Source of the DNA: Pandoraea oxalativorans
GTDB lineage: Bacteria > Pseudomonadota > Gammaproteobacteria > Burkholderiales > Burkholderiaceae
NCBI RefSeq assembly: GCF_000972785.3
Contig: NZ_CP011253.3
Coordinates: 2,108,001-2,172,000 of the forward strand
Direction: 5' to 3'
DNA: 64,000 nt
Below are positions 1-64,000 of the stretch, piece by piece. The notes under the pieces were generated by a model that was not told where the DNA came from, made no database searches, and saw only the letters and a list, made by a program, of their open reading frames with translations. Numbering within the stretch: position 1 is the first letter of the stretch; each line of letters begins with the position of its first letter. A program made the translations under genes and the position numbers.

Positions 1-693
1 GCGCTCGAATCGGCCGAACTGGCGCAGCGCGTGGGTCTCGCGGCCGACAAGATTCTGCTGTCGTGCAAGGTCAGCGCAGTGCAGGACCTGATTGCGGTGT
101 ACCGCGAACTGGCCAAGCGTTGCGACTATGCACTGCACCTCGGTTTGACCGAAGCAGGCATGGGCTCGAAGGGTATCGTGGCCTCGACGGCCGCGCTGTC
201 GGTGCTGTTGCAGGAAGGCATCGGCGACACGATCCGTATTTCACTGACGCCGGAGCCCGGCGGCGCGCGCACGGGTGAAGTCGTCGTGGCGCAGGAAATC
301 CTGCAGACGATGGGCCTGCGTGCGTTCGCGCCGATGGTGATTGCTTGTCCGGGTTGTGGCCGTACGACGAGCACGGTGTTCCAGGAACTGGCATCGAATA
401 TTCAGACATACCTGCGTGAACAAATGCCGGTGTGGAAGGCTCAATATCCGGGCGTCGAGAATATGAACGTCGCGGTCATGGGCTGCATCGTGAACGGTCC
501 GGGCGAATCGAAGCACGCGAACATCGGCATCAGCTTGCCGGGTTCGGGGGAATCGCCGGCTGCGCCAGTTTTCGTCGACGGCGAAAAGGTGCGCACGCTG
601 CGTGGCGATCACATCGCCGAGGAATTCCAGCAGATCGTCGACGATTACGTGAAGACGCATTACGGTCAGGCCGAAGGTGCAGTGGCTGCCTAA
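1..693 (+). CDS. ispG: 4-hydroxy-3-methylbut-2-enyl-diphosphate synthase, C-terminal part
   Basis: IspG (GcpE) makes HMBPP from MEcPP, the penultimate step of the MEP isoprenoid pathway, using a 4Fe-4S cluster. The reading frame is open from base 1, so the start lies upstream of the window; about 230 C-terminal residues remain. Cluster-ligand cysteines are visible in ACPGCGR and in [10 protein letters not shown], and the family-typical TEAGMGSKG segment precedes them. It is followed 84 bases later by hisS, a common betaproteobacterial arrangement. Identification is by motif and context; only the 5' truncation by the window edge is unusual. Confidence 0.95.
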
Positions 694-776
694 GTCGGCA
701 TGCGCGGGCTTGCGCAGAGCGCGCCGACACACCGTAAGCAGCACGTCGCAGGGACGCAGGCAGAACACAAGAGAAT

Positions 777-2153
777 ATGACTGACGCAAAGAAGAATCGC
801 CTCGCCAAACTGGCCGGGGTCAAAGGCATGAACGACATCCTCCCGCAGGACGAAGCCCTGTGGGAGTTTTTCGAGGAGTCGGTACGCGCCATGTTGCGCG
901 CCTACGGCTATCAGCAGATCCGTACGCCGATCCTCGAACAGACCCAACTGTTCACGCGCGGTATCGGTGAAGTGACGGACATCGTCGAGAAAGAGATGTA
1001 CAGCTTCACCGACTCGCTCAACGGCGAACAACTCACGATGCGTCCGGAAGGCACGGCGGCAGCAGTTCGCGCAACGCTCGAACACAATCTGCTGTACGGT
1101 GGCCCGAAGCGTCTGTGGTACTTCGGCCCGATGTTCCGTCACGAGAAGCCGCAGCGCGGCCGCTATCGTCAGTTCCATCAGGTCGGCGTGGAAGCGCTCG
1201 GTCTGGCGGGCCCGGATGCCGACGTCGAAATCATTCTGATGTGCCAGCGTCTGTGGGACGATCTCGGTCTGACCGGTATCCATCTCCAGTTGAACTCGCT
1301 GGGACAGGGCGAAGAGCGCGCGCGTCACCGTGCCGATCTGATCGCCTATCTCGAAAAGCACGTCGATCTGCTGGACGAGGACGGCAAGCGTCGCCTTTAT
1401 ACCAACCCGCTGCGCGTGCTCGATACGAAGAACCCGGCGATGCAGGAAATGGTCGAAGGTGCGCCGAAGCTCATCGACTATCTCGGCGAAGCGTCGATCA
1501 AGCACTTCGAGGGCGTGCAGTCGCTGCTCAAGGCCAACAACATCCCGTTCACGATCAATCCGCGTCTCGTGCGCGGTCTGGATTACTACAATCTGACCGT
1601 GTTCGAGTGGGTGACGGACAAGCTGGGTGCACAGGGCACGGTCGCCGGTGGTGGTCGTTACGACCCGCTGATCGAGCAACTGGGTGGCGATGCTACGCCG
1701 GCGTGCGGTTGGGCGATGGGCGTCGAACGTATTCTCGAACTGCTGCGCGAAGACGATCTCGTGCCGCAGGCCGAAGGGGCTGACGTCTACGTCGTGCACC
1801 AGGGCGAATCGGCCGTGGCCCCGGCGTTGATTGCAGCAGAGCGCATGCGCGATGCCGGTCTGAACGTCGTGTTCCATTGCAGTCCGGACGGCAACGGCAG
1901 CAGCTTCAAGTCGCAAATGAAGCGCGCGAACGCAAGCGGTGCCAACTTCGCCGTCATCATCGGTGAGAACGAAGTGGCGTCGGGCACTGCCGAAGTCAAG
2001 CATCTGCGTGCCGCCGAGCAGACGAATAACCAGACAAGCGTGCCGTTCGACGGCCTCGCCGAGTATCTGATCGACGCGATTGTCGCGAGTGCCGACGAGA
2101 GCGTGAACGAAAGCCTGGCCGATGGCGGCGCAGGCAACGAAACGCTTCATTAA
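777..2153 (+). CDS. hisS: Histidyl-tRNA synthetase
   Basis: Class II aminoacyl-tRNA synthetase that charges tRNA-His in the cytoplasm. At 458 residues it is slightly longer than the roughly 425 of the E. coli enzyme, with a short polar C-terminal tail. Class II motif 2 is seen in [15 protein letters not shown], the histidine-specific loop in [12 protein letters not shown], and motif 3 around [11 protein letters not shown]. The ATG at 777 precedes KGMNDILP, the conserved N-terminus. The paralogue hisZ lies further down (9944), but only this copy keeps the full synthetase motifs plus an anticodon-binding C-terminal domain. Confidence 0.97.
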
Positions 2154-2185
2154 TCCACGACGCCAGACACGGAGAACCCCGGCGA

Positions 2186-2815
2186 ATGAGCAGCTATCAC
2201 GAGGAACAGGAACAGATCGAGAACGTAAAGGCCTGGTGGAAGCAGTACGGCAATTACGTTATCTGGACGCTCGTCGTCATCATGCTGGCCTATGGCGGCT
2301 GGAACCTGTGGCGCTATTACGAGCGCAAGCAGGCGGTGGAAGCCGGCGTGCTGTATGGCGAACTGGAAACGGCTGTCGAAGCGAAGGACAAGGCGAAGGT
2401 TGCCCGTATCGCGTCCGACATGGAAAGCAAGTTCAGCGGTACGCCGTATGCGCAGATGACCGCGCTGCTTGCCGCCAAGACGTTGGCCGATGCCGGCGAT
2501 ACGGCAGGCGCGAAGGCGCAACTGCAATGGGCCGCGTCGAACGCCAAGGACGACGAGTACAAGCAACTGGCCAAGCTGCGTCTGGCGGGTGTGCTGCTCG
2601 ACGAGAAGGCCTACGACGAAGCGCTCAAGATGCTCGACAACCCGCCGGCACCGTACGCTGCGCTGTTTGCCGATCGCCGCGGCGATGTGCTCGTCGCCCA
2701 GAGCAAGGTGGCCGACGCACGGACCGCTTACAAGCTGGCGCTCGACAAGCTCGATAAGCAGGATTCGGGCATGCGCCAGTTCGTGCAATTCAAGCTCGAC
2801 GCGCTGGGGGCCTGA
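2186..2815 (+). CDS. YfgM-type tetratricopeptide membrane protein
   Basis: A 209-residue protein of the YfgM/ancillary SecYEG translocon family. It has a short cytoplasmic N-terminus, one membrane segment around residues 23-42 (VIWTLVVIMLAYGGWNLWRY) and a periplasmic helical region with TPR-like repeats. In E. coli, YfgM partners with PpiD at the translocon and helps hand over periplasmic proteins. It sits 32 bases after hisS and just before bamB, the same order as in many proteobacteria, which supports the call. No catalytic residues are expected. Confidence 0.88.
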   Translation: MSSYHEEQEQIENVKAWWKQYGNYVIWTLVVIMLAYGGWNLWRYYERKQAVEAGVLYGELETAVEAKDKAKVARIASDMESKFSGTPYAQMTALLAAKTLADAGDTAGAKAQLQWAASNAKDDEYKQLAKLRLAGVLLDEKAYDEALKMLDNPPAPYAALFADRRGDVLVAQSKVADARTAYKLALDKLDKQDSGMRQFVQFKLDALGA

Positions 2816-2871
2816 CGCGCGTCGGCATTCCGTAGGCAAGTATTACCCTCCCATAACGCATAACCGGGTAC

Positions 2872-4107
2872 ATGATGATCCTTAACGACTTCCGTCGATC
2901 GATGCCGCAAACGATGGCCATGTCACAGTCCGTGCAGGTCGCCCAGACGGTTTCGCCGCGCCGTGGCATTTTCAAGCGCGCGGGCACCGCTGTGATGACG
3001 CTGGCAGTGTTGGGCACGCTGGGTGGTTGCGGCCTGTTCGGCAGCAAGCCGGCGCATGAGCCCACGCCGCTCACGGAGATCAAGCAAGCGCTGACCGTCA
3101 AGCAGATGTGGACGGCGAGCGTCGGTAAGGCAGGCGCCTACAGCTTTGCACCGGTTGCCGTGGGCAATGCCGTGTTCGCGGCAGGTGCGAACGGCAGCAT
3201 CGTGCGAGTGGATGCGGAAACGGGAGCGTCGACCTGGTCGGCCAAGGCGGATACGAACATCACCGCCGGTCCGGGCAGCGACGGCGAGACGACGGTCGTC
3301 GCCACGCACAAGGGCGATGTGATCGCCTTCGATCACGACGGCAAGCAGTCGTGGAAGGCGAATGCCGGCAGCGAAGTGCTGACGGCACCGCTGGTGGGCC
3401 GTGGTCTCGTGGTGGTGCGTGCCATCAACAACCGTGTGACTGCGTTCGATTCGGGCACGGGTTCGGTGCGCTGGTCGTACTCGCAACCGGCAACGTCGCT
3501 CACTCTGCGTACCGGCACCGGCATGGCATTCGTGGGTGACCGTTCGGTCATCTCGGGCTTCCCGGGCGGCAAACTGGTGGCGCTCGACGCCAATACCGGC
3601 AATCCGCAGTGGATCACGCCGCTGTCGTACCCGAAGGGTGTGACGGAAGTCGAACGTGTGAATGACGTTACGGGCACGCCGGTCGTATTCGGTCGTCAGG
3701 TGTGCGGTGCGACGTTCCAGGGCCGCGTGGGTTGCGCCGACGTGCAGACCGGCAACGGTTTGTGGGCGCGCGATTTCTCGTCGCCGAACGGTGTGTCGCA
3801 GGATGAGCGTGTGGTGGCCGCGGTCAATACCGATGGCGCCGTGTACGCGTTCAACGCTGCCGATGGCAGTACACTGTGGCAGAACGACAAGCTCAAGTAC
3901 CGCGACCTGTCGGCGCCTCTGGCGCTCGGCCGTGTGGTGGTCGTGGGCGACAAGCAGGGCTATCTGCATTTCCTGTCTCGCGACAACGGTGAGTTCCTCG
4001 CCCGCGTCAAGCTGAGCGGGGCCATCGGCGCACAGCCGGTCATTGCCGGTCAGACGCTGGTTGTGCAAACCCGCGACGGCAACATTTATGGCTTCCGTCC
4101 GGAATAA
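2872..4107 (+). CDS. bamB: Outer membrane assembly lipoprotein BamB
   Basis: BamB is a beta-propeller lipoprotein of the BAM complex that inserts beta-barrel proteins into the outer membrane. The lipobox LGGC puts the lipidated cysteine at residue 53 of this reading, after a basic stretch and a hydrophobic segment; the long N-terminus suggests the true start may be one of the internal ATGs (2902 or 2914). PQQ-like propeller repeats recur (for example VDAETGASTWSAKAD, FDSGTGSVRWSY, LDANTGNPQWITP). It lies between yfgM and der, the standard order. Confidence 0.94.
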   Translation: MMILNDFRRSMPQTMAMSQSVQVAQTVSPRRGIFKRAGTAVMTLAVLGTLGGCGLFGSKPAHEPTPLTEIKQALTVKQMWTASVGKAGAYSFAPVAVGNAVFAAGANGSIVRVDAETGASTWSAKADTNITAGPGSDGETTVVATHKGDVIAFDHDGKQSWKANAGSEVLTAPLVGRGLVVVRAINNRVTAFDSGTGSVRWSYSQPATSLTLRTGTGMAFVGDRSVISGFPGGKLVALDANTGNPQWITPLSYPKGVTEVERVNDVTGTPVVFGRQVCGATFQGRVGCADVQTGNGLWARDFSSPNGVSQDERVVAAVNTDGAVYAFNAADGSTLWQNDKLKYRDLSAPLALGRVVVVGDKQGYLHFLSRDNGEFLARVKLSGAIGAQPVIAGQTLVVQTRDGNIYGFRPE

Positions 4108-4142
4108 CCGGTAACCGGCAAGCACCCGGGCATTTTCCGGGA

Positions 4143-4175
4143 ACGGCCGGCAGCGCGCCGGCCGTCTTCGTTTTT
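4143..4175 (+). terminator. Hairpin terminator after bamB
   Basis: A perfect 9-bp stem (ACGGCCGGC / GCCGGCCGT) with a five-base loop is followed by CTTCGTTTTT, a good rho-independent terminator between bamB and der. Confidence 0.75.
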
Positions 4176-4186
4176 AGGGCTTATTC

Positions 4187-5524
4187 ATGAAACCCGTGAT
4201 CGCGCTCGTAGGGCGCCCCAACGTCGGCAAATCGACGCTATTCAACCGTTTGACCCGCTCGCGCGACGCGCTCGTCGCCGACATGCCCGGGCTCACGCGC
4301 GACCGTCACTATGGCGAGGGGCGTGTTGGCGAGCATCCGTATCTGGTGATCGATACCGGCGGCTTCGAACCCGTGGCCAAGGAAGGTATCTTCCACGAGA
4401 TGGCCAAGCAGACGCGTCAGGCCGTGGTCGAAGCCGACGTGGTGATCTACATCGTCGACGGCCGTCAGGGCCTGACGCCGCAAGACCAGATCATCGCCGA
4501 CTATCTGCGCAAGACGGGGCGCAAGATCATGCTCGTGGTCAACAAGGCCGAGGGCATGAAGTACTCGGCGGTCGCGAACGACTTCTACGAACTCGGTCTG
4601 GGTGATCCGCTGGCGATTTCGGCCGCGCACGGCGACGGCGTGAAGGAAGTCATCGACGAGGCCATCGCGCCGTTCTACGCGAATCCGGACGAGAACGAGG
4701 ACGACGACAAACACGATGGCCGTGTGAAGATCGCTATCGTTGGCCGTCCCAACGTCGGGAAGTCGACGCTGGTCAATACGCTGCTGGGCGAGGAGCGCGT
4801 GATCGCGTTCGACATGCCGGGCACCACGCGCGATTCGATTCACATCGACTTCGAGCGTCAGGGCAAGAACTACACGCTGATCGATACGGCGGGTCTGCGC
4901 CGTCGCGGCAAAGTGTTCGAAGCGATCGAGAAGTTCTCGGTGGTGAAGACGCTGCAATCGATTGCGGATGCGAACGTCGTGATCCTCATGCTCGATGCCC
5001 GTCAGGACATTTCCGATCAGGACGCGCATATTGCCGGCTTTATTCTGGAGTCGGGCCGTGCGGTGGTCGTGGGCGTGAACAAGTGGGACGGGCTGGACGA
5101 ATACACCCGAGACCAGGCGAAACAGAAACTGGAGCGAAAGCTCAAATTCCTCGGTTTTGCGAACTTTCACTTCATTTCCGCCGCGAAGGCAACGGGCATT
5201 GGTCCGTTGATGCGTTCGGTGGACGAAGCGTTCGCCGCAGCGATGACGAAGTTGCCGACGCCGAAGCTCACGAAGGCGCTGATCGAAGCCGTGGAGCACC
5301 AGCAGCCGCGGCGTGCGGGCTTCTCGCGTCCGAAGCTGCGCTATGCCCACCAGGGCGGCTCGAATCCGCCAATCATCGTCATTCACGGGAACAGTCTGGA
5401 TGGCGTGACCGATAGCTATCGCCGTTACCTTGAGAACCGTTTCCGCGAAACTTTTAAGTTGAAGGGCACTCCATTACGCATAGAGTTCCGGAACAGCGCG
5501 AACCCTTACGCCAAGGGCGAGTGA
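4187..5524 (+). CDS. der: Ribosome-assembly GTPase Der (EngA)
   Basis: Der is a tandem-domain GTPase needed for 50S subunit maturation. Both GTPase domains are complete: P-loop [10 protein letters not shown] appears near residues 8-17 and again near 185-194, DTGG and DTAGL form the G3 motifs, and NKAE and NKWD the G4 motifs. A C-terminal KH-like domain follows. The length of 445 residues is normal. It is separated from bamB by a terminator and followed by a terminator before hfq, so it may be transcribed on its own. Confidence 0.97.
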
Positions 5525-5547
5525 AAGCCCGCCTGGGGCGGGGTTTT
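5524..5547 (+). terminator. Hairpin terminator after der
   Basis: A 10-bp stem (AAAGCCCGCC / GGCGGGGTTT, one mismatch) with loop TGG and a T run begins at the der stop codon. A second inverted repeat (TTTTGCT / AGCAAAA) follows at once and leads into the hfq upstream region, where TATAGT at 5572-5577 is a possible -10 box. Confidence 0.65.
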
Positions 5548-5650
5548 GCTGGCGACGCTAGCAAAATCGGCTATAGTGTGGAAGTCAGGGTGGGAAGCGC
5601 GCACACGCCCTGGCTTACGGTCATTTGCTAAAAATACAATGGAGTAACTT

Positions 5651-5887
5651 ATGAGCAACAAAGGGCAACTTCTACAAGACCCGTTTCTGAACGCCTTGCG
5701 TAAGGAGCATGTTCCCGTCTCGATCTATCTGGTCAACGGTATCAAGCTGCAGGGAAACATCGAGTCGTTCGACCAGTATGTCGTCCTGCTGCGCAACACG
5801 GTCACTCAAATGGTTTACAAGCATGCCATTTCGACGGTCGTGCCTGCGCGTCCGGTGAATTTCCATCCGGAAGCCGAGCAGTCCTGA
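5651..5887 (+). CDS. hfq: RNA chaperone Hfq
   Basis: Hfq is a ring-forming Sm-like protein that anneals small RNAs to mRNAs. The 78-residue protein has the canonical Sm1 motif ([20 protein letters not shown]) and the Sm2 motif [10 protein letters not shown]. The N-terminal [14 protein letters not shown] matches the family. A GGAG Shine-Dalgarno sits before the ATG. It stands upstream of hflX as in E. coli (hfq-hflX-hflK-hflC). The C-terminal tail is short, as in many betaproteobacteria. Confidence 0.98.
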
Positions 5888-5894
5888 TTCAGGC

Positions 5895-5932
5895 TCGCCC
5901 GACCGGGAGTCTCCGGCCGGGCGAATTTCTCT
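5895..5932 (+). terminator. Hairpin between hfq and hflX
   Basis: A 12-bp stem with one mismatch (TCGCCCGACCGG / CCGGCCGGGCGA) and a six-base loop is followed by ATTTCTCTT. It is probably a terminator or attenuator that uncouples the abundant hfq message from hflX. Confidence 0.65.
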
Positions 5933-5948
5933 TCCCCACCGCCCGCTC

Positions 5949-7154
5949 TTGTCCAACAGTCCCAATTCCCAATCCCAGCGTAGCTTGACCACCAACGCCG
6001 CGCTCGTCGGCATCGATTTCGGCAAACTCGATTTCGAAGCCAGTCTCCAGGAACTCGACCTTCTCACGCAATCCGCTGGCGCCAAGCCTGTCGTGACCAT
6101 TACCGGCCGTCGCCACAGCCCGGATGCCAAGCTGTTTATCGGCAGCGGCAAGGCTGAAGAATTGCGCGACGCCATTGCGGAGTACGACGTCGAATTGGTG
6201 ATTTTCAATCACGCACTGACCCCGGGTCAGCAGCGTAACCTCGAACACCTGCTGCAACGCCGCGTGGTGGACCGTACCAGCCTGATCCTCGATATCTTTG
6301 CGCAACGCGCAAAGAGTCACGAAGGCAAGCTACAGGTCGAGCTGGCGCAGTTGCAGTACCTGTCCACGCGCCTCGTGCGCGCCTGGACTCACCTTGAGCG
6401 TCAGAAGGGGGGTATCGGGCTGCGTGGTCCGGGTGAAACGCAGTTGGAAACCGACCGTCGTTTGCTGGGTGAGCGCGTGAAGTCGCTCAAAGTGCGGCTC
6501 GAGAAATTGCAGCGTCAGCACGATACGCAGCGTCGCGCGCGTCAGCGCAGCGGCACGATGTCGATTTCGCTCGTCGGCTACACGAACGCGGGCAAATCCA
6601 CGCTGTTCAATTCGATGACGAAGGCCAACGCCTACGCCGCCGATCAGCTGTTCGCCACGCTCGATACGACCTCGCGTCGTGTTTATCTTGGCGATGTCGG
6701 GAACATCGTGCTGTCTGATACTGTCGGATTCATCCGCGAGTTGCCTCACCAGTTGGTGGCGGCATTCCGGGCGACGCTTGAGGAGACGGTGCACGCCGAC
6801 ATGCTGCTGCATGTGGTGGACGCGTCGAGTCAGGTGCGCAAGGAGCAGATGGCCGAGGTCAACGCCGTGCTGGCGGAGATCGACGCGGCCGATATCCCGC
6901 AGATTCTCGTCTGGAACAAGATCGACGCGGTGCCGGAACTGGCCGCACAAGGGCCGAGAATCGAACGGGACGAGGCCGGGCGCATTACGCGAGTCTTTTT
7001 GAGCGCGCGCACCGGCCAGGGCCTCGACCTGCTGCGCGAGGCCATCAGCGAGGCGGTTGTGGCTGGCACTGGTGGGTTACAATCGCAGCACGAAGCGCCC
7101 GATGTCCGGCTCATCGACCGTTGGGACGATGTGCCGCGCGCAGAAGACAGATAA
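5949..7154 (+). CDS. hflX: Ribosome-associated GTPase HflX
   Basis: HflX is an OBG-like GTPase that splits stalled ribosomes. The start is read as TTG at 5949, the first in-frame start after the hairpin, giving 401 residues. An N-terminal HflX domain (RHSPDAKLFIGSGKAEEL) precedes a glycine-rich linker (GGIGLRGPGETQLETDRR) and the G domain, with P-loop GYTNAGKSTLFN and the G3/G4 motifs DTVGFI and NKID. It lies in the conserved hfq-hflX-hflK-hflC cluster. Confidence 0.95.
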   Translation: MSNSPNSQSQRSLTTNAALVGIDFGKLDFEASLQELDLLTQSAGAKPVVTITGRRHSPDAKLFIGSGKAEELRDAIAEYDVELVIFNHALTPGQQRNLEHLLQRRVVDRTSLILDIFAQRAKSHEGKLQVELAQLQYLSTRLVRAWTHLERQKGGIGLRGPGETQLETDRRLLGERVKSLKVRLEKLQRQHDTQRRARQRSGTMSISLVGYTNAGKSTLFNSMTKANAYAADQLFATLDTTSRRVYLGDVGNIVLSDTVGFIRELPHQLVAAFRATLEETVHADMLLHVVDASSQVRKEQMAEVNAVLAEIDAADIPQILVWNKIDAVPELAAQGPRIERDEAGRITRVFLSARTGQGLDLLREAISEAVVAGTGGLQSQHEAPDVRLIDRWDDVPRAEDR

Positions 7155-7392
7155 CACGAGACGTCGCACCGTGATGGGCGCGTTGCCACGGGGAACACCG
7201 GCAGCACGTCCCGACTCGGGTGACGAACTGGCAAGAGACTAGACGGAGGCCGGGTAAGGCCACCGATCGGCAAACCAGATTCGGGAAACACGCGCGAACC
7301 GGCAGCATGCGCGCTCCGATATGAGGCGCGCCGGTCGCAACGCCCAACCCGCTTCAGTCACCACGCTTCTACCTATGCTTCCAAGAGCTTTG

Positions 7393-8730
7393 ATGCGACG
7401 AGTTGGCTTGATTTTCTCCCTGAACGACCCGCGCTGGGGGCGGGACGGCGGCGGCGATTCGCCGTCCGGCAATCAGGAGCCGAACCGCCCAGATCGTGCG
7501 AACAATCCGAATTCGCAGGATCAGAAGGAGCCGCAGCGCGGACCGCAAGGCCCGCAGCAGGATGGCCCCCCCGATCTCGACGAACTGTGGCGCGATTTCA
7601 ATCGTCGTCTGAACCGCATCTTCGGCCGTAAGAACGGCGGAGGCGGCAACAACGGCGGCTCGAACAATTTCTCCGGTGGCTCGCGCGGCTCGGGTATCGG
7701 CGTGGGCGTAGTCGTCGCGCTGGCATTCCTGATCTGGCTGGCCACGGGCGTCTTCATCGTCCAGGAAGGTCAGGTCGGCGTCGTCACCCAGTTCGGCAAG
7801 TACAAGTACACGACCACCTCGGGGATTCAATGGCGCTTGCCGTACCCGTTCCAGTCGGTCGAAATCGTCAACATGTCGCAGATCCGATCGGTGGAAATTG
7901 GCCGCTCGAACACGATTCGCGATACCGATCTGAAGGATTCGTCGATGCTCACGGGCGACGAGAACATCATCGATGTTCGCTTCGCCGTGCAGTACCGCAT
8001 CAAGGATGCGACCGAATTCCTGTTCAATAACGTGGACGCCGAATCGTCGGTGAATCTGGCTGCGCAGACGGCCGTGCGTGAGATCGTCGGCAAGAGCAAG
8101 ATGGACTTCGTGCTCTATGCCGGTCGTGAAGAAATCGCGAACGAACTCGTCACGTCGATCCAGCGCATTCTGGATAGCTACAAGACAGGCATTCTCGTCA
8201 CAAGCGTGACGATGCAAAGCGTTCAGCCGCCAGAGCAGGTGCAGGCAGCGTTCGACGACGCGGTGAAGGCTGGTCAGGACCTCGAGCGTGCGAAGAACGA
8301 GGCGCAAGCCTACGCCAATGATGTGATTCCGCGTGCCAAGGGTACGGCGTCGCGTCTGACGGAAGAGGCGGCCGGTTACAAGGCGCGTGTCGTGTCGCAG
8401 GCGCAGGGTGATGCCGATCGCTTCAAGTCGGTACAGGAAGCTTACGCCAAGGCGCCGGGTGTTATCCGCGAGCGTATGTATCTCGATACGATGCAGCAGA
8501 TCTACTCGCGCACCACGAAGATCATGGTGGATTCGAAGAACAACAGCCTGTTGTATCTGCCGTTGGACAAGATCATGGAGCGTTCGCGTAGCGACGCATC
8601 GACCCCCGCACCGGCCTCCGGTGCAGGCACGGGGGCTGCGGCGGGTGCGCCTGCCGCAAGCGACAGCAGTGATGTCGACCATGATCGATCGCGCGCGGCA
8701 CTGCGCAACCGCGACCGCGATTCACGCTAA
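7393..8730 (+). CDS. hflK: FtsH modulator HflK
   Basis: HflK is an SPFH/prohibitin-family membrane protein that forms, with HflC, a cage around the FtsH protease. The reading frame is open from 7321; the ATG at 7393 is chosen because a weak AAGAG precedes it and it leaves a compact N-terminus before SLNDPRWGR, giving 445 residues. A proline/glutamine/glycine-rich cytosolic segment precedes one membrane span (near IGVGVVVALAFLIWLATGVF) and the SPFH domain (VQEGQVGVVTQFGKY). hflC begins 12 bases downstream, so the two are cotranscribed. Confidence 0.93.
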   Translation: MRRVGLIFSLNDPRWGRDGGGDSPSGNQEPNRPDRANNPNSQDQKEPQRGPQGPQQDGPPDLDELWRDFNRRLNRIFGRKNGGGGNNGGSNNFSGGSRGSGIGVGVVVALAFLIWLATGVFIVQEGQVGVVTQFGKYKYTTTSGIQWRLPYPFQSVEIVNMSQIRSVEIGRSNTIRDTDLKDSSMLTGDENIIDVRFAVQYRIKDATEFLFNNVDAESSVNLAAQTAVREIVGKSKMDFVLYAGREEIANELVTSIQRILDSYKTGILVTSVTMQSVQPPEQVQAAFDDAVKAGQDLERAKNEAQAYANDVIPRAKGTASRLTEEAAGYKARVVSQAQGDADRFKSVQEAYAKAPGVIRERMYLDTMQQIYSRTTKIMVDSKNNSLLYLPLDKIMERSRSDASTPAPASGAGTGAAAGAPAASDSSDVDHDRSRAALRNRDRDSR

Positions 8731-8742
8731 GGGGATAAGCGC

Positions 8743-9642
8743 ATGAACCGTATTGGAACCGTTATCGTCGCGCTGATCGTTTTGCTGATCGTGCTCGCCT
8801 CGACCATGTTCGTGGTGGACCAGCGCCGTTATGCCGTGGTGTTCTCGCTTGGCGAGATCAAGGATGTGTACAACCAACCCGGCCTGAAATTCAAGTTGCC
8901 GCCGCCGCTCCAGACCGTGCTGTATCTGGACAAGCGCATCATGACCATCGACAACCCGGAGCCGGAACGCTTCATCACGGCCGAAAAGAAGAACCTGATC
9001 GTCGACTCCTATGTGAAGTGGCGCATCATCGACCCGCGCAAGTTCTACGTGAGCTTCAAGGGCGACAACCGCCTCGCGCAGGATCGTCTGACGCAGCAGA
9101 TTCGCTCGGCGTTGCAGGAAGCGTTCACCAAGCGCACCGTGACCGAAGTGGTCTCGACGCAGCGTGATCAGGTCATGCAATGGGTGAAGCAGAAGGTGGG
9201 CGACGAAGCCGCGCAAGTCGGTATCGAGATTGTCGACGTGCGCATGCGCCGCGTGGACCTGGCAGCCGGTATCAGCGATTCGGTGTATAGCCGGATGGCC
9301 GCCGAGCGTAAGCGCGTGGCGAACGAACTGCGTTCGACGGGCGCTGCCGAAGCCGAACAAATCCGTGCCGACGCGGACCGTCAACGCGATGTGGTTGTTG
9401 CCGAGGCATATGCCAAGGCACAGCAGGTCAAGGGTGAGGGCGACGCCGTTGCCGCGGGTATCTACGCTCAGGCGTTTGGCCGCGATCCGCAGTTTGCCCA
9501 GTTCTATCAGAGCCTCGAAGCGTACAAGGCGACCTTCCGTGACAAGAAGGACGTCATCATCGCCGACCCGAACAGCGACTTCTTCCGATTTATGCGCGGT
9601 TCCGGTGGTGCTGGCGCGTCAGCCGGAAACGCGGGAAAATAG
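8743..9642 (+). CDS. hflC: FtsH modulator HflC
   Basis: Partner of HflK, 299 residues. An N-terminal signal-anchor (about residues 3-24, TVIVALIVLLIVLASTMFVV) is followed by the SPFH domain (VVDQRRYAVVFSLGEIKD) and a long helical region rich in Ala/Glu/Arg. A GGGGAT ribosome binding site precedes the ATG. The hairpin at 9665 closes the hfl cluster. Confidence 0.95.
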   Translation: MNRIGTVIVALIVLLIVLASTMFVVDQRRYAVVFSLGEIKDVYNQPGLKFKLPPPLQTVLYLDKRIMTIDNPEPERFITAEKKNLIVDSYVKWRIIDPRKFYVSFKGDNRLAQDRLTQQIRSALQEAFTKRTVTEVVSTQRDQVMQWVKQKVGDEAAQVGIEIVDVRMRRVDLAAGISDSVYSRMAAERKRVANELRSTGAAEAEQIRADADRQRDVVVAEAYAKAQQVKGEGDAVAAGIYAQAFGRDPQFAQFYQSLEAYKATFRDKKDVIIADPNSDFFRFMRGSGGAGASAGNAGK

Positions 9643-9664
9643 CCGTTCTGACATCCGAGTAGCT

Positions 9665-9698
9665 GCCACCGCCCGCGTCGACGCGGGCGGTGGCGTTT
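9665..9698 (+). terminator. Perfect 30-bp palindrome after hflC
   Basis: GCCACCGCCCGCGTC is followed directly by its exact reverse complement and then GTTTTG. This is a very stable hairpin, most likely the hflKC terminator. It overlaps the earliest possible start (9690) of the next frame, which argues for the later start at 9714. Confidence 0.7.
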
Positions 9699-9713
9699 TG
9701 GCCGAGCCCTCCT

Positions 9714-9905
9714 GTGACCAGCAGCACGATAATTCTCGCTTTCGCCCTCATGCTGATCGTGGAGGGATTGTTTCCGTTTGCCGCGCCGGAACGGTGGCGG
9801 CAAAGTTTTCGTAAAATAACGGAAATGCCGTCCGGCCAGATTCGCTTCTTCGGCCTGGCCGCCGTCCTGCTGGGGCTGATGCTGATGCTGCTGGCCGATT
9901 ACTAA
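9714..9905 (+). CDS. DUF2065 small membrane protein (YjeT-like)
   Basis: A 63-residue protein with two hydrophobic segments ([19 protein letters not shown] and [19 protein letters not shown]) joined by a basic loop, matching the DUF2065/YjeT family that sits after hflC in many proteobacteria. The GTG at 9714 is preferred over the GTG at 9690 because the latter lies inside the terminator stem and the shorter product has the family's usual length. Function is unknown; location is the inner membrane. Confidence 0.8.
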
Positions 9906-9943
9906 AAGGCGCTTTCACGCGCCGTCTGAATTCCGAAATACCC

Positions 9944-11104
9944 ATGCCGAACTGGCTACTTCCCGAAAATATCGCCGACGTGCTGCCGTCCGAGGCGCGC
10001 AAGATCGAAGATCTGCGCCGACTGATGCTCGATCGTTTCCGTACGTACGGCTATGAACTCGTCATGCCGCCGATGCTCGAGTATGTCGAGTCGCTGCTGA
10101 CCGGCACTGGCCACGATCTCGACCTGCGCACCTTCAAGCTCGTCGATCAGCTCTCGGGGCGCACGATGGGCCTGCGCGCCGACATCACCCCGCAGATCGC
10201 CCGTATCGATGCCCACTTGCTCAACCGCAAGGGCGTGACGCGTCTGTGCTATGCCGGCAGCGTGCTGTTTACTCGTCCGCGCAACTTGCTGGCGACCCGT
10301 GAGCCGTTCCAGATCGGTGCCGAAATCTTCGGTCATAGCGGCCTCGAAGCGGATCTCGAAATCCAGGAGTTGCTGCTGTTCTGCTTGCAACTTGCCGGCC
10401 TGAAGCAGATTCGGATCGATCTTTGCCACGCTGGCGTGCTTGAGGCGCTGCTCGAAGGCGTGCCGGCTGCCGAAGCCATCGAAAGCCAGTTGTTCGGTGC
10501 ACTGGCGACGAAGGACGTGCCTCAGTTGCAGGAATTGACGCAGGACCTGCCGGCGCACGTGCGGGATGCCTTGCTGACCCTGACCACGTTGTACGGCGAC
10601 CCGGCGGATACGCTGGCGCGTGCGCGCAAGGTCTTGCCGGATCTGCCGGGTGTGAAGGCTGCACTGGACGATCTCGCCTATCTGGCGGCGTCGCAGAGTA
10701 AGGACGGTCCCGCCGTGCTGTCGATCGATCTGGCGGACTTGCGTGGCTATCAGTACCACAGCGGCGTGATGTTCGCGGCGTATGTCGACGGCATTCCCAA
10801 CGCGATTGCGCGCGGCGGGCGCTACGACAAGGTGGGGCAGGCGTTCGGGCGTGACCGTCCGGCAACCGGTTTTTCGCTCGATTTGCGTGAGTTGGCGGCT
10901 ATTTCGCCGGTTGAAGCGCGCAGTAACGCGATTTTGGCGCCAGCCGACGATGTGCCGGGCCTTCGCGCCAAGATCGACAGCCTGCGCGACGCGGGCGAGG
11001 TCGTGATCCGCATGCTGCCGGGGCACGATCAGGATTTCGAGGAGTTCACGGGAGACCGCGTCCTTGTCGAGAAAAACGGCCAGTGGGTTGTGACGCCCCG
11101 GTGA
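9944..11104 (+). CDS. hisZ: ATP phosphoribosyltransferase regulatory subunit HisZ
   Basis: HisZ is a catalytically dead histidyl-tRNA synthetase paralogue that pairs with the short form of HisG in the first step of histidine synthesis. The 386-residue protein keeps class II core features ([20 protein letters not shown]) but lacks the C-terminal anticodon-binding domain of HisS. It starts [15 protein letters not shown], typical for the family. It lies just before purA, as in other Burkholderiaceae. Confidence 0.94.
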
Positions 11105-11147
11105 ATTCGCTGAAAAAAGCGGCACTCCCGTGCGCCAACACGGGTAG

Positions 11148-12518
<1,371 letters not shown>

Positions 12519-12544
12519 AAACAGCACGACAAGCAAGACACACC

Positions 12545-13081
12545 ATGAATCTGCCGCAAAACGACGATAAGAACCTCTGGGTCTCGTGGGACGAATATCA
12601 TCGACTGATCGAGCGCCTGGCGCTCAAGGTCCATGAGTCCAACTGGAAGTTCGACAAGATCCTGTGTCTGGCCCGTGGCGGCTTGCGTGTGGGCGACCAG
12701 CTCGCACGCATTTACGACGTGCCGCTCGCGATCCTGGCGACGAGTTCGTATCGCGAAGCCGAAGGCACCATTCGTGGCGACCTCGATATCGCTCAGTACA
12801 TCACCATCACGCGCGGCGAATTGGAAGGCCGTGTGCTGCTGGTCGACGATCTGGTCGATTCGGGTGTGACGCTCGAGCGTGTCGGCAAGCACCTGAAGGA
12901 GCGTTTCACGAAGGTGACGGACGTGCGCTCGGCTGTGCTGTGGCATAAGGCTTGTTCGAAGGTGGCGCCGGATTACGCGGTCGATTTCCTGCCGACGAAT
13001 CCGTGGATTCACCAGCCGTTCGAAGAGTACGACACGCTGCGTCCGCACAATCTGGCGGCTTGGATCAAGCGCGGCACCTAA
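12545..13081 (+). CDS. Type I phosphoribosyltransferase, probably purine salvage
   Basis: A 178-residue protein with a clear PRPP-binding motif VLLVDDLVDSGVTLE and an early CLARGGLRVGDQLA segment typical of type I phosphoribosyltransferases (xanthine/hypoxanthine-guanine group). Its place right behind purA supports a role in purine salvage, but the exact base used cannot be read from the sequence. A terminator follows within 65 bases. Confidence 0.85.
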   Translation: MNLPQNDDKNLWVSWDEYHRLIERLALKVHESNWKFDKILCLARGGLRVGDQLARIYDVPLAILATSSYREAEGTIRGDLDIAQYITITRGELEGRVLLVDDLVDSGVTLERVGKHLKERFTKVTDVRSAVLWHKACSKVAPDYAVDFLPTNPWIHQPFEEYDTLRPHNLAAWIKRGT

Positions 13082-13144
13082 ATCGTTCCGACGCATCAGG
13101 CGCACCGTGAGGTGATGCCTCGCTCGAGGGAGACTTCGGGTGAC

Positions 13145-13185
13145 ACAGGCGGTGTCATCGAAAGATGCACCGCCTGTCTTGTTTG
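13145..13185 (+). terminator. Terminator of the hisZ-purA-phosphoribosyltransferase block
   Basis: The stem ACAGGCGGTG (bulged T) CATC with a GAAA tetraloop pairs with GATGCACCGCCTGT and is followed by CTTGTTT. It is a strong rho-independent terminator. Confidence 0.8.
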
Positions 13186-13370
13186 GTTCGCCGTATCCGC
13201 AGTATTCGCTGTTGCCCCCCTTGATCCGCCTTGACCCTAGGCTCACCCCCCCCCACCTCAATCGCAATAAGCAGGCAATTCCCCCTTTGATTGCCGCTTG
13301 TGTCGGTTTCGCCCTGTGTTCTGATGGGGACTCTCATCATCCCTTGCAGAGTTTTTCTCACCGTCTTGCC

Positions 13371-14006
13371 ATGATCAGGTTGTTTCGCCTCTTTCCCGCG
13401 ACGTGCGCCATTGTGCTTGCAGGCCTGCTGACCTCGGCGAGCCAGTCGAGTTTCGCGGCGTCTGCTGTGGCGGGGGTCCACACGGCAAGCGGGCTTCGAT
13501 ATGTCTACGTCACGAATCAGGCGTCGATGGAGAAGGCCAAATTGGCCGCGTTGAACCGATGCAGAACTCAACTTGCATCGGGAAGCCGAGGAGGGCGATG
13601 CGAAGTCCTGATGGCGGGAAATGGGCCGGCCTACTGGGCGGTGGTGCATGCCAGCAATGGCGAGGTTGGGGTGGCCATAGGTGACACCCAGGACGCCGCG
13701 TTGCAAGACGCGTTTGTCGTTTGCCAGCGGGGTGGACAATGCTCGACGGACGGCGCGCAAGCGTGGTTCGATAGCGGTCAGCGTCCCGGGAAGCGCTTGC
13801 CGCCACCGCGGGCTGCTCAGGCAGCCCCGGCTCAGTGTCGGATACCTACTGGGCAGGTGGTCCGCATGCGCACCCAATGCGTCAACGGTGAATGCACGCG
13901 GACGTATGAGAACGGTTGCACCGTTCGCTTTCAGGCCGCCCGATGCCTGGATAAGGAGACGCGCAGCTATACGTGGCGCCCGAACGGTTGCGACGACGAT
14001 AGCTGA
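13371..14006 (+). CDS. Secreted cysteine-rich protein of unknown function
   Basis: The frame is open from 13140, but the terminator at 13145 lies inside that extension. The ATG at 13371 begins a clean signal peptide (MIRLFRLFPATCAIVLAGLL, cleavage likely after SSFA-A), giving 211 residues. The mature part has repeated short units with an alanine-rich helix ending in cysteine (KLAALNRCRTQ, DAALQDAFVVCQRGG), resembling DUF4189-type periplasmic proteins, and a C-terminal segment with five more cysteines. I do not recognise a function. A nine-cytosine run lies about 117 bases upstream, and the stop codon sits in a 7-bp tandem repeat. Confidence 0.7.
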   Translation: MIRLFRLFPATCAIVLAGLLTSASQSSFAASAVAGVHTASGLRYVYVTNQASMEKAKLAALNRCRTQLASGSRGGRCEVLMAGNGPAYWAVVHASNGEVGVAIGDTQDAALQDAFVVCQRGGQCSTDGAQAWFDSGQRPGKRLPPPRAAQAAPAQCRIPTGQVVRMRTQCVNGECTRTYENGCTVRFQAARCLDKETRSYTWRPNGCDDDS

Positions 14007-14029
14007 GGGCTGAGGGCTGAGGGCTGAGA
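14002..14029 (+). repeat. Four 7-bp tandem repeats at a stop codon
   Basis: GCTGAGG occurs three times in a row followed by GCTGAGA. The first unit contains the stop codon of the secreted protein gene. Confidence 0.9.
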
Positions 14030-14071
14030 GCCGACGTCCGTCAGCCCCCGTTCCTCATGTGAAGCAGGACG

Positions 14072-16150
14072 TCAGCTCGCCGACATTCCGCTGTGGCGCA
14101 GTAAGGCATCGACCTGCGGCGCGCGCCCCCGGAATGCGATGAACGACTCCATTGCCTCGCGACTGCCACCGACGGCGAGAATCTCGTCACGATAGCGTGC
14201 CCCCGTCGAGGTATCCAGCACCGTGCCACTCACCTTGGCTGCTTCTTCGAAAGCGGCATAGGCGTCGGCCGACAGCACTTCAGCCCACTTGTAGCTGTAA
14301 TAGCCTGCCGCGTATCCGCCCGCGAAGATATGGCTGAACGTGTTCGGCCAACGCGAGAAGTCCGCTTGCGGGGTGACGTGCAGGCGATCGTTGATGCGTC
14401 GCGACACTTCAAGCACCGACTCCGGGCCACGCGGATCGAAGTCGTAATGCAGATGCATGTCAAAGTCCGAGAACACCAGTTGACGCAGCATCATCAGGCC
14501 ACTCTGGAAATTGCGTGCGGCAACCATCTTGTCGAAAAGCGAGCGCGGCAGGGCGGCTCCCGTATCGACGTGCGCCGTCATGTGCTCAAGGACGTCCCAC
14601 TCCCAGCAGAAGTTCTCCATGAACTGCGACGGCAATTCCACGGCGTCCCACTCGACGCCATTGATGCCAGCAACACCGGCATCTTCGACTTGCGTCAGCA
14701 TGTGATGCAGGCCGTGACCGAACTCGTGGAACAGCGTGATGACATCGTCGTGCGGCAGCAGGGCGGGCTTTTCTCCGACGGGGGCGGGGAAGTTGCACAC
14801 GAGGTAGGCGACAGGGGTTTGTAGCGCACCGTCGTGCAGACGCTTACGCGTTCGCGCGCTATCCATCCATGCCCCGCCGCGTTTGCCTTCGCGGGCGAAC
14901 AGGTCCATGTAGAACTGCGCGACCAGTTCGCCGTTGCGTTCGATGCGGAAGAAGCGCACGTCGGGATGCCACGTCTCAGCCTCTTGCGGACGAATCGTCA
15001 CATCAAATAATGTGCCTGCAACTCGGAACAAGCCGTCGAGGACCTTGGGGAGCGGGAAATACTGACGCACTTCCGTTTCGGAAAAAGCGTACCGTTGCTG
15101 GCGCAGCTTTTCAGACGCGTATGCCGTATCCCAGGGCTGCAGCTTGTCAATGCCGAGCGACTTGGCCGCAAATGCCTGAAGCTCTTCCCAGTCCTTCTCC
15201 GCATACGGACGAGCGCGACGCGCAAGGTCTTCGAGAAACTCGAGCACTTGCGCGGGCGATTCGGCCATCTTCGGCTCGAGTGAGACTTCTGCGTAGTTCT
15301 TGAAGCCCAACATTTGCGCCTCTTCGCGACGCAGCGCGAGTTGCTCCACGACGATACCGGTGTTGTCCCAACCCGCGTCGCCATCGCCGAATTTGGGTCC
15401 GAGTTCGGATGCGCGTGTCACATTCGCCCGATACAGCTTTTCGCGCAGTGCGCGATTGTCGGCGTACTGGAGCACGGGGAAATACGACGGGAAATGCAGC
15501 GTGAACTTCCAGCCTTCCAAGCCATCGCGATCGGCAGCGGCGCGTGCGGCCGCCTTGTCGTCGTCAGGCAGACCCGCAATCTCCGTTTCATCGGTCACGA
15601 CGAGGGAGAACTTGTTGGTGGCGTCGAGCACGTGATCGGAGAAGCGCTTTGCGAGGCTGGCCTGTTCTTCCTGAATCTCGGCAAAGCGAGGCTTCTGATC
15701 TTCGGGGAGTTCTGCACCGCCGAGGCGGAAGCCACGCATCTCATTGTCGAGGATCTTCTTGCGAGCGGGCGATAGTCCGGCAAATTCCGGTCCGGCGGCA
15801 ATGGCCTTGTACTTGTCGAACAGCGCGAGATTTTGACCGACACTGGCCGAAAACTCGGTGACACGCGGCAGATTTTCGCTATAGGCGGCGCGCAGTTCGG
15901 GAGTGTCGGCGACGGCGTTCAGGTGTCCGATGATTTCCCAGGCGCGTCCAAGTCCTTCCGTGCCGTCTTCGACAGCGTCGAGGATATTGGCCCATGTCGC
16001 CGGCGTTGCGGGGTCGGCTGCGCGATCGACGGCCGCACGCGCGTGCTCCAGTAGCACGTCGACGGCTGGCGTCACATGCTCAGGGCGAATTTCGGAAAAA
16101 CGGGGGAGTCCCTCGATGTCGAGAAGAGGATTGCTTTTCGGCGTATTCAT
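14072..16150 (-). CDS. prlC: Oligopeptidase A (M3 family)
   Basis: Cytoplasmic zinc metallopeptidase that degrades peptides, including cleaved signal peptides. The zinc site HEFGH begins at residue 475 of a 692-residue product, with the downstream glutamate region conserved. The reading frame extends 25 codons upstream, but MNTPKSNPLLD at 16150 matches the family N-terminus and is chosen. It lies on the minus strand before folD, an order seen in related genomes. Confidence 0.95.
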   Translation of the reverse strand: MNTPKSNPLLDIEGLPRFSEIRPEHVTPAVDVLLEHARAAVDRAADPATPATWANILDAVEDGTEGLGRAWEIIGHLNAVADTPELRAAYSENLPRVTEFSASVGQNLALFDKYKAIAAGPEFAGLSPARKKILDNEMRGFRLGGAELPEDQKPRFAEIQEEQASLAKRFSDHVLDATNKFSLVVTDETEIAGLPDDDKAAARAAADRDGLEGWKFTLHFPSYFPVLQYADNRALREKLYRANVTRASELGPKFGDGDAGWDNTGIVVEQLALRREEAQMLGFKNYAEVSLEPKMAESPAQVLEFLEDLARRARPYAEKDWEELQAFAAKSLGIDKLQPWDTAYASEKLRQQRYAFSETEVRQYFPLPKVLDGLFRVAGTLFDVTIRPQEAETWHPDVRFFRIERNGELVAQFYMDLFAREGKRGGAWMDSARTRKRLHDGALQTPVAYLVCNFPAPVGEKPALLPHDDVITLFHEFGHGLHHMLTQVEDAGVAGINGVEWDAVELPSQFMENFCWEWDVLEHMTAHVDTGAALPRSLFDKMVAARNFQSGLMMLRQLVFSDFDMHLHYDFDPRGPESVLEVSRRINDRLHVTPQADFSRWPNTFSHIFAGGYAAGYYSYKWAEVLSADAYAAFEEAAKVSGTVLDTSTGARYRDEILAVGGSREAMESFIAFRGRAPQVDALLRHSGMSAS

Positions 16151-16503
16151 GCGTTCGTTATCCACTTGAAGGGGCTTACGAAGAGTGTGGGGGCAACCTG
16201 TCGAATTTTCCAGTCGTTTTTTCAACCGATGCCATTGACGTCGCCAACCGGGAATTGCCCGGAAAGCCTTGGTGGGATTGACTTGGCGCGGTTTTGCGAC
16301 GGCCGCGCGTTGGTAGGAACATCTGTTTTGTCACTCGCTGCGGGCCGGGTTTTCGGGTGATTCCGACGTCCCGCTTGGGTATTTCTCATCGCGCCTGCGT
16401 GATGCACAAATGAAGAGGGCGCGTACGACTCGTTGGCCGTACGCGCCCCACAAGGCGTTGCTGCGGGAAAACCGTCGCTTTCGGTCAACGGTCCAACTGG
16501 CGA
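16151..16503. other. Intergenic region between prlC and folD
   Basis: About 350 bases with no convincing gene. It holds the upstream region of prlC and the folD terminator hairpin at 16417-16448. Nothing else stands out. Confidence 0.6.
16417..16448 (-). terminator. Probable folD terminator
   Basis: A perfect 10-bp inverted repeat (GGGCGCGTAC / GTACGCGCCC) with a 12-base loop lies 55 bases past the folD stop. The trailing T content on the minus strand is modest. Confidence 0.55.
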
Positions 16504-17355
16504 TCAGCCAAGCGCCCGCTCCGCCGCCTCGATCGTGTTGACCAGCAACATGGTAATGGTCATCGGGCCCACGCCGCCGGGCACCGGTGTGATGAAGCCA
16601 GCGACTTCCTTGACGCCTTGGAAGTCGACGTCGCCACAGAGCTTGCCTTCGTCGTCACGATTCATGCCGACGTCGATCACTGCGGCACCCGGCTTGACCA
16701 TGTCGGCAGTGACGATATTGCGCTTGCCCACTGCGGCAACGATCACGTCGGCATTGCGCGTGTGCGCCGCCAGATCGCGCGTCTTGCTGTTGCAGATGGT
16801 GACGGTGGCACCGGCCTGAAGCAGCATCATGGCCATGGGCTTGCCGACGATGTTGGACGCGCCGATCACGACAGCGACGGCGCCGCGCAGCGGGAACGCC
16901 ACCGATTCGAGCATCTTCATGCAGCCGTAAGGCGTGCAGGGGCGGAACAACGGTGCGCCCGTCATGAGTGCCCCGGCGTTCGAGACGTGGAAGCCGTCGA
17001 CATCCTTTTCCGGTGCAATGGCTTCGAGCACCTTGTGGCTGTCGATGTGTTTCGGCAGCGGCAGTTGCACGAGAATGCCGTTGATCTTCGGATCGCGATT
17101 CAGCTCATCGATTCGTGCAAGCAAATCGCTCTCGGTCAGATCCGCCGGGTAGCGATCGAGCGACGAATACAGGCCGTTGTCTTCGCAAGCCTTCACCTTG
17201 TTGCGCACATAGACCTGACTGGCCGGGTCCTCGCCAACCAGAACCACGGCGAGGCCGGGTTGAGGGCCACGGGCGGTGAGTGCAGCGGCGCGTGTGGCGA
17301 CTTCGGAACGAATACGTTTGGCGAGGGCGTTGCCGTCGATGAGGGTGGCGGTCAT
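16504..17355 (-). CDS. folD: Bifunctional methylenetetrahydrofolate dehydrogenase/cyclohydrolase
   Basis: FolD interconverts methylene-, methenyl- and formyl-tetrahydrofolate with NADP. Starting at [14 protein letters not shown] (17355) it is 283 residues, the usual size; the open frame upstream is not needed. Signature motifs include [22 protein letters not shown], and the dinucleotide-binding region [18 protein letters not shown], with PGGVGPMT near the end. It is on the minus strand downstream of the two-component genes. Confidence 0.96.
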
Positions 17356-17492
17356 GATGCGTGGATATCGAATGAAGGAAGGGGGCTGGCCCAAAGGGCC
17401 GTGTACGGCGACGCGGGTCGGGCGGGCGACCAGCGCAAAGACCACATTATACCGGCGCGTCGGAGCTCACGGGAGCGGGGTGTGGGGTGTAC

Positions 17493-17562
17493 GCGTTAAT
17501 GCCAGCGTTAATGTCAGCGCTAATGCGAGCGTTAATGCAGCACTAGTGCCAGCGTTATCGCA
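17493..17562 (+). repeat. Degenerate 12-bp tandem repeats upstream of folD
   Basis: Six successive units resemble GCGTTAATGCCA (the fifth and sixth are 11 bp). They lie in the 356-base gap between folD and the response regulator (17356-17711), which holds no convincing gene. Confidence 0.85.
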
Positions 17563-17680
17563 AGTGCCGTTGGGGAGAGGGAGAAAGAGCGCAACCCGAC
17601 GGGCGCGACCGGTGGTTGGTCGGCGGAAGGGCGCAGTGAGGCACCGGACTTGGCGTCGGCGCGTGTCCGAAGGCTCGCTA

Positions 17681-17702
17681 CCCTGCACCCTAAGGTGCAG
17701 GG
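17681..17702 (-). terminator. Hairpin after the response regulator gene
   Basis: A perfect 9-bp stem (CCCTGCACC / GGTGCAGGG) with loop CTAA starts 10 bases past the stop codon at 17712. There is no T run, so termination is only likely. Confidence 0.5.
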
Positions 17703-17711
17703 TGACCCGGT

Positions 17712-18359
17712 TTATCGCTTGGACAGCGCGAGGCGGAGTAGATCGGCAACGGTGTTAACGTTGAGCTTCTCCATAATGTTGGCGCGGTGCGCCTCGACCG
17801 TCTTGATGCTGATGCCCAGATCGTCGGCAATCTGCTTGTTCAGGCGACCGGCGATGATGCGCTCGAGCACCTGGTGCTCGCGGCTCGTCAGCTTCCTGAG
17901 CAGTTCTTCCGCCGCTTGCTGTTCGCGATGGCGGCCAGCCTCCTCGCGTGCGGTTCTCAGCATGTTTTCGACCTGTTTGCGCAGTTCGCCCTCGTCGAAC
18001 GGCTTTTCGATGAAGTCCGTCGCCCCCTTCTTCATCGTCTCGACAGCCATCGGCACGTCGCCGTGGCCCGTCACGAAGATGATTGGCAGGTTGATACCGC
18101 GCTCGATCAGGGCGTCCTGAAGCTCCAGTCCGCTCATGCCCGGCATGCGGACGTCGAGAATCAGGCAGCCAATCAGGTTGTTCTGGCGGTTGCTTTGCGT
18201 AACGTCTGCGCAAAACTGCAGAAAATCGTCTGCACTGCCAAACCCTCGCACGTGATATCCATTGGCTTCCAGAAGCCAGCGAAGCGAGTCGCGGACAGCT
18301 TCGTCGTCATCGACAACAAAGACGGTTTCTTGATCGGTATTGATATTGGGTGTCGTCAT
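17712..18359 (-). CDS. FixJ/NarL-type response regulator
   Basis: A 215-residue regulator: receiver domain with the acidic pocket (VVDDDEAVRD), phospho-acceptor Asp69 in LILDVRMPGMSGLEL, and the conserved Thr/Lys region (FVTGHGD, DFIEKPFDEGEL), then a LuxR-type helix-turn-helix (LTSREHQVLERI, NKQIADDLGISIKTVEAHRA). The start MTTPNINTDQ at 18359 overlaps the kinase stop codon by 4 bases, so the two are translationally coupled. It is closest in layout to FixJ/TtrR/DctR-type regulators; its targets are not known. Confidence 0.9.
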   Translation of the reverse strand: MTTPNINTDQETVFVVDDDEAVRDSLRWLLEANGYHVRGFGSADDFLQFCADVTQSNRQNNLIGCLILDVRMPGMSGLELQDALIERGINLPIIFVTGHGDVPMAVETMKKGATDFIEKPFDEGELRKQVENMLRTAREEAGRHREQQAAEELLRKLTSREHQVLERIIAGRLNKQIADDLGISIKTVEAHRANIMEKLNVNTVADLLRLALSKR

Positions 18360-20839
18360 AGTCCTCCCCCGGATCCGGATGTCGTATCGCTTTCTAACGG
18401 TAACAGAATACAAAAAGTACAACCATTCCGCACGCCGTCGATTTCATTGTTTTCTACCCACAGACGGCCGTGGTGCGATTCGATGATCGAACGGCAGATA
18501 TTCAGGCCCATGCCCATGCCGTCCGACTTGGTACTAAAGAACGGTTCAAACAATCGTTCGATAGTCGCTTCGTCAACCCCAGGGCCGTGATCGGACACCT
18601 GGAATTCAATAGATTTATCCCGCCGTTCCACATGCAAACGCACCGTCGGGTCGCGTCGTTGTCCCGGCGGAGGCGTGTAGCCGTGCATCGCTTCGGCGGC
18701 GTTCTTGAGCAGGTTCATGAGGACCTGTTCGATCAACACCGGGTCGACGTTGATCTGTGGCAGTCCTGCCGGAAGCTCCGTGACGATACGGATGCGACGC
18801 TTACGCGCTTCGATTTCCGCCAGGCCGACGGCGTCCGCCACAATCTCATAAATGGATGACGGTTGTCGCTTCGGCTCGCTTCGTTTCACGAAGGCCCGAA
18901 TCCGCTTGATGATCATCCCGGCCCGCACCGCCTGTTGAGAGGTCTTTTCCAATGCCGGCAACAGTGTTTCAGGGGACGTGCGGCCGGCGCGCACCAGCGC
19001 GGCCGTGCCCATGCAGTAGTTGTTGATGGCCGCGAGCGGCTGATTCAGTTCGTGCGCCAGCGACGACGCCATTTCACCCATCGTCGTAAGACGACCCGTG
19101 AATTGCAGGCGTTCTTCTTCCTGACGGGCCAGCTCTTCCGCGTGACGGCGGGCCGTAATGTCCGTCGCCACTTGCAATTGCGCCAGATGGCCGTCCACCC
19201 ACTGAATGTACTGACGTCGAACTTCGAACCATTTCTGGTGCGTCGGCAGGTAGATTTCCTGCGTTTCCGCCGCCGTATCGGTCAGCGACGCTGCGGGCAG
19301 TCCGGCAAAAGCATCGACCATGTCGATGTGGTCGAGCGACGTCGGCGACAATTCGCCCCCGCCCGACAGTTCGAGGTGGCCTTCTGGGCGCGTGCCGAAC
19401 AGTTGCCGGTAATAGCGGTTGGCGAAGAGTAACTCTGCCTTGTCGACGGCCAGCACCGATACCGAGGCGTCGAGGCTTTCGAGCACCGTCGTGAACCGTT
19501 CGTGCGCGGCGGCGAGCTCTTCACGGGCCCGTTTGGGCTCGCTGATGTCCGTCAGCGAGGACATCCAGCCGGTCTGGCGGCCATGGGCATCGACCAGCGG
19601 CGAGACAAACATGCGCGCATAGAAAATCGTGCCGTCCTTGCGTTGCACCCGAATTTCGAAACCGTGCGACGGGGCTTTGCCGCGCAGCGTCATATCGATG
19701 CGGCGCTGCATTTCGTGAATATCGTCCTTCGGCCAGTACGGATAGGGCGGCGCACGATTCATGAGATCCGGCTCGTCCCAGCCCGTCATCCGACAAAATG
19801 CCGGATTTACGTAGGTGATGTGGCCTTGCAGGTCGAGGACCCGCATACCGATCACGATGGAGTTCTCCATCGCCCTGCGGAATGACGTCTCATTAAACAG
19901 CGCCTGCTGCGCTTCGAATCGCTGGCGCGTGTGGCGCCACAAACTCCAGAGACTCCAGAGCACGAAGCAGGACAACCCGGCAATCAGCCAGACGAGCGTG
20001 TTGTTGACGAAGTTGCCGACCGCCGGATACGAGTAGATGCGCACAGCCAGACTGTGGCCGGGCGGGTCGAGCAACAACTCGTACGACACGTCGCGTGGTA
20101 GCGGTGGTCGCGTGGATGTCGTCGCCAGTTCGTTGTTGTGCGTGTCGATGAACGACACCTTGAACTTGTCGCCGAGTTCCTGGGGCAACTCATGAATGAG
20201 CAAGCCCTCGACCGAATACACCGCACTAATCGTGCCGAGGAACTCGCGCTCACGCAGCACGGGCACCTGAACGACGATGTAGCTGGCCCCCGAGGCGTCG
20301 TAGATCAGGGTGGAGTAGGCGGAGCGACGCGAGTCGCGCGCCGCGCGAAACGCCACTAACAGCTCGTCCTCCATGGGATGCTGGGCCGAGCCTTGTAGCC
20401 GTGAAGCGAAGGGGGAGTCCGCCGGAGCTGCCCACCTCGGCCGCTGCGATGCATCGAGCCAGTTCATGAAGACGATGTCTGCATGATTTTGCATCAACTC
20501 GCTTGCCGTGTTCTGGAAGTGCGCCACGTCCTGCGGTTTGGCCGCCGTGTCGCGCGCAAGGGAACTGACCTGGTCCTGAATGGCCAGCATATTGAGGCGG
20601 ATCTGCTGCTGCGCCCAAGCGACGTTTCGATAAAGCGTGTCCTGCTGCTGCTCCGTTTCGCGACGGTTCAGGCTCCACAGAATCAAACTCATCACCACCA
20701 GAAAGATCACAATGGAGACGAGCGGTACCAGCAAGTAGTAGTGCGACTCCGCAAACCCCTGCAACCAACGGTTGGAGCGGGCTGGCGTAGCAGCGGACCG
20801 GGACGGCGGGGATGAGTTTGCGAGGCGTGGCGAAAGCAT
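18356..20839 (-). CDS. PAS-domain sensor histidine kinase (FixL/DctB-like)
   Basis: An 827-residue membrane sensor. A first membrane segment near residues 32-55 (YYLLVPLVSIVIFLVVMSLI) and a second near 280 (LVWLIAGLSCFVLWSLWSLW) enclose a large periplasmic sensory domain. Two PAS domains follow, then the HisKA H-box with His596 (LAHELNQPLAAINN) and the ATPase domain (NLLKNAAEAM; LFEPFFSTKSDGMGMGLNI). No obvious rhizobial FixL haem signature is seen in the PAS domains. It is divergent from aceE, so it may respond to carbon or redox state; that is inference. Confidence 0.9.
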   Translation of the reverse strand: MLSPRLANSSPPSRSAATPARSNRWLQGFAESHYYLLVPLVSIVIFLVVMSLILWSLNRRETEQQQDTLYRNVAWAQQQIRLNMLAIQDQVSSLARDTAAKPQDVAHFQNTASELMQNHADIVFMNWLDASQRPRWAAPADSPFASRLQGSAQHPMEDELLVAFRAARDSRRSAYSTLIYDASGASYIVVQVPVLREREFLGTISAVYSVEGLLIHELPQELGDKFKVSFIDTHNNELATTSTRPPLPRDVSYELLLDPPGHSLAVRIYSYPAVGNFVNNTLVWLIAGLSCFVLWSLWSLWRHTRQRFEAQQALFNETSFRRAMENSIVIGMRVLDLQGHITYVNPAFCRMTGWDEPDLMNRAPPYPYWPKDDIHEMQRRIDMTLRGKAPSHGFEIRVQRKDGTIFYARMFVSPLVDAHGRQTGWMSSLTDISEPKRAREELAAAHERFTTVLESLDASVSVLAVDKAELLFANRYYRQLFGTRPEGHLELSGGGELSPTSLDHIDMVDAFAGLPAASLTDTAAETQEIYLPTHQKWFEVRRQYIQWVDGHLAQLQVATDITARRHAEELARQEEERLQFTGRLTTMGEMASSLAHELNQPLAAINNYCMGTAALVRAGRTSPETLLPALEKTSQQAVRAGMIIKRIRAFVKRSEPKRQPSSIYEIVADAVGLAEIEARKRRIRIVTELPAGLPQINVDPVLIEQVLMNLLKNAAEAMHGYTPPPGQRRDPTVRLHVERRDKSIEFQVSDHGPGVDEATIERLFEPFFSTKSDGMGMGLNICRSIIESHHGRLWVENNEIDGVRNGCTFCILLPLESDTTSGSGGGL

Positions 20840-21181
20840 GGCGAGATTGTAGCGCAGGCCGACCGGTTTCCCGCTGTCGGAGTCCGTCAGGCGCTGCTTT
20901 TCGGAAGCGTCCGATATTTTTCGTAAGACGGCCGCTCAATTCACGGTTGAGACCGATCGGTACGCCCAAGAATCGTGATCTGATGGTGTCGGCAACCCAT
21001 TGATTTTATGTGCAGTGCAGCAGATTTCCGCATTATGAAAATTGCTATCGTAATCTGAAATTTCGCTTGCGAAGGCGGGAATAACCTTCGTACAATGCCC
21101 CGGTAAAAATGCCGGTAGGCCCGTCCATGAAGCGGGTTACGACCGTTACGCCAACCCGCTAACGACAGACAAGGAGACACC
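20840..21181. other. Intergenic control region between the sensor kinase and aceE
   Basis: A 342-base divergent region. It contains the putative aceE promoter at 21067-21096 and an inverted repeat CGAAGG/CCTTCG lying within that promoter's spacer. The left part has no recognisable gene. Confidence 0.6.
21067..21096 (+). promoter_or_regulatory. Probable sigma-70 promoter of the aceE operon
   Basis: TTGCGA (-35) and TACAAT (-10) are separated by 18 bases, and the -10 lies about 85 bases before the aceE start. The spacer region carries the inverted repeat CGAAGGCGGGAATAACCTTCG-like arms (CGAAGG, CCTTCG), a possible operator for a repressor of pyruvate dehydrogenase. Confidence 0.55.
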
Positions 21182-23869
21182 ATGTCCGCCGTACCTGAAG
21201 AAGCCCTGAAGATCGTATCCCCTGCGGACGCCGATCCCCAAGAAACGCAAGAATGGCTGGCCTCGCTCGAAGGCGTGCTGGCTGCCGAAGGCCCGGAGCG
21301 CGCGCATTACCTGCTTGAGAAGCTGATCGAATTCGCCCGCATCAACGGCGAGCATCTGCCTTTCTCGGCAAATACCCCCTACATCAACACCATCCCCGTC
21401 GACCAGCAGGCCCGTATTCCGGGCGATCAGGACATCGAGCACAAGATCCGCTCGTACACCCGCTGGAATGCGATCGCGATGGTGCTGCGTGCCGGTAAGG
21501 ACACGAACGTCGGCGGCCACATCGCCTCGTTCGCCTCGGCCGCGACTCTTTACGACGTCGGTTTCAACCACTTCTGGCACGCCCCGTCCGACAAGCACGG
21601 CGGCGATCTGGTCTTCGTGCAGGGCCACTCGTCGCCGGGCGTGTATAGCCGCGCATTCCTGCTGGGCCGTCTGGAAATGACGCAGCTCGAGAACTTCCGT
21701 CAGGAAGTGGACGGCGGCGGTCTGTCGTCGTACCCGCACCCGTGGCTGATGCCGGACTTCTGGCAGTTCCCGACGGTCTCGATGGGGCTGGGCCCGATCA
21801 TGGCGATCTACCAGGCTCGCTTCATGAAGTATCTCGAGTCGCGCAATATCGTGAAGACCGAAGGCCGTAAGGTCTGGGCGTTCCTCGGCGACGGCGAGAC
21901 GGACGAGCCGGAATCGCTGGGTGCGATCGGCATGGCCGGCCGTGAACAGCTCGACAACCTCGTGTTCGTGATCAACTGTAACCTGCAGCGCCTGGACGGC
22001 CCGGTGCGCGGTAACGGCAAGATCATCCAGGAACTCGAATCGGAATTCCGTGGTGCTGGCTGGAACGTGATCAAGGTGGTTTGGGGCAGCCGTTGGGATT
22101 CGCTGCTTGCCCGTGACAAGCAGGGCTTGCTCATGAAGCGCATGATGGAATGCGTGGACGGCGAATATCAGACGTACAAGTCGAAGGACGGTGCTTACGT
22201 TCGCGAGCATTTCTTCAACACGCCGGCGTTGAAGGCGATGGTCGCCGACTGGTCGGATGAGGATATCTGGGCGCTGAACCGTGGCGGCCACGATCCGCAC
22301 AAGATCTACGCGGCCTATCATTCGGCCACGACGCACAAGGGTCAGCCGACCGTCATTCTGGCCAAGACCATCAAGGGCTATGGCATGGGCGAGGCCGGTC
22401 AGGCCATGAACATCACCCACCAGCAGAAGAAGATGCCGGTGGAGTCGCTCAAGAAATTCCGCGACCAGTTCAAGCTGCCGATCTCGGACGATCAGATCGC
22501 CGACGTGCCGTACATCAAGTTCGAGGAAGGTTCGAAGGAACTGGAATACATGCGCGCCCGCCGCATGGAACTGGGAGGCTACCTGCCGCAACGCCGCACC
22601 AAGGCGGCTTCGCTGCCGGTGCCCGCGCTGAACGCATTCGACGCACTGCTCAAGGCGACTGCCGAAGGCCGTGAGATTTCGACGACGATGGCGTTCGTGC
22701 GTATTCTCAACGTGCTGCTCAAGGACAAGGCGCTGGGTCAGCGCATCGTGCCGATCGTGCCGGATGAGTCGCGCACGTTTGGTATGGAAGGCTTGTTCCG
22801 CCAGATCGGTATCTGGAGCCAGGTCGGCCAGCGCTACATCCCGCAGGATCAGGACCAACTGATGTTCTACAAGGAATCCGAGAGCGGTCAGATTCTGCAG
22901 GAGGGCATCAACGAAGCCGGCGGTATGTGCGACTGGATCGCTGCCGCAACGTCGTATTCGACGCACGGCGAGACGATGATCCCGTTCTACATCTTCTACT
23001 CGATGTTCGGTTTCCAGCGTATCGGCGATCTGGCCTGGGCGGCTGGCGACATGCGCGCGCGCGGTTTCCTGGTGGGCGGTACGGCCGGTCGTACGACGCT
23101 TAACGGCGAAGGTCTCCAGCACGAAGACGGTCATTCGCTGCTGTGGGCGTCGTCGATTCCGAACTGCCTGCCATACGATCCGACGTTCGCTTACGAACTC
23201 GCCGTGATCGTTCAGGACGGTCTGCGCCGCATGGTGCAGGATCAGGAAGACGTGTATTACTACCTCACCGTGATGAACGAAAACTACGCGCACCCGGCGA
23301 TGCCGGAAGGCGTGGAGAACGACATCCTGAAGGGCATGTACGCCTTCCGTCGCGGCACGGACAACAGCAAGGCACCCCGCGTGCAACTGCTGGGTTCGGG
23401 TACGATCTTCAACGAAGTGATCGCCGCTGCCGAAATGCTCAAGAACGACTGGGGCGTCGAATCGGATCTGTGGAGCTGCCCGAGCTTTACGGAACTGGCT
23501 CGCGAAGGCAACGACGTGGCGCGTCACAATCTGCTGCATCCGACCGAGACGGCTCGCCTGTCGCACGTCGAGAAGTGCCTGAACGATACGCGTGGTCCGG
23601 TCATCGCATCGACCGACTACATTCGTACGTACGCCGATCAGATCCGTCCGTTCGTTCGTGGCCGTTATGTTGTGCTCGGCACCGACGGTTATGGCCGTTC
23701 GGATACGCGCGAAAAGCTGCGTCACTTCTTCGAGGTGGATCGTAACTGGGTCACGGTGGCTGCGCTCAAGGCGCTGGCCGACGAAGGCACGCTGCCGGCC
23801 AGCAAGGTTGCCGAGGCGATTGCCAAGTACAACCTGGATCCGAACAAACCCAACCCGATGACCGTCTAA
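21182..23869 (+). CDS. aceE: Pyruvate dehydrogenase E1 component
   Basis: Homodimeric thiamine-diphosphate enzyme that decarboxylates pyruvate and acetylates the lipoyl groups of AceF. The 895-residue length matches the E. coli-type E1 (about 887). The thiamine-diphosphate motif GDGETDEPES begins at residue 236, and the conserved DQDQLMFYKESESGQILQEG region is present. It heads an operon with aceF, an Ntn-hydrolase gene and lpdA, and has its own probable promoter. Confidence 0.97.
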   Translation: MSAVPEEALKIVSPADADPQETQEWLASLEGVLAAEGPERAHYLLEKLIEFARINGEHLPFSANTPYINTIPVDQQARIPGDQDIEHKIRSYTRWNAIAMVLRAGKDTNVGGHIASFASAATLYDVGFNHFWHAPSDKHGGDLVFVQGHSSPGVYSRAFLLGRLEMTQLENFRQEVDGGGLSSYPHPWLMPDFWQFPTVSMGLGPIMAIYQARFMKYLESRNIVKTEGRKVWAFLGDGETDEPESLGAIGMAGREQLDNLVFVINCNLQRLDGPVRGNGKIIQELESEFRGAGWNVIKVVWGSRWDSLLARDKQGLLMKRMMECVDGEYQTYKSKDGAYVREHFFNTPALKAMVADWSDEDIWALNRGGHDPHKIYAAYHSATTHKGQPTVILAKTIKGYGMGEAGQAMNITHQQKKMPVESLKKFRDQFKLPISDDQIADVPYIKFEEGSKELEYMRARRMELGGYLPQRRTKAASLPVPALNAFDALLKATAEGREISTTMAFVRILNVLLKDKALGQRIVPIVPDESRTFGMEGLFRQIGIWSQVGQRYIPQDQDQLMFYKESESGQILQEGINEAGGMCDWIAAATSYSTHGETMIPFYIFYSMFGFQRIGDLAWAAGDMRARGFLVGGTAGRTTLNGEGLQHEDGHSLLWASSIPNCLPYDPTFAYELAVIVQDGLRRMVQDQEDVYYYLTVMNENYAHPAMPEGVENDILKGMYAFRRGTDNSKAPRVQLLGSGTIFNEVIAAAEMLKNDWGVESDLWSCPSFTELAREGNDVARHNLLHPTETARLSHVEKCLNDTRGPVIASTDYIRTYADQIRPFVRGRYVVLGTDGYGRSDTREKLRHFFEVDRNWVTVAALKALADEGTLPASKVAEAIAKYNLDPNKPNPMTV

Positions 23870-23966
23870 AGGCCGCTGCGTGCGGTGAGCGTGCCGGTCA
23901 GTCGCCCCCCAGCGACAGTCCGGCGTGTGCCGCACGTCAAGCGCAGCCTCGAGGAGACTGTGGAAA

Positions 23967-25649
23967 ATGAGTCAAGTGATCGAAGTGAAAGTCCCGGATA
24001 TCGGTGACTTCAAGGACTTGCCCGTAATTGAAGTGCTGGTGAAGGCGGGCGACAAGATCGACGCCGAGCAGGCCCTGATCACGCTGGAGTCGGATAAGGC
24101 CACGATGGACGTGCCGAGCCCGGTCGCAGGTGTCATTAAAGCGCTGAGCCTGAAGGTCGGCGATGAAGTGTCCGAAGGTTCTGTGATTTTGACGCTCGAG
24201 ACCGCCAACGGCTCGGGCGCACAGGCGAATGGCGCGGCTGCACCTGCCGCTGCGGCCGCGGCACCGCAAGCTGCTGCACCGACTGCCGCCCCGGCAGCGC
24301 CCGCCGCTCCGGCAGCGCCCGCGGTCGCCAGCGGCGGTACCAGCAAGATCGACGTCAAGGTGCCGGATATCGGCGGTTATGACGACGTGCCCGTGATCGA
24401 AGTGCTGGTGAAGGTGGGCGACACCGTCACCGCCGAGCAATCGCTCGTGACGCTGGAATCGGACAAGGCGTCGATGGACGTGCCGAGCCCGGCCGCAGGT
24501 GTCGTAAAAGAACTGAAGGTGAACGTCGGTGACAAGGTCTCCGAAGGTTCGCTGATCCTCGTGCTCGAAGGTGCGGCTCCGGCTGCGGCGCCTGCCAAGG
24601 CAGAAGCCCCGGCCGCCGCACCGGCACCCGCCGCCGCAGCGCCCGCTCCGGCACCGGCTCCGGCTCAGGCAGCAGCACCTGCACCGGTCGCTGCTCCTGC
24701 CCCTGCAGCAGCACAAGGCCATCAGCCGATCAGCCACGCTAGTCCGTCGGTGCGTAAGTTCGCACGCGAACTGGGCGTGGATGTCACGCAGGTCAAGGGC
24801 ACGGGTCCGAAGGGACGCGTGGTCGTCGACGACGTGCGCAATTTCGTCAAGAGCGCGCTTTCCGGCAACCGCCCGGCCGCTGCAGGCGCTGCGCCGGCAG
24901 GGGGTGGCGAGTTGAATCTGCTGCCGTGGCCGAAGGTCGATTTTGCCAAGTACGGTCCGGTCGAGCCGAAGGCGCTCTCGCGCATCAAGAAGATCTCCGG
25001 CGCGAACCTGCATCGCAACTGGGTCATGATCCCGCACGTCACGAACAACGACGAAGCGGATATCGGTGAACTCGAAGCGTTCCGCGTGCAGTTGAACAAG
25101 GAAAACGAAAAGGCTGGCATCAAGGTCACGATGCTCGCGTTCGTCATCAAGGCCTGCGTGCTGGCTCTGAAGAAATTCCCGACGTTCAACGCCAGCCTCG
25201 ACGGCGACAATCTCGTCTTCAAGCAGTACTTCCACATCGGTTTCGCCGCCGACACGCCGAACGGTCTCGTGGTGCCGGTCGTTCGCGACGCGGACAAGAA
25301 GGGCGTCTTCGAGATCGCTCGCGAAACGTCGGAACTGGCAAAGCTCGCCCGCGAAGGCAAGCTGAAGCCGGATCAGATGCAAGGTGGCTGCTTCTCGATT
25401 TCGTCGCTCGGCGGCATCGGTGGCACGACCTTCACGCCGATCATCAACGCACCGGAAGTGGCCATTCTGGGTCTGTCGCGTTCTTATCAGAAGCCGGTGT
25501 GGGATGAGCGCAAGCAGCAGTTCCTGCCGCAACTGACGCTGCCGCTGTCACTGTCCTACGATCACCGCGTGATCGATGGCGCAGAAGCCGCTCGCTTCAA
25601 CGCCTACCTGGGCCAGTTGTTGGCGGACTTCCGTCGCGCGATGCTTTAA
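23967..25649 (+). CDS. aceF: Pyruvate dehydrogenase E2, dihydrolipoyl acetyltransferase
   Basis: Core of the complex, transferring acetyl groups to CoA. The start [13 protein letters not shown] at 23967 follows a GAGGAG site; 560 residues. Two lipoyl domains carry the lipoylated lysines in ESDKA motifs (Lys44 and Lys167), joined by long Ala/Pro linkers; an E3-binding domain (ASPSVRKFARELGVDV) follows, then the CoA acyltransferase domain with catalytic His533 and Asp537 in YDHRVIDG. E. coli AceF has three lipoyl domains, this one has two; a further lipoyl domain is fused to Lpd. Confidence 0.96.
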   Translation: MSQVIEVKVPDIGDFKDLPVIEVLVKAGDKIDAEQALITLESDKATMDVPSPVAGVIKALSLKVGDEVSEGSVILTLETANGSGAQANGAAAPAAAAAAPQAAAPTAAPAAPAAPAAPAVASGGTSKIDVKVPDIGGYDDVPVIEVLVKVGDTVTAEQSLVTLESDKASMDVPSPAAGVVKELKVNVGDKVSEGSLILVLEGAAPAAAPAKAEAPAAAPAPAAAAPAPAPAPAQAAAPAPVAAPAPAAAQGHQPISHASPSVRKFARELGVDVTQVKGTGPKGRVVVDDVRNFVKSALSGNRPAAAGAAPAGGGELNLLPWPKVDFAKYGPVEPKALSRIKKISGANLHRNWVMIPHVTNNDEADIGELEAFRVQLNKENEKAGIKVTMLAFVIKACVLALKKFPTFNASLDGDNLVFKQYFHIGFAADTPNGLVVPVVRDADKKGVFEIARETSELAKLAREGKLKPDQMQGGCFSISSLGGIGGTTFTPIINAPEVAILGLSRSYQKPVWDERKQQFLPQLTLPLSLSYDHRVIDGAEAARFNAYLGQLLADFRRAML

Positions 25650-25727
25650 TGGCTGTTGCCGCCGGTGGCGCGTAAGCGCGCCGGCGGCACTCGCGCAAGC
25701 TTCAGGATTCTGGACGGGGAGGGCATT

Positions 25728-26309
25728 ATGACCACCGTGGTAGTCGTCAAGAAGGCAGGGGAAATCGCCATTGCCGCCGATTCGCTCGTCACGTTCGGCG
25801 ATACCCGGCTGTCGCAATCCTACGAAGAGAACCGCAAGGTTTTTCACGTGGGGGATTCTTATGTCGGTCTGGCCGGCACGACGGCACATTTCCCGGTCAT
25901 GCGCGCCATTCTTTCCGGTATGGCGGATGAGTGCCGTCTCCATTCGCGAGACGAAGTTTTCCGCACGTTCTGCCGGGTCCATCAGAAGCTCAAGGAAGAG
26001 TATTTCCTCAACACCAAGGAAGAGGAAGACGACCCGTACGAGTCGTCGCAGATCACGAGCGTGATTGCGAATCCGACTGGAATCTACGGGGTCTATTCCT
26101 ACCGGGAAGTGTTCGTTTTCGATCGGTTCTGGGGGATCGGCTCGGGGCGCAATTTCGCGCTCGGCGCCATGTATGCCCTCTACGACCAGGATCTGAGCGC
26201 ACGTGCCATCGCCGAAGCCGGCGTGAAGGCGGGGGCGGAATTCGACAAGAGTTCGGCCGGTCCGTTTCAGGTACATGAGTTTCCGATCGATACCACCATC
26301 AAGTCATAA
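25728..26309 (+). CDS. Proteasome/HslV-like Ntn-hydrolase in the pyruvate dehydrogenase operon
   Basis: The start is the ATG at 25728 (after GGGGAGGG), giving 193 residues beginning [11 protein letters not shown]. Removing Met1 would expose a Thr nucleophile, as in HslV and the 20S proteasome beta subunit. The Asp of AADS falls at mature position 17, as in HslV; a Lys in NRKVF is a plausible equivalent of Lys33, and GLAGTTAH and [11 protein letters not shown] match the family loops, followed by an HslV-like [17 protein letters not shown]. It lies between aceF and lpdA with short gaps, so it is cotranscribed. No HslU-type ATPase is nearby; its substrate is unknown. Confidence 0.8.
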
Positions 26310-26329
26310 ATGCGACAGGGAGACCCCGC

Positions 26330-28126
<1,797 letters not shown>

Positions 28127-28168
28127 GACCGCGCATTCGGCATACCGCGCACGCGAGCGCGCAGAAAC

Positions 28169-28204
28169 AAAAAACCGCTATTCCCTCGGGAGTGGCGGTT
28201 TTTT
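28169..28204 (+). terminator. Terminator of the pyruvate dehydrogenase operon
   Basis: AAAAAACCGC pairs with GCGGTTTTTT across a 16-base loop that itself contains a small CCC/GGG pairing, ending in a T run. Confidence 0.85.
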
Positions 28205-28261
28205 ATTGGGTGTCGCAAGCGGGGGGGAGCGTGCCTCGTACTTCCGCGAATGAGGCCGCAC

Positions 28262-28291
28262 AAAAAGAAAAACCCGGCTCAAGGCCGGGTT
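28262..28291 (-). terminator. Terminator of the phasin gene
   Basis: On the minus strand AACCCGGC pairs with GCCGGGTT and is followed by a T-rich tail (TTTTCTTTTTG). A 15-bp palindrome GGTACC-TGC-GGTACC lies just upstream. Confidence 0.8.
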
Positions 28292-28396
28292 CGAAAGGTA
28301 CCTGCGGTACCGAGGAGACAACTGGGTGTTGCTACAACTTGGGGTGCAGCGACAAACGGTTGGCGTCCTGGGTAACGACTGGCAGGACGCTATCGA

Positions 28397-28957
28397 TTAC
28401 TTCTTGGCGGTCGCGGCACGCGAAGCCTGAGCCGCTGCCTTCGAGGCGACGTTCGTCGCAGCAGCGAAGTTCGTTTCGGCGATCTCGACGGCTTGCTTGG
28501 TGGCCTTCTGGACGCTGTCGAACGCGCTGTTGGCAGCGGACAGGGCCGACTTGGCCAGTGCAACGGCGGACTCCGAACCGGCCGGGGCGTTCTTGGCCAG
28601 GTTGTCGAACAGCGCTTGCACGTTATGCGAGCCTTCGGCCAGTTGGGCTTCAGCCACCTTGGTCACTTCGGCTTGCGTCGACGAAGCGATTTCATACAGA
28701 TGACGGCCATACGCGAGTGCCTTTTCGGCAGCCGGCTGAACCAGGTTGGCTTGCAGGGCGAGCAGCTCTTGCGCATCTTTCACAGCGAAAGCCTTTTGTG
28801 CGGTCGATGCGGACTCGGCCAGCGATGCCTTCACGGCTTGCAGGTTCAATTCGACCAGCTTTTCAACGCCTTCGAAGGCTTTGTTGGTCAGACCGAACAG
28901 GGTTTCCAGATTGGCTTTGTGTGCGGCGGCGAGTTGCTCGGGGGTCAGAAACGACAT
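28397..28957 (-). CDS. phaP: Phasin, polyhydroxyalkanoate granule protein
   Basis: Phasins coat PHA storage granules. The 186-residue protein is almost wholly helical, Ala-rich and starts [20 protein letters not shown], the typical N-terminus of the PhaP1 family of Burkholderiales, with the conserved [26 protein letters not shown] core (seen in two parts: [12 protein letters not shown] and [15 protein letters not shown]). The C-terminus is Ala/Lys-rich. It has its own terminator and a long upstream region with repeated motifs. Confidence 0.93.
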
Positions 28958-29461
28958 GGCGTTCTCCTATGGTGTCATACACAACATATCGACCCACTCC
29001 GTGTTCGCTCGTTGGTTCTCACCTTATCCCGGTGAAAACACGGTTGGGGCCTTCTCAGTAAGTGCGATCTCTTTTGTGCATCGCACAATTGCAAGTTTAG
29101 AGATATTTTTGTGGCTGTCAAGACATTTTTGTGCGTTGCAGCAATTCTATAAAAACTTACAAAATCAGCAACTTGGGATCCCGTTAAGGATGAATGACAC
29201 CGCGTCGCGGCAAACCTTCGTCAAGACGCAAATCCTGTCGTGGCGCGGCTTTGCACCGTATGCGACATCGGATCTTGCACCACTTTGGCGCTGGGGCGGA
29301 CCCCGGCGGCCGATGGTACTATCGGTTCGTTCCGGCACTGGCGGAGCGGTCACGTGCGTCTGGCATGCTTGCGATTAGAGGAATGCCTCGCGACTGCCGT
29401 TCTCCAGTGCCGCTGTCATTCAACGCTTTTTCGCGTGCCGTTCGGTCGGCCTCTCGCATCG
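28958..29461. other. Intergenic region between phaP and the deacetylase gene
   Basis: About 500 bases. The phaP-proximal half is AT-rich and contains the repeated TTTTGTGC..GCA motif at 29072-29146. The right half is open in the plus frame from 29240 but lacks family similarity there. No other gene is supported. Confidence 0.6.
29072..29146. promoter_or_regulatory. Two direct repeats upstream of phaP, possible PHA-regulator operator
   Basis: TTTTGTGCATCGCACAATT (29072-29090) and TTTTGTGCGTTGCAGCAATT (29127-29146) share TTTTGTGC, GCA and AATT at a 55-bp pitch. TGC/GCA-rich sites of this sort are reported for the phasin repressor PhaR in other bacteria; the link here is inference. Confidence 0.4.
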
Positions 29462-30403
29462 ATGCAAGCGTTTTATAGCGATCACTTCGTTCTGCCGCTT
29501 CCCCCCGGACACCGTTTCCCGATGGAAAAGTACGCTCGGCTGCGCGAACGCGTAGCCGGAGAGCTGCCGCACGTCGAATTGACTGAGGCGTTGCCCGCAG
29601 ATGACGTGATGCTCGGGCGAGTCCACTCGCGGGGATACGTCGAGCGCGTAAGTGCAGGTGAGTTGGATCCGAAAGAGCAGCGCAGTATCGGGTTCCCATG
29701 GTCGCCGCAGATGGTCGAGCGCTCCCGACGCTCCGCCGGGGCGACGGTGGCAGCGTGCCGCGCAGCATTGATCGACGGCGTGGCGGCCAACCTGGCCGGT
29801 GGCACGCACCACGCCTACGCCGATCGCGGCGAGGGCTTCTGCGTCTTCAATGACGCCGCCGTTGCGGCGCGAACGATGCAAGTCGAGCTGGGGCGCGGGA
29901 CACGCGTGGCGATCATCGACCTCGACGTGCATCAGGGCAACGGCACCGCAGCCATTTTCGAGCACGATCCGAGCGTCTTCACGCTCTCGCTGCATGGCGA
30001 ACACAATTACCCCTTTCATAAGGCGACGGGCGACCTCGACGTGGCGTTGCCCGACGGTTGCGGCGACGACGAATATCTCGTCGCGCTCGGTCATGCGCTG
30101 ACGGATCTGTTCGCGCAATTCACGCCGACGCTCGTCATTTACCTCGCTGGCGCCGATCCTCTGGAAAACGACAGGCTCGGCCGTCTCTCACTGACGCACG
30201 ACGGCCTGCTCGCACGTGACCACCGTGTGCTGACGGCTTGCGCCGAGCGCGGGTTGCCGGTGGCGATCGCGATGGCGGGCGGGTACGGTCGCGATATCGA
30301 TCAGACGGTTGCCGCGCATTTCGCAACGATTCGTCTCGCCAGTCGGTTCCATCGGACCGTGCGCGGCAGATTTCACGCAAGCGCTGGCGGTGTGCTCGTA
30401 TGA
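29462..30403 (+). CDS. Histone-deacetylase-family (AcuC-like) enzyme
   Basis: Zinc-dependent deacylase of the arginase/deacetylase fold acting on acetylated lysines or polyamines. From the ATG at 29462 (MQAFYSDHFVLPLPPGHRFP, the family start) it is 313 residues. The active-site histidine pair (GGTHHAYADRGEGFCVFND) and metal-binding DLDVHQGNG and AGADPLENDRLG motifs are intact. Its stop codon overlaps the start of the downstream transporter (ATGA), so the two are coupled. The substrate cannot be told. Confidence 0.88.
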   Translation: MQAFYSDHFVLPLPPGHRFPMEKYARLRERVAGELPHVELTEALPADDVMLGRVHSRGYVERVSAGELDPKEQRSIGFPWSPQMVERSRRSAGATVAACRAALIDGVAANLAGGTHHAYADRGEGFCVFNDAAVAARTMQVELGRGTRVAIIDLDVHQGNGTAAIFEHDPSVFTLSLHGEHNYPFHKATGDLDVALPDGCGDDEYLVALGHALTDLFAQFTPTLVIYLAGADPLENDRLGRLSLTHDGLLARDHRVLTACAERGLPVAIAMAGGYGRDIDQTVAAHFATIRLASRFHRTVRGRFHASAGGVLV

Positions 30404-31446
30404 GTGAGCATCGAGCGGCCCCGCCTGCGCAGCCCCCGTCGGCCACTTCGGCATCGAGTTCAGTGCGCGCACCAACGACATCGGCCGGCTCGGCCATGGC
30501 GATCTGGAGCGCGACCATGCCGTGGTGGTTCGTGTTGATCTGGAGTACCGGGTTCATCGTCGCGAAGTACGGCATGCCGAATGCCGAACCGCTGACGTTC
30601 CTCGCATGGCGCTTCGGCTTTACATTGGTTGTCATGTTGCCGATTGCGCTGCTGACACGCACCCCCCCGTGGCCGATGCGTCCGGTCGCGATGGAGGGTG
30701 ACGTAGCACGCGTGTCTGCGACGATGGCGACTCCCCAACAACGCATCGACTGGCCGCTGCTTGCACACTTGGCCGTTTCCGGCATCCTGATTCAGGCGGT
30801 GTATCTCGGCGGCGTCTGGGCGGCGATCAAACAAGGGGCACCCGCAGGACTGGCGGCACTGGTCGTCGGCATTCAGCCACTCCTGACGGCGATCTTCGCA
30901 CGCGTTGTCGGCGAGCCTGTATCGCGTCGCCAGTGGCTGGGGCTGCTTTGCGGCTTTATCGGTGTCGGCCTCGTGGTGGCGAACAAGGTGGGCGTTCGCG
31001 GCGTCGGCGCTGGCGCCGTCATGCTGTGCGTGCTGAGCCTGTTCGCGATTACGGCGGGCACACTCTACCAGAAGCGTTTCTGTGCGCGTTTCGATTTGCG
31101 TGTGGGCACCGTCGTGCAATTCGGTGCGGCCTTTGCGGTGACACTGCCCGCAGCATGGGCGCTCGAGACGATGCAGGTGCGATGGAATCTCGAGATGATC
31201 GGGGCGCTCGCCTGGTCGGTGCTGGCGCTGTCTATCGGCGCGATTTCGCTGCTTTTTCTACTGATCCGTCACGGCGCGGCGACCAAGGTTTCCAGCCTGA
31301 TGTATCTGACGCCGCCGACCACCGCCGTCATGGCGTGGCTCTTGTTCGGCGAGACCCTCTCGCCCCTGAGTGCGGCCGGTATGGTCGTCGCAGCCCTTGG
31401 CGTCGCGCTCGTCATCGAACGGCGGGCGACGTCGTCGGGGACTTGA
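30400..31446 (+). CDS. DMT-superfamily transporter (EamA domains)
   Basis: A 348-residue inner-membrane protein with about ten hydrophobic helices in two EamA halves (for example WWFVLIWSTGFIVAKYGMPN; MLCVLSLFAITAGTLYQKRF). The start at 30400 overlaps the stop of the deacetylase gene by 4 bases. A polar 40-residue N-terminus precedes the first helix. Members export metabolites or drugs; the substrate here is unknown. Confidence 0.87.
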   Translation: MSEHRAAPPAQPPSATSASSSVRAPTTSAGSAMAIWSATMPWWFVLIWSTGFIVAKYGMPNAEPLTFLAWRFGFTLVVMLPIALLTRTPPWPMRPVAMEGDVARVSATMATPQQRIDWPLLAHLAVSGILIQAVYLGGVWAAIKQGAPAGLAALVVGIQPLLTAIFARVVGEPVSRRQWLGLLCGFIGVGLVVANKVGVRGVGAGAVMLCVLSLFAITAGTLYQKRFCARFDLRVGTVVQFGAAFAVTLPAAWALETMQVRWNLEMIGALAWSVLALSIGAISLLFLLIRHGAATKVSSLMYLTPPTTAVMAWLLFGETLSPLSAAGMVVAALGVALVIERRATSSGT

Positions 31447-31519
31447 GCCTCGTACCTGGCATGATCGTTCAGGGCAGGGCGTCGCCTTCCATTCACGATT
31501 TGTAGTGAGCGTATTGGCT

Positions 31520-32320
31520 ATGAAGCATCACCCTCCGCACACCGAAGGCGCGTCGGCCGCGCCAGCCGCGACATCGGCACCGACGCAACTCGCTGGGGAA
31601 AGTACGCATCCGTCGTCTGTCAACGAGAACGCCGGGCTGCGCGTGAAATATGTCGACGAGGCGATTCGCAGTCGACGTTCGATCCGAGCCTACTTGCCGA
31701 CGCCGGTGCCGCAAGCCACCATCGCGGACATCCTGTCGGTGGCATCGCGAGCGCCCTCCGGCAGCAACATCCAACCGTGGCAAACGTATGTGCTCACAGG
31801 GCGGGCGTTGAAACGGTTGACGTCGCGCTTGCTGGATGCGTTCAACGATCCGGCGCAGCGGCTGATGCATCAGGAGGAGTACGCGTACTACCCGCGCGAG
31901 TGGACCGAGCCGTATCAGGCGCGGCGTCGCAAGGTGGGCTGGGATCTGTACGGCTTGCTGGGCATCGGTCGCGCCGACAAGGCGCGCATGCACGGTCAGC
32001 ACGCCCGCAACTTCACGTTCTTCGATGCGCCGGTCGGGTTGCTCTTCACGATCGACCGCCATCTGGAGCAGGAGAGTTGGCTGGATTACGGCATGTTCCT
32101 GCAAAGCGTGATGGTCGCGGCGCGGGCGCGGGGTCTGGATACCTGCCCGCAGGCGGCCTTTGCCACGTTTCATCAGGTCATTGGTGCGGAACTAAATCTG
32201 CCGGAGACCCGAATGGTCGTGTGCGGTATGGCGATGGGTTACGCAGACCCTGCTGCGGTGGAAAACAGTCTCGTCACCGACCGCGCGCCCCTCGACGAGT
32301 GGGCGCACTTTTTGACCTGA
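31520..32320 (+). CDS. Nitroreductase-family flavoprotein
   Basis: FMN-dependent oxidoreductase. From the ATG at 31520 it is 266 residues; the first 45 are low-complexity and the fold begins at VDEAIRSRRSIRAYLPTPVP, with the FMN-binding SRAPSGSNIQPWQ motif. The C-terminal GMAMGYADP is also typical. The BluB/NfnB-like group often uses aromatic nitro compounds or quinones, but the native substrate is unknown. It lies alone, 73 bases after the transporter. Confidence 0.88.
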   Translation: MKHHPPHTEGASAAPAATSAPTQLAGESTHPSSVNENAGLRVKYVDEAIRSRRSIRAYLPTPVPQATIADILSVASRAPSGSNIQPWQTYVLTGRALKRLTSRLLDAFNDPAQRLMHQEEYAYYPREWTEPYQARRRKVGWDLYGLLGIGRADKARMHGQHARNFTFFDAPVGLLFTIDRHLEQESWLDYGMFLQSVMVAARARGLDTCPQAAFATFHQVIGAELNLPETRMVVCGMAMGYADPAAVENSLVTDRAPLDEWAHFLT

Positions 32321-32508
32321 CGGATATCAAGAGGTTGGCATTATTTGGCAAAATTTGGCGAATGTGTAATTTGGCGCGTTGCGCCGCACAAAACTGCCAG
32401 ATGCCGGTTTAAGTATTTCAGCTAAGTCATTCATATTGCTTATTTTTTCGGAAGTTACTAAACTTCTCCCAAACTCGTTGCCTGCCAACCTTACGCTACT
32501 CCCAATCT

Positions 32509-33777
32509 ATGTACGCGATCACCACCCTTGCGCGTCTGTGCCGCTCCCGTCTCTGGGGTGCTGCCGTCGTGGCGATCTCGCTCGCCGCCGGTGCCCCGGC
32601 AGTCGTTCACGCCGCCGGTAAGACGAGCGAATGCTCGCCGAAGGCGGCCCAGACTGCTGCTCAGAAACGCGCGTGCGCGAATCCCAAGGCGACGAAAGCC
32701 GTCGCCACATCCAAATCCGGTGCCAAACGCGCTGCCGCCACACCTGTCGCTCGTGAAACTACGAGCGCCAAGGCTGGCGGCAAAGCCCGTAAGCTCGCTG
32801 CCGTCGAAGACGATGGACCCGCAGCAAAGAAGGTCGCCGTCAAACGCGTCGTCTACAAGAACGGCAAGCGCCGTGTCGTGACGTCGTATCGCACCGTCAA
32901 TTTTGCGCCGCAAGCGCCCGAACGTCTCTCGACGGGCCGTGCGTTCGGTCTGCATGAAACGCCGGACGTGCTTGCGCTGCGTTCCTCGGTCGCCTACGTG
33001 GTCGACGAGCGCACCGGCGAATCGCTGTTCGACAAGAACTCGCAAGCCGTGCTGCCGATCGCCTCGATCTCGAAGCTGATGACGGCGATGGTGTCGCTCG
33101 ACGCCGGCGTGCCGATGACCGACGTCATGGAGGTAACGGACGAAGATCGCGACTACGAGAAGGGTACGGGTTCGCGCCTGTCGGTCGGCTCGCGTCTGTC
33201 GCGTGAAGACATGCTGCATATCGCGCTGATGTCGTCGGAGAACCGTGCGGCCGCAGCGCTGTCGCGTTACTTCCCGGGTGGCCGTCCGGCGTTCCTCGCC
33301 GCGATGAACGCCAAGGCGAAGCAACTGGGCATGAACGACACGCACTTCAACGATCCGACGGGTCTGTCGAGCCAGAACGTGTCGAGTGCGCGTGACCTCG
33401 TCAAGATGGTCAAGGCGGCTTATCAGTACCCGATGATTCGCCGTTTCTCGACGGACAGCAATTACGACGTGCACACCGGTCGTCGCGAACTGCACTACGT
33501 GAGCACGAACCATCTGATCGGCCATTCGGGCTGGGAGATCGGTCTGCAGAAGACGGGTTACATCAACGAAGCGGGGCAGTGCCTCGTGATGCAAGCCAAC
33601 GTCGAAGGCCGTCCGGTGATCATGATTCTGCTGGATTCGACCGGCAAGTATTCGCGCTTCGCCGACGCCACGCGCGTTCGCAAGTGGCTGCTGGAAGGAG
33701 GCGGCGTTACGCCGCAACGTACGGCCGGTACCACGCCGACGGCCCAAGTGGCGACTAACAACGGACACGCGCTGTAA
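32509..33777 (+). CDS. pbpG: D-alanyl-D-alanine endopeptidase (PBP7/8 type, S11)
   Basis: Periplasmic peptidase that cleaves cross-links in peptidoglycan. It has an N-terminal signal peptide (LWGAAVVAISLAAGAPAVVHA), then a long Lys/Ala-rich region, then the penicillin-binding domain with SxxK at Ser186-Lys189, SxN at Ser243-Asn245 and KTG at Lys348. Total length 422 residues, longer than E. coli PbpG because of the basic linker. Upstream (32321-32508) the AT-richer region has ATTTGGC three times. Confidence 0.93.
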   Translation: MYAITTLARLCRSRLWGAAVVAISLAAGAPAVVHAAGKTSECSPKAAQTAAQKRACANPKATKAVATSKSGAKRAAATPVARETTSAKAGGKARKLAAVEDDGPAAKKVAVKRVVYKNGKRRVVTSYRTVNFAPQAPERLSTGRAFGLHETPDVLALRSSVAYVVDERTGESLFDKNSQAVLPIASISKLMTAMVSLDAGVPMTDVMEVTDEDRDYEKGTGSRLSVGSRLSREDMLHIALMSSENRAAAALSRYFPGGRPAFLAAMNAKAKQLGMNDTHFNDPTGLSSQNVSSARDLVKMVKAAYQYPMIRRFSTDSNYDVHTGRRELHYVSTNHLIGHSGWEIGLQKTGYINEAGQCLVMQANVEGRPVIMILLDSTGKYSRFADATRVRKWLLEGGGVTPQRTAGTTPTAQVATNNGHAL

Positions 33778-33809
33778 TTCACCGCTGTAATTCACCGCTG
33801 TAATTCACC
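33771..33809 (+). repeat. Three 13-bp tandem repeats at the pbpG stop
   Basis: GCTGTAATTCACC is repeated three times exactly, the first overlapping the TAA stop. Confidence 0.95.
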
Positions 33810-33824
33810 TTACGCGGCAGAGGC

Positions 33825-33860
33825 AAAAGAAAGGCGCTCCGTCGGGAGCGCCTTTCTTTT
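33825..33860 (+). terminator. Terminator of pbpG
   Basis: A perfect 16-bp stem (AAAAGAAAGGCGCTCC with its complement) and a 4-base loop end in CTTTCTTTTTG. It could also serve the converging IclR gene. Confidence 0.88.
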
Positions 33861-33923
33861 TGTGTGACGGAATGGGCGTCGGCGTGGGGCGCAAGCGCAT
33901 CGCGCCTTACACCCTGCGGCGAA

Positions 33924-34751
33924 TCACTCCGCCGTTGCGGCCTGCGACATGCCGCCACCCACATCCGGGTCCGGCGAATGAAAGCCGAGCGACGACGAGA
34001 TTTGCAGCGCCGTTTCGTTCAGATTCGCCAGCCAGGCGTCTTGCAGGCGATCGGCCGGCGCTGAGAGCGACAGGCCTGCCACGAGCTTGCCGCTGTCGTC
34101 ATAGATCCCCGCCGCGATACATCGCACCCCTAACTCAAGCTCTTCATTGTCGCGCGCGTAGCCTGACTTGCGCACGTGCGTCAGCTCGCGTTCGAGCTTT
34201 TGCAAATCGGTGATGCTGTTACGCGTGTGGCCCGAGAGTCCGGTGCGCGTGGCATAAGCGCGCACGCGCGATGCCTCGTCGGCAGCCAGGAACAGCTTGC
34301 CGACCGACGTGAGGTGCAGCGGCGCGTGGCCACCGATGGCGCGCACCACCTGCATGCCGGAGCGCTCGCTGTAAGCGCGTTCGATATAGACGATTTCGTC
34401 GCCCTGACGTACCGACAGGTTGACCGTCTGTCCGGTGATGCGGTGCAGGCCGCGCATGGGGGTGAGTGCCGCGTCACGCACCGACAGGCGCGCTTTGACC
34501 AGATTGCCGAGCTCCAGCAAACGCATGCCGAGGCGGTAAGTGCCCGGGTCGCAGCGATCGACGAAGCGGCACGCCACCATGTCGTTCAGGATGCGGTGCG
34601 CGGTCGACGGATGAAGTTCGGTGGCTTGCGCCAGCTCTTTGAGACTCACGGGATCGGCATGTCCGGCTAGGGCGTCGAGCAAACGCATCATGCGCTCGAT
34701 CACCTGAATGGACGTGCGCGACTCCGCGCCTTGACTGGTGTCGTCTTTCAT
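33924..34751 (-). CDS. IclR-family transcriptional regulator
   Basis: A 275-residue regulator: N-terminal winged helix (SIQVIERMMRLLDALAGH, LHPSTAHRILNDMV) and a C-terminal effector domain (LSVRQGDEIVYIERA, LHLTSVGKLFLA). The frame continues upstream, but MKDDTSQGAESRTS at 34751 fits the family and is chosen. IclR proteins control catabolic or efflux genes; the neighbours give no clear target. Confidence 0.9.
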   Translation of the reverse strand: MKDDTSQGAESRTSIQVIERMMRLLDALAGHADPVSLKELAQATELHPSTAHRILNDMVACRFVDRCDPGTYRLGMRLLELGNLVKARLSVRDAALTPMRGLHRITGQTVNLSVRQGDEIVYIERAYSERSGMQVVRAIGGHAPLHLTSVGKLFLAADEASRVRAYATRTGLSGHTRNSITDLQKLERELTHVRKSGYARDNEELELGVRCIAAGIYDDSGKLVAGLSLSAPADRLQDAWLANLNETALQISSSLGFHSPDPDVGGGMSQAATAE

Positions 34752-35034
34752 GAGGTAGGGCCGAGTTTCGTATAGCGTCGATTCTATATCATATGGTGAA
34801 AAATTCGCAGGTTTCGGGTAGACGATTCCTGCAAAAAAGCCTGACATCCACTGGCTACCACGCATACAAAGTGCCTCCACCACAACATGCATCGAGTGAC
34901 GAGTAGCGTTCATTCGGTGACGGAAATCTAAAGTGGGCGGTCGCTCGCCTCATTACCATGCACTTCAGTTCCGCGACGATGTCTGGCCCTTGGCGCAGCG
35001 AGGGAAGGTGCCGACACCAACAAGGAGGGAGTGC

Positions 35035-35843
35035 ATGCATGGCGAATATTTAAATTATCCGGGGTATTCGATCTTCTCGATGGCGGCCGATCAATCGGTG
35101 CTGCCTGGGAGGATGTACAAAAAGGGGCTATCGATCGCACAGAGGCGCCAGGAAATTGCATCGCAACTCACACAAATTCGAAATGCACAGCGGGCTATGG
35201 GGGTGAGCACCTATGCGGTTGACAGGCTGTCATCGGCCTTCGAGAAGTCGTACACCAAGTCAACGTCCGGATACTGGCGAGGTGGCCTACGGGATCCGTT
35301 TTGGCGATGCCTCACTGTGCCGGATGCGCCGGGATTCTTTTGCTCGATGGTCGCAGACCAGCTCGATGAACAGTCCGTGGAGTGCATGACGTCATCTGCC
35401 AGGCGATTGCTGACGATTCTGACGTCGCTTAGCGAGGCGCTTGAGCACGAGCAAACGATGTTGCGCGAGTATGCGTCGCTCGTGTCCAAGACCGGTGATC
35501 TTCAGAATGACACGATTGACGGTGTCGTAGCCACCTGGGAGGCGTTGGAAGACACAAAGCGCAGGTGCATGACGTTTCGTTCCCAAACGGCACCGCTTAT
35601 CGAACACATGCGGCGCGCCGTGGATGTAGCTCGCTCACGTGTGAAGCCGGACAGGAAGCATCACGGGAAGCGTGAAGGGATCAACGGGGGACTCTACGCC
35701 GTTGGGGCGATCGTCTCGGGTGCCGCTTTGCTCGTTTCGGGCTGGGTGGTGGCGATCATTGGCTTTTGCGTCACCATGGTGATTCGGTGTGTGAGCTTGG
35801 GGAGTATTCGCGGTTTCGATAGAGAAAAGGGCTGGAAGGCGGT
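35035..35843 (+). pseudogene. 5' half of a large helical accessory protein split by an insertion sequence
   Basis: The ATG at 35035 has a strong Shine-Dalgarno (AAGGAGGGAG). About 270 residues are helical and end in a hydrophobic stretch (about residues 222-250: AVGAIVSGAALLVSGWVVAI). The frame then meets the IS256-family element at 35844, reading 35 codons into it. The 3' half at 38540 continues in the same frame after removing the element and one target repeat, so this was a single gene of about 488 codons. The layout (helical bundle, hydrophobic centre, helical tail) recalls alpha-helical pore-forming toxins, but I do not recognise the family. Confidence 0.7.
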
Positions 35844-35896
35844 GGGCCTGTCATTAATTTCGTGTTTGAGGCATAACATGTCGCCAAGGAGTGACT

Positions 35897-36839
35897 ATGC
35901 CTCGCAAACCGAAGACCCCGCCGGTAGAGCTACCGGCAATTCCCGCTGAATTGCTTGAACAATTCGGTAACGGCCCGATGACGGCCGAAGCCATCCACGC
36001 CGCGACGCTTGCGCTCAAGAAGGCGCTCATAGAACGCGCGCTGGGGGGCGAGCTCAATCACCATCTCGGCTACGCGCCTGGCGCGGCCAAACCGGCCAGC
36101 GTGACCAATCAGCGCAATGGCAAAGGCGCCAAGACGGTTCTGACTGAAGGCGGCCCGATTCGCATCGGGGTGCCCCGCGACCGTGATGGCAGCTTCGAAC
36201 CACTGTTGATCCCCAAACACGAACGACGCTTTACAGGCTTCGACGACAAGATAGTCGCCATGTACGCCCGGGGTATGACCGTGCGCGAGATTCAGGGCTT
36301 TGTTCTGGAGCAGTACGGCACCGAGGTCTCGCCCGAGTTCATCAGCTCAGTCACTGACGAAGTGATGGCTGAAGTCACGGCGTGGCAGGCTCGGCCACTT
36401 GAGCCGATGTATCCGGTCGTGTTCTTCGACGCGCTGCGCGTGAAGATCCGCGAGGATGCCGTCGTGCGTAACAAGGCCATTTATCTCGCGCTGGGCATTC
36501 TGCCCGACGGCACGCGCGACATCCTGGGCCTGTGGATCGAGAACACCGAGGGGGCCAAGTTCTGGATGAAAGTGTTCAACGATCTGAAAACGCGCGGCGT
36601 GGGCGACATCCTGATTGCTGTGACTGACGGCCTCAAAGGCATGCCCGAGGCGTTAGCCGCGGTGTTTCCAGCGACGACGTTGCAAACGTGCATCGTCCAC
36701 CTGATCCGCAACAGTTTGGATTACGCGAGCTGGAAGGATCGTAAGGGGCTGGCCGCCGCAATCAAGCCGATCTATACGGCACCAAGCGCCGAGGCGGCTC
36801 TGGCCGAATTGGACGCATTTTCCCAAGGGCCGTGGGGCC
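35897..36839 (+). pseudogene. IS256-family transposase, outer copy, 5' part
   Basis: About 314 codons identical to the inner copy, then cut by the inner element at a GTGGGGCC target. The remaining codons lie at 38192-38499. The transposase cannot be made in full from this copy. Confidence 0.92.
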
Positions 36840-38183
36840 GGGCCTGTCATTAATTTCGTGTTTGAGGCATAACATGTCGCCAAGGAGTGACTATGCCTCG
36901 CAAACCGAAGACCCCGCCGGTAGAGCTACCGGCAATTCCCGCTGAATTGCTTGAACAATTCGGTAACGGCCCGATGACGGCCGAAGCCATCCACGCCGCG
37001 ACGCTTGCGCTCAAGAAGGCGCTCATAGAACGCGCGCTGGGGGGCGAGCTCAATCACCATCTCGGCTACGCGCCTGGCGCGGCCAAACCGGCCAGCGTGA
37101 CCAATCAGCGCAATGGCAAAGGCGCCAAGACGGTTCTGACTGAAGGCGGCCCGATTCGCATCGGGGTGCCCCGCGACCGTGATGGCAGCTTCGAACCACT
37201 GTTGATCCCCAAACACGAACGACGCTTTACAGGCTTCGACGACAAGATAGTCGCCATGTACGCCCGGGGTATGACCGTGCGCGAGATTCAGGGCTTTGTT
37301 CTGGAGCAGTACGGCACCGAGGTCTCGCCCGAGTTCATCAGCTCAGTCACTGACGAAGTGATGGCTGAAGTCACGGCGTGGCAGGCTCGGCCACTTGAGC
37401 CGATGTATCCGGTCGTGTTCTTCGACGCGCTGCGCGTGAAGATCCGCGAGGATGCCGTCGTGCGTAACAAGGCCATTTATCTCGCGCTGGGCATTCTGCC
37501 CGACGGCACGCGCGACATCCTGGGCCTGTGGATCGAGAACACCGAGGGGGCCAAGTTCTGGATGAAAGTGTTCAACGATCTGAAAACGCGCGGCGTGGGC
37601 GACATCCTGATTGCTGTGACTGACGGCCTCAAAGGCATGCCCGAGGCGTTAGCCGCGGTGTTTCCAGCGACGACGTTGCAAACGTGCATCGTCCACCTGA
37701 TCCGCAACAGTTTGGATTACGCGAGCTGGAAGGATCGTAAGGGGCTGGCCGCCGCAATCAAGCCGATCTATACGGCACCAAGCGCCGAGGCGGCTCTGGC
37801 CGAATTGGACGCATTTTCCCAAGGGCCGTGGGGCCAGAAATTCCCGCCGGTCAGTGCCGCGTGGCGCAATGCCTGGGATCGTGTCATTCCGTTCTTCGCG
37901 TTCCCGCCCGCTGTGCGCCGGGTGATCTACACAACGAACGCTATTGAGAACATCAACTCGCAGCTTCGCAAGATCATCAAGACCCGAGGCCATTTCCCAA
38001 CCGATGATGCGGCAACAAAGCTGATCTGGCTGGCGCTGCGTAACATCACCGCAGATTGGGGCCGCGCCGCTCAAGATTGGAAGACAGCTATGAACCAATT
38101 CGCTATCCTTTACGAGGATCGTTTCGTCCGGCCATCCGTGTAAACCTCAACCCCGCCTTGAACACGGAATTTCTGACACCCCC
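36840..38183 (+). mobile_element. IS256-family element (inner, intact copy)
   Basis: A 1344-bp element with the same ends as the outer copy, bounded by the exact 8-bp repeat GTGGGGCC at 36832-36839 and 38184-38191. It has inserted into the transposase gene of an identical element. Confidence 0.95.
36893..38143 (+). CDS. IS256-family transposase (Mutator type)
   Basis: A 416-residue DDE transposase, intact. The ATG at 36893 is preferred, with AAGGAG six bases upstream. Features of the family include VVFFDALRVKI (first Asp), AVTDGLKGMPEA (second Asp) with the following TCIVHLIRNSL, and the C-terminal TTNAIENINSQLRK with the catalytic Glu. The nucleotide sequence appears identical to the outer copy where they can be compared. 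Confidence 0.94.
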   Translation: MPRKPKTPPVELPAIPAELLEQFGNGPMTAEAIHAATLALKKALIERALGGELNHHLGYAPGAAKPASVTNQRNGKGAKTVLTEGGPIRIGVPRDRDGSFEPLLIPKHERRFTGFDDKIVAMYARGMTVREIQGFVLEQYGTEVSPEFISSVTDEVMAEVTAWQARPLEPMYPVVFFDALRVKIREDAVVRNKAIYLALGILPDGTRDILGLWIENTEGAKFWMKVFNDLKTRGVGDILIAVTDGLKGMPEALAAVFPATTLQTCIVHLIRNSLDYASWKDRKGLAAAIKPIYTAPSAEAALAELDAFSQGPWGQKFPPVSAAWRNAWDRVIPFFAFPPAVRRVIYTTNAIENINSQLRKIIKTRGHFPTDDAATKLIWLALRNITADWGRAAQDWKTAMNQFAILYEDRFVRPSV

Positions 38184-38191
38184 GTGGGGCC

Positions 38192-38499
38192 AGAAATTCC
38201 CGCCGGTCAGTGCCGCGTGGCGCAATGCCTGGGATCGTGTCATTCCGTTCTTCGCGTTCCCGCCCGCTGTGCGCCGGGTGATCTACACAACGAACGCTAT
38301 TGAGAACATCAACTCGCAGCTTCGCAAGATCATCAAGACCCGAGGCCATTTCCCAACCGATGATGCGGCAACAAAGCTGATCTGGCTGGCGCTGCGTAAC
38401 ATCACCGCAGATTGGGGCCGCGCCGCTCAAGATTGGAAGACAGCTATGAACCAATTCGCTATCCTTTACGAGGATCGTTTCGTCCGGCCATCCGTGTAA
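38192..38499 (+). pseudogene. IS256-family transposase, outer copy, 3' part
   Basis: The C-terminal codons of the outer transposase, displaced by the inner insertion. They contain the same TTNAIENINSQ motif and end at TAA 38499. Confidence 0.92.
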
Positions 38500-38539
38500 A
38501 CCTCAACCCCGCCTTGAACACGGAATTTCTGACACCCCC

Positions 38540-39193
38540 AAGGCCGTAGAAGGCCTTCTCGATCAGGCGAAGGAATTCATTAATAATCAGGAGACCACCA
38601 TGTACACAACGTTAGCTGGACGAATCTCGACAGTGCAGGCCAATCAAGACCAATTGGTGTGGCAGCAACTGCAAAAAAACTGGGCGACGCTTCAGCAGAA
38701 CTCGGCGACACTTCAACAGAACTCGGCGACACTTCAACAGAACTCGGCGACACTTCAACAGAACTCGGCGACACTTCGGCAGAACTCGGCGACACTTCAG
38801 CAGAACTTGGCGACACTTCAGCAGAACTCGGCGACACTTCAGCAAAACTCGACGACGCTAAAGCAGCATTCGGCAACGCTGAATCGGCACTCGGAAGATC
38901 TGCGCAGCATCAAGGACGACGTCAGTTCGATCAGGCAGGAGCTCGCGCAAACTGCGACGTCGCTGCACGGCGACTTCTCGAACTTGAGCGGTGAGGTGTC
39001 GACGTTGCGCAAGGATTTTGAGGCGTTGCGCAACACGATCCTGTTTGATAAATCGTCTCGCCATCCGGGGATTCCTGAAGGAAGGCCCGTGTCGCCTGGT
39101 CATGGCGAGGTGCCACCCCGTGTCCCAATGGAGCGTGCCACGTCGCTCGAAACGTTCCGCCCACGGCAGATACAGGGGCAGCCCAGAGCGTGA
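38540..39193 (+). pseudogene. 3' half of the split helical accessory protein, with heptad repeats
   Basis: The frame runs from the target repeat (KAVEGLLDQAKEFINNQETT) into the ATG at 38600 and on to 39193, about 217 codons. The core is a run of seven-residue units (LQQNSAT) expected to form a coiled coil, then more heptad-like helix (RSIKDDVSSIRQELAQTA) and a Pro/Arg-rich tail. An ATG at 38600 with CAGGAG upstream could allow a 197-residue product to be made from this half alone. Confidence 0.7.
38690..38899 (+). repeat. 21-bp tandem repeats encoding LQQNSAT heptads
   Basis: About ten successive 21-bp units; the first eight are nearly identical and the last two degenerate (LKQHSAT, LNRHSED). 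Unit length equals one coiled-coil heptad, so gains or losses would stretch the rod in frame. Confidence 0.93.
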
Positions 39194-39256
39194 AGCGCGA
39201 CCGCCTGTGAGCGGTGAATACGGGAATCCACGCTGGGCCGGTTCGGCCCGGCGACT

Positions 39257-39262
39257 TATAAT
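39257..39262 (+). promoter_or_regulatory. Possible -10 box upstream of lutA
   Basis: A perfect TATAAT lies 32 bases before the lutA start. No good -35 hexamer is seen 17 bases upstream (TGGGCC), so an activator may be needed. Confidence 0.4.
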
Positions 39263-39294
39263 GGCGCATTATTCCCGAAAAGAGGATTCCCCCA

Positions 39295-40020
39295 ATGCGC
39301 GTCGGACTGTTTGTCACGTGTCTGATCGACATGATGCGGCCGGAGATTGGCTTTTCTACGCTCAAGCTGCTCGAGACAGCCGGCTGCGAGGTCGTGATCC
39401 CCGATTCCCAGACCTGTTGCGGCCAACCGGGCTACAACTCGGGTGAGCGTGCCATCGCTCGCGACCTCGCTCAGAAATTCCTCGACGAATTCGAATCGTT
39501 CGACTACGTCGTCGTACCGTCCGGCTCGTGCGGCGGCATGGTCAAGGCGCATTACGGCGACCTCTTTGCCGACGATCCCGAACTGATGGGCCGTTATGAA
39601 CGTCTGCGTCCGCGCGTGTACGAACTGACGGACTTCCTCGTCAATGTGCTGCACGTCGACACGGTGCCCGGCGACTACAACGGCGAGGTGACGTATCACG
39701 ATGCCTGCTCCGGTCTGCGCGAACTTGGCGTGAAGACGCAACCGCGCGCGTTGCTGGCCAAAATGCCCGGCGTGAAGATGACGGAGATGAAGGACTGTCA
39801 GGCATGCTGCGGCTTCGGCGGTACGTTCGCGCTCAAGTACGGCGATATCTCGACGGCGATCGTCGACGAGAAGTGCGCCAATATTGCCGCCAGCGGTGCG
39901 CCCGCCGTCGTGCTGGGCGACCTGGGCTGCATGCTCAACATCGAAGGGCGACTGCGCCGCACCGGCGACACGCGTACGCGTGTGCTGCACATTGCGCAGG
40001 TGCTCGCCGGCGATGCCTGA
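39295..40020 (+). CDS. lutA: L-lactate oxidation iron-sulfur protein LutA
   Basis: LutA (YkgE) is the CCG-domain subunit of the LutABC L-lactate dehydrogenase. The 241-residue protein has two cysteine-rich CCG motifs (SQTCCGQPGYNSGER and CQACCGFGGTFALKY). The start MRVGLFVTCLIDMMRP is typical. lutB follows after 85 bases. Confidence 0.92.
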   Translation: MRVGLFVTCLIDMMRPEIGFSTLKLLETAGCEVVIPDSQTCCGQPGYNSGERAIARDLAQKFLDEFESFDYVVVPSGSCGGMVKAHYGDLFADDPELMGRYERLRPRVYELTDFLVNVLHVDTVPGDYNGEVTYHDACSGLRELGVKTQPRALLAKMPGVKMTEMKDCQACCGFGGTFALKYGDISTAIVDEKCANIAASGAPAVVLGDLGCMLNIEGRLRRTGDTRTRVLHIAQVLAGDA

Positions 40021-40105
40021 GCGCGCCGCCGTCTTCCCGACCTTCAGGCCTGAGCGCGCCGACACCGTTGCGCGCCCAGGCCGTCATCACTTCACGTGAG
40101 TCGCG

Positions 40106-41515
40106 ATGCAAGTTCAATCGATGCAATTCAAGGCGCGTGCCGGGCAGAAGCTTGCCGACCAGCGTCTGCAAGCCAACCTCAAGAAGCTCTCGACCAAGTT
40201 TGTGACGGCGCGCGCGAGCGCCATGGAAGAGATCGATTTCGAAGCGACGCGTGAGGCGCTCAAGGAGCGCCGTAATCGCGGGATCGAGAATCTCGACGTC
40301 TGGCTGGAGATCTTCGAGCGCGAAGCCACGCGACGCGGCGCGACCGTCCTGTTCGCCGAATCGACGCAGGACGCAGCGCGTCTGATCGCCGAGATCGCGC
40401 GCAAGCACGACGTCAAGAAGGTGATCAAGTCGAAATCGATGGTCACCGAAGAGTTGCAACTCAACAAGGTGCTCGCCGATATGGGCGTGCAGTCGGTCGA
40501 GACCGACCTTGGCGAGTATATTCTTCAGATCAACGACAACGAGCCGCCTTCGCACATCATCGCGCCGGTCGTGCATAAGGATAAGGACGAGGTCGCCGAT
40601 CTGTTCGCGCGCGTGCACCAGAAGCCGCGTCTGACCGAAATCCCGTTGATGACCCGCGAAGCGCGCGAGATGCTGCGCCCGCAGTTTCTGTCGGCGGACA
40701 TGGGCGTGACGGGCGGTAACTTCCTCATCGCAGAAACCGGCTCGGTGGCCGTCGTGACCAACGAGGGCAACGAAGGCATGTGCACGATCATGCCGCGCGT
40801 GCACGTGGCTGTCACTGGCATCGAGAAGGTGCTGCCGACGCTGGAGGATCTCGCCACGGCAATGCGTCTGCTGCCGCGCTCGGCCACCGGACAGGGCACG
40901 TCGAACTACTTCTCGTTGCTCACCGGGACGCGCGCCGAGGGTGAGGTCGACGGGCCCGATCACATGTACTTCGTGATTGTCGACGGTGGGCGCTCCGGTC
41001 TGATCGGCGGCGCGTTTCAGGAGATGCTGCGCTGCATTCGCTGCGGCGCGTGCATGAACCACTGCCCAGTGTATCAGAAGATCGGCGGCCACGCGTATGG
41101 ATGGGTGTATCCGGGGCCGATGGGTTCGGTGCTCACGCCGAGCTACGTCGGGCTGGAGAAGACGCTTGATCTGCCGCAGGCTGCGACCCTGTGTGGTGAG
41201 TGCAATCGCGTTTGTCCTGTGGGGATTCCGATTTCGGATCTGCTGCGCAAGCTGCGCGAGCGTCAGGTGGATCGCGGTCTGCGTCCGTGGCGCGAGCGGG
41301 CGGCGCTGGCGGCGTGGGCCTTTGCTGCGCGTCGACCGCGTCTGTACGCGACGCTGTCGGGCCTCGGTTCGTGGGCGTTAAAGCGCATGGGCCGCGATCG
41401 CGGGAGTATCTCGAAGCTGCCTTTCGGTGGCGGATGGTCGGACACGCGTGAGATGCCCGCGCCGAGCGGTAAGACTTTCCGCGCGATGTATCGCGAGCGT
41501 CGCGCGCCGCGCTGA
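40106..41515 (+). CDS. lutB: L-lactate oxidation iron-sulfur protein LutB
   Basis: LutB (YkgF) combines an N-terminal LUD domain with a C-terminal double 4Fe-4S domain (CIRCGACMNHCPVYQ and CGECNRVCPVGIPI). The 469-residue length is normal. It is cotranscribed with lutA. No lutC lies next to it; the terminator follows directly, so the third subunit must be encoded elsewhere or be absent. Confidence 0.93.
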   Translation: MQVQSMQFKARAGQKLADQRLQANLKKLSTKFVTARASAMEEIDFEATREALKERRNRGIENLDVWLEIFEREATRRGATVLFAESTQDAARLIAEIARKHDVKKVIKSKSMVTEELQLNKVLADMGVQSVETDLGEYILQINDNEPPSHIIAPVVHKDKDEVADLFARVHQKPRLTEIPLMTREAREMLRPQFLSADMGVTGGNFLIAETGSVAVVTNEGNEGMCTIMPRVHVAVTGIEKVLPTLEDLATAMRLLPRSATGQGTSNYFSLLTGTRAEGEVDGPDHMYFVIVDGGRSGLIGGAFQEMLRCIRCGACMNHCPVYQKIGGHAYGWVYPGPMGSVLTPSYVGLEKTLDLPQAATLCGECNRVCPVGIPISDLLRKLRERQVDRGLRPWRERAALAAWAFAARRPRLYATLSGLGSWALKRMGRDRGSISKLPFGGGWSDTREMPAPSGKTFRAMYRERRAPR

Positions 41516-41533
41516 TCGCGTCGACAGCCAATG

Positions 41534-41570
41534 AAAAAGCTGGCCTCCCTGCGGAGCGCCAGCTTTTTTT
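41534..41570 (+). terminator. Terminator of lutAB
   Basis: An 11-bp stem (AAAAAGCTGGC / GCCAGCTTTTT) with a 13-base loop ends in a T run. It is symmetric enough to serve the converging ABC permease gene too. Confidence 0.85.
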
Positions 41571-41624
41571 ACGTTCCGCCGAAGTCGGCGGTGTTCGGCT
41601 GTGCCCAGGTGCGTTCAGGTGCGC

Positions 41625-42284
41625 TCAGGTACGTGAGGGCAGGGCGAGGCGCTTTTCAATGCGACGTTGCAATGCCGAGAGTCCCGTCGACAGCACCCAG
41701 TAGATAGCAGCGCATGCGAGGTACAACGGCAACGGCTGATACGTGGACGCGATGACTTCCTGCGCCGAGCGCAGCAACTCCGTCACGGTAATCACGGAGA
41801 CCAGCGACGTGTCCTTGATCAGGCTGATGAGACTGTTGCCAAGACTCGGCACGGCGATGCGCAGCGCTTGCGGCCCGATGATGTAACGCAGCGTTTGCCA
41901 GTACGACAGTCCGAGACTGTAAGCGGCGAGCCATTGTCCGCGCGGCATGCCTTCGAGCGCGCCGCGCATGCTTTCCGACAGATAGGCGCCGACGTTCAGG
42001 CTGAGCGTGAGTACGCCGGCGGCCGTCGGTTCGAGCGAGATGCCGACGCCCGGCAGACCGTAATAGATGACGAAGATCTGCACCAGCAGCGGCGTGCCGC
42101 GCATGATGCTGACGTAGGCGCGCGCAATGGCTCGGAACACGCGTACCTTGCCGATGCCCATGACCGCCACGATGATGCCGATCGCCAGACCGAACACCAT
42201 CGACATCAATGCGAACTTGATGGTGAGCACGGTGCCCTGCAACAGCACTGGCAAGGATTGGGCAGCGAGTTCGAATGGATTCAT
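41625..42284 (-). CDS. Polar amino-acid ABC transporter permease
   Basis: A 219-residue inner-membrane permease of the His/Glu/Gln/cystine family with about five helices and the EAA-type loop (ALEGMPRGQWLAAYSLGLSY, LRIAVPSLGNSLISLIKDTS). It is downstream of a solute-binding protein gene on the same strand, with a hairpin between them. No ATPase gene is next to it, so an ATPase encoded elsewhere is presumably shared. Confidence 0.9.
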   Translation of the reverse strand: MNPFELAAQSLPVLLQGTVLTIKFALMSMVFGLAIGIIVAVMGIGKVRVFRAIARAYVSIMRGTPLLVQIFVIYYGLPGVGISLEPTAAGVLTLSLNVGAYLSESMRGALEGMPRGQWLAAYSLGLSYWQTLRYIIGPQALRIAVPSLGNSLISLIKDTSLVSVITVTELLRSAQEVIASTYQPLPLYLACAAIYWVLSTGLSALQRRIEKRLALPSRT

Positions 42285-42324
42285 GGGGGGAGTGTCTTAG
42301 GGGATGTCTTGCGACGGATAGACA

Positions 42325-42362
42325 ACGGCCGGCATCCGCAACGTGGGCGTGATGCCGGCCGT
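42325..42362 (-). terminator. Strong hairpin between binding protein and permease genes
   Basis: ACGGCCGGCATC pairs perfectly with GATGCCGGCCGT across a 14-base loop, without a T run. Such hairpins often protect upstream message and set higher levels of the binding protein than of the permease. Confidence 0.5.
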
Positions 42363-42403
42363 GGTCCGACGCGATTGTCGTCTCTATCGCCGTCGTTACC
42401 GTA

Positions 42404-43201
42404 TTACTGCGCCGGTTTGGACGTGTCCTTGCCGAACCATTTCTGCGCGATCTTGGCGAGCGAGCCGTCCTGCTTCATGCCGGTCAGCGCATCGTCGATG
42501 GCCTTGGCGAATGCCGGATTGCCCTTGCGGAACGGAATGCCGACCGCCTGATTCGTGCCCGGCAATACGGCACCGGCTTCGAGCGGGAGCTTAGCGTTCT
42601 GGAGCAGATACGCCATCATCAACTGGTCGTTGAGCGCAGCGTCGACACGGCCCGCAGCGAGGTCGGCGAGATACTCGGGGGCGCCCGGATAGGTACGCAC
42701 GTCGATGCCCGGCACGGCCTTCGCCATCTTGTCGTAGTTGCTGCCGAGACTCACGCCGAGCTTATGGCCCTTGAGCGCGTCAAGCGTCTTGAATTCGCGC
42801 TTGTCGTCCTTGCGACGAATCAGTTGCGCCGCCGAGTATGTGTAAGGCTCGCTGAAGTCGAGCGACTTCTTGCGCTCGTCGGTGATGGCGACCTGATTGA
42901 CGATGACGTCGAACTTGCCTGCCTGAAGACCGCCGATGATGCCGCTCCACTCGGTCGTGACGAACTGAGGCTTCACGCCGAGGCGCTGAGCCACGGCTTT
43001 GGCGACATCGACGTCGAAGCCGTCGAGCTGACCGGACTTGTCGCGATAGTTGAACGGCGGGTAGGTGCCTTCGATGCCGATCTTCAGCACGCCCGCAGAC
43101 TTCACGGTGTCGAGCAGGTCAGCGGCGCGGGCGGGCGACGTGTCGATGAGGGCCGCGGCGGCCAGCGGTACGAGGCAAAGCGTCTTGAGCCAGGTTTTCA
43201 T
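42404..43201 (-). CDS. Periplasmic amino-acid (cystine-like) binding protein
   Basis: A 265-residue class 3 solute-binding protein with a signal peptide (MKTWLKTLCLVPLAAAALID, cleavage after ARA). The mature protein has GVLKIGIEGTYPPFNYRD and DGFDVDVAKAVAQRLG, typical of cystine/polar amino-acid binders such as TcyA/FliY. The start at 43201 is chosen over 43225 because it begins directly with the signal peptide and has AGGGA upstream. Confidence 0.9.
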   Translation of the reverse strand: MKTWLKTLCLVPLAAAALIDTSPARAADLLDTVKSAGVLKIGIEGTYPPFNYRDKSGQLDGFDVDVAKAVAQRLGVKPQFVTTEWSGIIGGLQAGKFDVIVNQVAITDERKKSLDFSEPYTYSAAQLIRRKDDKREFKTLDALKGHKLGVSLGSNYDKMAKAVPGIDVRTYPGAPEYLADLAAGRVDAALNDQLMMAYLLQNAKLPLEAGAVLPGTNQAVGIPFRKGNPAFAKAIDDALTGMKQDGSLAKIAQKWFGKDTSKPAQ

Positions 43202-43252
43202 GATGTCTGGTTTTCCCTGTGTCAAATGAAGGGGACGCTGACATTCGGTCTG

Positions 43253-44281
43253 TCAGACCGTACGCAGCGCTTGCACGCATTCTCGCACCAGCTCGGGGCC
43301 GCGGTAAATCAGGCCACTGTACACCTGGACCAGACTGGCGCCTGCATCGAGCTTCGCCTGTGCGTCCGCGCCCGACAAAATGCCGCCGACACCGATGATC
43401 GGCAGTGCGCCGCCCAACTCGCTGGCCAGCGCGCGGATGACGCGGTTGGACGCGTCGAACACCGGACGTCCCGACAGCCCGCCCGTTTCGTTGGCGTACG
43501 GCAGGCCTGCAACGGGCTCGCGCGAGAGCGTGGTGTTCGTTGCGATCACACCGTCGAAGCCGTGACGGGTGAGCGTACCGGCGATCACCTTGATCTGCTC
43601 GTCGTCGAGATCCGGTGCGATCTTCAAGGCGATCGGCACGTACTTGCCGTGGCGGTCGGACAGCGCGCGCTGCTTGTCCTTGAGCTTGCCGAGCAGGGCG
43701 TCGAGTTCGTCGCCGCCTTGCAGTTGACGCAGGTTCTTTGTGTTCGGCGACGAGATGTTCACCGTTACATAGGTCGCATACGGATAAACCTTCTCGAGGC
43801 AGATCAGATAGTCGTCGACGGCGCGCTCGATGGGCGTATCGGCGTTCTTGCCGATGTTCAGGCCCAGCGGCCCCTTGTAGCGCGCGGACTGCACGTTTTG
43901 CAGGAATTGCTCGACGCCGCCGTTGTTGAAGCCCATGCGGTTGATGATGGCTTCGGCTTGCGGCAGGCGGAAGATGCGCGGCTTCGGATTGCCCGCCTGC
44001 GGACGTGGCGTCACCGTTCCCACTTCGACGAAACCGAAGCCGAGGGCGGCGAGACCGTCGATGCAACTGCCGTCCTTGTCGAGACCGGCCGCGAGGCCGA
44101 CGGGGTTCGGGAAGCGGATACCCATAACCGTGCGCGGCGATTCGGGGAGTGTCTGGCCGATGAGACCGGCCAGGCCGAGCGAGGCGGCGCCGCGCAGCGT
44201 GGCCAGCGTCAGATGGTGGGCTTGTTCGGCGTCAAGGCAGAACAGGGCGCGACGGGCCAGAGGGTAGAGAGGCGCAAGCAC
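43253..44281 (-). CDS. pyrD: Dihydroorotate dehydrogenase (quinone), class 2
   Basis: Membrane-associated FMN enzyme of pyrimidine synthesis that passes electrons to quinone. The 342-residue protein has the class 2 N-terminal helix ([20 protein letters not shown]), the active-site region [14 protein letters not shown], and the FMN-binding [13 protein letters not shown]. It ends a minus-strand run from the Nudix gene through aat and bpt. Confidence 0.95.
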
Positions 44282-44444
44282 GATGTCGGGTTCGGCAGAA
44301 TCGGAAAGTCGCCATTTTACCGGTATCCCGGGCGCGGAGCGCGTCTTTTTCTACGCTCTGCGTACTCCTGTCTTGCGTAGTTGCGGATAGCGGATGAGCG
44401 CGATGCGCACTGACGCGAAGCGACCCGTGCGACGGGCGGACGGA

Positions 44445-45233
44445 CTATTGACCCGATGACTGACCGGCAGCGTCGAGCATGGCCTCGGACATGTCTTGCC
44501 ATTGGCCGTCGAGCAGGCCTTGCAGCGGGCGGAAATTGGCCTTGTAGACCATTTTGCGGCTTTGCTGAATCCAGTAACCGAGGTAGACGTGCGGCAGGCC
44601 GAGCGCGCGCGCCTGTTCGATCTGCCACAGGATGTTGTACGTACCATAGGATGCCCCTTCGACATCCGGATCGAAGAACGTGTAGACCGACGACAGGCCG
44701 TCGCTCAGGATGTCGACCATGCTGATCATGCGCAGCGTGCCGGCCCCCTGATGGCCCGGCGGCTCGCGAAATTCCACCAGACGCGAGTTCACGCGGCTTT
44801 GCAACAGGAACTGCTCGTACTGCTCGCGGCTATCGTGATCCATGCCGCCGCCAGCGTGGCGTCGCGACTGGTAGCGCATGTAGAGCTGGTAGTGCTCTTC
44901 GGTGTAGTGCAGTCCGGAGACGTTGACGGCAAGTGCCGCATGGCGCTTCCAGATCCGACGTTGCGTTCGGTTGGGGACGAAGCGGGCGATGGGCACGCGC
45001 ACGGGAACGCAGGCGCGGCAGCCGTCGCAGTACGGGCGGTAAGTGAACACGCCGCTGCGACGAAAGCCGGAGCGCACGAGTTCGCTATAGACGTCCGAAT
45101 TGATCAGGTGGCTTGGGGTGGCGACCTGCGAGCGTGCGGTGTGATTGTCGAGATAGCTGCAGGGGTACGGCGCCGTTGCGTAGAACTGAAGGGCGGACAG
45201 CGGAGAGAGCGGCAGTTCGTTCGGATGGGTCAC
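44445..45233 (-). CDS. bpt: Aspartate/glutamate leucyltransferase Bpt
   Basis: Bpt moves leucine from Leu-tRNA to proteins starting with Asp or Glu, marking them for ClpS/ClpAP. The 262-residue protein has the ATE-type N-terminus ([17 protein letters not shown]) and the [13 protein letters not shown] cysteine motif. It starts at GTG (45233), overlapping the stop of aat by 4 bases, so both N-degron transferases are coupled. Confidence 0.94.
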
Positions 45234-45994
45234 TGCGAAACCTCGTGAGCCTTGTCTGCTGCGTTACCGTAGGCCAGTGCGCTGAGCATCTGTTTGTTCA
45301 GACGCCAGACCGGCGCGGGGGCCACGACCGCCTTTTGCACATGCGTCAGAAAGGCCTGACGGGGGATTTCACCGCCGCCAAGTGACGCCAAGTGCGCGGT
45401 ACTTTGCTGGCAGTCTATCACCTCTATTGCGTGTGTGCGTGCAAACGAGACGAGCGCGGCGAGCGCGATTTTCGAGGCGTCGGTGCGTTTGGCAAACATC
45501 GACTCGCCGTAGAACATGCGCCCGAGCGCAACACCATACAGGCCGCCGACGCGCTCCCCTTCGTAGTACGTCTCTACGCTGTGTGCGAGTCCGGCGTCGT
45601 GCAGCGCGCGGTAGGCGTTGACGATGGCGGGGGTGATCCACGTGCCGTCCTGACCGCGACGCGGGGCCTGGGCGCACGCCTGCATGACGGCGGGGAAGTC
45701 GACGTCGAGGCGAATTTCCCAGGCGTCGTCGCGCAGTACGCGGCGCAGCAATTTTCGAAAGTTGTGACTGACGACGAAGTGCTCGGGCCGCAGCACCATG
45801 CGCGGATCGGGGCTCCACCAGAGTACCGGCTGGCCTTGCGAATACCACGGGAAGATGCCTTGCCGATACGCGGCAAGCAGGCGTTGCGGTGAGAGGTCGA
45901 GTCCGGCCGCGAGTAATCCCGGCGCGTCGCTCGATGCGTCGAGCGCTTCGTCTACGGAAGGGAAGGGATCGTTTGCTTCGAGCCAGACGACCAT
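45230..45994 (-). CDS. aat: Leucyl/phenylalanyl-tRNA-protein transferase Aat
   Basis: Adds Leu or Phe to proteins with N-terminal Arg or Lys, the first step of the bacterial N-degron route. From the ATG at 45994 it is 254 residues; the long upstream open frame is Arg-rich and unlike the family. Motifs [20 protein letters not shown] and [18 protein letters not shown] are diagnostic. Coupled to bpt. Confidence 0.95.
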
Positions 45995-46071
45995 GACGAC
46001 GTCAACCTTGCGGGGGTTTCGTCGACATCGCAGGCCAGGCGCAGATGTCGACGCAGCGGGCGACGGTGCGT

Positions 46072-46704
46072 TCAGACACGCAGCATCGGCGTGAGAATGT
46101 CCTCGGTATGCGCCGTATGCACGGGCAGCGAGGGGGCCGGCGCGCCCGGAACGGCGGCGTCTGCCGAAGCTTCGACGTGCACGCCGAAGGCACCCGCACG
46201 GCGATCCTCGAAGAAAAAGCGCAGCGTCTTGGCGACGGTCGGAAACGCGATGTCGTCCCACGGGATTTCGTCTTCCGAGAAGAGGGCGACTTCCAGGCTC
46301 TCTTCACCGGCGGAAAACTGCGGCTCGCGCATCTGGGCCAGATAGAAGATATGCACCTGATCGACGTGCGGCACATTGAGCAGCGAGAACAGCGCACCGA
46401 CTTCGACGATGGCACCGGCTTCTTCCAGTGTCTCGCGTGCGGCGGCTTGCGACGTCGTCTCGCCGATTTCCATAAATCCGGCGGGAAGCGTCCAGTATCC
46501 GAGTCGCGGCTCGATGGCGCGCTTGCACAGCAACACCTGATCGCCCCACACAGGCACCGTGCCGAGCACGTTGCGCGGGTTCTGATAGTGGATGGTGCCG
46601 CAATGGGTACACACGTGCCGCTCGCGGTTGTCACCGGGCGGAATGCGCAACTCGACCGTATGGCCGCAGGCGGAACAGAATTGGATGGGAGGACGTCGGT
46701 TCAT
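46072..46704 (-). CDS. Nudix hydrolase with zinc ribbon
   Basis: A 210-residue enzyme starting at [15 protein letters not shown] (46704). The N-terminal zinc ribbon uses CSAC and CTHC, and the Nudix box ([20 protein letters not shown]) is complete at about residues 75-97. This zinc-ribbon layout resembles NudC/ADP-ribose pyrophosphatases, but the substrate is not certain. The upstream open frame overlaps the tRNA promoter region and is not used. Confidence 0.88.
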
Positions 46705-46855
46705 GGTTGCTGCGAGTGTATCACCGGCGACGCGCGCTGTGCGGCGACGCGCACCGGCTGCCGGGATAACCCCGGTGTTGACGATATACAGCGGTTTGCA
46801 ATGACGCTCGCGGGAGGTGCGAACGCACCGCAGGAAAAATATTCGTCGCGTCATG

Positions 46856-46884
46856 TTGCACTGCGATGGCAATTGTCATATAAT
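46856..46884 (+). promoter_or_regulatory. Promoter of the initiator tRNA gene
   Basis: TTGCAC (-35, 46856-46861), a 17-base spacer and a perfect TATAAT (-10, 46879-46884) lie just before the tRNA. Confidence 0.85.
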
Positions 46885-46897
46885 CTAATTCTTCAGA

Positions 46898-46974
46898 CGC
46901 GGGGTGGAGCAGTCTGGCAGCTCGTCGGGCTCATAACCCGAAGGTCACAGGTTCAAATCCTGTCCCCGCAACCA
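46898..46974 (+). tRNA. Initiator tRNA-fMet (CAT)
   Basis: A 77-base cloverleaf nearly identical to E. coli tRNA-fMet: unpaired C1 at the acceptor end, anticodon stem GTCGGGCTCATAACCCGA with the three G-C pairs of initiators, T-loop GTTCAAATC and an encoded CCA. It is a single-gene unit with its own promoter and terminator. Confidence 0.97.
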
Positions 46975-46980
46975 AATTCG

Positions 46981-47015
46981 AAAGCCTGATTTCCAAAAGA
47001 AATCAGGCTTTTTGC
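46981..47015 (+). terminator. Terminator of the initiator tRNA
   Basis: A perfect 13-bp stem (AAAGCCTGATTTC with its complement) and a CAAAA loop end in TTTTT. Confidence 0.9.
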
Positions 47016-47131
47016 GTTCCGGCTTCCGCTTTGCGCGATGCCCACGATGGGGCACGCGAATGCGCCAGGGATCGTTGGCAAAGCGGCGCAACTCGAACGC
47101 TCACGCTAACGAAATCCAACCACGGGTCCCT

Positions 47132-47587
47132 ATGTCTGGCATCTTCACTCCCGGCGAGAACGAATTCGACGCCATCACCGAGCTTTGGGAAGCGTCGGTG
47201 CGCGCGACGCACGATTTCCTTAGCGATGACGATATCGCGTGGCTACGTCCGCGCATTCGCAACGAATATCTCGGCGCAGTGACATTGCGGGTGTTCCGCG
47301 ACGACGCTGGCGTCATTCGAGGATTTCTCGGCGTGTCGCCGGGCAACGTGGAAATGTTGTTCGTCGCGCCGCAAGCGCGTCGGCAGGGGATTGGCGCTGC
47401 ACTCCTCGCGTACGCCGTTCGCGAGCTGGATTGCACCGGTGTCGACGTCAACGAGCAGAATCCGCAAGCGCTGGCGTTTTACCAGCGTGAGGGATTCGAG
47501 GTGACGGGGCGCTCTGCGCTCGATGCTCAGGGACGTCCGTTCCCGCTACTGCACATGCGGCTCGCGACGGCGAAGCCGGGGCAGTAA
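47132..47587 (+). CDS. GNAT-family acetyltransferase
   Basis: A 151-residue N-acetyltransferase. From the ATG at 47132 the fold starts at once; the acetyl-CoA loop is EMLFVAPQARRQGIGAALLAYAV and the C-terminal QNPQALAFYQREGFEVTGR is typical. The substrate is unknown. It stands alone between the tRNA terminator and converging genes. Confidence 0.88.
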   Translation: MSGIFTPGENEFDAITELWEASVRATHDFLSDDDIAWLRPRIRNEYLGAVTLRVFRDDAGVIRGFLGVSPGNVEMLFVAPQARRQGIGAALLAYAVRELDCTGVDVNEQNPQALAFYQREGFEVTGRSALDAQGRPFPLLHMRLATAKPGQ

Positions 47588-47614
47588 CGCCGTGAGTGAC
47601 CGCGGCAAACGACG

Positions 47615-47845
47615 TTACCGCGGGCAGTAGCCCGGTTTCTTATAGAGGTAACCCTTCTTTTCCTCGATTTCGGGCCGATAGACGGCTTCATACCAAATGT
47701 CTGGCGGGACGTCCTGAACGGCAATGGAAACCGCGTTGGCGTCGACGTCGAGGACAATCTGTAACGTCTCGACAATGCGATCTGCCAGCGTTTGCTTCTG
47801 GTGTTCGCTACGGCCTTCGGACAACTTCACGATTACGTGCTGCAT
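47615..47845 (-). CDS. Tautomerase-like small protein lacking the catalytic proline
   Basis: A 76-residue protein similar to PptA-type 4-oxalocrotonate tautomerases (HVIVKLSEGRSEHQKQ; KGYLYKKPGY). The start at 47845 has AGGAG at good distance. The family uses Pro2 (N-terminal after Met removal) as the base; here codon 2 is CAG, Gln. It may be an inactive or repurposed member. It is downstream of the transporter gene on the same strand with a 36-base gap. Confidence 0.75.
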   Translation of the reverse strand: MQHVIVKLSEGRSEHQKQTLADRIVETLQIVLDVDANAVSIAVQDVPPDIWYEAVYRPEIEEKKGYLYKKPGYCPR

Positions 47846-47881
47846 CGCTTTCTCCTGTCGCATGTGTTTTTGGGGAACGAC

Positions 47882-48802
47882 TTATCTCTCGACCGCGATT
47901 GCGGTTGTGTCCGGTGCGCCATCGTGCGGCATACGTCGCTGCCGGGTCTGACTTAGCGCCACGCCGAAGATCGTCAGTCCGCCTCCCAGCAGGTGATAGG
48001 CGTGGAGCGTCTCGTGCAAGGCGAGCGCTGCGCCGATGGCGGTAAAGACGGGGATGAGGTTCATGAAGATGCTGGCGCGATTGGCGCCTAGATGGCCGAC
48101 TGTAAGCATCCAGGCGTATGGCGCGATGATCGAGCCCGGGATGGCCGCATAAAGCACCATCGCAACGTTCGGCGCGGAGTATGTCATCGCGGGTTCGAGC
48201 AGAAACCCCGGCATCAGAAAGACCAATGCGAACGCCATCTGGACGTAAAGCGATGTGAAGGTCGGCAGCAAATTCGCCCAACGTTTCAGAAGAATGCCGT
48301 ACCCGGCGATGGACAGTGCCGCAACGAGCATCAGAAGGTCGCCATGTCCCACGCCTTGCGAGAGCAGGATGCGCGGGTCGCCCTTGCCGATGACGAGAAG
48401 AATGCCTGCGAACGAGATGGCTACTCCGAGCATCGCGCGCCGCGACGGCACGTCGCGAAAGAGGGTCGCGCCCAGCAATAGGGTCAGCATCGGCACCAGC
48501 GACAACAAGATCCCGATGTTCGTGGCCGAGGTAAAGCCTGCGGCGTAGTACGCGATGCCCTGGCATGCCGCCATGCCGAGCAATCCCATGAGCGCGAGTT
48601 TCGGGAGATGGGTGCGAATCGTCGAGCGATGTCGCCAGACGTGCGTCGCGACAAAGGGTGTCAGCGCGACGAACGCCACGAACCACCGATCGAACGCAAT
48701 CACCCCCGGCGGAATGGCGCCGGCGGCGAGCTTCACGACGATGGCATTGCCTGCCCAGATGCACACGGCGAGCAGACACAAAAAGAGATATCCGGGGTTC
48801 AT
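47882..48802 (-). CDS. DMT-superfamily transporter (EamA domains)
   Basis: A 306-residue inner-membrane protein with ten hydrophobic helices in two EamA halves, starting MNPGYLFLCLLAVCIWAGNA with an early VVKLA motif. It diverges from an AraC-type regulator gene across a 76-base AT-richer gap, so it is likely the regulator's target. The substrate is unknown. Confidence 0.88.
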   Translation of the reverse strand: MNPGYLFLCLLAVCIWAGNAIVVKLAAGAIPPGVIAFDRWFVAFVALTPFVATHVWRHRSTIRTHLPKLALMGLLGMAACQGIAYYAAGFTSATNIGILLSLVPMLTLLLGATLFRDVPSRRAMLGVAISFAGILLVIGKGDPRILLSQGVGHGDLLMLVAALSIAGYGILLKRWANLLPTFTSLYVQMAFALVFLMPGFLLEPAMTYSAPNVAMVLYAAIPGSIIAPYAWMLTVGHLGANRASIFMNLIPVFTAIGAALALHETLHAYHLLGGGLTIFGVALSQTRQRRMPHDGAPDTTAIAVER

Positions 48803-48878
48803 CGAAACGCCTCGAAAGCAGAGTGAGGCTAGAATAGCGAATATCGTTTAATCGTTATATAACGACTTTCAGACAATT

Positions 48879-49670
48879 ATGAAGCGAACCGGACAGACGA
48901 TGCCTGAGCGAGCGGCTGGCGCTTTGGTGGCCCCGGCCCCCATCTCATTTCGAACTGCGACGTTCGAGGGCGGCGAGGTCTTCGAGGCGCGACGTCAACC
49001 GTGGGCAAAGGTCGGCTTTGCCTTGACCGGGGTGATGGAGGTGAGTGTCGAGGGGAAACGTTTTCTATCGCCGCCTCACTATGCAACGTGGATACCTGCA
49101 GACGCATCGCATCGGTGTCATAACCGGGACAGCGTCAAATTCGTCACGATCTATATCGATCGCGAGTGGTGTCGGGAAATGCCGGACGCTGCGTGCACGC
49201 TGGTATTGAGCCCGCTGATACGCGCGATTTTCTCGGACTTTCTGTCCCGTGACGTCATGACCCCGCAGGGTGACGACGACCTGCGTCTTGCGCATGTGCT
49301 CATGGACCAACTGCGAAAGGCGCCGCGGCGCGATAGCTATTTGCCTGTCTCGGACGATCCGCTGGTGAAGTCGATCACCGACGCGCTTCAATTGAACCCG
49401 AGCGATCGGCGTTCTTTGGCTGACTGGGCGGAGAGTTTCGGCGCGACGGAGCGAACCGTCTCTCGCCGCTTTCAGTCGTGTCTGGGAATTTCGTTCAATG
49501 AGTGGCGACAGCGTCTGAGGCTGGTCGTCGCGCTGTCGCAGATCGAAGCGGGCAAGCCTGTGCAACGCATTGCCGACGACCTGGGCTACAGCACGCCATC
49601 CGCGTTCATTGCGATGTTCCGGCGTCAGACGGGGACGAGCCCGTCATTCATTGGTACCGAAGGTGGGTGA
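48879..49670 (+). CDS. AraC-family transcriptional regulator
   Basis: A 263-residue regulator with an N-terminal cupin-like effector domain (ARRQPWAKVGFALTGVMEVS, LSPPHYATWIPADASHRCHN) and C-terminal double helix-turn-helix (RRSLADWAESFGATERTVSR; QRIADDLGYSTPSAFIAMFR). It is divergent from the DMT transporter at 47882. Confidence 0.9.
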   Translation: MKRTGQTMPERAAGALVAPAPISFRTATFEGGEVFEARRQPWAKVGFALTGVMEVSVEGKRFLSPPHYATWIPADASHRCHNRDSVKFVTIYIDREWCREMPDAACTLVLSPLIRAIFSDFLSRDVMTPQGDDDLRLAHVLMDQLRKAPRRDSYLPVSDDPLVKSITDALQLNPSDRRSLADWAESFGATERTVSRRFQSCLGISFNEWRQRLRLVVALSQIEAGKPVQRIADDLGYSTPSAFIAMFRRQTGTSPSFIGTEGG

Positions 49671-49875
49671 GCGCTGCGTAGGCGCGATTGTGCCGTGATG
49701 CGAGGCAGGGAGGGGCGTAAGGGGTGGCGCGGGAAGCAGTCTCAGGTGGCGGTGTGGCCGCCACGAGCAAGCGACGAAGCGGCGGCAAGAGGGGGCGTGA
49801 GAAGGCGGTGAGGACGCGGCGAGCAAGCGGCCACGCAGCGGCCGCTTGCGCCGCCGCCGTCGTCGTCATACGGGC

Positions 49876-50760
49876 TCAGCGAGCGGAAGGCAACAGACGT
49901 TGTTTGATGCGTGCGCCGAAGACGTTGACGGCGAGGCCAGCCATGACGAGTACCGCGCCCGCAATCTGTGGGACGGTGAGTTGTTCGTCGAGCAGCAATG
50001 CCGCCGACGCCAGCCCGATGATCGGCACGAGCAACGAGAACGGTGCAACCTGACTGGCGGGGTAGCGGGTCATCAGGCGGCCCCACAACGTGTAGCCCAC
50101 GAGTGTGGCGATGAAGGAGAGATAGGCGATGGCGAAGATCGACGATCCCGAGATGTGGATCAATGAATTCGAAATCTGCTCGGGGCCTTCGAACCAGTAG
50201 GACAGCAGTGCAAACGGGATCGGTGGAATCAGGCTTGCCCAGACGACGAGTCCGACCAGATCGACGTTGCCGATCCTTTTCGTGATGACGTTGCCGGTCG
50301 CCCAGCTAAGCGACGCGCACAGGGTGAGTACGAAACCGACGAGTGTCATGGCGCCACCCCCTTGCATGCCGATGACCGCGAGGCCGACGGCTGCGATCAG
50401 CAGGCCGACGACGTTTTGCGCGCGGAAGCGCTCTCCCAGACAAATGACGGCAAGCCCCAGGGTGAAGAAGGCTTGAGCTTGCAACACGAGCGACGCCAGC
50501 CCTGCCGGCATGCCGACGTACATCGCTGTAAACAGCAGCGCGAACTGGCCAAACGAAATGGTGGCGCCGTATGCGATGAGCCATTTCAGCGGCACTTGCG
50601 GGCGCTTGATAAAGAAGATGGCGGGGAATGCGGCGAGCAGAAATCGGAGGGCGCCCAACAGCATGGGCGGCACGCCATGCAGGCCGACTTTGATGACAAC
50701 GAAGTTCACGCCCCAGGCGAGTACGACGATCAGAGCCTGCAAGAGATCCTTCGGTGCCAT
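49876..50760 (-). CDS. EamA-family transporter
   Basis: A 294-residue protein with ten hydrophobic helices, starting MAPKDLLQALIVVLAWGVNF and containing LVLQAQAFFTLGLAVICLGE; similar to the YdcZ/PecM/RhtA exporters. The substrate is unknown. Upstream of it (50761-51050) I see no gene. Confidence 0.87.
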   Translation of the reverse strand: MAPKDLLQALIVVLAWGVNFVVIKVGLHGVPPMLLGALRFLLAAFPAIFFIKRPQVPLKWLIAYGATISFGQFALLFTAMYVGMPAGLASLVLQAQAFFTLGLAVICLGERFRAQNVVGLLIAAVGLAVIGMQGGGAMTLVGFVLTLCASLSWATGNVITKRIGNVDLVGLVVWASLIPPIPFALLSYWFEGPEQISNSLIHISGSSIFAIAYLSFIATLVGYTLWGRLMTRYPASQVAPFSLLVPIIGLASAALLLDEQLTVPQIAGAVLVMAGLAVNVFGARIKQRLLPSAR

Positions 50761-51050
50761 GGTGGCGTCTCCAGTTGCCGAATAGTTAATTTGTTATCGA
50801 CGGAAGGCGAAAGTGTACTCCCGGTGCGTCGACGTGTCGTGCGAAAAAACCTGTCGGAAGGCTAGCAGGTCGGACGGTGGGCGTGCTTCCCTCGGTGCCT
50901 GTGGTCCCGGCGGCCGATGATGTGCATGGCGAAAGGCTTGGCATGAAATTGAAACGGCTCGCGCGCTTGAGGGCTGCGCGATGCAGTAAGGGCGGCCGAA
51001 ATATGTGGGGGGCCATGCCGTTGGCAGAGTCAGGTGAACTGCTGGGAAGA

Positions 51051-51272
51051 CTATGCGTCGAGGCAGTCAGCTTTCAACTTGTGGCACTCACAGACGAGTT
51101 CTACAGTCATTTCGCCAAGCTCTTCGAAGATCGCGACGAGGAACCGATGAGGTATTTCGTTGCCGGTGTCCGTGGTCGTACAGGTCGTGAGCGCGAGGAT
51201 GCGTTCGGAGAGTGTGTTGAGTTTGTCGACGGACGCGTGGACCAAGGAAGCTGCGGGAAGATGAAGCGTCAT
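51051..51272 (-). CDS. Small hypothetical protein
   Basis: A 73-residue protein (MTLHLPAASLVHASVDKLNT) with AGAGG upstream of the ATG at 51272. It is helical and resembles, in general pattern only, small DUF3077/DUF6124-type proteins found near mobile elements. A plus-strand open frame of 136 codons overlaps it; the minus-strand reading has the better start. This is where accessory DNA begins. Confidence 0.4.
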   Translation of the reverse strand: MTLHLPAASLVHASVDKLNTLSERILALTTCTTTDTGNEIPHRFLVAIFEELGEMTVELVCECHKLKADCLDA

Positions 51273-51650
51273 GCTGGGCACCTCTAACTAGCCAATCTGA
51301 GATTCCCGCCACCCGCTGCATTGCGCAGGGGTGGGCGGGCACTGGACTAGGTTAGCGAACCGCTGATGTACCAGGCTAAAGCGGCACACCCGAAGGTGTC
51401 CCAATCCAGGCCCACCCATAGATTGGATGTGCGTGGCAAATCGCACACGAAAGCCGCAATGTTCTGCGGCTGTGTGCCCTGGTATTCATCATTCGGGTCG
51501 CTAAACCCGGTCGCGTTTGGAGCGCGACGGGAACAAGATTATCGAGCCGACGTTATGGGCACCACGCGTTCGGAGTCGCATTCTAGGTCACTCGTTGAGA
51601 TTCAGATCATTCCGATGCCTCAATAGGGATTCTCCTTGGTCGACGGACCA
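51273..51650. other. Gene-poor accessory stretch left of the IS256-family copy
   Basis: About 380 bases without a convincing gene. It contains GGGAACAAGA (51529-51538) and CGTTCGGAGTCGCATT (51566-51581), which resemble parts of the palindrome array at 53674-53850. An 86-codon plus-strand frame at 51366 is present, but nothing supports it as a gene. Confidence 0.5.
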
Positions 51651-53081
51651 GAGCTATTGTCGAATCTGGTGTACGGGGTGCTTTGGGAAATATGAGAAGG
51701 CGGTGGCGGTTTAGCTGAGAATGTTGCTTGTCGAAGGCACACCGAGCAAAGCCGGCGCGAGCCGGCCCCGACCACCATGAAGAAGATTATGAAAGAAACG
51801 AACGGCAGAAAAGCACAAACGAAGAGCGCGCTCGATGAACTGATCCAGCAAGGCGCGCGGCAGATCATCGAGCAGGCAGTCGAAGCGGAACTGGCGAGCA
51901 TGCTTGAACAGTACAGCAACGTGAGGTCGATCGACGGTCGGCGTGCCGTGGTGCGCAACGGCTACCTACCAGAGCGCGAAGTCGTCACGGCCATCGGTCC
52001 GGTGCCGGTTCGGGTACCGAAGGTGCGTGATCGCTCGGGTTCGGGCATCCGCTTCAATTCGGCGGTCGTGCCGCCGTACGTTCGCAAATCCGCACGCGTG
52101 TCGGCCGCACTACCGTGGCTGTACCTGCGAGGCATCTCGACGGGCGACATGAGCGAAGCCATGGGCATCATGCTGGGCGGCCAGGTCAGCGGCCTGTCGC
52201 CAAATGTGGTGAGTCGTCTGAAGGCGCAATGGGCCGATGAGCATGCTCAGTGGAATCAGCGTGAGTTGTCGTTGGCGCGCTGGGTGTACTGGTGGGCTGA
52301 CGGCATTCACACCGGCGTGCGCAGCGACGATTCCGACGGCCAGTGCCTGTTGGTGATCATTGGTGTCAAACCGGACGGAACGAAAGAGCGTGTGGCGATC
52401 AGTGACGGGTATCGGGAATCGAAGGCGTCGTGGGCCGAACTGCTGCTCGATCTGAAAAAGCGCGGTCTGCAGTCAGGGCCGCTGCTGGCTTGCGGAGATG
52501 GTGCGATGGGATTCTGGGCAGCGATGGAAGAAGTGTTCCCGCAGACCAAGCATCAGCGCTGCTGGTTCCACAAGATGGGCAACGTGCTCAACGCGCTGCC
52601 GAAATCGCAGCAGGCCCGCGCCAAAAAGGCGATGCAGGACATTTGGATGGCCGCCACGCGTGCCGAAGCGCTGGTTGCCTTCAATCACTTCGTTGATACC
52701 CACTCGGCAAAGTATCCGAAGGTGGTCGAAAAGCTGACGCAAGATCGCGACGAGCTGCTGGCATTTTACGATTTCCCGGCCGAACACTGGCAGCATCTGC
52801 GCACGACGAATCCGATTGAATCGACCTTCGCGACGGTGCGTCACCGCACCAAGCGCACGCGTAACTGCGTCTCGCGCGCGACGTTCCTCGGCCTGGCATT
52901 CAAGCTGATCGAGTCGGCCGAAGACTCGTGGCGGCGCATCCGCGCCCCCGAAAAGATCGCGACGATGCTTGACGGGATGACGTTCAAGGATGGAGAGCCG
53001 GTGACCGACAGCACACCGGCTCAGCAGCCCCTGGCCGCCTAATCTTGCTCACGCCCCGTACACCAGATTTGACTTTAACTC
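51651..53081 (+). mobile_element. IS256-family element, left copy
   Basis: A 1431-bp element with 26-bp inverted repeats (GAG-TATT/AAA-GTC-AATCTGGTGTACGG type). GGTCGACGG occurs directly after the right end (53082-53090) and again at 51638-51646, but four extra bases (ACCA) separate the left repeat from the left end. An inverted second copy lies at 58373-59803. Confidence 0.92.
51777..53042 (+). CDS. IS256-family transposase
   Basis: A 421-residue Mutator-type transposase, complete. Family features: WWADGIHTGVR (first Asp), LACGDGAMGFWAA (second Asp) followed by HQRCWFHKMGNVL, and TTNPIESTFATVRHRT with the catalytic Glu. The predicted protein is identical to that of the copy at 58412-59677. 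It is distinct from the IS256-family element at 35844. Confidence 0.95.
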   Translation: MKKIMKETNGRKAQTKSALDELIQQGARQIIEQAVEAELASMLEQYSNVRSIDGRRAVVRNGYLPEREVVTAIGPVPVRVPKVRDRSGSGIRFNSAVVPPYVRKSARVSAALPWLYLRGISTGDMSEAMGIMLGGQVSGLSPNVVSRLKAQWADEHAQWNQRELSLARWVYWWADGIHTGVRSDDSDGQCLLVIIGVKPDGTKERVAISDGYRESKASWAELLLDLKKRGLQSGPLLACGDGAMGFWAAMEEVFPQTKHQRCWFHKMGNVLNALPKSQQARAKKAMQDIWMAATRAEALVAFNHFVDTHSAKYPKVVEKLTQDRDELLAFYDFPAEHWQHLRTTNPIESTFATVRHRTKRTRNCVSRATFLGLAFKLIESAEDSWRRIRAPEKIATMLDGMTFKDGEPVTDSTPAQQPLAA

Positions 53082-53164
53082 GGTCGACGGGGTGCGTTGT
53101 CGCAATGCGCGCAGAAACGGAAACGGAGCCAAAAGGCTCCGCTGACTTGTGCGCACAGGCGACT

Positions 53165-53431
53165 TTATCCGTACCGTTTGACCAGCAGCCCGCTAGCGAC
53201 GAGTCCCGCGATCGTGGCAATCACCGTAGTGGTTACGCTGGGTGTCATAGTCGCTACCGCGAGGCTTACTGAAACTGTTCCGGCGAGAGCGGAGGCCACT
53301 TTTATCAACCCGCTAGAAGCCTGTGGGCGACGTTGATGCGGAGTGCTGCGATGTTTGAAGCGAGTCTTAGGAATGGTGCGCGCTTTCGCTGAGCTAGCTG
53401 CAAGTTTCTTCCGCGCTGGTGTCGCGTACAT
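53165..53431 (-). CDS. Small hypothetical membrane protein
   Basis: An 88-residue frame starting MYATPARKKLAASS (53431, GGAG upstream) with a basic N-terminus and a C-terminal hydrophobic half (VASALAGTVSVSLAVATMTP, TTTVIATIAGLVASGLLVKR). It is probably leftover cargo of the integrative element. Its function is not known. Confidence 0.4.
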   Translation of the reverse strand: MYATPARKKLAASSAKARTIPKTRFKHRSTPHQRRPQASSGLIKVASALAGTVSVSLAVATMTPSVTTTVIATIAGLVASGLLVKRYG

Positions 53432-53673
53432 GGTTCGCTCCATTCGTATCTTCGAGTTCTTACGGCGGTCCGCATGCTATCAGTCGATGCGGAGTAATGC
53501 TGCCCGCGATGCATGGGGCGGGCATGCGACGGCGGGCACTTCGAGCAGTGTGTGCTGTGGGAATCGCTTTCGTACCGGGATGTCGCCGCATGCGTAACTC
53601 CCGTCCGGCGCGCAGGTGAGCGGCAGCCAATTCTCGGAAATTTGAGAGCGAGCCTAAGCAAACCAGTGCCGCC

Positions 53674-53850
53674 GCGTCGTATCCGAGCGGGAACAAGAAA
53701 CTCTTAAAACTCCAAAGTTGAGCAATTTCGTACCTGGTCGGGAACGAAATCGTGATATGAGTGCGATTTTTCTGATTTCGTTTCCGAGCGGTAACGAAAT
53801 ATGCTCCAGAGGGATCTCGTTGCTATATCGTATCCGTTCGGGAGCGAAAT
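53674..53850. repeat. Array of four 26-bp palindromes at 50-bp pitch
   Basis: Units at 53674-53699 (degenerate), 53725-53750, 53775-53800 and 53825-53850. Each is built from arms like ATTTCGTWYCCG and CGGGAACGAAAT around a 2-bp centre. The last three are separated by exactly 24 bases of unrelated sequence. The third unit pairs 11 of 12 arm bases. The array is cut on the right by the IS3-family end at 53870. No cas genes are present, and the units are not identical. Confidence 0.85.
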
Positions 53851-53908
53851 CTTAGATAAGTTGGCTGTCTGAACCGCCCCGGATTTTGTGGAGATACCGT
53901 CTTGCCCG

Positions 53909-54892
53909 TCAAGCGATTGCGACGTAGTTCGCCCGATAAGGCTGTCGTGTCTTCAGAACGCCGAAACACAGATGCACAAGCTTACGCATTGCAGCGCCGA
54001 GTATAGACATGGTGGATTTGCCACGCGCTGCCAAGCGTTCACACAATGCCTTGATGTGGGGGTTATAGCGTTTAGCGACGACGGCCGCCATGTAGAGAGT
54101 TGCCCGTACCTTGGGCGGCCCGGCCTTCGATAAACGTGAAGGGCCCTGGATCGACGATCCCGACTGCCTCTGCACCGGCACCAGGCCGAGATACGCCGCA
54201 AGTTGTTCTGCAGAATCGAAGTGGCGCGCGTGCATGATGGCAAGCAGCGTGCGGCCTACCTGAGGGCCAACTGCCGGGATACTTTGCAGCAGCATCAAGT
54301 TTGCTTTAAGGCCCGGATGGGCAGCAATGTGATCATCGATCTCGCGTTGCAGGCTGGCTAAATGGCGCTCCAAAAACTCGATCGTCTCGAGAATCGAATG
54401 CAGGACTAGCGCCGTTGGAGCCGTGATTTCCGCTTTCTCATGCCGGTTGCGCTCACGCTGAAGATCTTGTGCAAGCGCTTCACGGCGCGCCATCAGTGCT
54501 TGAAGTATGCGAGCCTCGGGCGCTGGAGGACTCCAGCGCATTGGCTGTGCGTGCATCGCAAAGCGCGCTAACACGTGGCTGTCTACCATGTCGTTCTTCG
54601 TGCGCACGCCCATTCCCGTCGCAAAAGCACGCACCTGCGCAGGATTAACGACAGACACGGAGAGCCCGGCATCGTGCAGGCCACACGCGGCCATCTCGTG
54701 ATAGACGCCGGTACCTTCGAGCGCGACATGTACGTGGCTCGGCTCGGTGTGTCTCTTGCCCAACCAGCCCAACAGATCGGTTAGGCCGGCGCGGCTATTG
54801 GCAACAACCTTCGTACTACGCTTGCCGTTTGTCATGTCCAGCAGGCAGCAATCCAGCTTGGCTTTGGCAACATCAATACCGAGGTAGAACAT
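53909..54892 (-). CDS. IS110-family transposase (recombinase)
   Basis: A 327-residue recombinase with an N-terminal RuvC-like DEDD domain (FYLGIDVAKAKLD; VALEGTGVYHE; KNDMVDSHVLARFA) and a C-terminal domain with the catalytic serine region (LQSIPAVGPQVGRTLLAIM; YLGLVPVQRQSGSS). The start MFYLGIDVAK at 54892 is preferred to the longer frame that runs into the guide-RNA region. Confidence 0.93.
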   Translation of the reverse strand: MFYLGIDVAKAKLDCCLLDMTNGKRSTKVVANSRAGLTDLLGWLGKRHTEPSHVHVALEGTGVYHEMAACGLHDAGLSVSVVNPAQVRAFATGMGVRTKNDMVDSHVLARFAMHAQPMRWSPPAPEARILQALMARREALAQDLQRERNRHEKAEITAPTALVLHSILETIEFLERHLASLQREIDDHIAAHPGLKANLMLLQSIPAVGPQVGRTLLAIMHARHFDSAEQLAAYLGLVPVQRQSGSSIQGPSRLSKAGPPKVRATLYMAAVVAKRYNPHIKALCERLAARGKSTMSILGAAMRKLVHLCFGVLKTRQPYRANYVAIA

Positions 54893-55101
54893 CAATTTGA
54901 TCCTTAATCGAGGAATCAATACCAACTCACCCACTTGCCTTGTACATACAGGGTCCACGCCCTTGGCTACCGTTCAGTGTCTGTGCTGGTGAGGGCGAGG
55001 CGAAGGGCATTATCTCCACAGCAAGGTCCAAGCCTTCAGGCTCCAAACATGCTCACTTCACCTCATGTGACGGTAGCTAACCATCACGAAGACGAAGATA
55101 C
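54893..55101 (-). ncRNA. Probable bridge (seek) RNA of the IS110-family element
   Basis: On the minus strand, the segment at 55051-55007 can fold as a GCAU/AUGC stem, an internal loop, and an AAGG/CCUU hairpin. The 5' side of the loop has UUGGAGCCU (55046-55038), identical to the left half of the target in element orientation; the 3' side has UGUGGAGAUA (55020-55011), complementary to the right half. These are 9- and 10-base matches to the flanks at 55103-55111 and 53887-53896. GGCAAG near 54937 also matches the element's own end and may be part of the donor loop. Confidence 0.65.
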
Positions 55102-55130
55102 AAGGCTCCAACTCTTGAGAGAATGGAGCC

Positions 55131-55457
55131 ATGAACAAGAGATCGAGCAAGTTTTCCCCGGAAGTCCGGGAGCGCGCAGTGCGCCTGGTGCGCGAGCAGC
55201 GTAGCGAGCATCCGTCGCTGTGGGCGGCGGTCGAGTCGATTGCGCCGATGATCGGCTGCACGCCGCAAACGCTGAACGATTGGGTCAAGCGCGACGAGAT
55301 CGATAACGGCGAACGTGCCGGCCTGAGCGCGAGCGAGCGTGATCGCCTGAAGGCGCTGGAGCGCGAGAACAAGGAATTGCGCAAGACCAACGAGATTCTC
55401 AAACTGGCCAGCGCGTTTTTCGCCCAGGCGGAGCTCGACCGCCGTATCAAGTCCTGA
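55131..55457 (+). CDS. IS3-family transposase OrfA
   Basis: A 108-residue helix-turn-helix/leucine-zipper protein ([54 protein letters not shown]) that binds the element ends. It normally makes the active transposase by -1 frameshifting into orfB. Confidence 0.92.
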
Positions 55458-56052
55458 AAGCCTTCATCGATCAGCATCGCGACACCTTCGGGGTCGAGTC
55501 GATCTGCAAGGTTTTGCGGATTGCCCCGTCGGGTTACTGGCGCCATGCTGCCCAGCTTCGCGATCCATCCAAGCGCTGCGCCCGAGTCAAGCGTGACGAC
55601 GTGCTGTGCCCGGAAATCCAGCGTGTCTGGCACGCCAACATGCGGGTCTACGGCGCAGACAAGGTCTGGAGGCAGATGAACCGGGAGCAAATTCGGGTGG
55701 CCCGCTGCACGGTCGAGCGACTGATGCAGCGGCTGGGATTGCAAGGCGCGGTGCGCGGCAAACGGGTTCGCACAACGATTCCCGATGTCTCGGCACCTCG
55801 CCCGCTGGACCGGGTCAATCGCCAATTCAAAGCCGACCGGCCGAATCAGCTCTGGGTTTCCGATTTCACCTACGTTTCGACGTGGCAGGGCTGGCTGTAC
55901 GTGGCGTTCGTCATCGACGTGTTTGCACGACGCATCGTTGGCTGGCGGGTGAGTCGTACCATGCGCACCGACTTCGTACTCGATGCGCTTGAACAAGCGC
56001 TGTATGCCCGCCAACCGGGCGACGACGGGACGCTGATCCATCACTCCGACAG
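55454..56052 (+). pseudogene. IS3-family transposase OrfB, 5' part
   Basis: The frame includes the integrase core start ([20 protein letters not shown] with the first Asp, [13 protein letters not shown] with the second) and stops at the IS110-family insertion after HHSD. The rest is at 57444-57759 and restores HSDRGSQYVSIRYTERLAQ across the junction. Confidence 0.88.
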
Positions 56053-56339
56053 TAAGAATACGGGTATCAGATGTTTCCGGGCTTCTCGCGGCTTTCAATG
56101 AGGGCTGTCCGGCGACTTTTGGTGCCGTAAAGCGTTCCGGGCGACCTGACCCACATTCCGATCGACGTAGTGTCTTTCCCCTGACCTGTCGATCGTCCGG
56201 AACCGCCGAGCGGCGAGGTTTCGCCTCGTCGATACGTGTGACTCAAGAAGGGCCTGACGCTCTGTCGCTTTACTGTCTTGTCCAGGTACTCGATGCCGGT
56301 GAAATCGCCTCAATCTCATCGGCAACCGGAGCAAGGCTC
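56053..56339 (+). ncRNA. Candidate guide-RNA region of the second IS110-family element
   Basis: A long non-coding leader. It has a perfect stem CGATCGAC/GTCGATCG (56159-56166, 56188-56195) with a 21-base loop holding TCCCCTG (56177-56183), the complement of the target right half including the core (CAGGGGA). The left guide is not obvious, so this is weaker than the other case. Confidence 0.3.
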
Positions 56340-57425
56340 ATGAAAGAAGAACCGGCTATTTCTGGATATCGCAACGTTGTGGGCGGCGTGGATACCCATA
56401 AGGACGTGCATGTTGCAGCTGTCGTTGACGAACACGATCGTCTGCTCGGCAGTGAATGCTTCCCTACCACGCGGCATGGCTACAAACAGATGCTGCTCTG
56501 GATGCGCTCATTCGGAGAGCTTGCCCGGGTTGGCGTCGAATGCACCGGCTCCTACGGAGCGGGCTTGCTTCGCTACCTTCAACTGGCCCACGTAACGGTG
56601 CTTGAGGTCACGGCACCCGACAGGAGCGACCGGCGCAAACGCGGCAAGGACGACACGCTGGACGCTTGCAACGCGGCGCATGCTGCCTTTGCTGGTGTGC
56701 GTACAGTCACGCCCAAGACACGCGACGGCATGATTGAATCGCTGCGCGTTCTGAAAGTCTGCCGGAAGACCGCCATCTCCGCGAGGCGCGTTGCATTGCA
56801 ACTAATTCACAGTACCATCATCAGCGCGCCTGACGAGTTACGCGAATCGCTGCGCAAGATGACACGGATGCAGCTTATTCGAACATTGGCCGCGTGGCGT
56901 CCCGATCTGTCTGACTATCGGAGCCTGATCTCTGCCAACCGGATTGCATTAAAATCACTGGGGCGTCGGTATCTCGAGTTGCACGACGAGATCGCCGACC
57001 TCGATGTCATGATCGCGGCTCTGGTCGATGAACTCGCCCCCGATCTGGTCTCCCGGTATTCAATTGGCTATGAGTCCGCTTCGCAACTGCTACTGACCGC
57101 TGGCGACAACAGCGACCGGCTTCAGTCAGAGGCCAGCTTCGCCGCCCTCTGTGGAGTGAGTCCCGTCCCGGCGTCTTCTGGCAAGGTGACACGACATCGA
57201 CTGAATCGCGGTGGAGATCGCGCGGCCAACAGCGCCCTGCACATTATCGCCATCGGTCGATTGCGAACCGACGATCGCACAAAAGCCTATGTCGCCAAAC
57301 GCGTCAGCGAGGGCCACTCAAAGCTTGAAGCGATTCGATGCCTCAAGCGCTATATCGCACGAGAGGTCTTCTACGCCATCCGGCAACGTTACCGCCAGAT
57401 CGCGCAGACCCAATTTACCTCTTGA
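56340..57425 (+). CDS. IS110-family transposase (second type)
   Basis: A 361-residue recombinase from MKEEPAISGYRNVVGGVDTH (56340). DEDD motifs: GGVDTHKDVHVAA, GVECTGSYGAG, KRGKDDTLDACNAAHAA; the C-terminal domain has FAALCGVSPVPASSGKVTRH and RGGDRAANSALH. It is clearly different from the IS110-family protein at 53909. Confidence 0.93.
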   Translation: MKEEPAISGYRNVVGGVDTHKDVHVAAVVDEHDRLLGSECFPTTRHGYKQMLLWMRSFGELARVGVECTGSYGAGLLRYLQLAHVTVLEVTAPDRSDRRKRGKDDTLDACNAAHAAFAGVRTVTPKTRDGMIESLRVLKVCRKTAISARRVALQLIHSTIISAPDELRESLRKMTRMQLIRTLAAWRPDLSDYRSLISANRIALKSLGRRYLELHDEIADLDVMIAALVDELAPDLVSRYSIGYESASQLLLTAGDNSDRLQSEASFAALCGVSPVPASSGKVTRHRLNRGGDRAANSALHIIAIGRLRTDDRTKAYVAKRVSEGHSKLEAIRCLKRYIAREVFYAIRQRYRQIAQTQFTS

Positions 57426-57443
57426 CCTTTAGAAGGGCGTCAG

Positions 57444-57759
57444 GGGATCGCAATATGTTTCCATTCGGTACACCGAGCGACTTGCCCAAGCGGGCATTGA
57501 GCCATCGGTCGGCAGCCGCGGCGACAGCTATGACAACGCCCTGGCGGAAACGATCAACGGTCTATACAAAACGGAACTGATTCACCGGCGAGCGCCTTGG
57601 AAAACGAAGGAATCCGTCGAGCTCGCCACCCTGGAATGGGTAGCCTGGTACAACCATCATCGGCTGATGGAACCGCTGGGCTATATCCCGCCAGCCGAGG
57701 CTGAGGCAAACTACTACAGGCAACTCAGAAATACTGCTGAAGCGCCTGCGTTAACTTAA
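57444..57759 (+). pseudogene. IS3-family transposase OrfB, 3' part
   Basis: Continues the split OrfB with SIRYTERLAQAGIEPSVGSR, GDSYDNALAETINGLYKTEL (catalytic Glu) and WYNHHRLMEPLGYIPPAEAE, ending TAA 57759. Confidence 0.9.
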
Positions 57760-57833
57760 ACCAACCGGCCTCCTCGAAAGCCGGGGCGATTCACTGATTA
57801 TGGATTGCGAGAACTTTGATGATGCATATCGAT

Positions 57834-58372
57834 TCACGGAGTTACCGGACCTAGCCTCGTATGCCACGGCCAGTCAGCGAATCGATTGCCGGTCTCGCGG
57901 ATATGCGTATACCTCTTTAGGCTTGTCCAACTTCGGTGGCCGGTTACGGCTGCCACGCGAGGTATGGACAGGCCTTGCTCGAAGAGCCAACTGGTGCCTT
58001 CGTGGCGCAGGTCGTGAAATCTTAAATCCTGAATTTGTAGAAACTGGCATGCCCGTGTGAACGCTGCGCCTACCGCATCGGTGGTGTGGGGGAAGATTCG
58101 GTCTTCGCCTTCGCCTTCGCCTTCGCGTCGCGGTATCACCGACAGAATGCGTATCGCTTCCGACGGAAGGTCGCACCAGATGTCGTTGCCGATCTTTTGT
58201 CCAGGGTGTTTCATGTCCCGTACCAATATCCGTGAGCCGTCCCTGTCCAAGTTCGACCACTTGATCGTCACGATCTCTTCTTGGCGTCGGGTCGAGAAGA
58301 TCGCGAAGGGCACTATGTATTGCATTGGCACGCTATTTGGATAACGATTGCGGATGCCCGCGAAATGTTCGA
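57834..58372 (-). pseudogene. Tyrosine recombinase (island integrase), C-terminal part
   Basis: Catalytic domain of a phage-type integrase: Arg in STRRQEEIVTIKW, His-x-x-Arg in FHDLRHEGTS, and TGHRSWTSLKRYTHI with the nucleophilic Tyr. It is separated from its N-terminal part by the IS256-family copy; joining at the 9-bp target repeat rebuilds LLLEHFAGIRNRYP in frame. All catalytic residues survive, so precise excision would restore it. Confidence 0.93.
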
Positions 58373-59803
58373 GAGTTAAAGTCAAATCTGGTGTACGGGG
58401 CGTGAGCAAGATTAGGCGGCCAGGGGCTGCTGAGCCGGTGTGCTGTCGGTCACCGGCTCTCCATCCTTGAACGTCATCCCGTCAAGCATCGTCGCGATCT
58501 TTTCGGGGGCGCGGATGCGCCGCCACGAGTCTTCGGCCGACTCGATCAGCTTGAATGCCAGGCCGAGGAACGTCGCGCGCGAGACGCAGTTACGCGTGCG
58601 CTTGGTGCGGTGACGCACCGTCGCGAAGGTCGATTCAATCGGATTCGTCGTGCGCAGATGCTGCCAGTGTTCGGCCGGGAAATCGTAAAATGCCAGCAGC
58701 TCGTCGCGATCTTGCGTCAGCTTTTCGACCACCTTCGGATACTTTGCCGAGTGGGTATCAACGAAGTGATTGAAGGCAACCAGCGCTTCGGCACGCGTGG
58801 CGGCCATCCAAATGTCCTGCATCGCCTTTTTGGCGCGGGCCTGCTGCGATTTCGGCAGCGCGTTGAGCACGTTGCCCATCTTGTGGAACCAGCAGCGCTG
58901 ATGCTTGGTCTGCGGGAACACTTCTTCCATCGCTGCCCAGAATCCCATCGCACCATCTCCGCAAGCCAGCAGCGGCCCTGACTGCAGACCGCGCTTTTTC
59001 AGATCGAGCAGCAGTTCGGCCCACGACGCCTTCGATTCCCGATACCCGTCACTGATCGCCACACGCTCTTTCGTTCCGTCCGGTTTGACACCAATGATCA
59101 CCAACAGGCACTGGCCGTCGGAATCGTCGCTGCGCACGCCGGTGTGAATGCCGTCAGCCCACCAGTACACCCAGCGCGCCAACGACAACTCACGCTGATT
59201 CCACTGAGCATGCTCATCGGCCCATTGCGCCTTCAGACGACTCACCACATTTGGCGACAGGCCGCTGACCTGGCCGCCCAGCATGATGCCCATGGCTTCG
59301 CTCATGTCGCCCGTCGAGATGCCTCGCAGGTACAGCCACGGTAGTGCGGCCGACACGCGTGCGGATTTGCGAACGTACGGCGGCACGACCGCCGAATTGA
59401 AGCGGATGCCCGAACCCGAGCGATCACGCACCTTCGGTACCCGAACCGGCACCGGACCGATGGCCGTGACGACTTCGCGCTCTGGTAGGTAGCCGTTGCG
59501 CACCACGGCACGCCGACCGTCGATCGACCTCACGTTGCTGTACTGTTCAAGCATGCTCGCCAGTTCCGCTTCGACTGCCTGCTCGATGATCTGCCGCGCG
59601 CCTTGCTGGATCAGTTCATCGAGCGCGCTCTTCGTTTGTGCTTTTCTGCCGTTCGTTTCTTTCATAATCTTCTTCATGGTGGTCGGGGCCGGCTCGCGCC
59701 GGCTTTGCTCGGTGTGCCTTCGACAAGCAACATTCTCAGCTAAACCGCCACCGCCTTCTCATATTTCCCAAAGCACTCCGTACACCAGATTCGACAATAG
59801 CTC
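58373..59803 (-). mobile_element. IS256-family element, right copy, inside the integrase gene
   Basis: 1431 bp, the same length as the copy at 51651 and in inverted orientation, with one base difference seen near the left end of the element. It is bounded by the exact 9-bp repeat AATGTTCGA (58364-58372, 59804-59812). Confidence 0.95.
58412..59677 (-). CDS. IS256-family transposase, second copy
   Basis: 421 residues with a predicted protein identical to that at 51777-53042, and intact. Two active sources of this transposase are therefore present. Confidence 0.95.
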   Translation of the reverse strand: MKKIMKETNGRKAQTKSALDELIQQGARQIIEQAVEAELASMLEQYSNVRSIDGRRAVVRNGYLPEREVVTAIGPVPVRVPKVRDRSGSGIRFNSAVVPPYVRKSARVSAALPWLYLRGISTGDMSEAMGIMLGGQVSGLSPNVVSRLKAQWADEHAQWNQRELSLARWVYWWADGIHTGVRSDDSDGQCLLVIIGVKPDGTKERVAISDGYRESKASWAELLLDLKKRGLQSGPLLACGDGAMGFWAAMEEVFPQTKHQRCWFHKMGNVLNALPKSQQARAKKAMQDIWMAATRAEALVAFNHFVDTHSAKYPKVVEKLTQDRDELLAFYDFPAEHWQHLRTTNPIESTFATVRHRTKRTRNCVSRATFLGLAFKLIESAEDSWRRIRAPEKIATMLDGMTFKDGEPVTDSTPAQQPLAA

Positions 59804-60368
59804 AATGTTCGAGCAGCAGATCTAACTCGGCAAAACTCACGCGTCGTTCCCTTTTCGCCGACTTGCCGGTGTGGCCTAGATGTGAGAGAACCCGCCGCGC
59901 ATCTTTCAATGCTTGCTCAGACAGCGGATAGCCCCACGCAGGACGAGCTACGTTCACAACGGCCCCGATGTGGGACATATAGTTACTCGCGGTCTGCGGA
60001 AGGACGTCGAGGCTTTTGGCAAAGTCTACGTAGTCAGTGCTGCCGAGTTCGCTACAGCGCTTTTCCCCGATGGGCGCTCGCGCGACGGCGTTCAGCACCT
60101 GAGCCTTCGTCCGCCCGATCTTCTTGATCGATTCGCGGACGTACTTCTCAATCACCTCACTAAATAGTGGGTCGACCTGCGCCGCAGCTTCTATTCCTCC
60201 CGGCCTCGCCAACTCCTTCTCCCTCTTAACGATCCACGCAGCCGCAGCCTGCTTGCGGTCAAACGTCTTCGCCTCGGTGTAGGCCACCCGTCCGCCGCGC
60301 TTCAGGCGGATCTGAGCCGTATACCCTATACTTTTGTCCTTTCGTTCCCGTACTGAGATTGTTCCCAT
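59804..60368 (-). pseudogene. Tyrosine recombinase (island integrase), N-terminal part
   Basis: Starts MGTISVRERKDKSIGYTAQI with an arm-type DNA-binding domain and the SAM-like core-binding domain (SEVIEKYVRESIKKIGRTKA). It ends at the IS insertion after LLLEH. The gene points away from dusA and starts about 140 bases from it, the usual arrangement for islands integrated at the 5' end of dusA. Confidence 0.93.
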
Positions 60369-60377
60369 AGGTTTTCG

Positions 60378-60426
60378 TCGGTGCTACACGGCTTTTTTCG
60401 GTGCTACACCGTAGCACTTGGGTGCT
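60378..60426. promoter_or_regulatory. Repeats between integrase and dusA, probable recombinase arm sites
   Basis: TCGGTGCTACAC occurs at 60378-60389 and 60398-60409, a 20-bp pitch. An inverted GTAGCAC (60411-60417) and a further GGTGCT (60421-60426) follow. Such clusters beside an integrase usually bind its N-terminal domain or an excisionase. The att core itself probably lies at the 5' end of dusA; no second copy is seen in the window. Confidence 0.55.
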
Positions 60427-60510
60427 GAAACGAGCCTAAATGGCGTCTAAAATTGGGAAATTCGGCACTACGCTTTTTGCTGTAATCGACTGTTTTGTAA
60501 GAGATTTTCA

Positions 60511-61524
60511 ATGAATTTACCTCCCCGCCGCGTTAGCGTCGCGCCGATGATGGATTGGACGGACAGGCACTGTCGTGTCTTTCACCGTCAGCTTTCGCGA
60601 CACACGTGGCTGTACACCGAGATGGTGACGACCGGTGCGCTGTTGCACGGCCACGTCGCGCGTCATCTCGATTTCGATGCTGTGGAGCATCCCGTCGCGT
60701 TGCAATTGGGCGGGAGCGAGCCGCAGGATCTGGCGCGCGCGGCGAAGTTGGGCGAGCAGTGGGGGTACGACGAGATCAACCTGAATTGCGGTTGCCCTTC
60801 GGAGCGCGTACAGCGCGGCGCATTCGGTGCGTGTCTGATGGCTGAGCCGACATTGGTCGCGGATTGCGTGAAGGCAATGCGCGACGTGGTGCAAGTGCCG
60901 GTGACGGTCAAGCATCGCATTGGCATTGACGACGTCGAGTCGTTCTCGTTCGTCGAGGACTTCATGGGCAAAATCGCGGAAGCCGGATGCTCGACATTCA
61001 TCGTCCACGCACGTAACGCGATTCTCAAAGGCCTGAGTCCGAAAGAGAACCGCGAAATTCCCCCGCTGAAGTACGACTATGCCTACCGTCTCAAGCAAGC
61101 GTTCCCGCAGCTTGAAATCCTGATCAACGGTGGCGTCAAAACACTTGATGAAGTCGAACTGCACTTGCAGCACGTCGATGGCGTGATGTTGGGCCGCGAG
61201 GCGTATCACAACCCCTATGTACTGGCTGAGGTCGACGCGCGCTTTTATGGCGACGCGTCGCCGGTGAAGTCGCGTGAAGCAGTGGAAGATGCGTTGATCG
61301 AATACGCGGCGTCGCAAGTGGAGAAGGGGCAGTATCTCGGCGCGATCACGCGTCACGCGCTGGGCTTATATCGTGGCATGCCGGGCGCACGGGGATGGCG
61401 TCGCGTATTGTCGGATCCGAAGCGTTTGAAGGCTGGCGTGAGCGCATTCGAAGAAGCACGCGCTCAGTCGCGTGCAGGTGCATTCTCGGAGCGTGACGAA
61501 GCGCATTCGATCGTTGCTGCGTGA
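60511..61524 (+). CDS. dusA: tRNA-dihydrouridine synthase A
   Basis: FMN enzyme that reduces U20/U20a in tRNAs. 337 residues; N-terminal VSVAPMMDWTDRHCRVFHR, the catalytic Cys in NLNCGCPSERVQ, and HARNAILKGLSPKENREIPP. The gene is intact although its 5' end is a known integration site and an integrase gene lies just upstream. Confidence 0.96.
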   Translation: MNLPPRRVSVAPMMDWTDRHCRVFHRQLSRHTWLYTEMVTTGALLHGHVARHLDFDAVEHPVALQLGGSEPQDLARAAKLGEQWGYDEINLNCGCPSERVQRGAFGACLMAEPTLVADCVKAMRDVVQVPVTVKHRIGIDDVESFSFVEDFMGKIAEAGCSTFIVHARNAILKGLSPKENREIPPLKYDYAYRLKQAFPQLEILINGGVKTLDEVELHLQHVDGVMLGREAYHNPYVLAEVDARFYGDASPVKSREAVEDALIEYAASQVEKGQYLGAITRHALGLYRGMPGARGWRRVLSDPKRLKAGVSAFEEARAQSRAGAFSERDEAHSIVAA

Positions 61525-61639
61525 CATGTGGCGTGTGAATGGCGACGTTCGGTAACGAGCGTTCGCCGCGTGAGATGACGATGTCGCGCATCGATCATGC
61601 ACGTGAGAGAAGAAATATTTCGAAGAAACGAAAAAAGAG

Positions 61640-61669
61640 TTGGCAACGCGATAAAAACGTCGCTATAAT
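61640..61669 (+). promoter_or_regulatory. Promoter of tRNA-His
   Basis: TTGGCA (-35) and a perfect TATAAT (-10, 61664-61669) at an 18-base spacing, 43 bases before the tRNA. Confidence 0.8.
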
Positions 61670-61712
61670 CTTGTTTCTGTTCAGCGAGCAAGTCAAGGCG
61701 CTGATCACGGCG

Positions 61713-61788
61713 GTGGCCGTAGCTCAGTTGGTAGAGTCCTGGATTGTGATTCCAGTCGTCGTGGGTTCGAGTCCCATCGGTCACCCCA
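61713..61788 (+). tRNA. tRNA-His (GTG)
   Basis: A cloverleaf with acceptor GTGGCCG/CGGTCAC, D-loop AGCTCAGTTGGTAGAG, anticodon GTG in CTGGATTGTGATTCCAG, T-loop GTTCGAGTC and encoded CCA. A G at 61712 can form the extra G-1 that pairs with C73, the mark of tRNA-His. Confidence 0.97.
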
Positions 61789-62066
61789 AAATCCCCTTGT
61801 AGTTCAAAGCGTTACGCGCACACTCTTCGTTCCACAAAGCGAAATTCGGAACGAAAATCCCAAATTCGGAATTTATTCGGTAGCCTGCGACCTTCGTTTT
61901 GCGACGATCGTAGCGTCGATGCGTTGTCGACGGGGTCGTGTGTGCTGCGAAATCGTACGCGTCTGCGGCGCGCTGTTCGAGCATCGAAGTGATGGCAGTG
62001 GGGTGGATGTCGAGCCACGAGAAGTATGCCGGATGCTTCGTGAGTTGAAGCGCCAAGTCGGCTATA
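61781..62066 (-). pseudogene. C-terminal remnant of a second phage-type integrase
   Basis: The minus-strand frame has HPTAITSMLEQRAADAYDFA and TTPSTTHRRYDRRKTKVA; the latter is the Tyr-nucleophile box of integrases. Its stop lies inside the tRNA-His 3' end. The rest of the gene was removed when the IS3-family element at 62067 arrived. It marks an island integrated at tRNA-His. Confidence 0.65.
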
Positions 62067-62106
62067 GGGTAATGCCCCCGTTTTCCACGGTCAGCAGAAG
62101 TAGAAA

Positions 62107-62907
62107 CTAAGCGACCATGGCAAGCCGCTGCTTCGGGGTAAAACCGCCCAATGCCATATTCGGGCGCTCGTGATTGTAAATCCACATCCAGTCGGCCGCC
62201 GCTTCGCGAACCTGCTCCAGGTCCTCCCACAGGTACTGCGACAGCCATTCGTATCGCGCAGTCCGGTTGAACCGTTCGATATACGCATTCTGCTGCGGCT
62301 TGCCCGGCTCGATGTATTCCAGCCGGATGCCTTGCTTCTGCGTCCATGTCACGATGGCCGCACTCAAATATTCCGGGCCGTTGTCGCACCGGATGACCTT
62401 CGGCTTGCCTCGCCATTCCATATGCTGCTTCAGCGTGCGAATCACCCGCTCGGATGGCAACGAGAAATCCACCTCGATGCCCAGCGCCTCGCGGTTGAAA
62501 TCATCAATCACGTTCAGCGTCCGGATACTGCGCCCGTCAACCAGTTGGTCATGCATGAAGTCCATCGACCACACTTCATTGATGGCCTCCGGTACCGATA
62601 GCGGCTGCGGCGTTTCGCGCACCAGCCGCTTTTTCGGCTTGATGCGCAGGTTCAGCTCCAGCTCCCGGTAAATCCGGTAAATGCGCTTGTGGTTCCAGCC
62701 GAATCCCTTCACATTACGCAGGTAGAAGTAGCACAGCAGAAAACCCCAGTTGCGATGGCAGCCCGTAATACGCAGTAGCCAGTCGGCAATCTCTTCGTTC
62801 TCCGTGTTCAACTTCGCCGCGTACCGGTAGCACGACTCGCTGATGCCGAGCACCGCGCACGCCACACGAATTGACACGCGCCGCTGTTGCACAACTTGCT
62901 TTGCCAT
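62107..62907 (-). CDS. IS3-family transposase OrfB
   Basis: 266 codons: [20 protein letters not shown] (first Asp), [16 protein letters not shown] (second Asp), [19 protein letters not shown] (Glu) and the [10 protein letters not shown] tail, a complete DDE integrase core. It is produced as a fusion with OrfA by a -1 shift at the A7 run (62935-62941 on the minus strand). Confidence 0.95.
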
Positions 62908-62927
62908 CTCGCGCCGACGAGATGGCT

Positions 62928-63194
62928 TCAGAACTTTTTTTGCAGGGCCTCCGAGGCAATCTCAGCCTTGAGCTTCTCCTCGATGTACATCTTGCGAAGC
63001 CGGGTATTCTCCGCCTCCAGCTCCTTCATGCGCGACATCATCGACGCGTCCATGCCGCCGTACTTCGAGCGCCACTTATAAAACGTTGCCGAACTGATGC
63101 CCAGTTCTCGGCACAGCTCCGGCACCGCCAGCCCAGCCTCCGCGCGCTTGAGCGCCTCCAGTATCTGGCTGTCCGTGAATCTCGACTTCTTCAT
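62928..63194 (-). CDS. IS3-family transposase OrfA
   Basis: 88 residues with helix-turn-helix ([40 protein letters not shown]) and a leucine-zipper helix. The A7 slippery run just before the stop is the likely frameshift site. Confidence 0.94.
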
Positions 63195-63261
63195 CTGCAG
63201 AACTCCCTCTTAACGAGAAAATTCTACTTCTCCTAGCGGTGGATTTCAGGGGGCATTACCC

Positions 63262-63509
63262 ATCCAGCCGCGCCCATCGTGCGGAAGTCCTGCTTCTGTT
63301 TCACCGACCATAGACAAGAACGGATCACCTGGCTGCGCACGACGTTGCGCACTATCACGCTCTGCACGCCATTGTTCCAACATCGAATGCGCAACCCGCA
63401 CCGCGCCGACGCACGCGCTGGCTGGCCGTATCTCAATGGGCTGCAACTCGTCGCCGGACTCCGTGCGGAATGTGGCGACGATAAATCTGGTTGCGCGTGG
63501 GTCTTGCAT
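63262..63509 (-). pseudogene. Small hypothetical island gene, 3' end cut by the IS3-family element
   Basis: MQDPRATRFIVATFRTESGD at 63509 has a strong AGGGAGG Shine-Dalgarno. About 82 codons remain before the IS. It resembles small proteins of integrative elements; I do not recognise the family. Between it and the next gene (63510-63655) nothing is evident. Confidence 0.5.
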
Positions 63510-63655
63510 GGCGGCCTCCCTTGTGGCGCTGGTGAGGGCGGTGAACTAGCATAAATTCTGTATAAGAAAACAGTATTCGTGTCCTTCAATTTGATGATGT
63601 GAAGGCCGGTTGCTGCGTCGTAGAATCTGCGAAAACACAGGCGGGGGGCGATCGA

Positions 63656-64000
63656 ATGCGAGGACTTATCGGGGGGAGCCTATTGGCCGTGTCGACGATT
63701 GCCTTTGGGCAGGGCACCAACTGCGACTGTCAACAAATTGTCGGCACATGCGCTGTGTCAGTGAGCCTCAGTCCTACCGAATCGACGAAAGGAAGTTATG
63801 GGGCGGACATTAAATTCACGTCCAGTGCCCCCATCTGCTCGAAGGTCGACTACTACGTTGACGGGACACCGTATTTCACAATTCTGAGTCAAGGAAACCG
63901 GGGCGAGGACAGGGTTTTCGGACAAAAGCCGATCACTCGCTCAACCGTCAGCGAAATTAGTTGCCGCGTGTGTCGCCGAGTGGATGGAAATGGAGATAAG
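63656..64000 (+). CDS. Secreted cysteine-containing protein, partial
   Basis: The frame is open from the ATG at 63656 to the window end (115 codons, no stop). It starts with a signal peptide (MRGLIGGSLLAVSTIAFGQG) and the mature part has CDCQQIVGTC, then CSK and SCRVCRRVD, so several disulphides are likely. GGCGGGGGGCG precedes the start. The family is not recognised; it may be cargo of the tRNA-His island. Confidence 0.6.
   Translation, partial: MRGLIGGSLLAVSTIAFGQGTNCDCQQIVGTCAVSVSLSPTESTKGSYGADIKFTSSAPICSKVDYYVDGTPYFTILSQGNRGEDRVFGQKPITRSTVSEISCRVCRRVDGNGDK

Follow-up and report, generated by a model that had tools for sequence, protein, structure and literature searches.

A putative bridge RNA of an IS110-family element in Pandoraea oxalativorans matches a target just inside the left end of an IS3-family element

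The window analysed here, a 64,000-nucleotide stretch of the Pandoraea oxalativorans genome, contains an IS3-family element that carries two different IS110-family elements (Table 1). The first, which is the subject of this work and is hereafter termed the IS110 element, lies between the IS3 left end and orfA, and the second lies inside orfB. C4 antisense RNAs are a feature of P4-type phages or satellites. One is present near the insertion-sequence region (51327–51423, minus strand; Rfam RF01695, 59.9 bits), and two 421-aa reading frames of identical sequence, one on each strand (51777–53042 and 58412–59677), both of which look transposase-like by eye, flank the IS3/IS110 nest.

The recombinase of the IS110 element has the domain content of the IS110 family. 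Specifically, it contains PF01548 (E 9.3e-27) and PF02371 (E 4.2e-23), scores 229.1 bits against NF033542 (cut-off 140), and aligns through residues 2–322 with the solved structures of IS621 and ISCro4 (8wt6, E 8.4e-63; 9t56, E 3.1e-58). The published catalytic residues of IS621 are D11, E60, D102, D105, and S241 (PMC11208158); counted by hand on the alignment, with a chain offset of 2 assumed, residues D7, E59, D101, and D104 and the first S of SGSS align with them. A long non-coding leader precedes the recombinase gene, as in the IS110 group, with a length of 210 nt in the IS110 element and 204–235 nt in 20 relatives.

Table 1. Positions in the window of the features of the IS3/IS110 nest and of the proposed bridge RNA
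Feature	Position	Strand	Basis or remark
IS3-family element carrying the IS110 element and the second IS110 element	53870..57793	+	3,924 bp in all; ALIL pseudoknot 55412–55528
Core dinucleotide AG, right-end copy (transposase strand: CT)	53892..53893	−	Comparison with empty IS3 sites
IS110 element	53894..55102	−	1,209 bp without both core dinucleotides; borders fixed by 15 own-genome left ends with variable flanks and by empty IS3 sites in relatives
−35-like box TTGACG, right end, for use in the predicted circle	53907..53912	−	17-nt spacing to the −10-like box over the junction
IS110 recombinase, 327 aa, DEDD domain and Transposase_20	53909..54892	−	Pfam, NCBIfam, alignment to solved structures
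Leader encoding the proposed bridge RNA	54893..55102	−	Covarying fold, 18 leaders
Donor-binding loop	54926..54993	−	Helices 5–8; coordinates by hand count
Donor-loop handshake guide GC	54937..54938	−	Follows UACAAG; complement of left-target ..GC
Right donor guide TACAAG	54939..54944	−	Complement of left-end CT-TGTA; ACAAG invariant in 18/18 leaders
Left donor guide ACGGTA	54968..54973	−	Equals right-end ACGGTA(T)-CT; ACGGT invariant in 18/18 leaders
Target-binding loop	54998..55063	−	Helices 2–4; coordinates by hand count
Target-loop handshake guide AU	55012..55013	−	Complementary to the last two right-end bases (..AT|CT); next base A pairs too; definition as in PMC11208158
Right target guide TGTGGAG, 5 + core	55014..55020	−	Complement of CT-CCACA
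Left target guide TTGGAGCCT, 7 + core	55038..55046	−	Equals left target TTGGAGC-CT
5′ stem-loop GTGATGGT-TAGCT-ACCGTCAC	55067..55087	−	Helix 1, 95.2% of cells paired; coordinates by hand count
−10-like box TATCTT, left end	55095..55100	−	As for the −35-like box; same layout in 12/12 relatives checked
Core dinucleotide AG, left-end copy (transposase strand: CT)	55103..55104	−	Comparison with empty IS3 sites
Second IS110-family element, distinct from the first, in IS3 orfB	56053..57440	+	Repeated CAG leaves an ambiguity of up to 3 bases at the ends

The borders of the IS110 element were read by comparison with empty IS3 ends of genus relatives. A string search with AACTCTTGAGAG gave readable sites at 8 of 12 loci, all eight of which read GGAG-GCTCCAACTC; the IS110 element therefore spans 53894–55102, with AG at both ends. 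From the uninterrupted IS3 ends, the target is TGTGG-AG-GCTCCAA, and the full target TGTGGAGGCTCCAA, written TTTTGTGGAGGCTCCAACT, is present in three of the eight readable ends. The core read on the transposase strand, CT, is the core published for IS621, and no duplication extends beyond it, as in the IS110 group; among relatives the core deviates in one element (TT in L175) and at one right end (TT in L058). A preliminary description of the window had proposed that an IS110 element interrupts an IS3 leader, such that the original target can be read, and this is borne out with a correction to the target letters. In particular, the half-target TGTGGAGATA given there is ruled out by the empty IS3 sites, in which the letters ATA are seen to belong to the element.

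The leader of the IS110 element reveals two internal loops with guides in the order left target guide (LTG), right target guide (RTG), left donor guide (LDG), and right donor guide (RDG), the arrangement of a bridge RNA (seekRNA). The leader location, the strand order, and the positions of both target matches (TTGGAGCCT at 55046–55038 and TGTGGAGATA at 55020–55011, minus strand) are as the preliminary description had them; the second, ten-base match is composed of TGTGGAG, which is target, and ATA, which is the element's own right end. Folding with covariance against relatives, the check proposed with that description, yielded a conserved, covarying fold over 18 of 21 leaders (L060, L065, and L104 were omitted as near-duplicate or divergent). 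Specifically, RNAalifold returned 35 pairs, with both sides changed in 25, and the fold includes both the GCAU/AUGC closing helix and the AAGG/CCUU hairpin noted earlier. Pairing is present in 94.9% of cells, and covariation is 0.585, versus 0.263 for shuffled alignments and at most 0.164 for slid versions, over which the fold has the advantage of having been derived from the alignment used to score it. One of five measures, the number of further pair types, was not above shuffles (450 of 500). Within the 18 aligned leaders, ACGGT and ACAAG of the donor-binding loop are invariant and the target guides are variable. Rfam gave four matches at gathering score in the window, none of which covers the leader.

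The match between guides and target was assessed against shuffled leaders and against other insertions of the same element. In dinucleotide shuffles of the leader, an ordered and spaced 9 + 7 match was reached in 2 of 20,000 (about 1e-4), which is improbable by chance, as had been claimed, but less extreme than the claim implied. The own genome (G000, 6.5 Mb) contains at least 26 matches to the IS110 element (40 of 88 candidates scored), with at least 15 left ends in the window orientation: 10 follow the IS3 end TGAACCGCCCCGGATTTTGTGGAG and 5 follow other sequence. Four near-identical copies are present in two genus relatives (L041, L052, and L055 in G031; L042 in G027), none inside IS3. As a stronger and more independent test than the shuffles, the nine insertions outside IS3 in these three genomes (L006, L007, L008, L012/L019, L014/L013, L041, L042, L052, and L055) were scored at 12 guide positions, with one skipped left-target base permitted both for the sites and for a null of 864 AG sites in the same flanks. 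They match at 81 of 108 positions, far above the null mean of 33.6, a sum that none of 200,000 draws attained. Individually, the sites have 7 to 11 of 12 matches, the weakest being L014/L013 (7/12, a score met by 3.4% of null AG sites), and the IS3 site, with 12/12, is the best of the ten. All ten sites have GG adjoining the core, and 2 to 5 of the five right-target letters match at the non-IS3 sites, in agreement with the IS621 RTG, which is described in PMC11208160 as short (4), with optional extension to 7. Copies with the same guides at unrelated sites had been named in the preliminary description as evidence against guiding; such copies exist (5 of 15 own-genome left ends and all four copies in the two relatives), but the nine match the guides and so do not refute it. 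We read these nine insertions as relaxed-target use.

At three of the nine non-IS3 targets (L008, L052, and L055), the left-target match is displaced by one base, and the extra base adjoins the core. The corresponding empty sites, read in 7, 8, and 9 relatives, respectively, have the same length; the extra base is therefore part of the target, and its gain upon insertion is ruled out. Across the core, the empty site in L144 has the same letters as L008 (GTGCGG-AG-AGCTCCAATTGCAG), and relatives of the L052 and L055 sites differ by some letters. Off-target sites of IS621 likewise seem to tolerate insertions (PMC11208160).

Comparison across homologues provides a further test. We assembled 21 elements (the IS110 element and 20 relatives with a recognisable left end) from genome and plasmid matches, using 11 of 40 genome loci (L063, a leader without a left end, was dropped; the others are more distant or are end fragments) and 6 of 2,741 plasmid records; L181 and L182 were left out of the set. 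Over nine letters of left target, the 21 elements match their own leaders at 164 of 189 positions, whereas 100,000 permutations averaged 121.9 and none was as high; over seven letters of right target, 13 elements match at 81 of 91, compared with a mean of 62.3 (1 of 100,000), near-duplicate rows (L104/L124, L059/L061, and L060/L064) making both permutation results optimistic. Right flanks were chosen by eye with the motif GACGGTA(T/G) for the IS110 element and 12 relatives, and none was used for the other 8 of the 21. The poorest fits are L179 (5/9) and L065, L174, and L177 (6/9) on the left and L057, L058, and L062 (5/7) on the right; L060 is mismatched on both sides (7/9 left, 4/7 right). 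Overall, the predicted guides co-vary with the targets among homologues, as in bridge RNAs (seekRNAs).

Three relatives deserve separate mention. In L104 (1452–1510; G068), the left end is joined to a guide segment from another copy of its own leader, and one half of the target was apparently the guide DNA itself. In L060 (290–526; Acinetobacter), the flanks fit the element's own guide poorly but, judged by eye, match that of L064 from the same strain; replacement of the guide after insertion is possible. In L175 (984–1200; a Serratia symbiotica plasmid), which has the TT core, the guide fits this core (AGCGATTTT, 9/9).

Two alternative accounts of the leader can be weighed against these data. 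The matches could represent captured IS3 end sequence, acquired by gene conversion or in an earlier hop, with targeting carried out by protein alone; the matches are short, and a guide that equals its target is what any captured flank would give. However, the two matches lie on opposite strands within one covarying structure, relatives with different guide letters match different flanks, and the same guides fit nine other sites of the same element, which makes capture extremely improbable. Alternatively, the leader could serve not as a guide but to regulate translation of the transposase or to attenuate transcription, consistent with its strong structure and its position directly upstream of the recombinase gene. 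As a full account this is very improbable, because the guide segments are poorly conserved within a conserved scaffold and track the target, and the leader may have a regulatory side role. The reading of the leader as a guide-bearing bridge RNA, put forward in the preliminary description, agrees with every sequence feature tested, and donor guides and handshake bases are present besides.

In the IS110 element, the proposed handshake bases of both loops are complementary to the opposite DNA. In IS621, A81 and U82 beside the RTG act as handshake guides, pairing with donor positions 6–7 once strands have been exchanged (PMC11208158). In the IS110 element, the letters that follow UGUGGAG are AU(A), and the right end of the element reads ..TAT-CT; AU(A) faces this end, and the inserted product therefore matches seven target letters and three element letters. 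Among 13 elements with a right end, the target-loop handshake pair, scored by eye, is A-T in 11 and C-G in 2 (L177 and L178, from related hosts). For the donor-loop handshake, 20 elements have 13 canonical and 3 wobble combinations, and 5,468 of 100,000 permutations are as high (about 0.055); this is a weak test, and pairing across elements is suggestive only. Core pairing by the left donor guide is incomplete (guide ..GCC, donor ..TCT).

A junction of right end, CT, and left end (RE-CT-LE) would bring together TTGACG and TATCTT with a spacing of 17 nt in the IS110 element. When CT is likewise written in by us at the junctions of the 12 relatives with both ends, each of them has TTGACN-17-TATC(T/A)T.

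Taken together, the borders, core, guides, covarying fold, guide–target co-variation, promoter-like sequence, and enzyme alignment indicate that the leader very probably encodes a bridge RNA of the IS110 kind, which would guide both target and donor DNA in recombination at the CT core. The course of events that we propose, which takes in circle formation, transcription of the leader, RNA binding, and recombination as well as movement by IS3, would be as follows. An excised circle would rebuild a σ70-like promoter over the RE-CT-LE junction, from which the leader would be transcribed. The donor-binding loop would pair with the element's own ends (LDG ACGGUA and RDG UACAAG), and the target-binding loop would pair with the target, LTG UUGGAGC-CU with one strand and RTG UGUGGAG with the other. 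The DEDD/serine recombinase would swap strands at the CT core, after which the handshake bases AU and GC would pair with the opposite DNA. The full guide would specify 14 bp immediately within the left end of IS3 elements, and use would extend to GG-AG-(N)(G/A)CT sites that match the guides in part beyond this motif. Once in IS3, the IS110 element would travel along when IS3 transposes.

The relation between the IS110 element and IS3 was examined in the own genome. At least nine near-identical IS3 copies are present (40 of 112 candidates scored), and the IS110 element is at the same spot in all nine. Because these IS3 copies have the insertion in common but the 10 left ends located in IS3 have different outer flanks, an origin of these copies in many independent targeting events is rejected; most of them look like one insertion moved by IS3 transposition. 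Among eight composites with both ends, four are bounded by 3-bp duplications (CCG, TTC, CCT, and TCA) and four, including that of the window, have none; at two further IS3-located loci, a right end was not found. The second IS110 element is also present in eight of the nine IS3 copies. The ninth copy (L032/L170) has an open orfA of 108 aa and an open orfB stretch of 341 codons, and the first IS110 element of L170 is itself interrupted by a further insertion.

In four further lineages (L102, L103, L097, and L098), the right end of an IS110 element lies at the same IS3 point, in IS3 ends that differ by 1–2 letters from that of the window; only the right-end junction is readable, the other junction having been lost. 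Copies of this junction in two genomes of the same family are 98–99% identical, with the leader lost to a later IS3; a copy on a B. glumae plasmid (one of 19 listed records examined, of 78 matching in all) is 97% identical over 501 bases and truncated; and a copy on a P. fungorum plasmid is 82–87% identical and broken. The adjacent IS3 bodies in G342 and G337 (about 84%) are other IS3 copies that entered the IS110 leader later, so the host IS3 end is comparable over about 24 bp only. In the own genome, an 84–85% identical IS110 remnant beside a decayed IS3 end (L024) was kept outside the count. On the second contig of the own genome, a decayed IS110 end (84%) lies beside a decayed IS3 end (L193, 925–1039 and 2361–2547); this pairing is an older trace of the IS110/IS3 association.

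The exact 14-mer TGTGGAGGCTCCAA occurs four times among 32 genus genomes searched, in two genomes, and all four occurrences are IS3 left ends, one of them in an IS3 with an internal deletion; an exact search of the own genome found no free TGTGGAGGCTCCAA. The earlier claim that the target is another transposable element thus holds for the full guide, but nine copies lie outside IS3, and targeting of this kind is already published. It is conceivable, although on balance doubtful, that IS3 is not a preferred target at all and that the IS3-located copies descend from one chance insertion multiplied by IS3 transposition. The presence of the IS110 element in every near-identical IS3 copy, the differing outer flanks, the 3-bp duplications kept in half of the composites, and the nine insertions elsewhere all fit such a history. 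The confinement of exact 14-mers to IS3 ends and the rank of IS3 as the best-matching site argue against it, as do the four lineages that share the right-end point in slightly different IS3 ends, for which common descent of the composites may account. Because 10 of 15 left ends are in IS3, 4 of 8 composites have 3-bp duplications, and the IS3 frames of L170 are open, we tentatively raise an RNA-guided choice of carrier, in which the bridge RNA would be selected to place the IS110 element between an IS3 end and orfA with a working IS3 as vehicle, although this reading is itself not the likelier outcome. If it were correct, the same right-end junction in four other lineages would represent repeated use of the strategy. 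The association suggests guide-directed spread of an insertion sequence by its target transposon.

The second IS110 element interrupts IS3 orfB at the codons for HHSD-RGSQY. An IS3 element in G337 (L192; 84% identical) bears an 83% identical copy of it at the same place, and its pairing with IS3 orfB looks old. A guide search for this element returned two 7-base target complements (56177 and 56185) and one 8-base match, which is about chance by rough estimate.

Based on the sequence features described above, the IS110 element joins the known class of bridge-RNA (seekRNA) systems and is not a new kind of system; the picture of the IS110 mechanism is unchanged. IS1383 belongs to the IS110 family. 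IS110 elements aimed at other insertion sequences are already known: targeting of IS3 has been published for ISEc21, an IS110-family member (PMC11187229), and targeting of IS1384 inverted repeats by IS1383 is reported in a title cited in PMC11208160. An IS110 element in an IS3 leader had no earlier description among the matches listed, which comprise titles and starts of abstracts, subscription papers being mostly outside coverage. What is added here is a new target inside IS3, a natural relaxed-target set, and a plausible carrier relationship. The contribution is a naturally occurring bridge-RNA candidate whose target is resolved, together with nine more natural target sites of a single guide and 20 homologues that mostly have different guides; natural tolerance of mismatches and bulges can be studied directly from these data.

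The closest comparisons are as follows. With IS621 (PMC11208160 and PMC11208158), the IS110 element shares the upstream leader with a 5′ stem-loop, the target- and donor-binding loops with LTG, RTG, LDG, and RDG, the CT core, a promoter-like sequence at the junction, the proposed handshake bases, AU in both target loops, and the apparent tolerance of inserted target bases at off-target sites (PMC11208160). Its recombinase is a distant homologue of the IS621 enzyme (215.8 bits over residues 2–322), and it differs from IS621 in its guide letters and in its target, which is the IS3 left end rather than REP. With ISEc21 (PMC11187229), it shares the family, the upstream non-coding region, an IS3-family target, and two opposite-strand guide segments; compared by described site, ISEc21 reportedly enters the codons that surround the second DDE aspartate of IS3, whereas the IS110 element enters just inside the IS3 left end, before orfA, and it is the second IS110 element of the window that sits at an ISEc21-type place. 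IS1383 likewise specifically targets an end region of an insertion sequence, but of a different one. IS4321/IS5075 of the IS1111 group enter Tn21-type terminal repeats (reference list of PMC11187229), and thus likewise insert site-specifically close to the end of another mobile element; by description, however, the guide region of the IS1111 group is downstream and reversed in order (PMC11187229), unlike that of the IS110 element.
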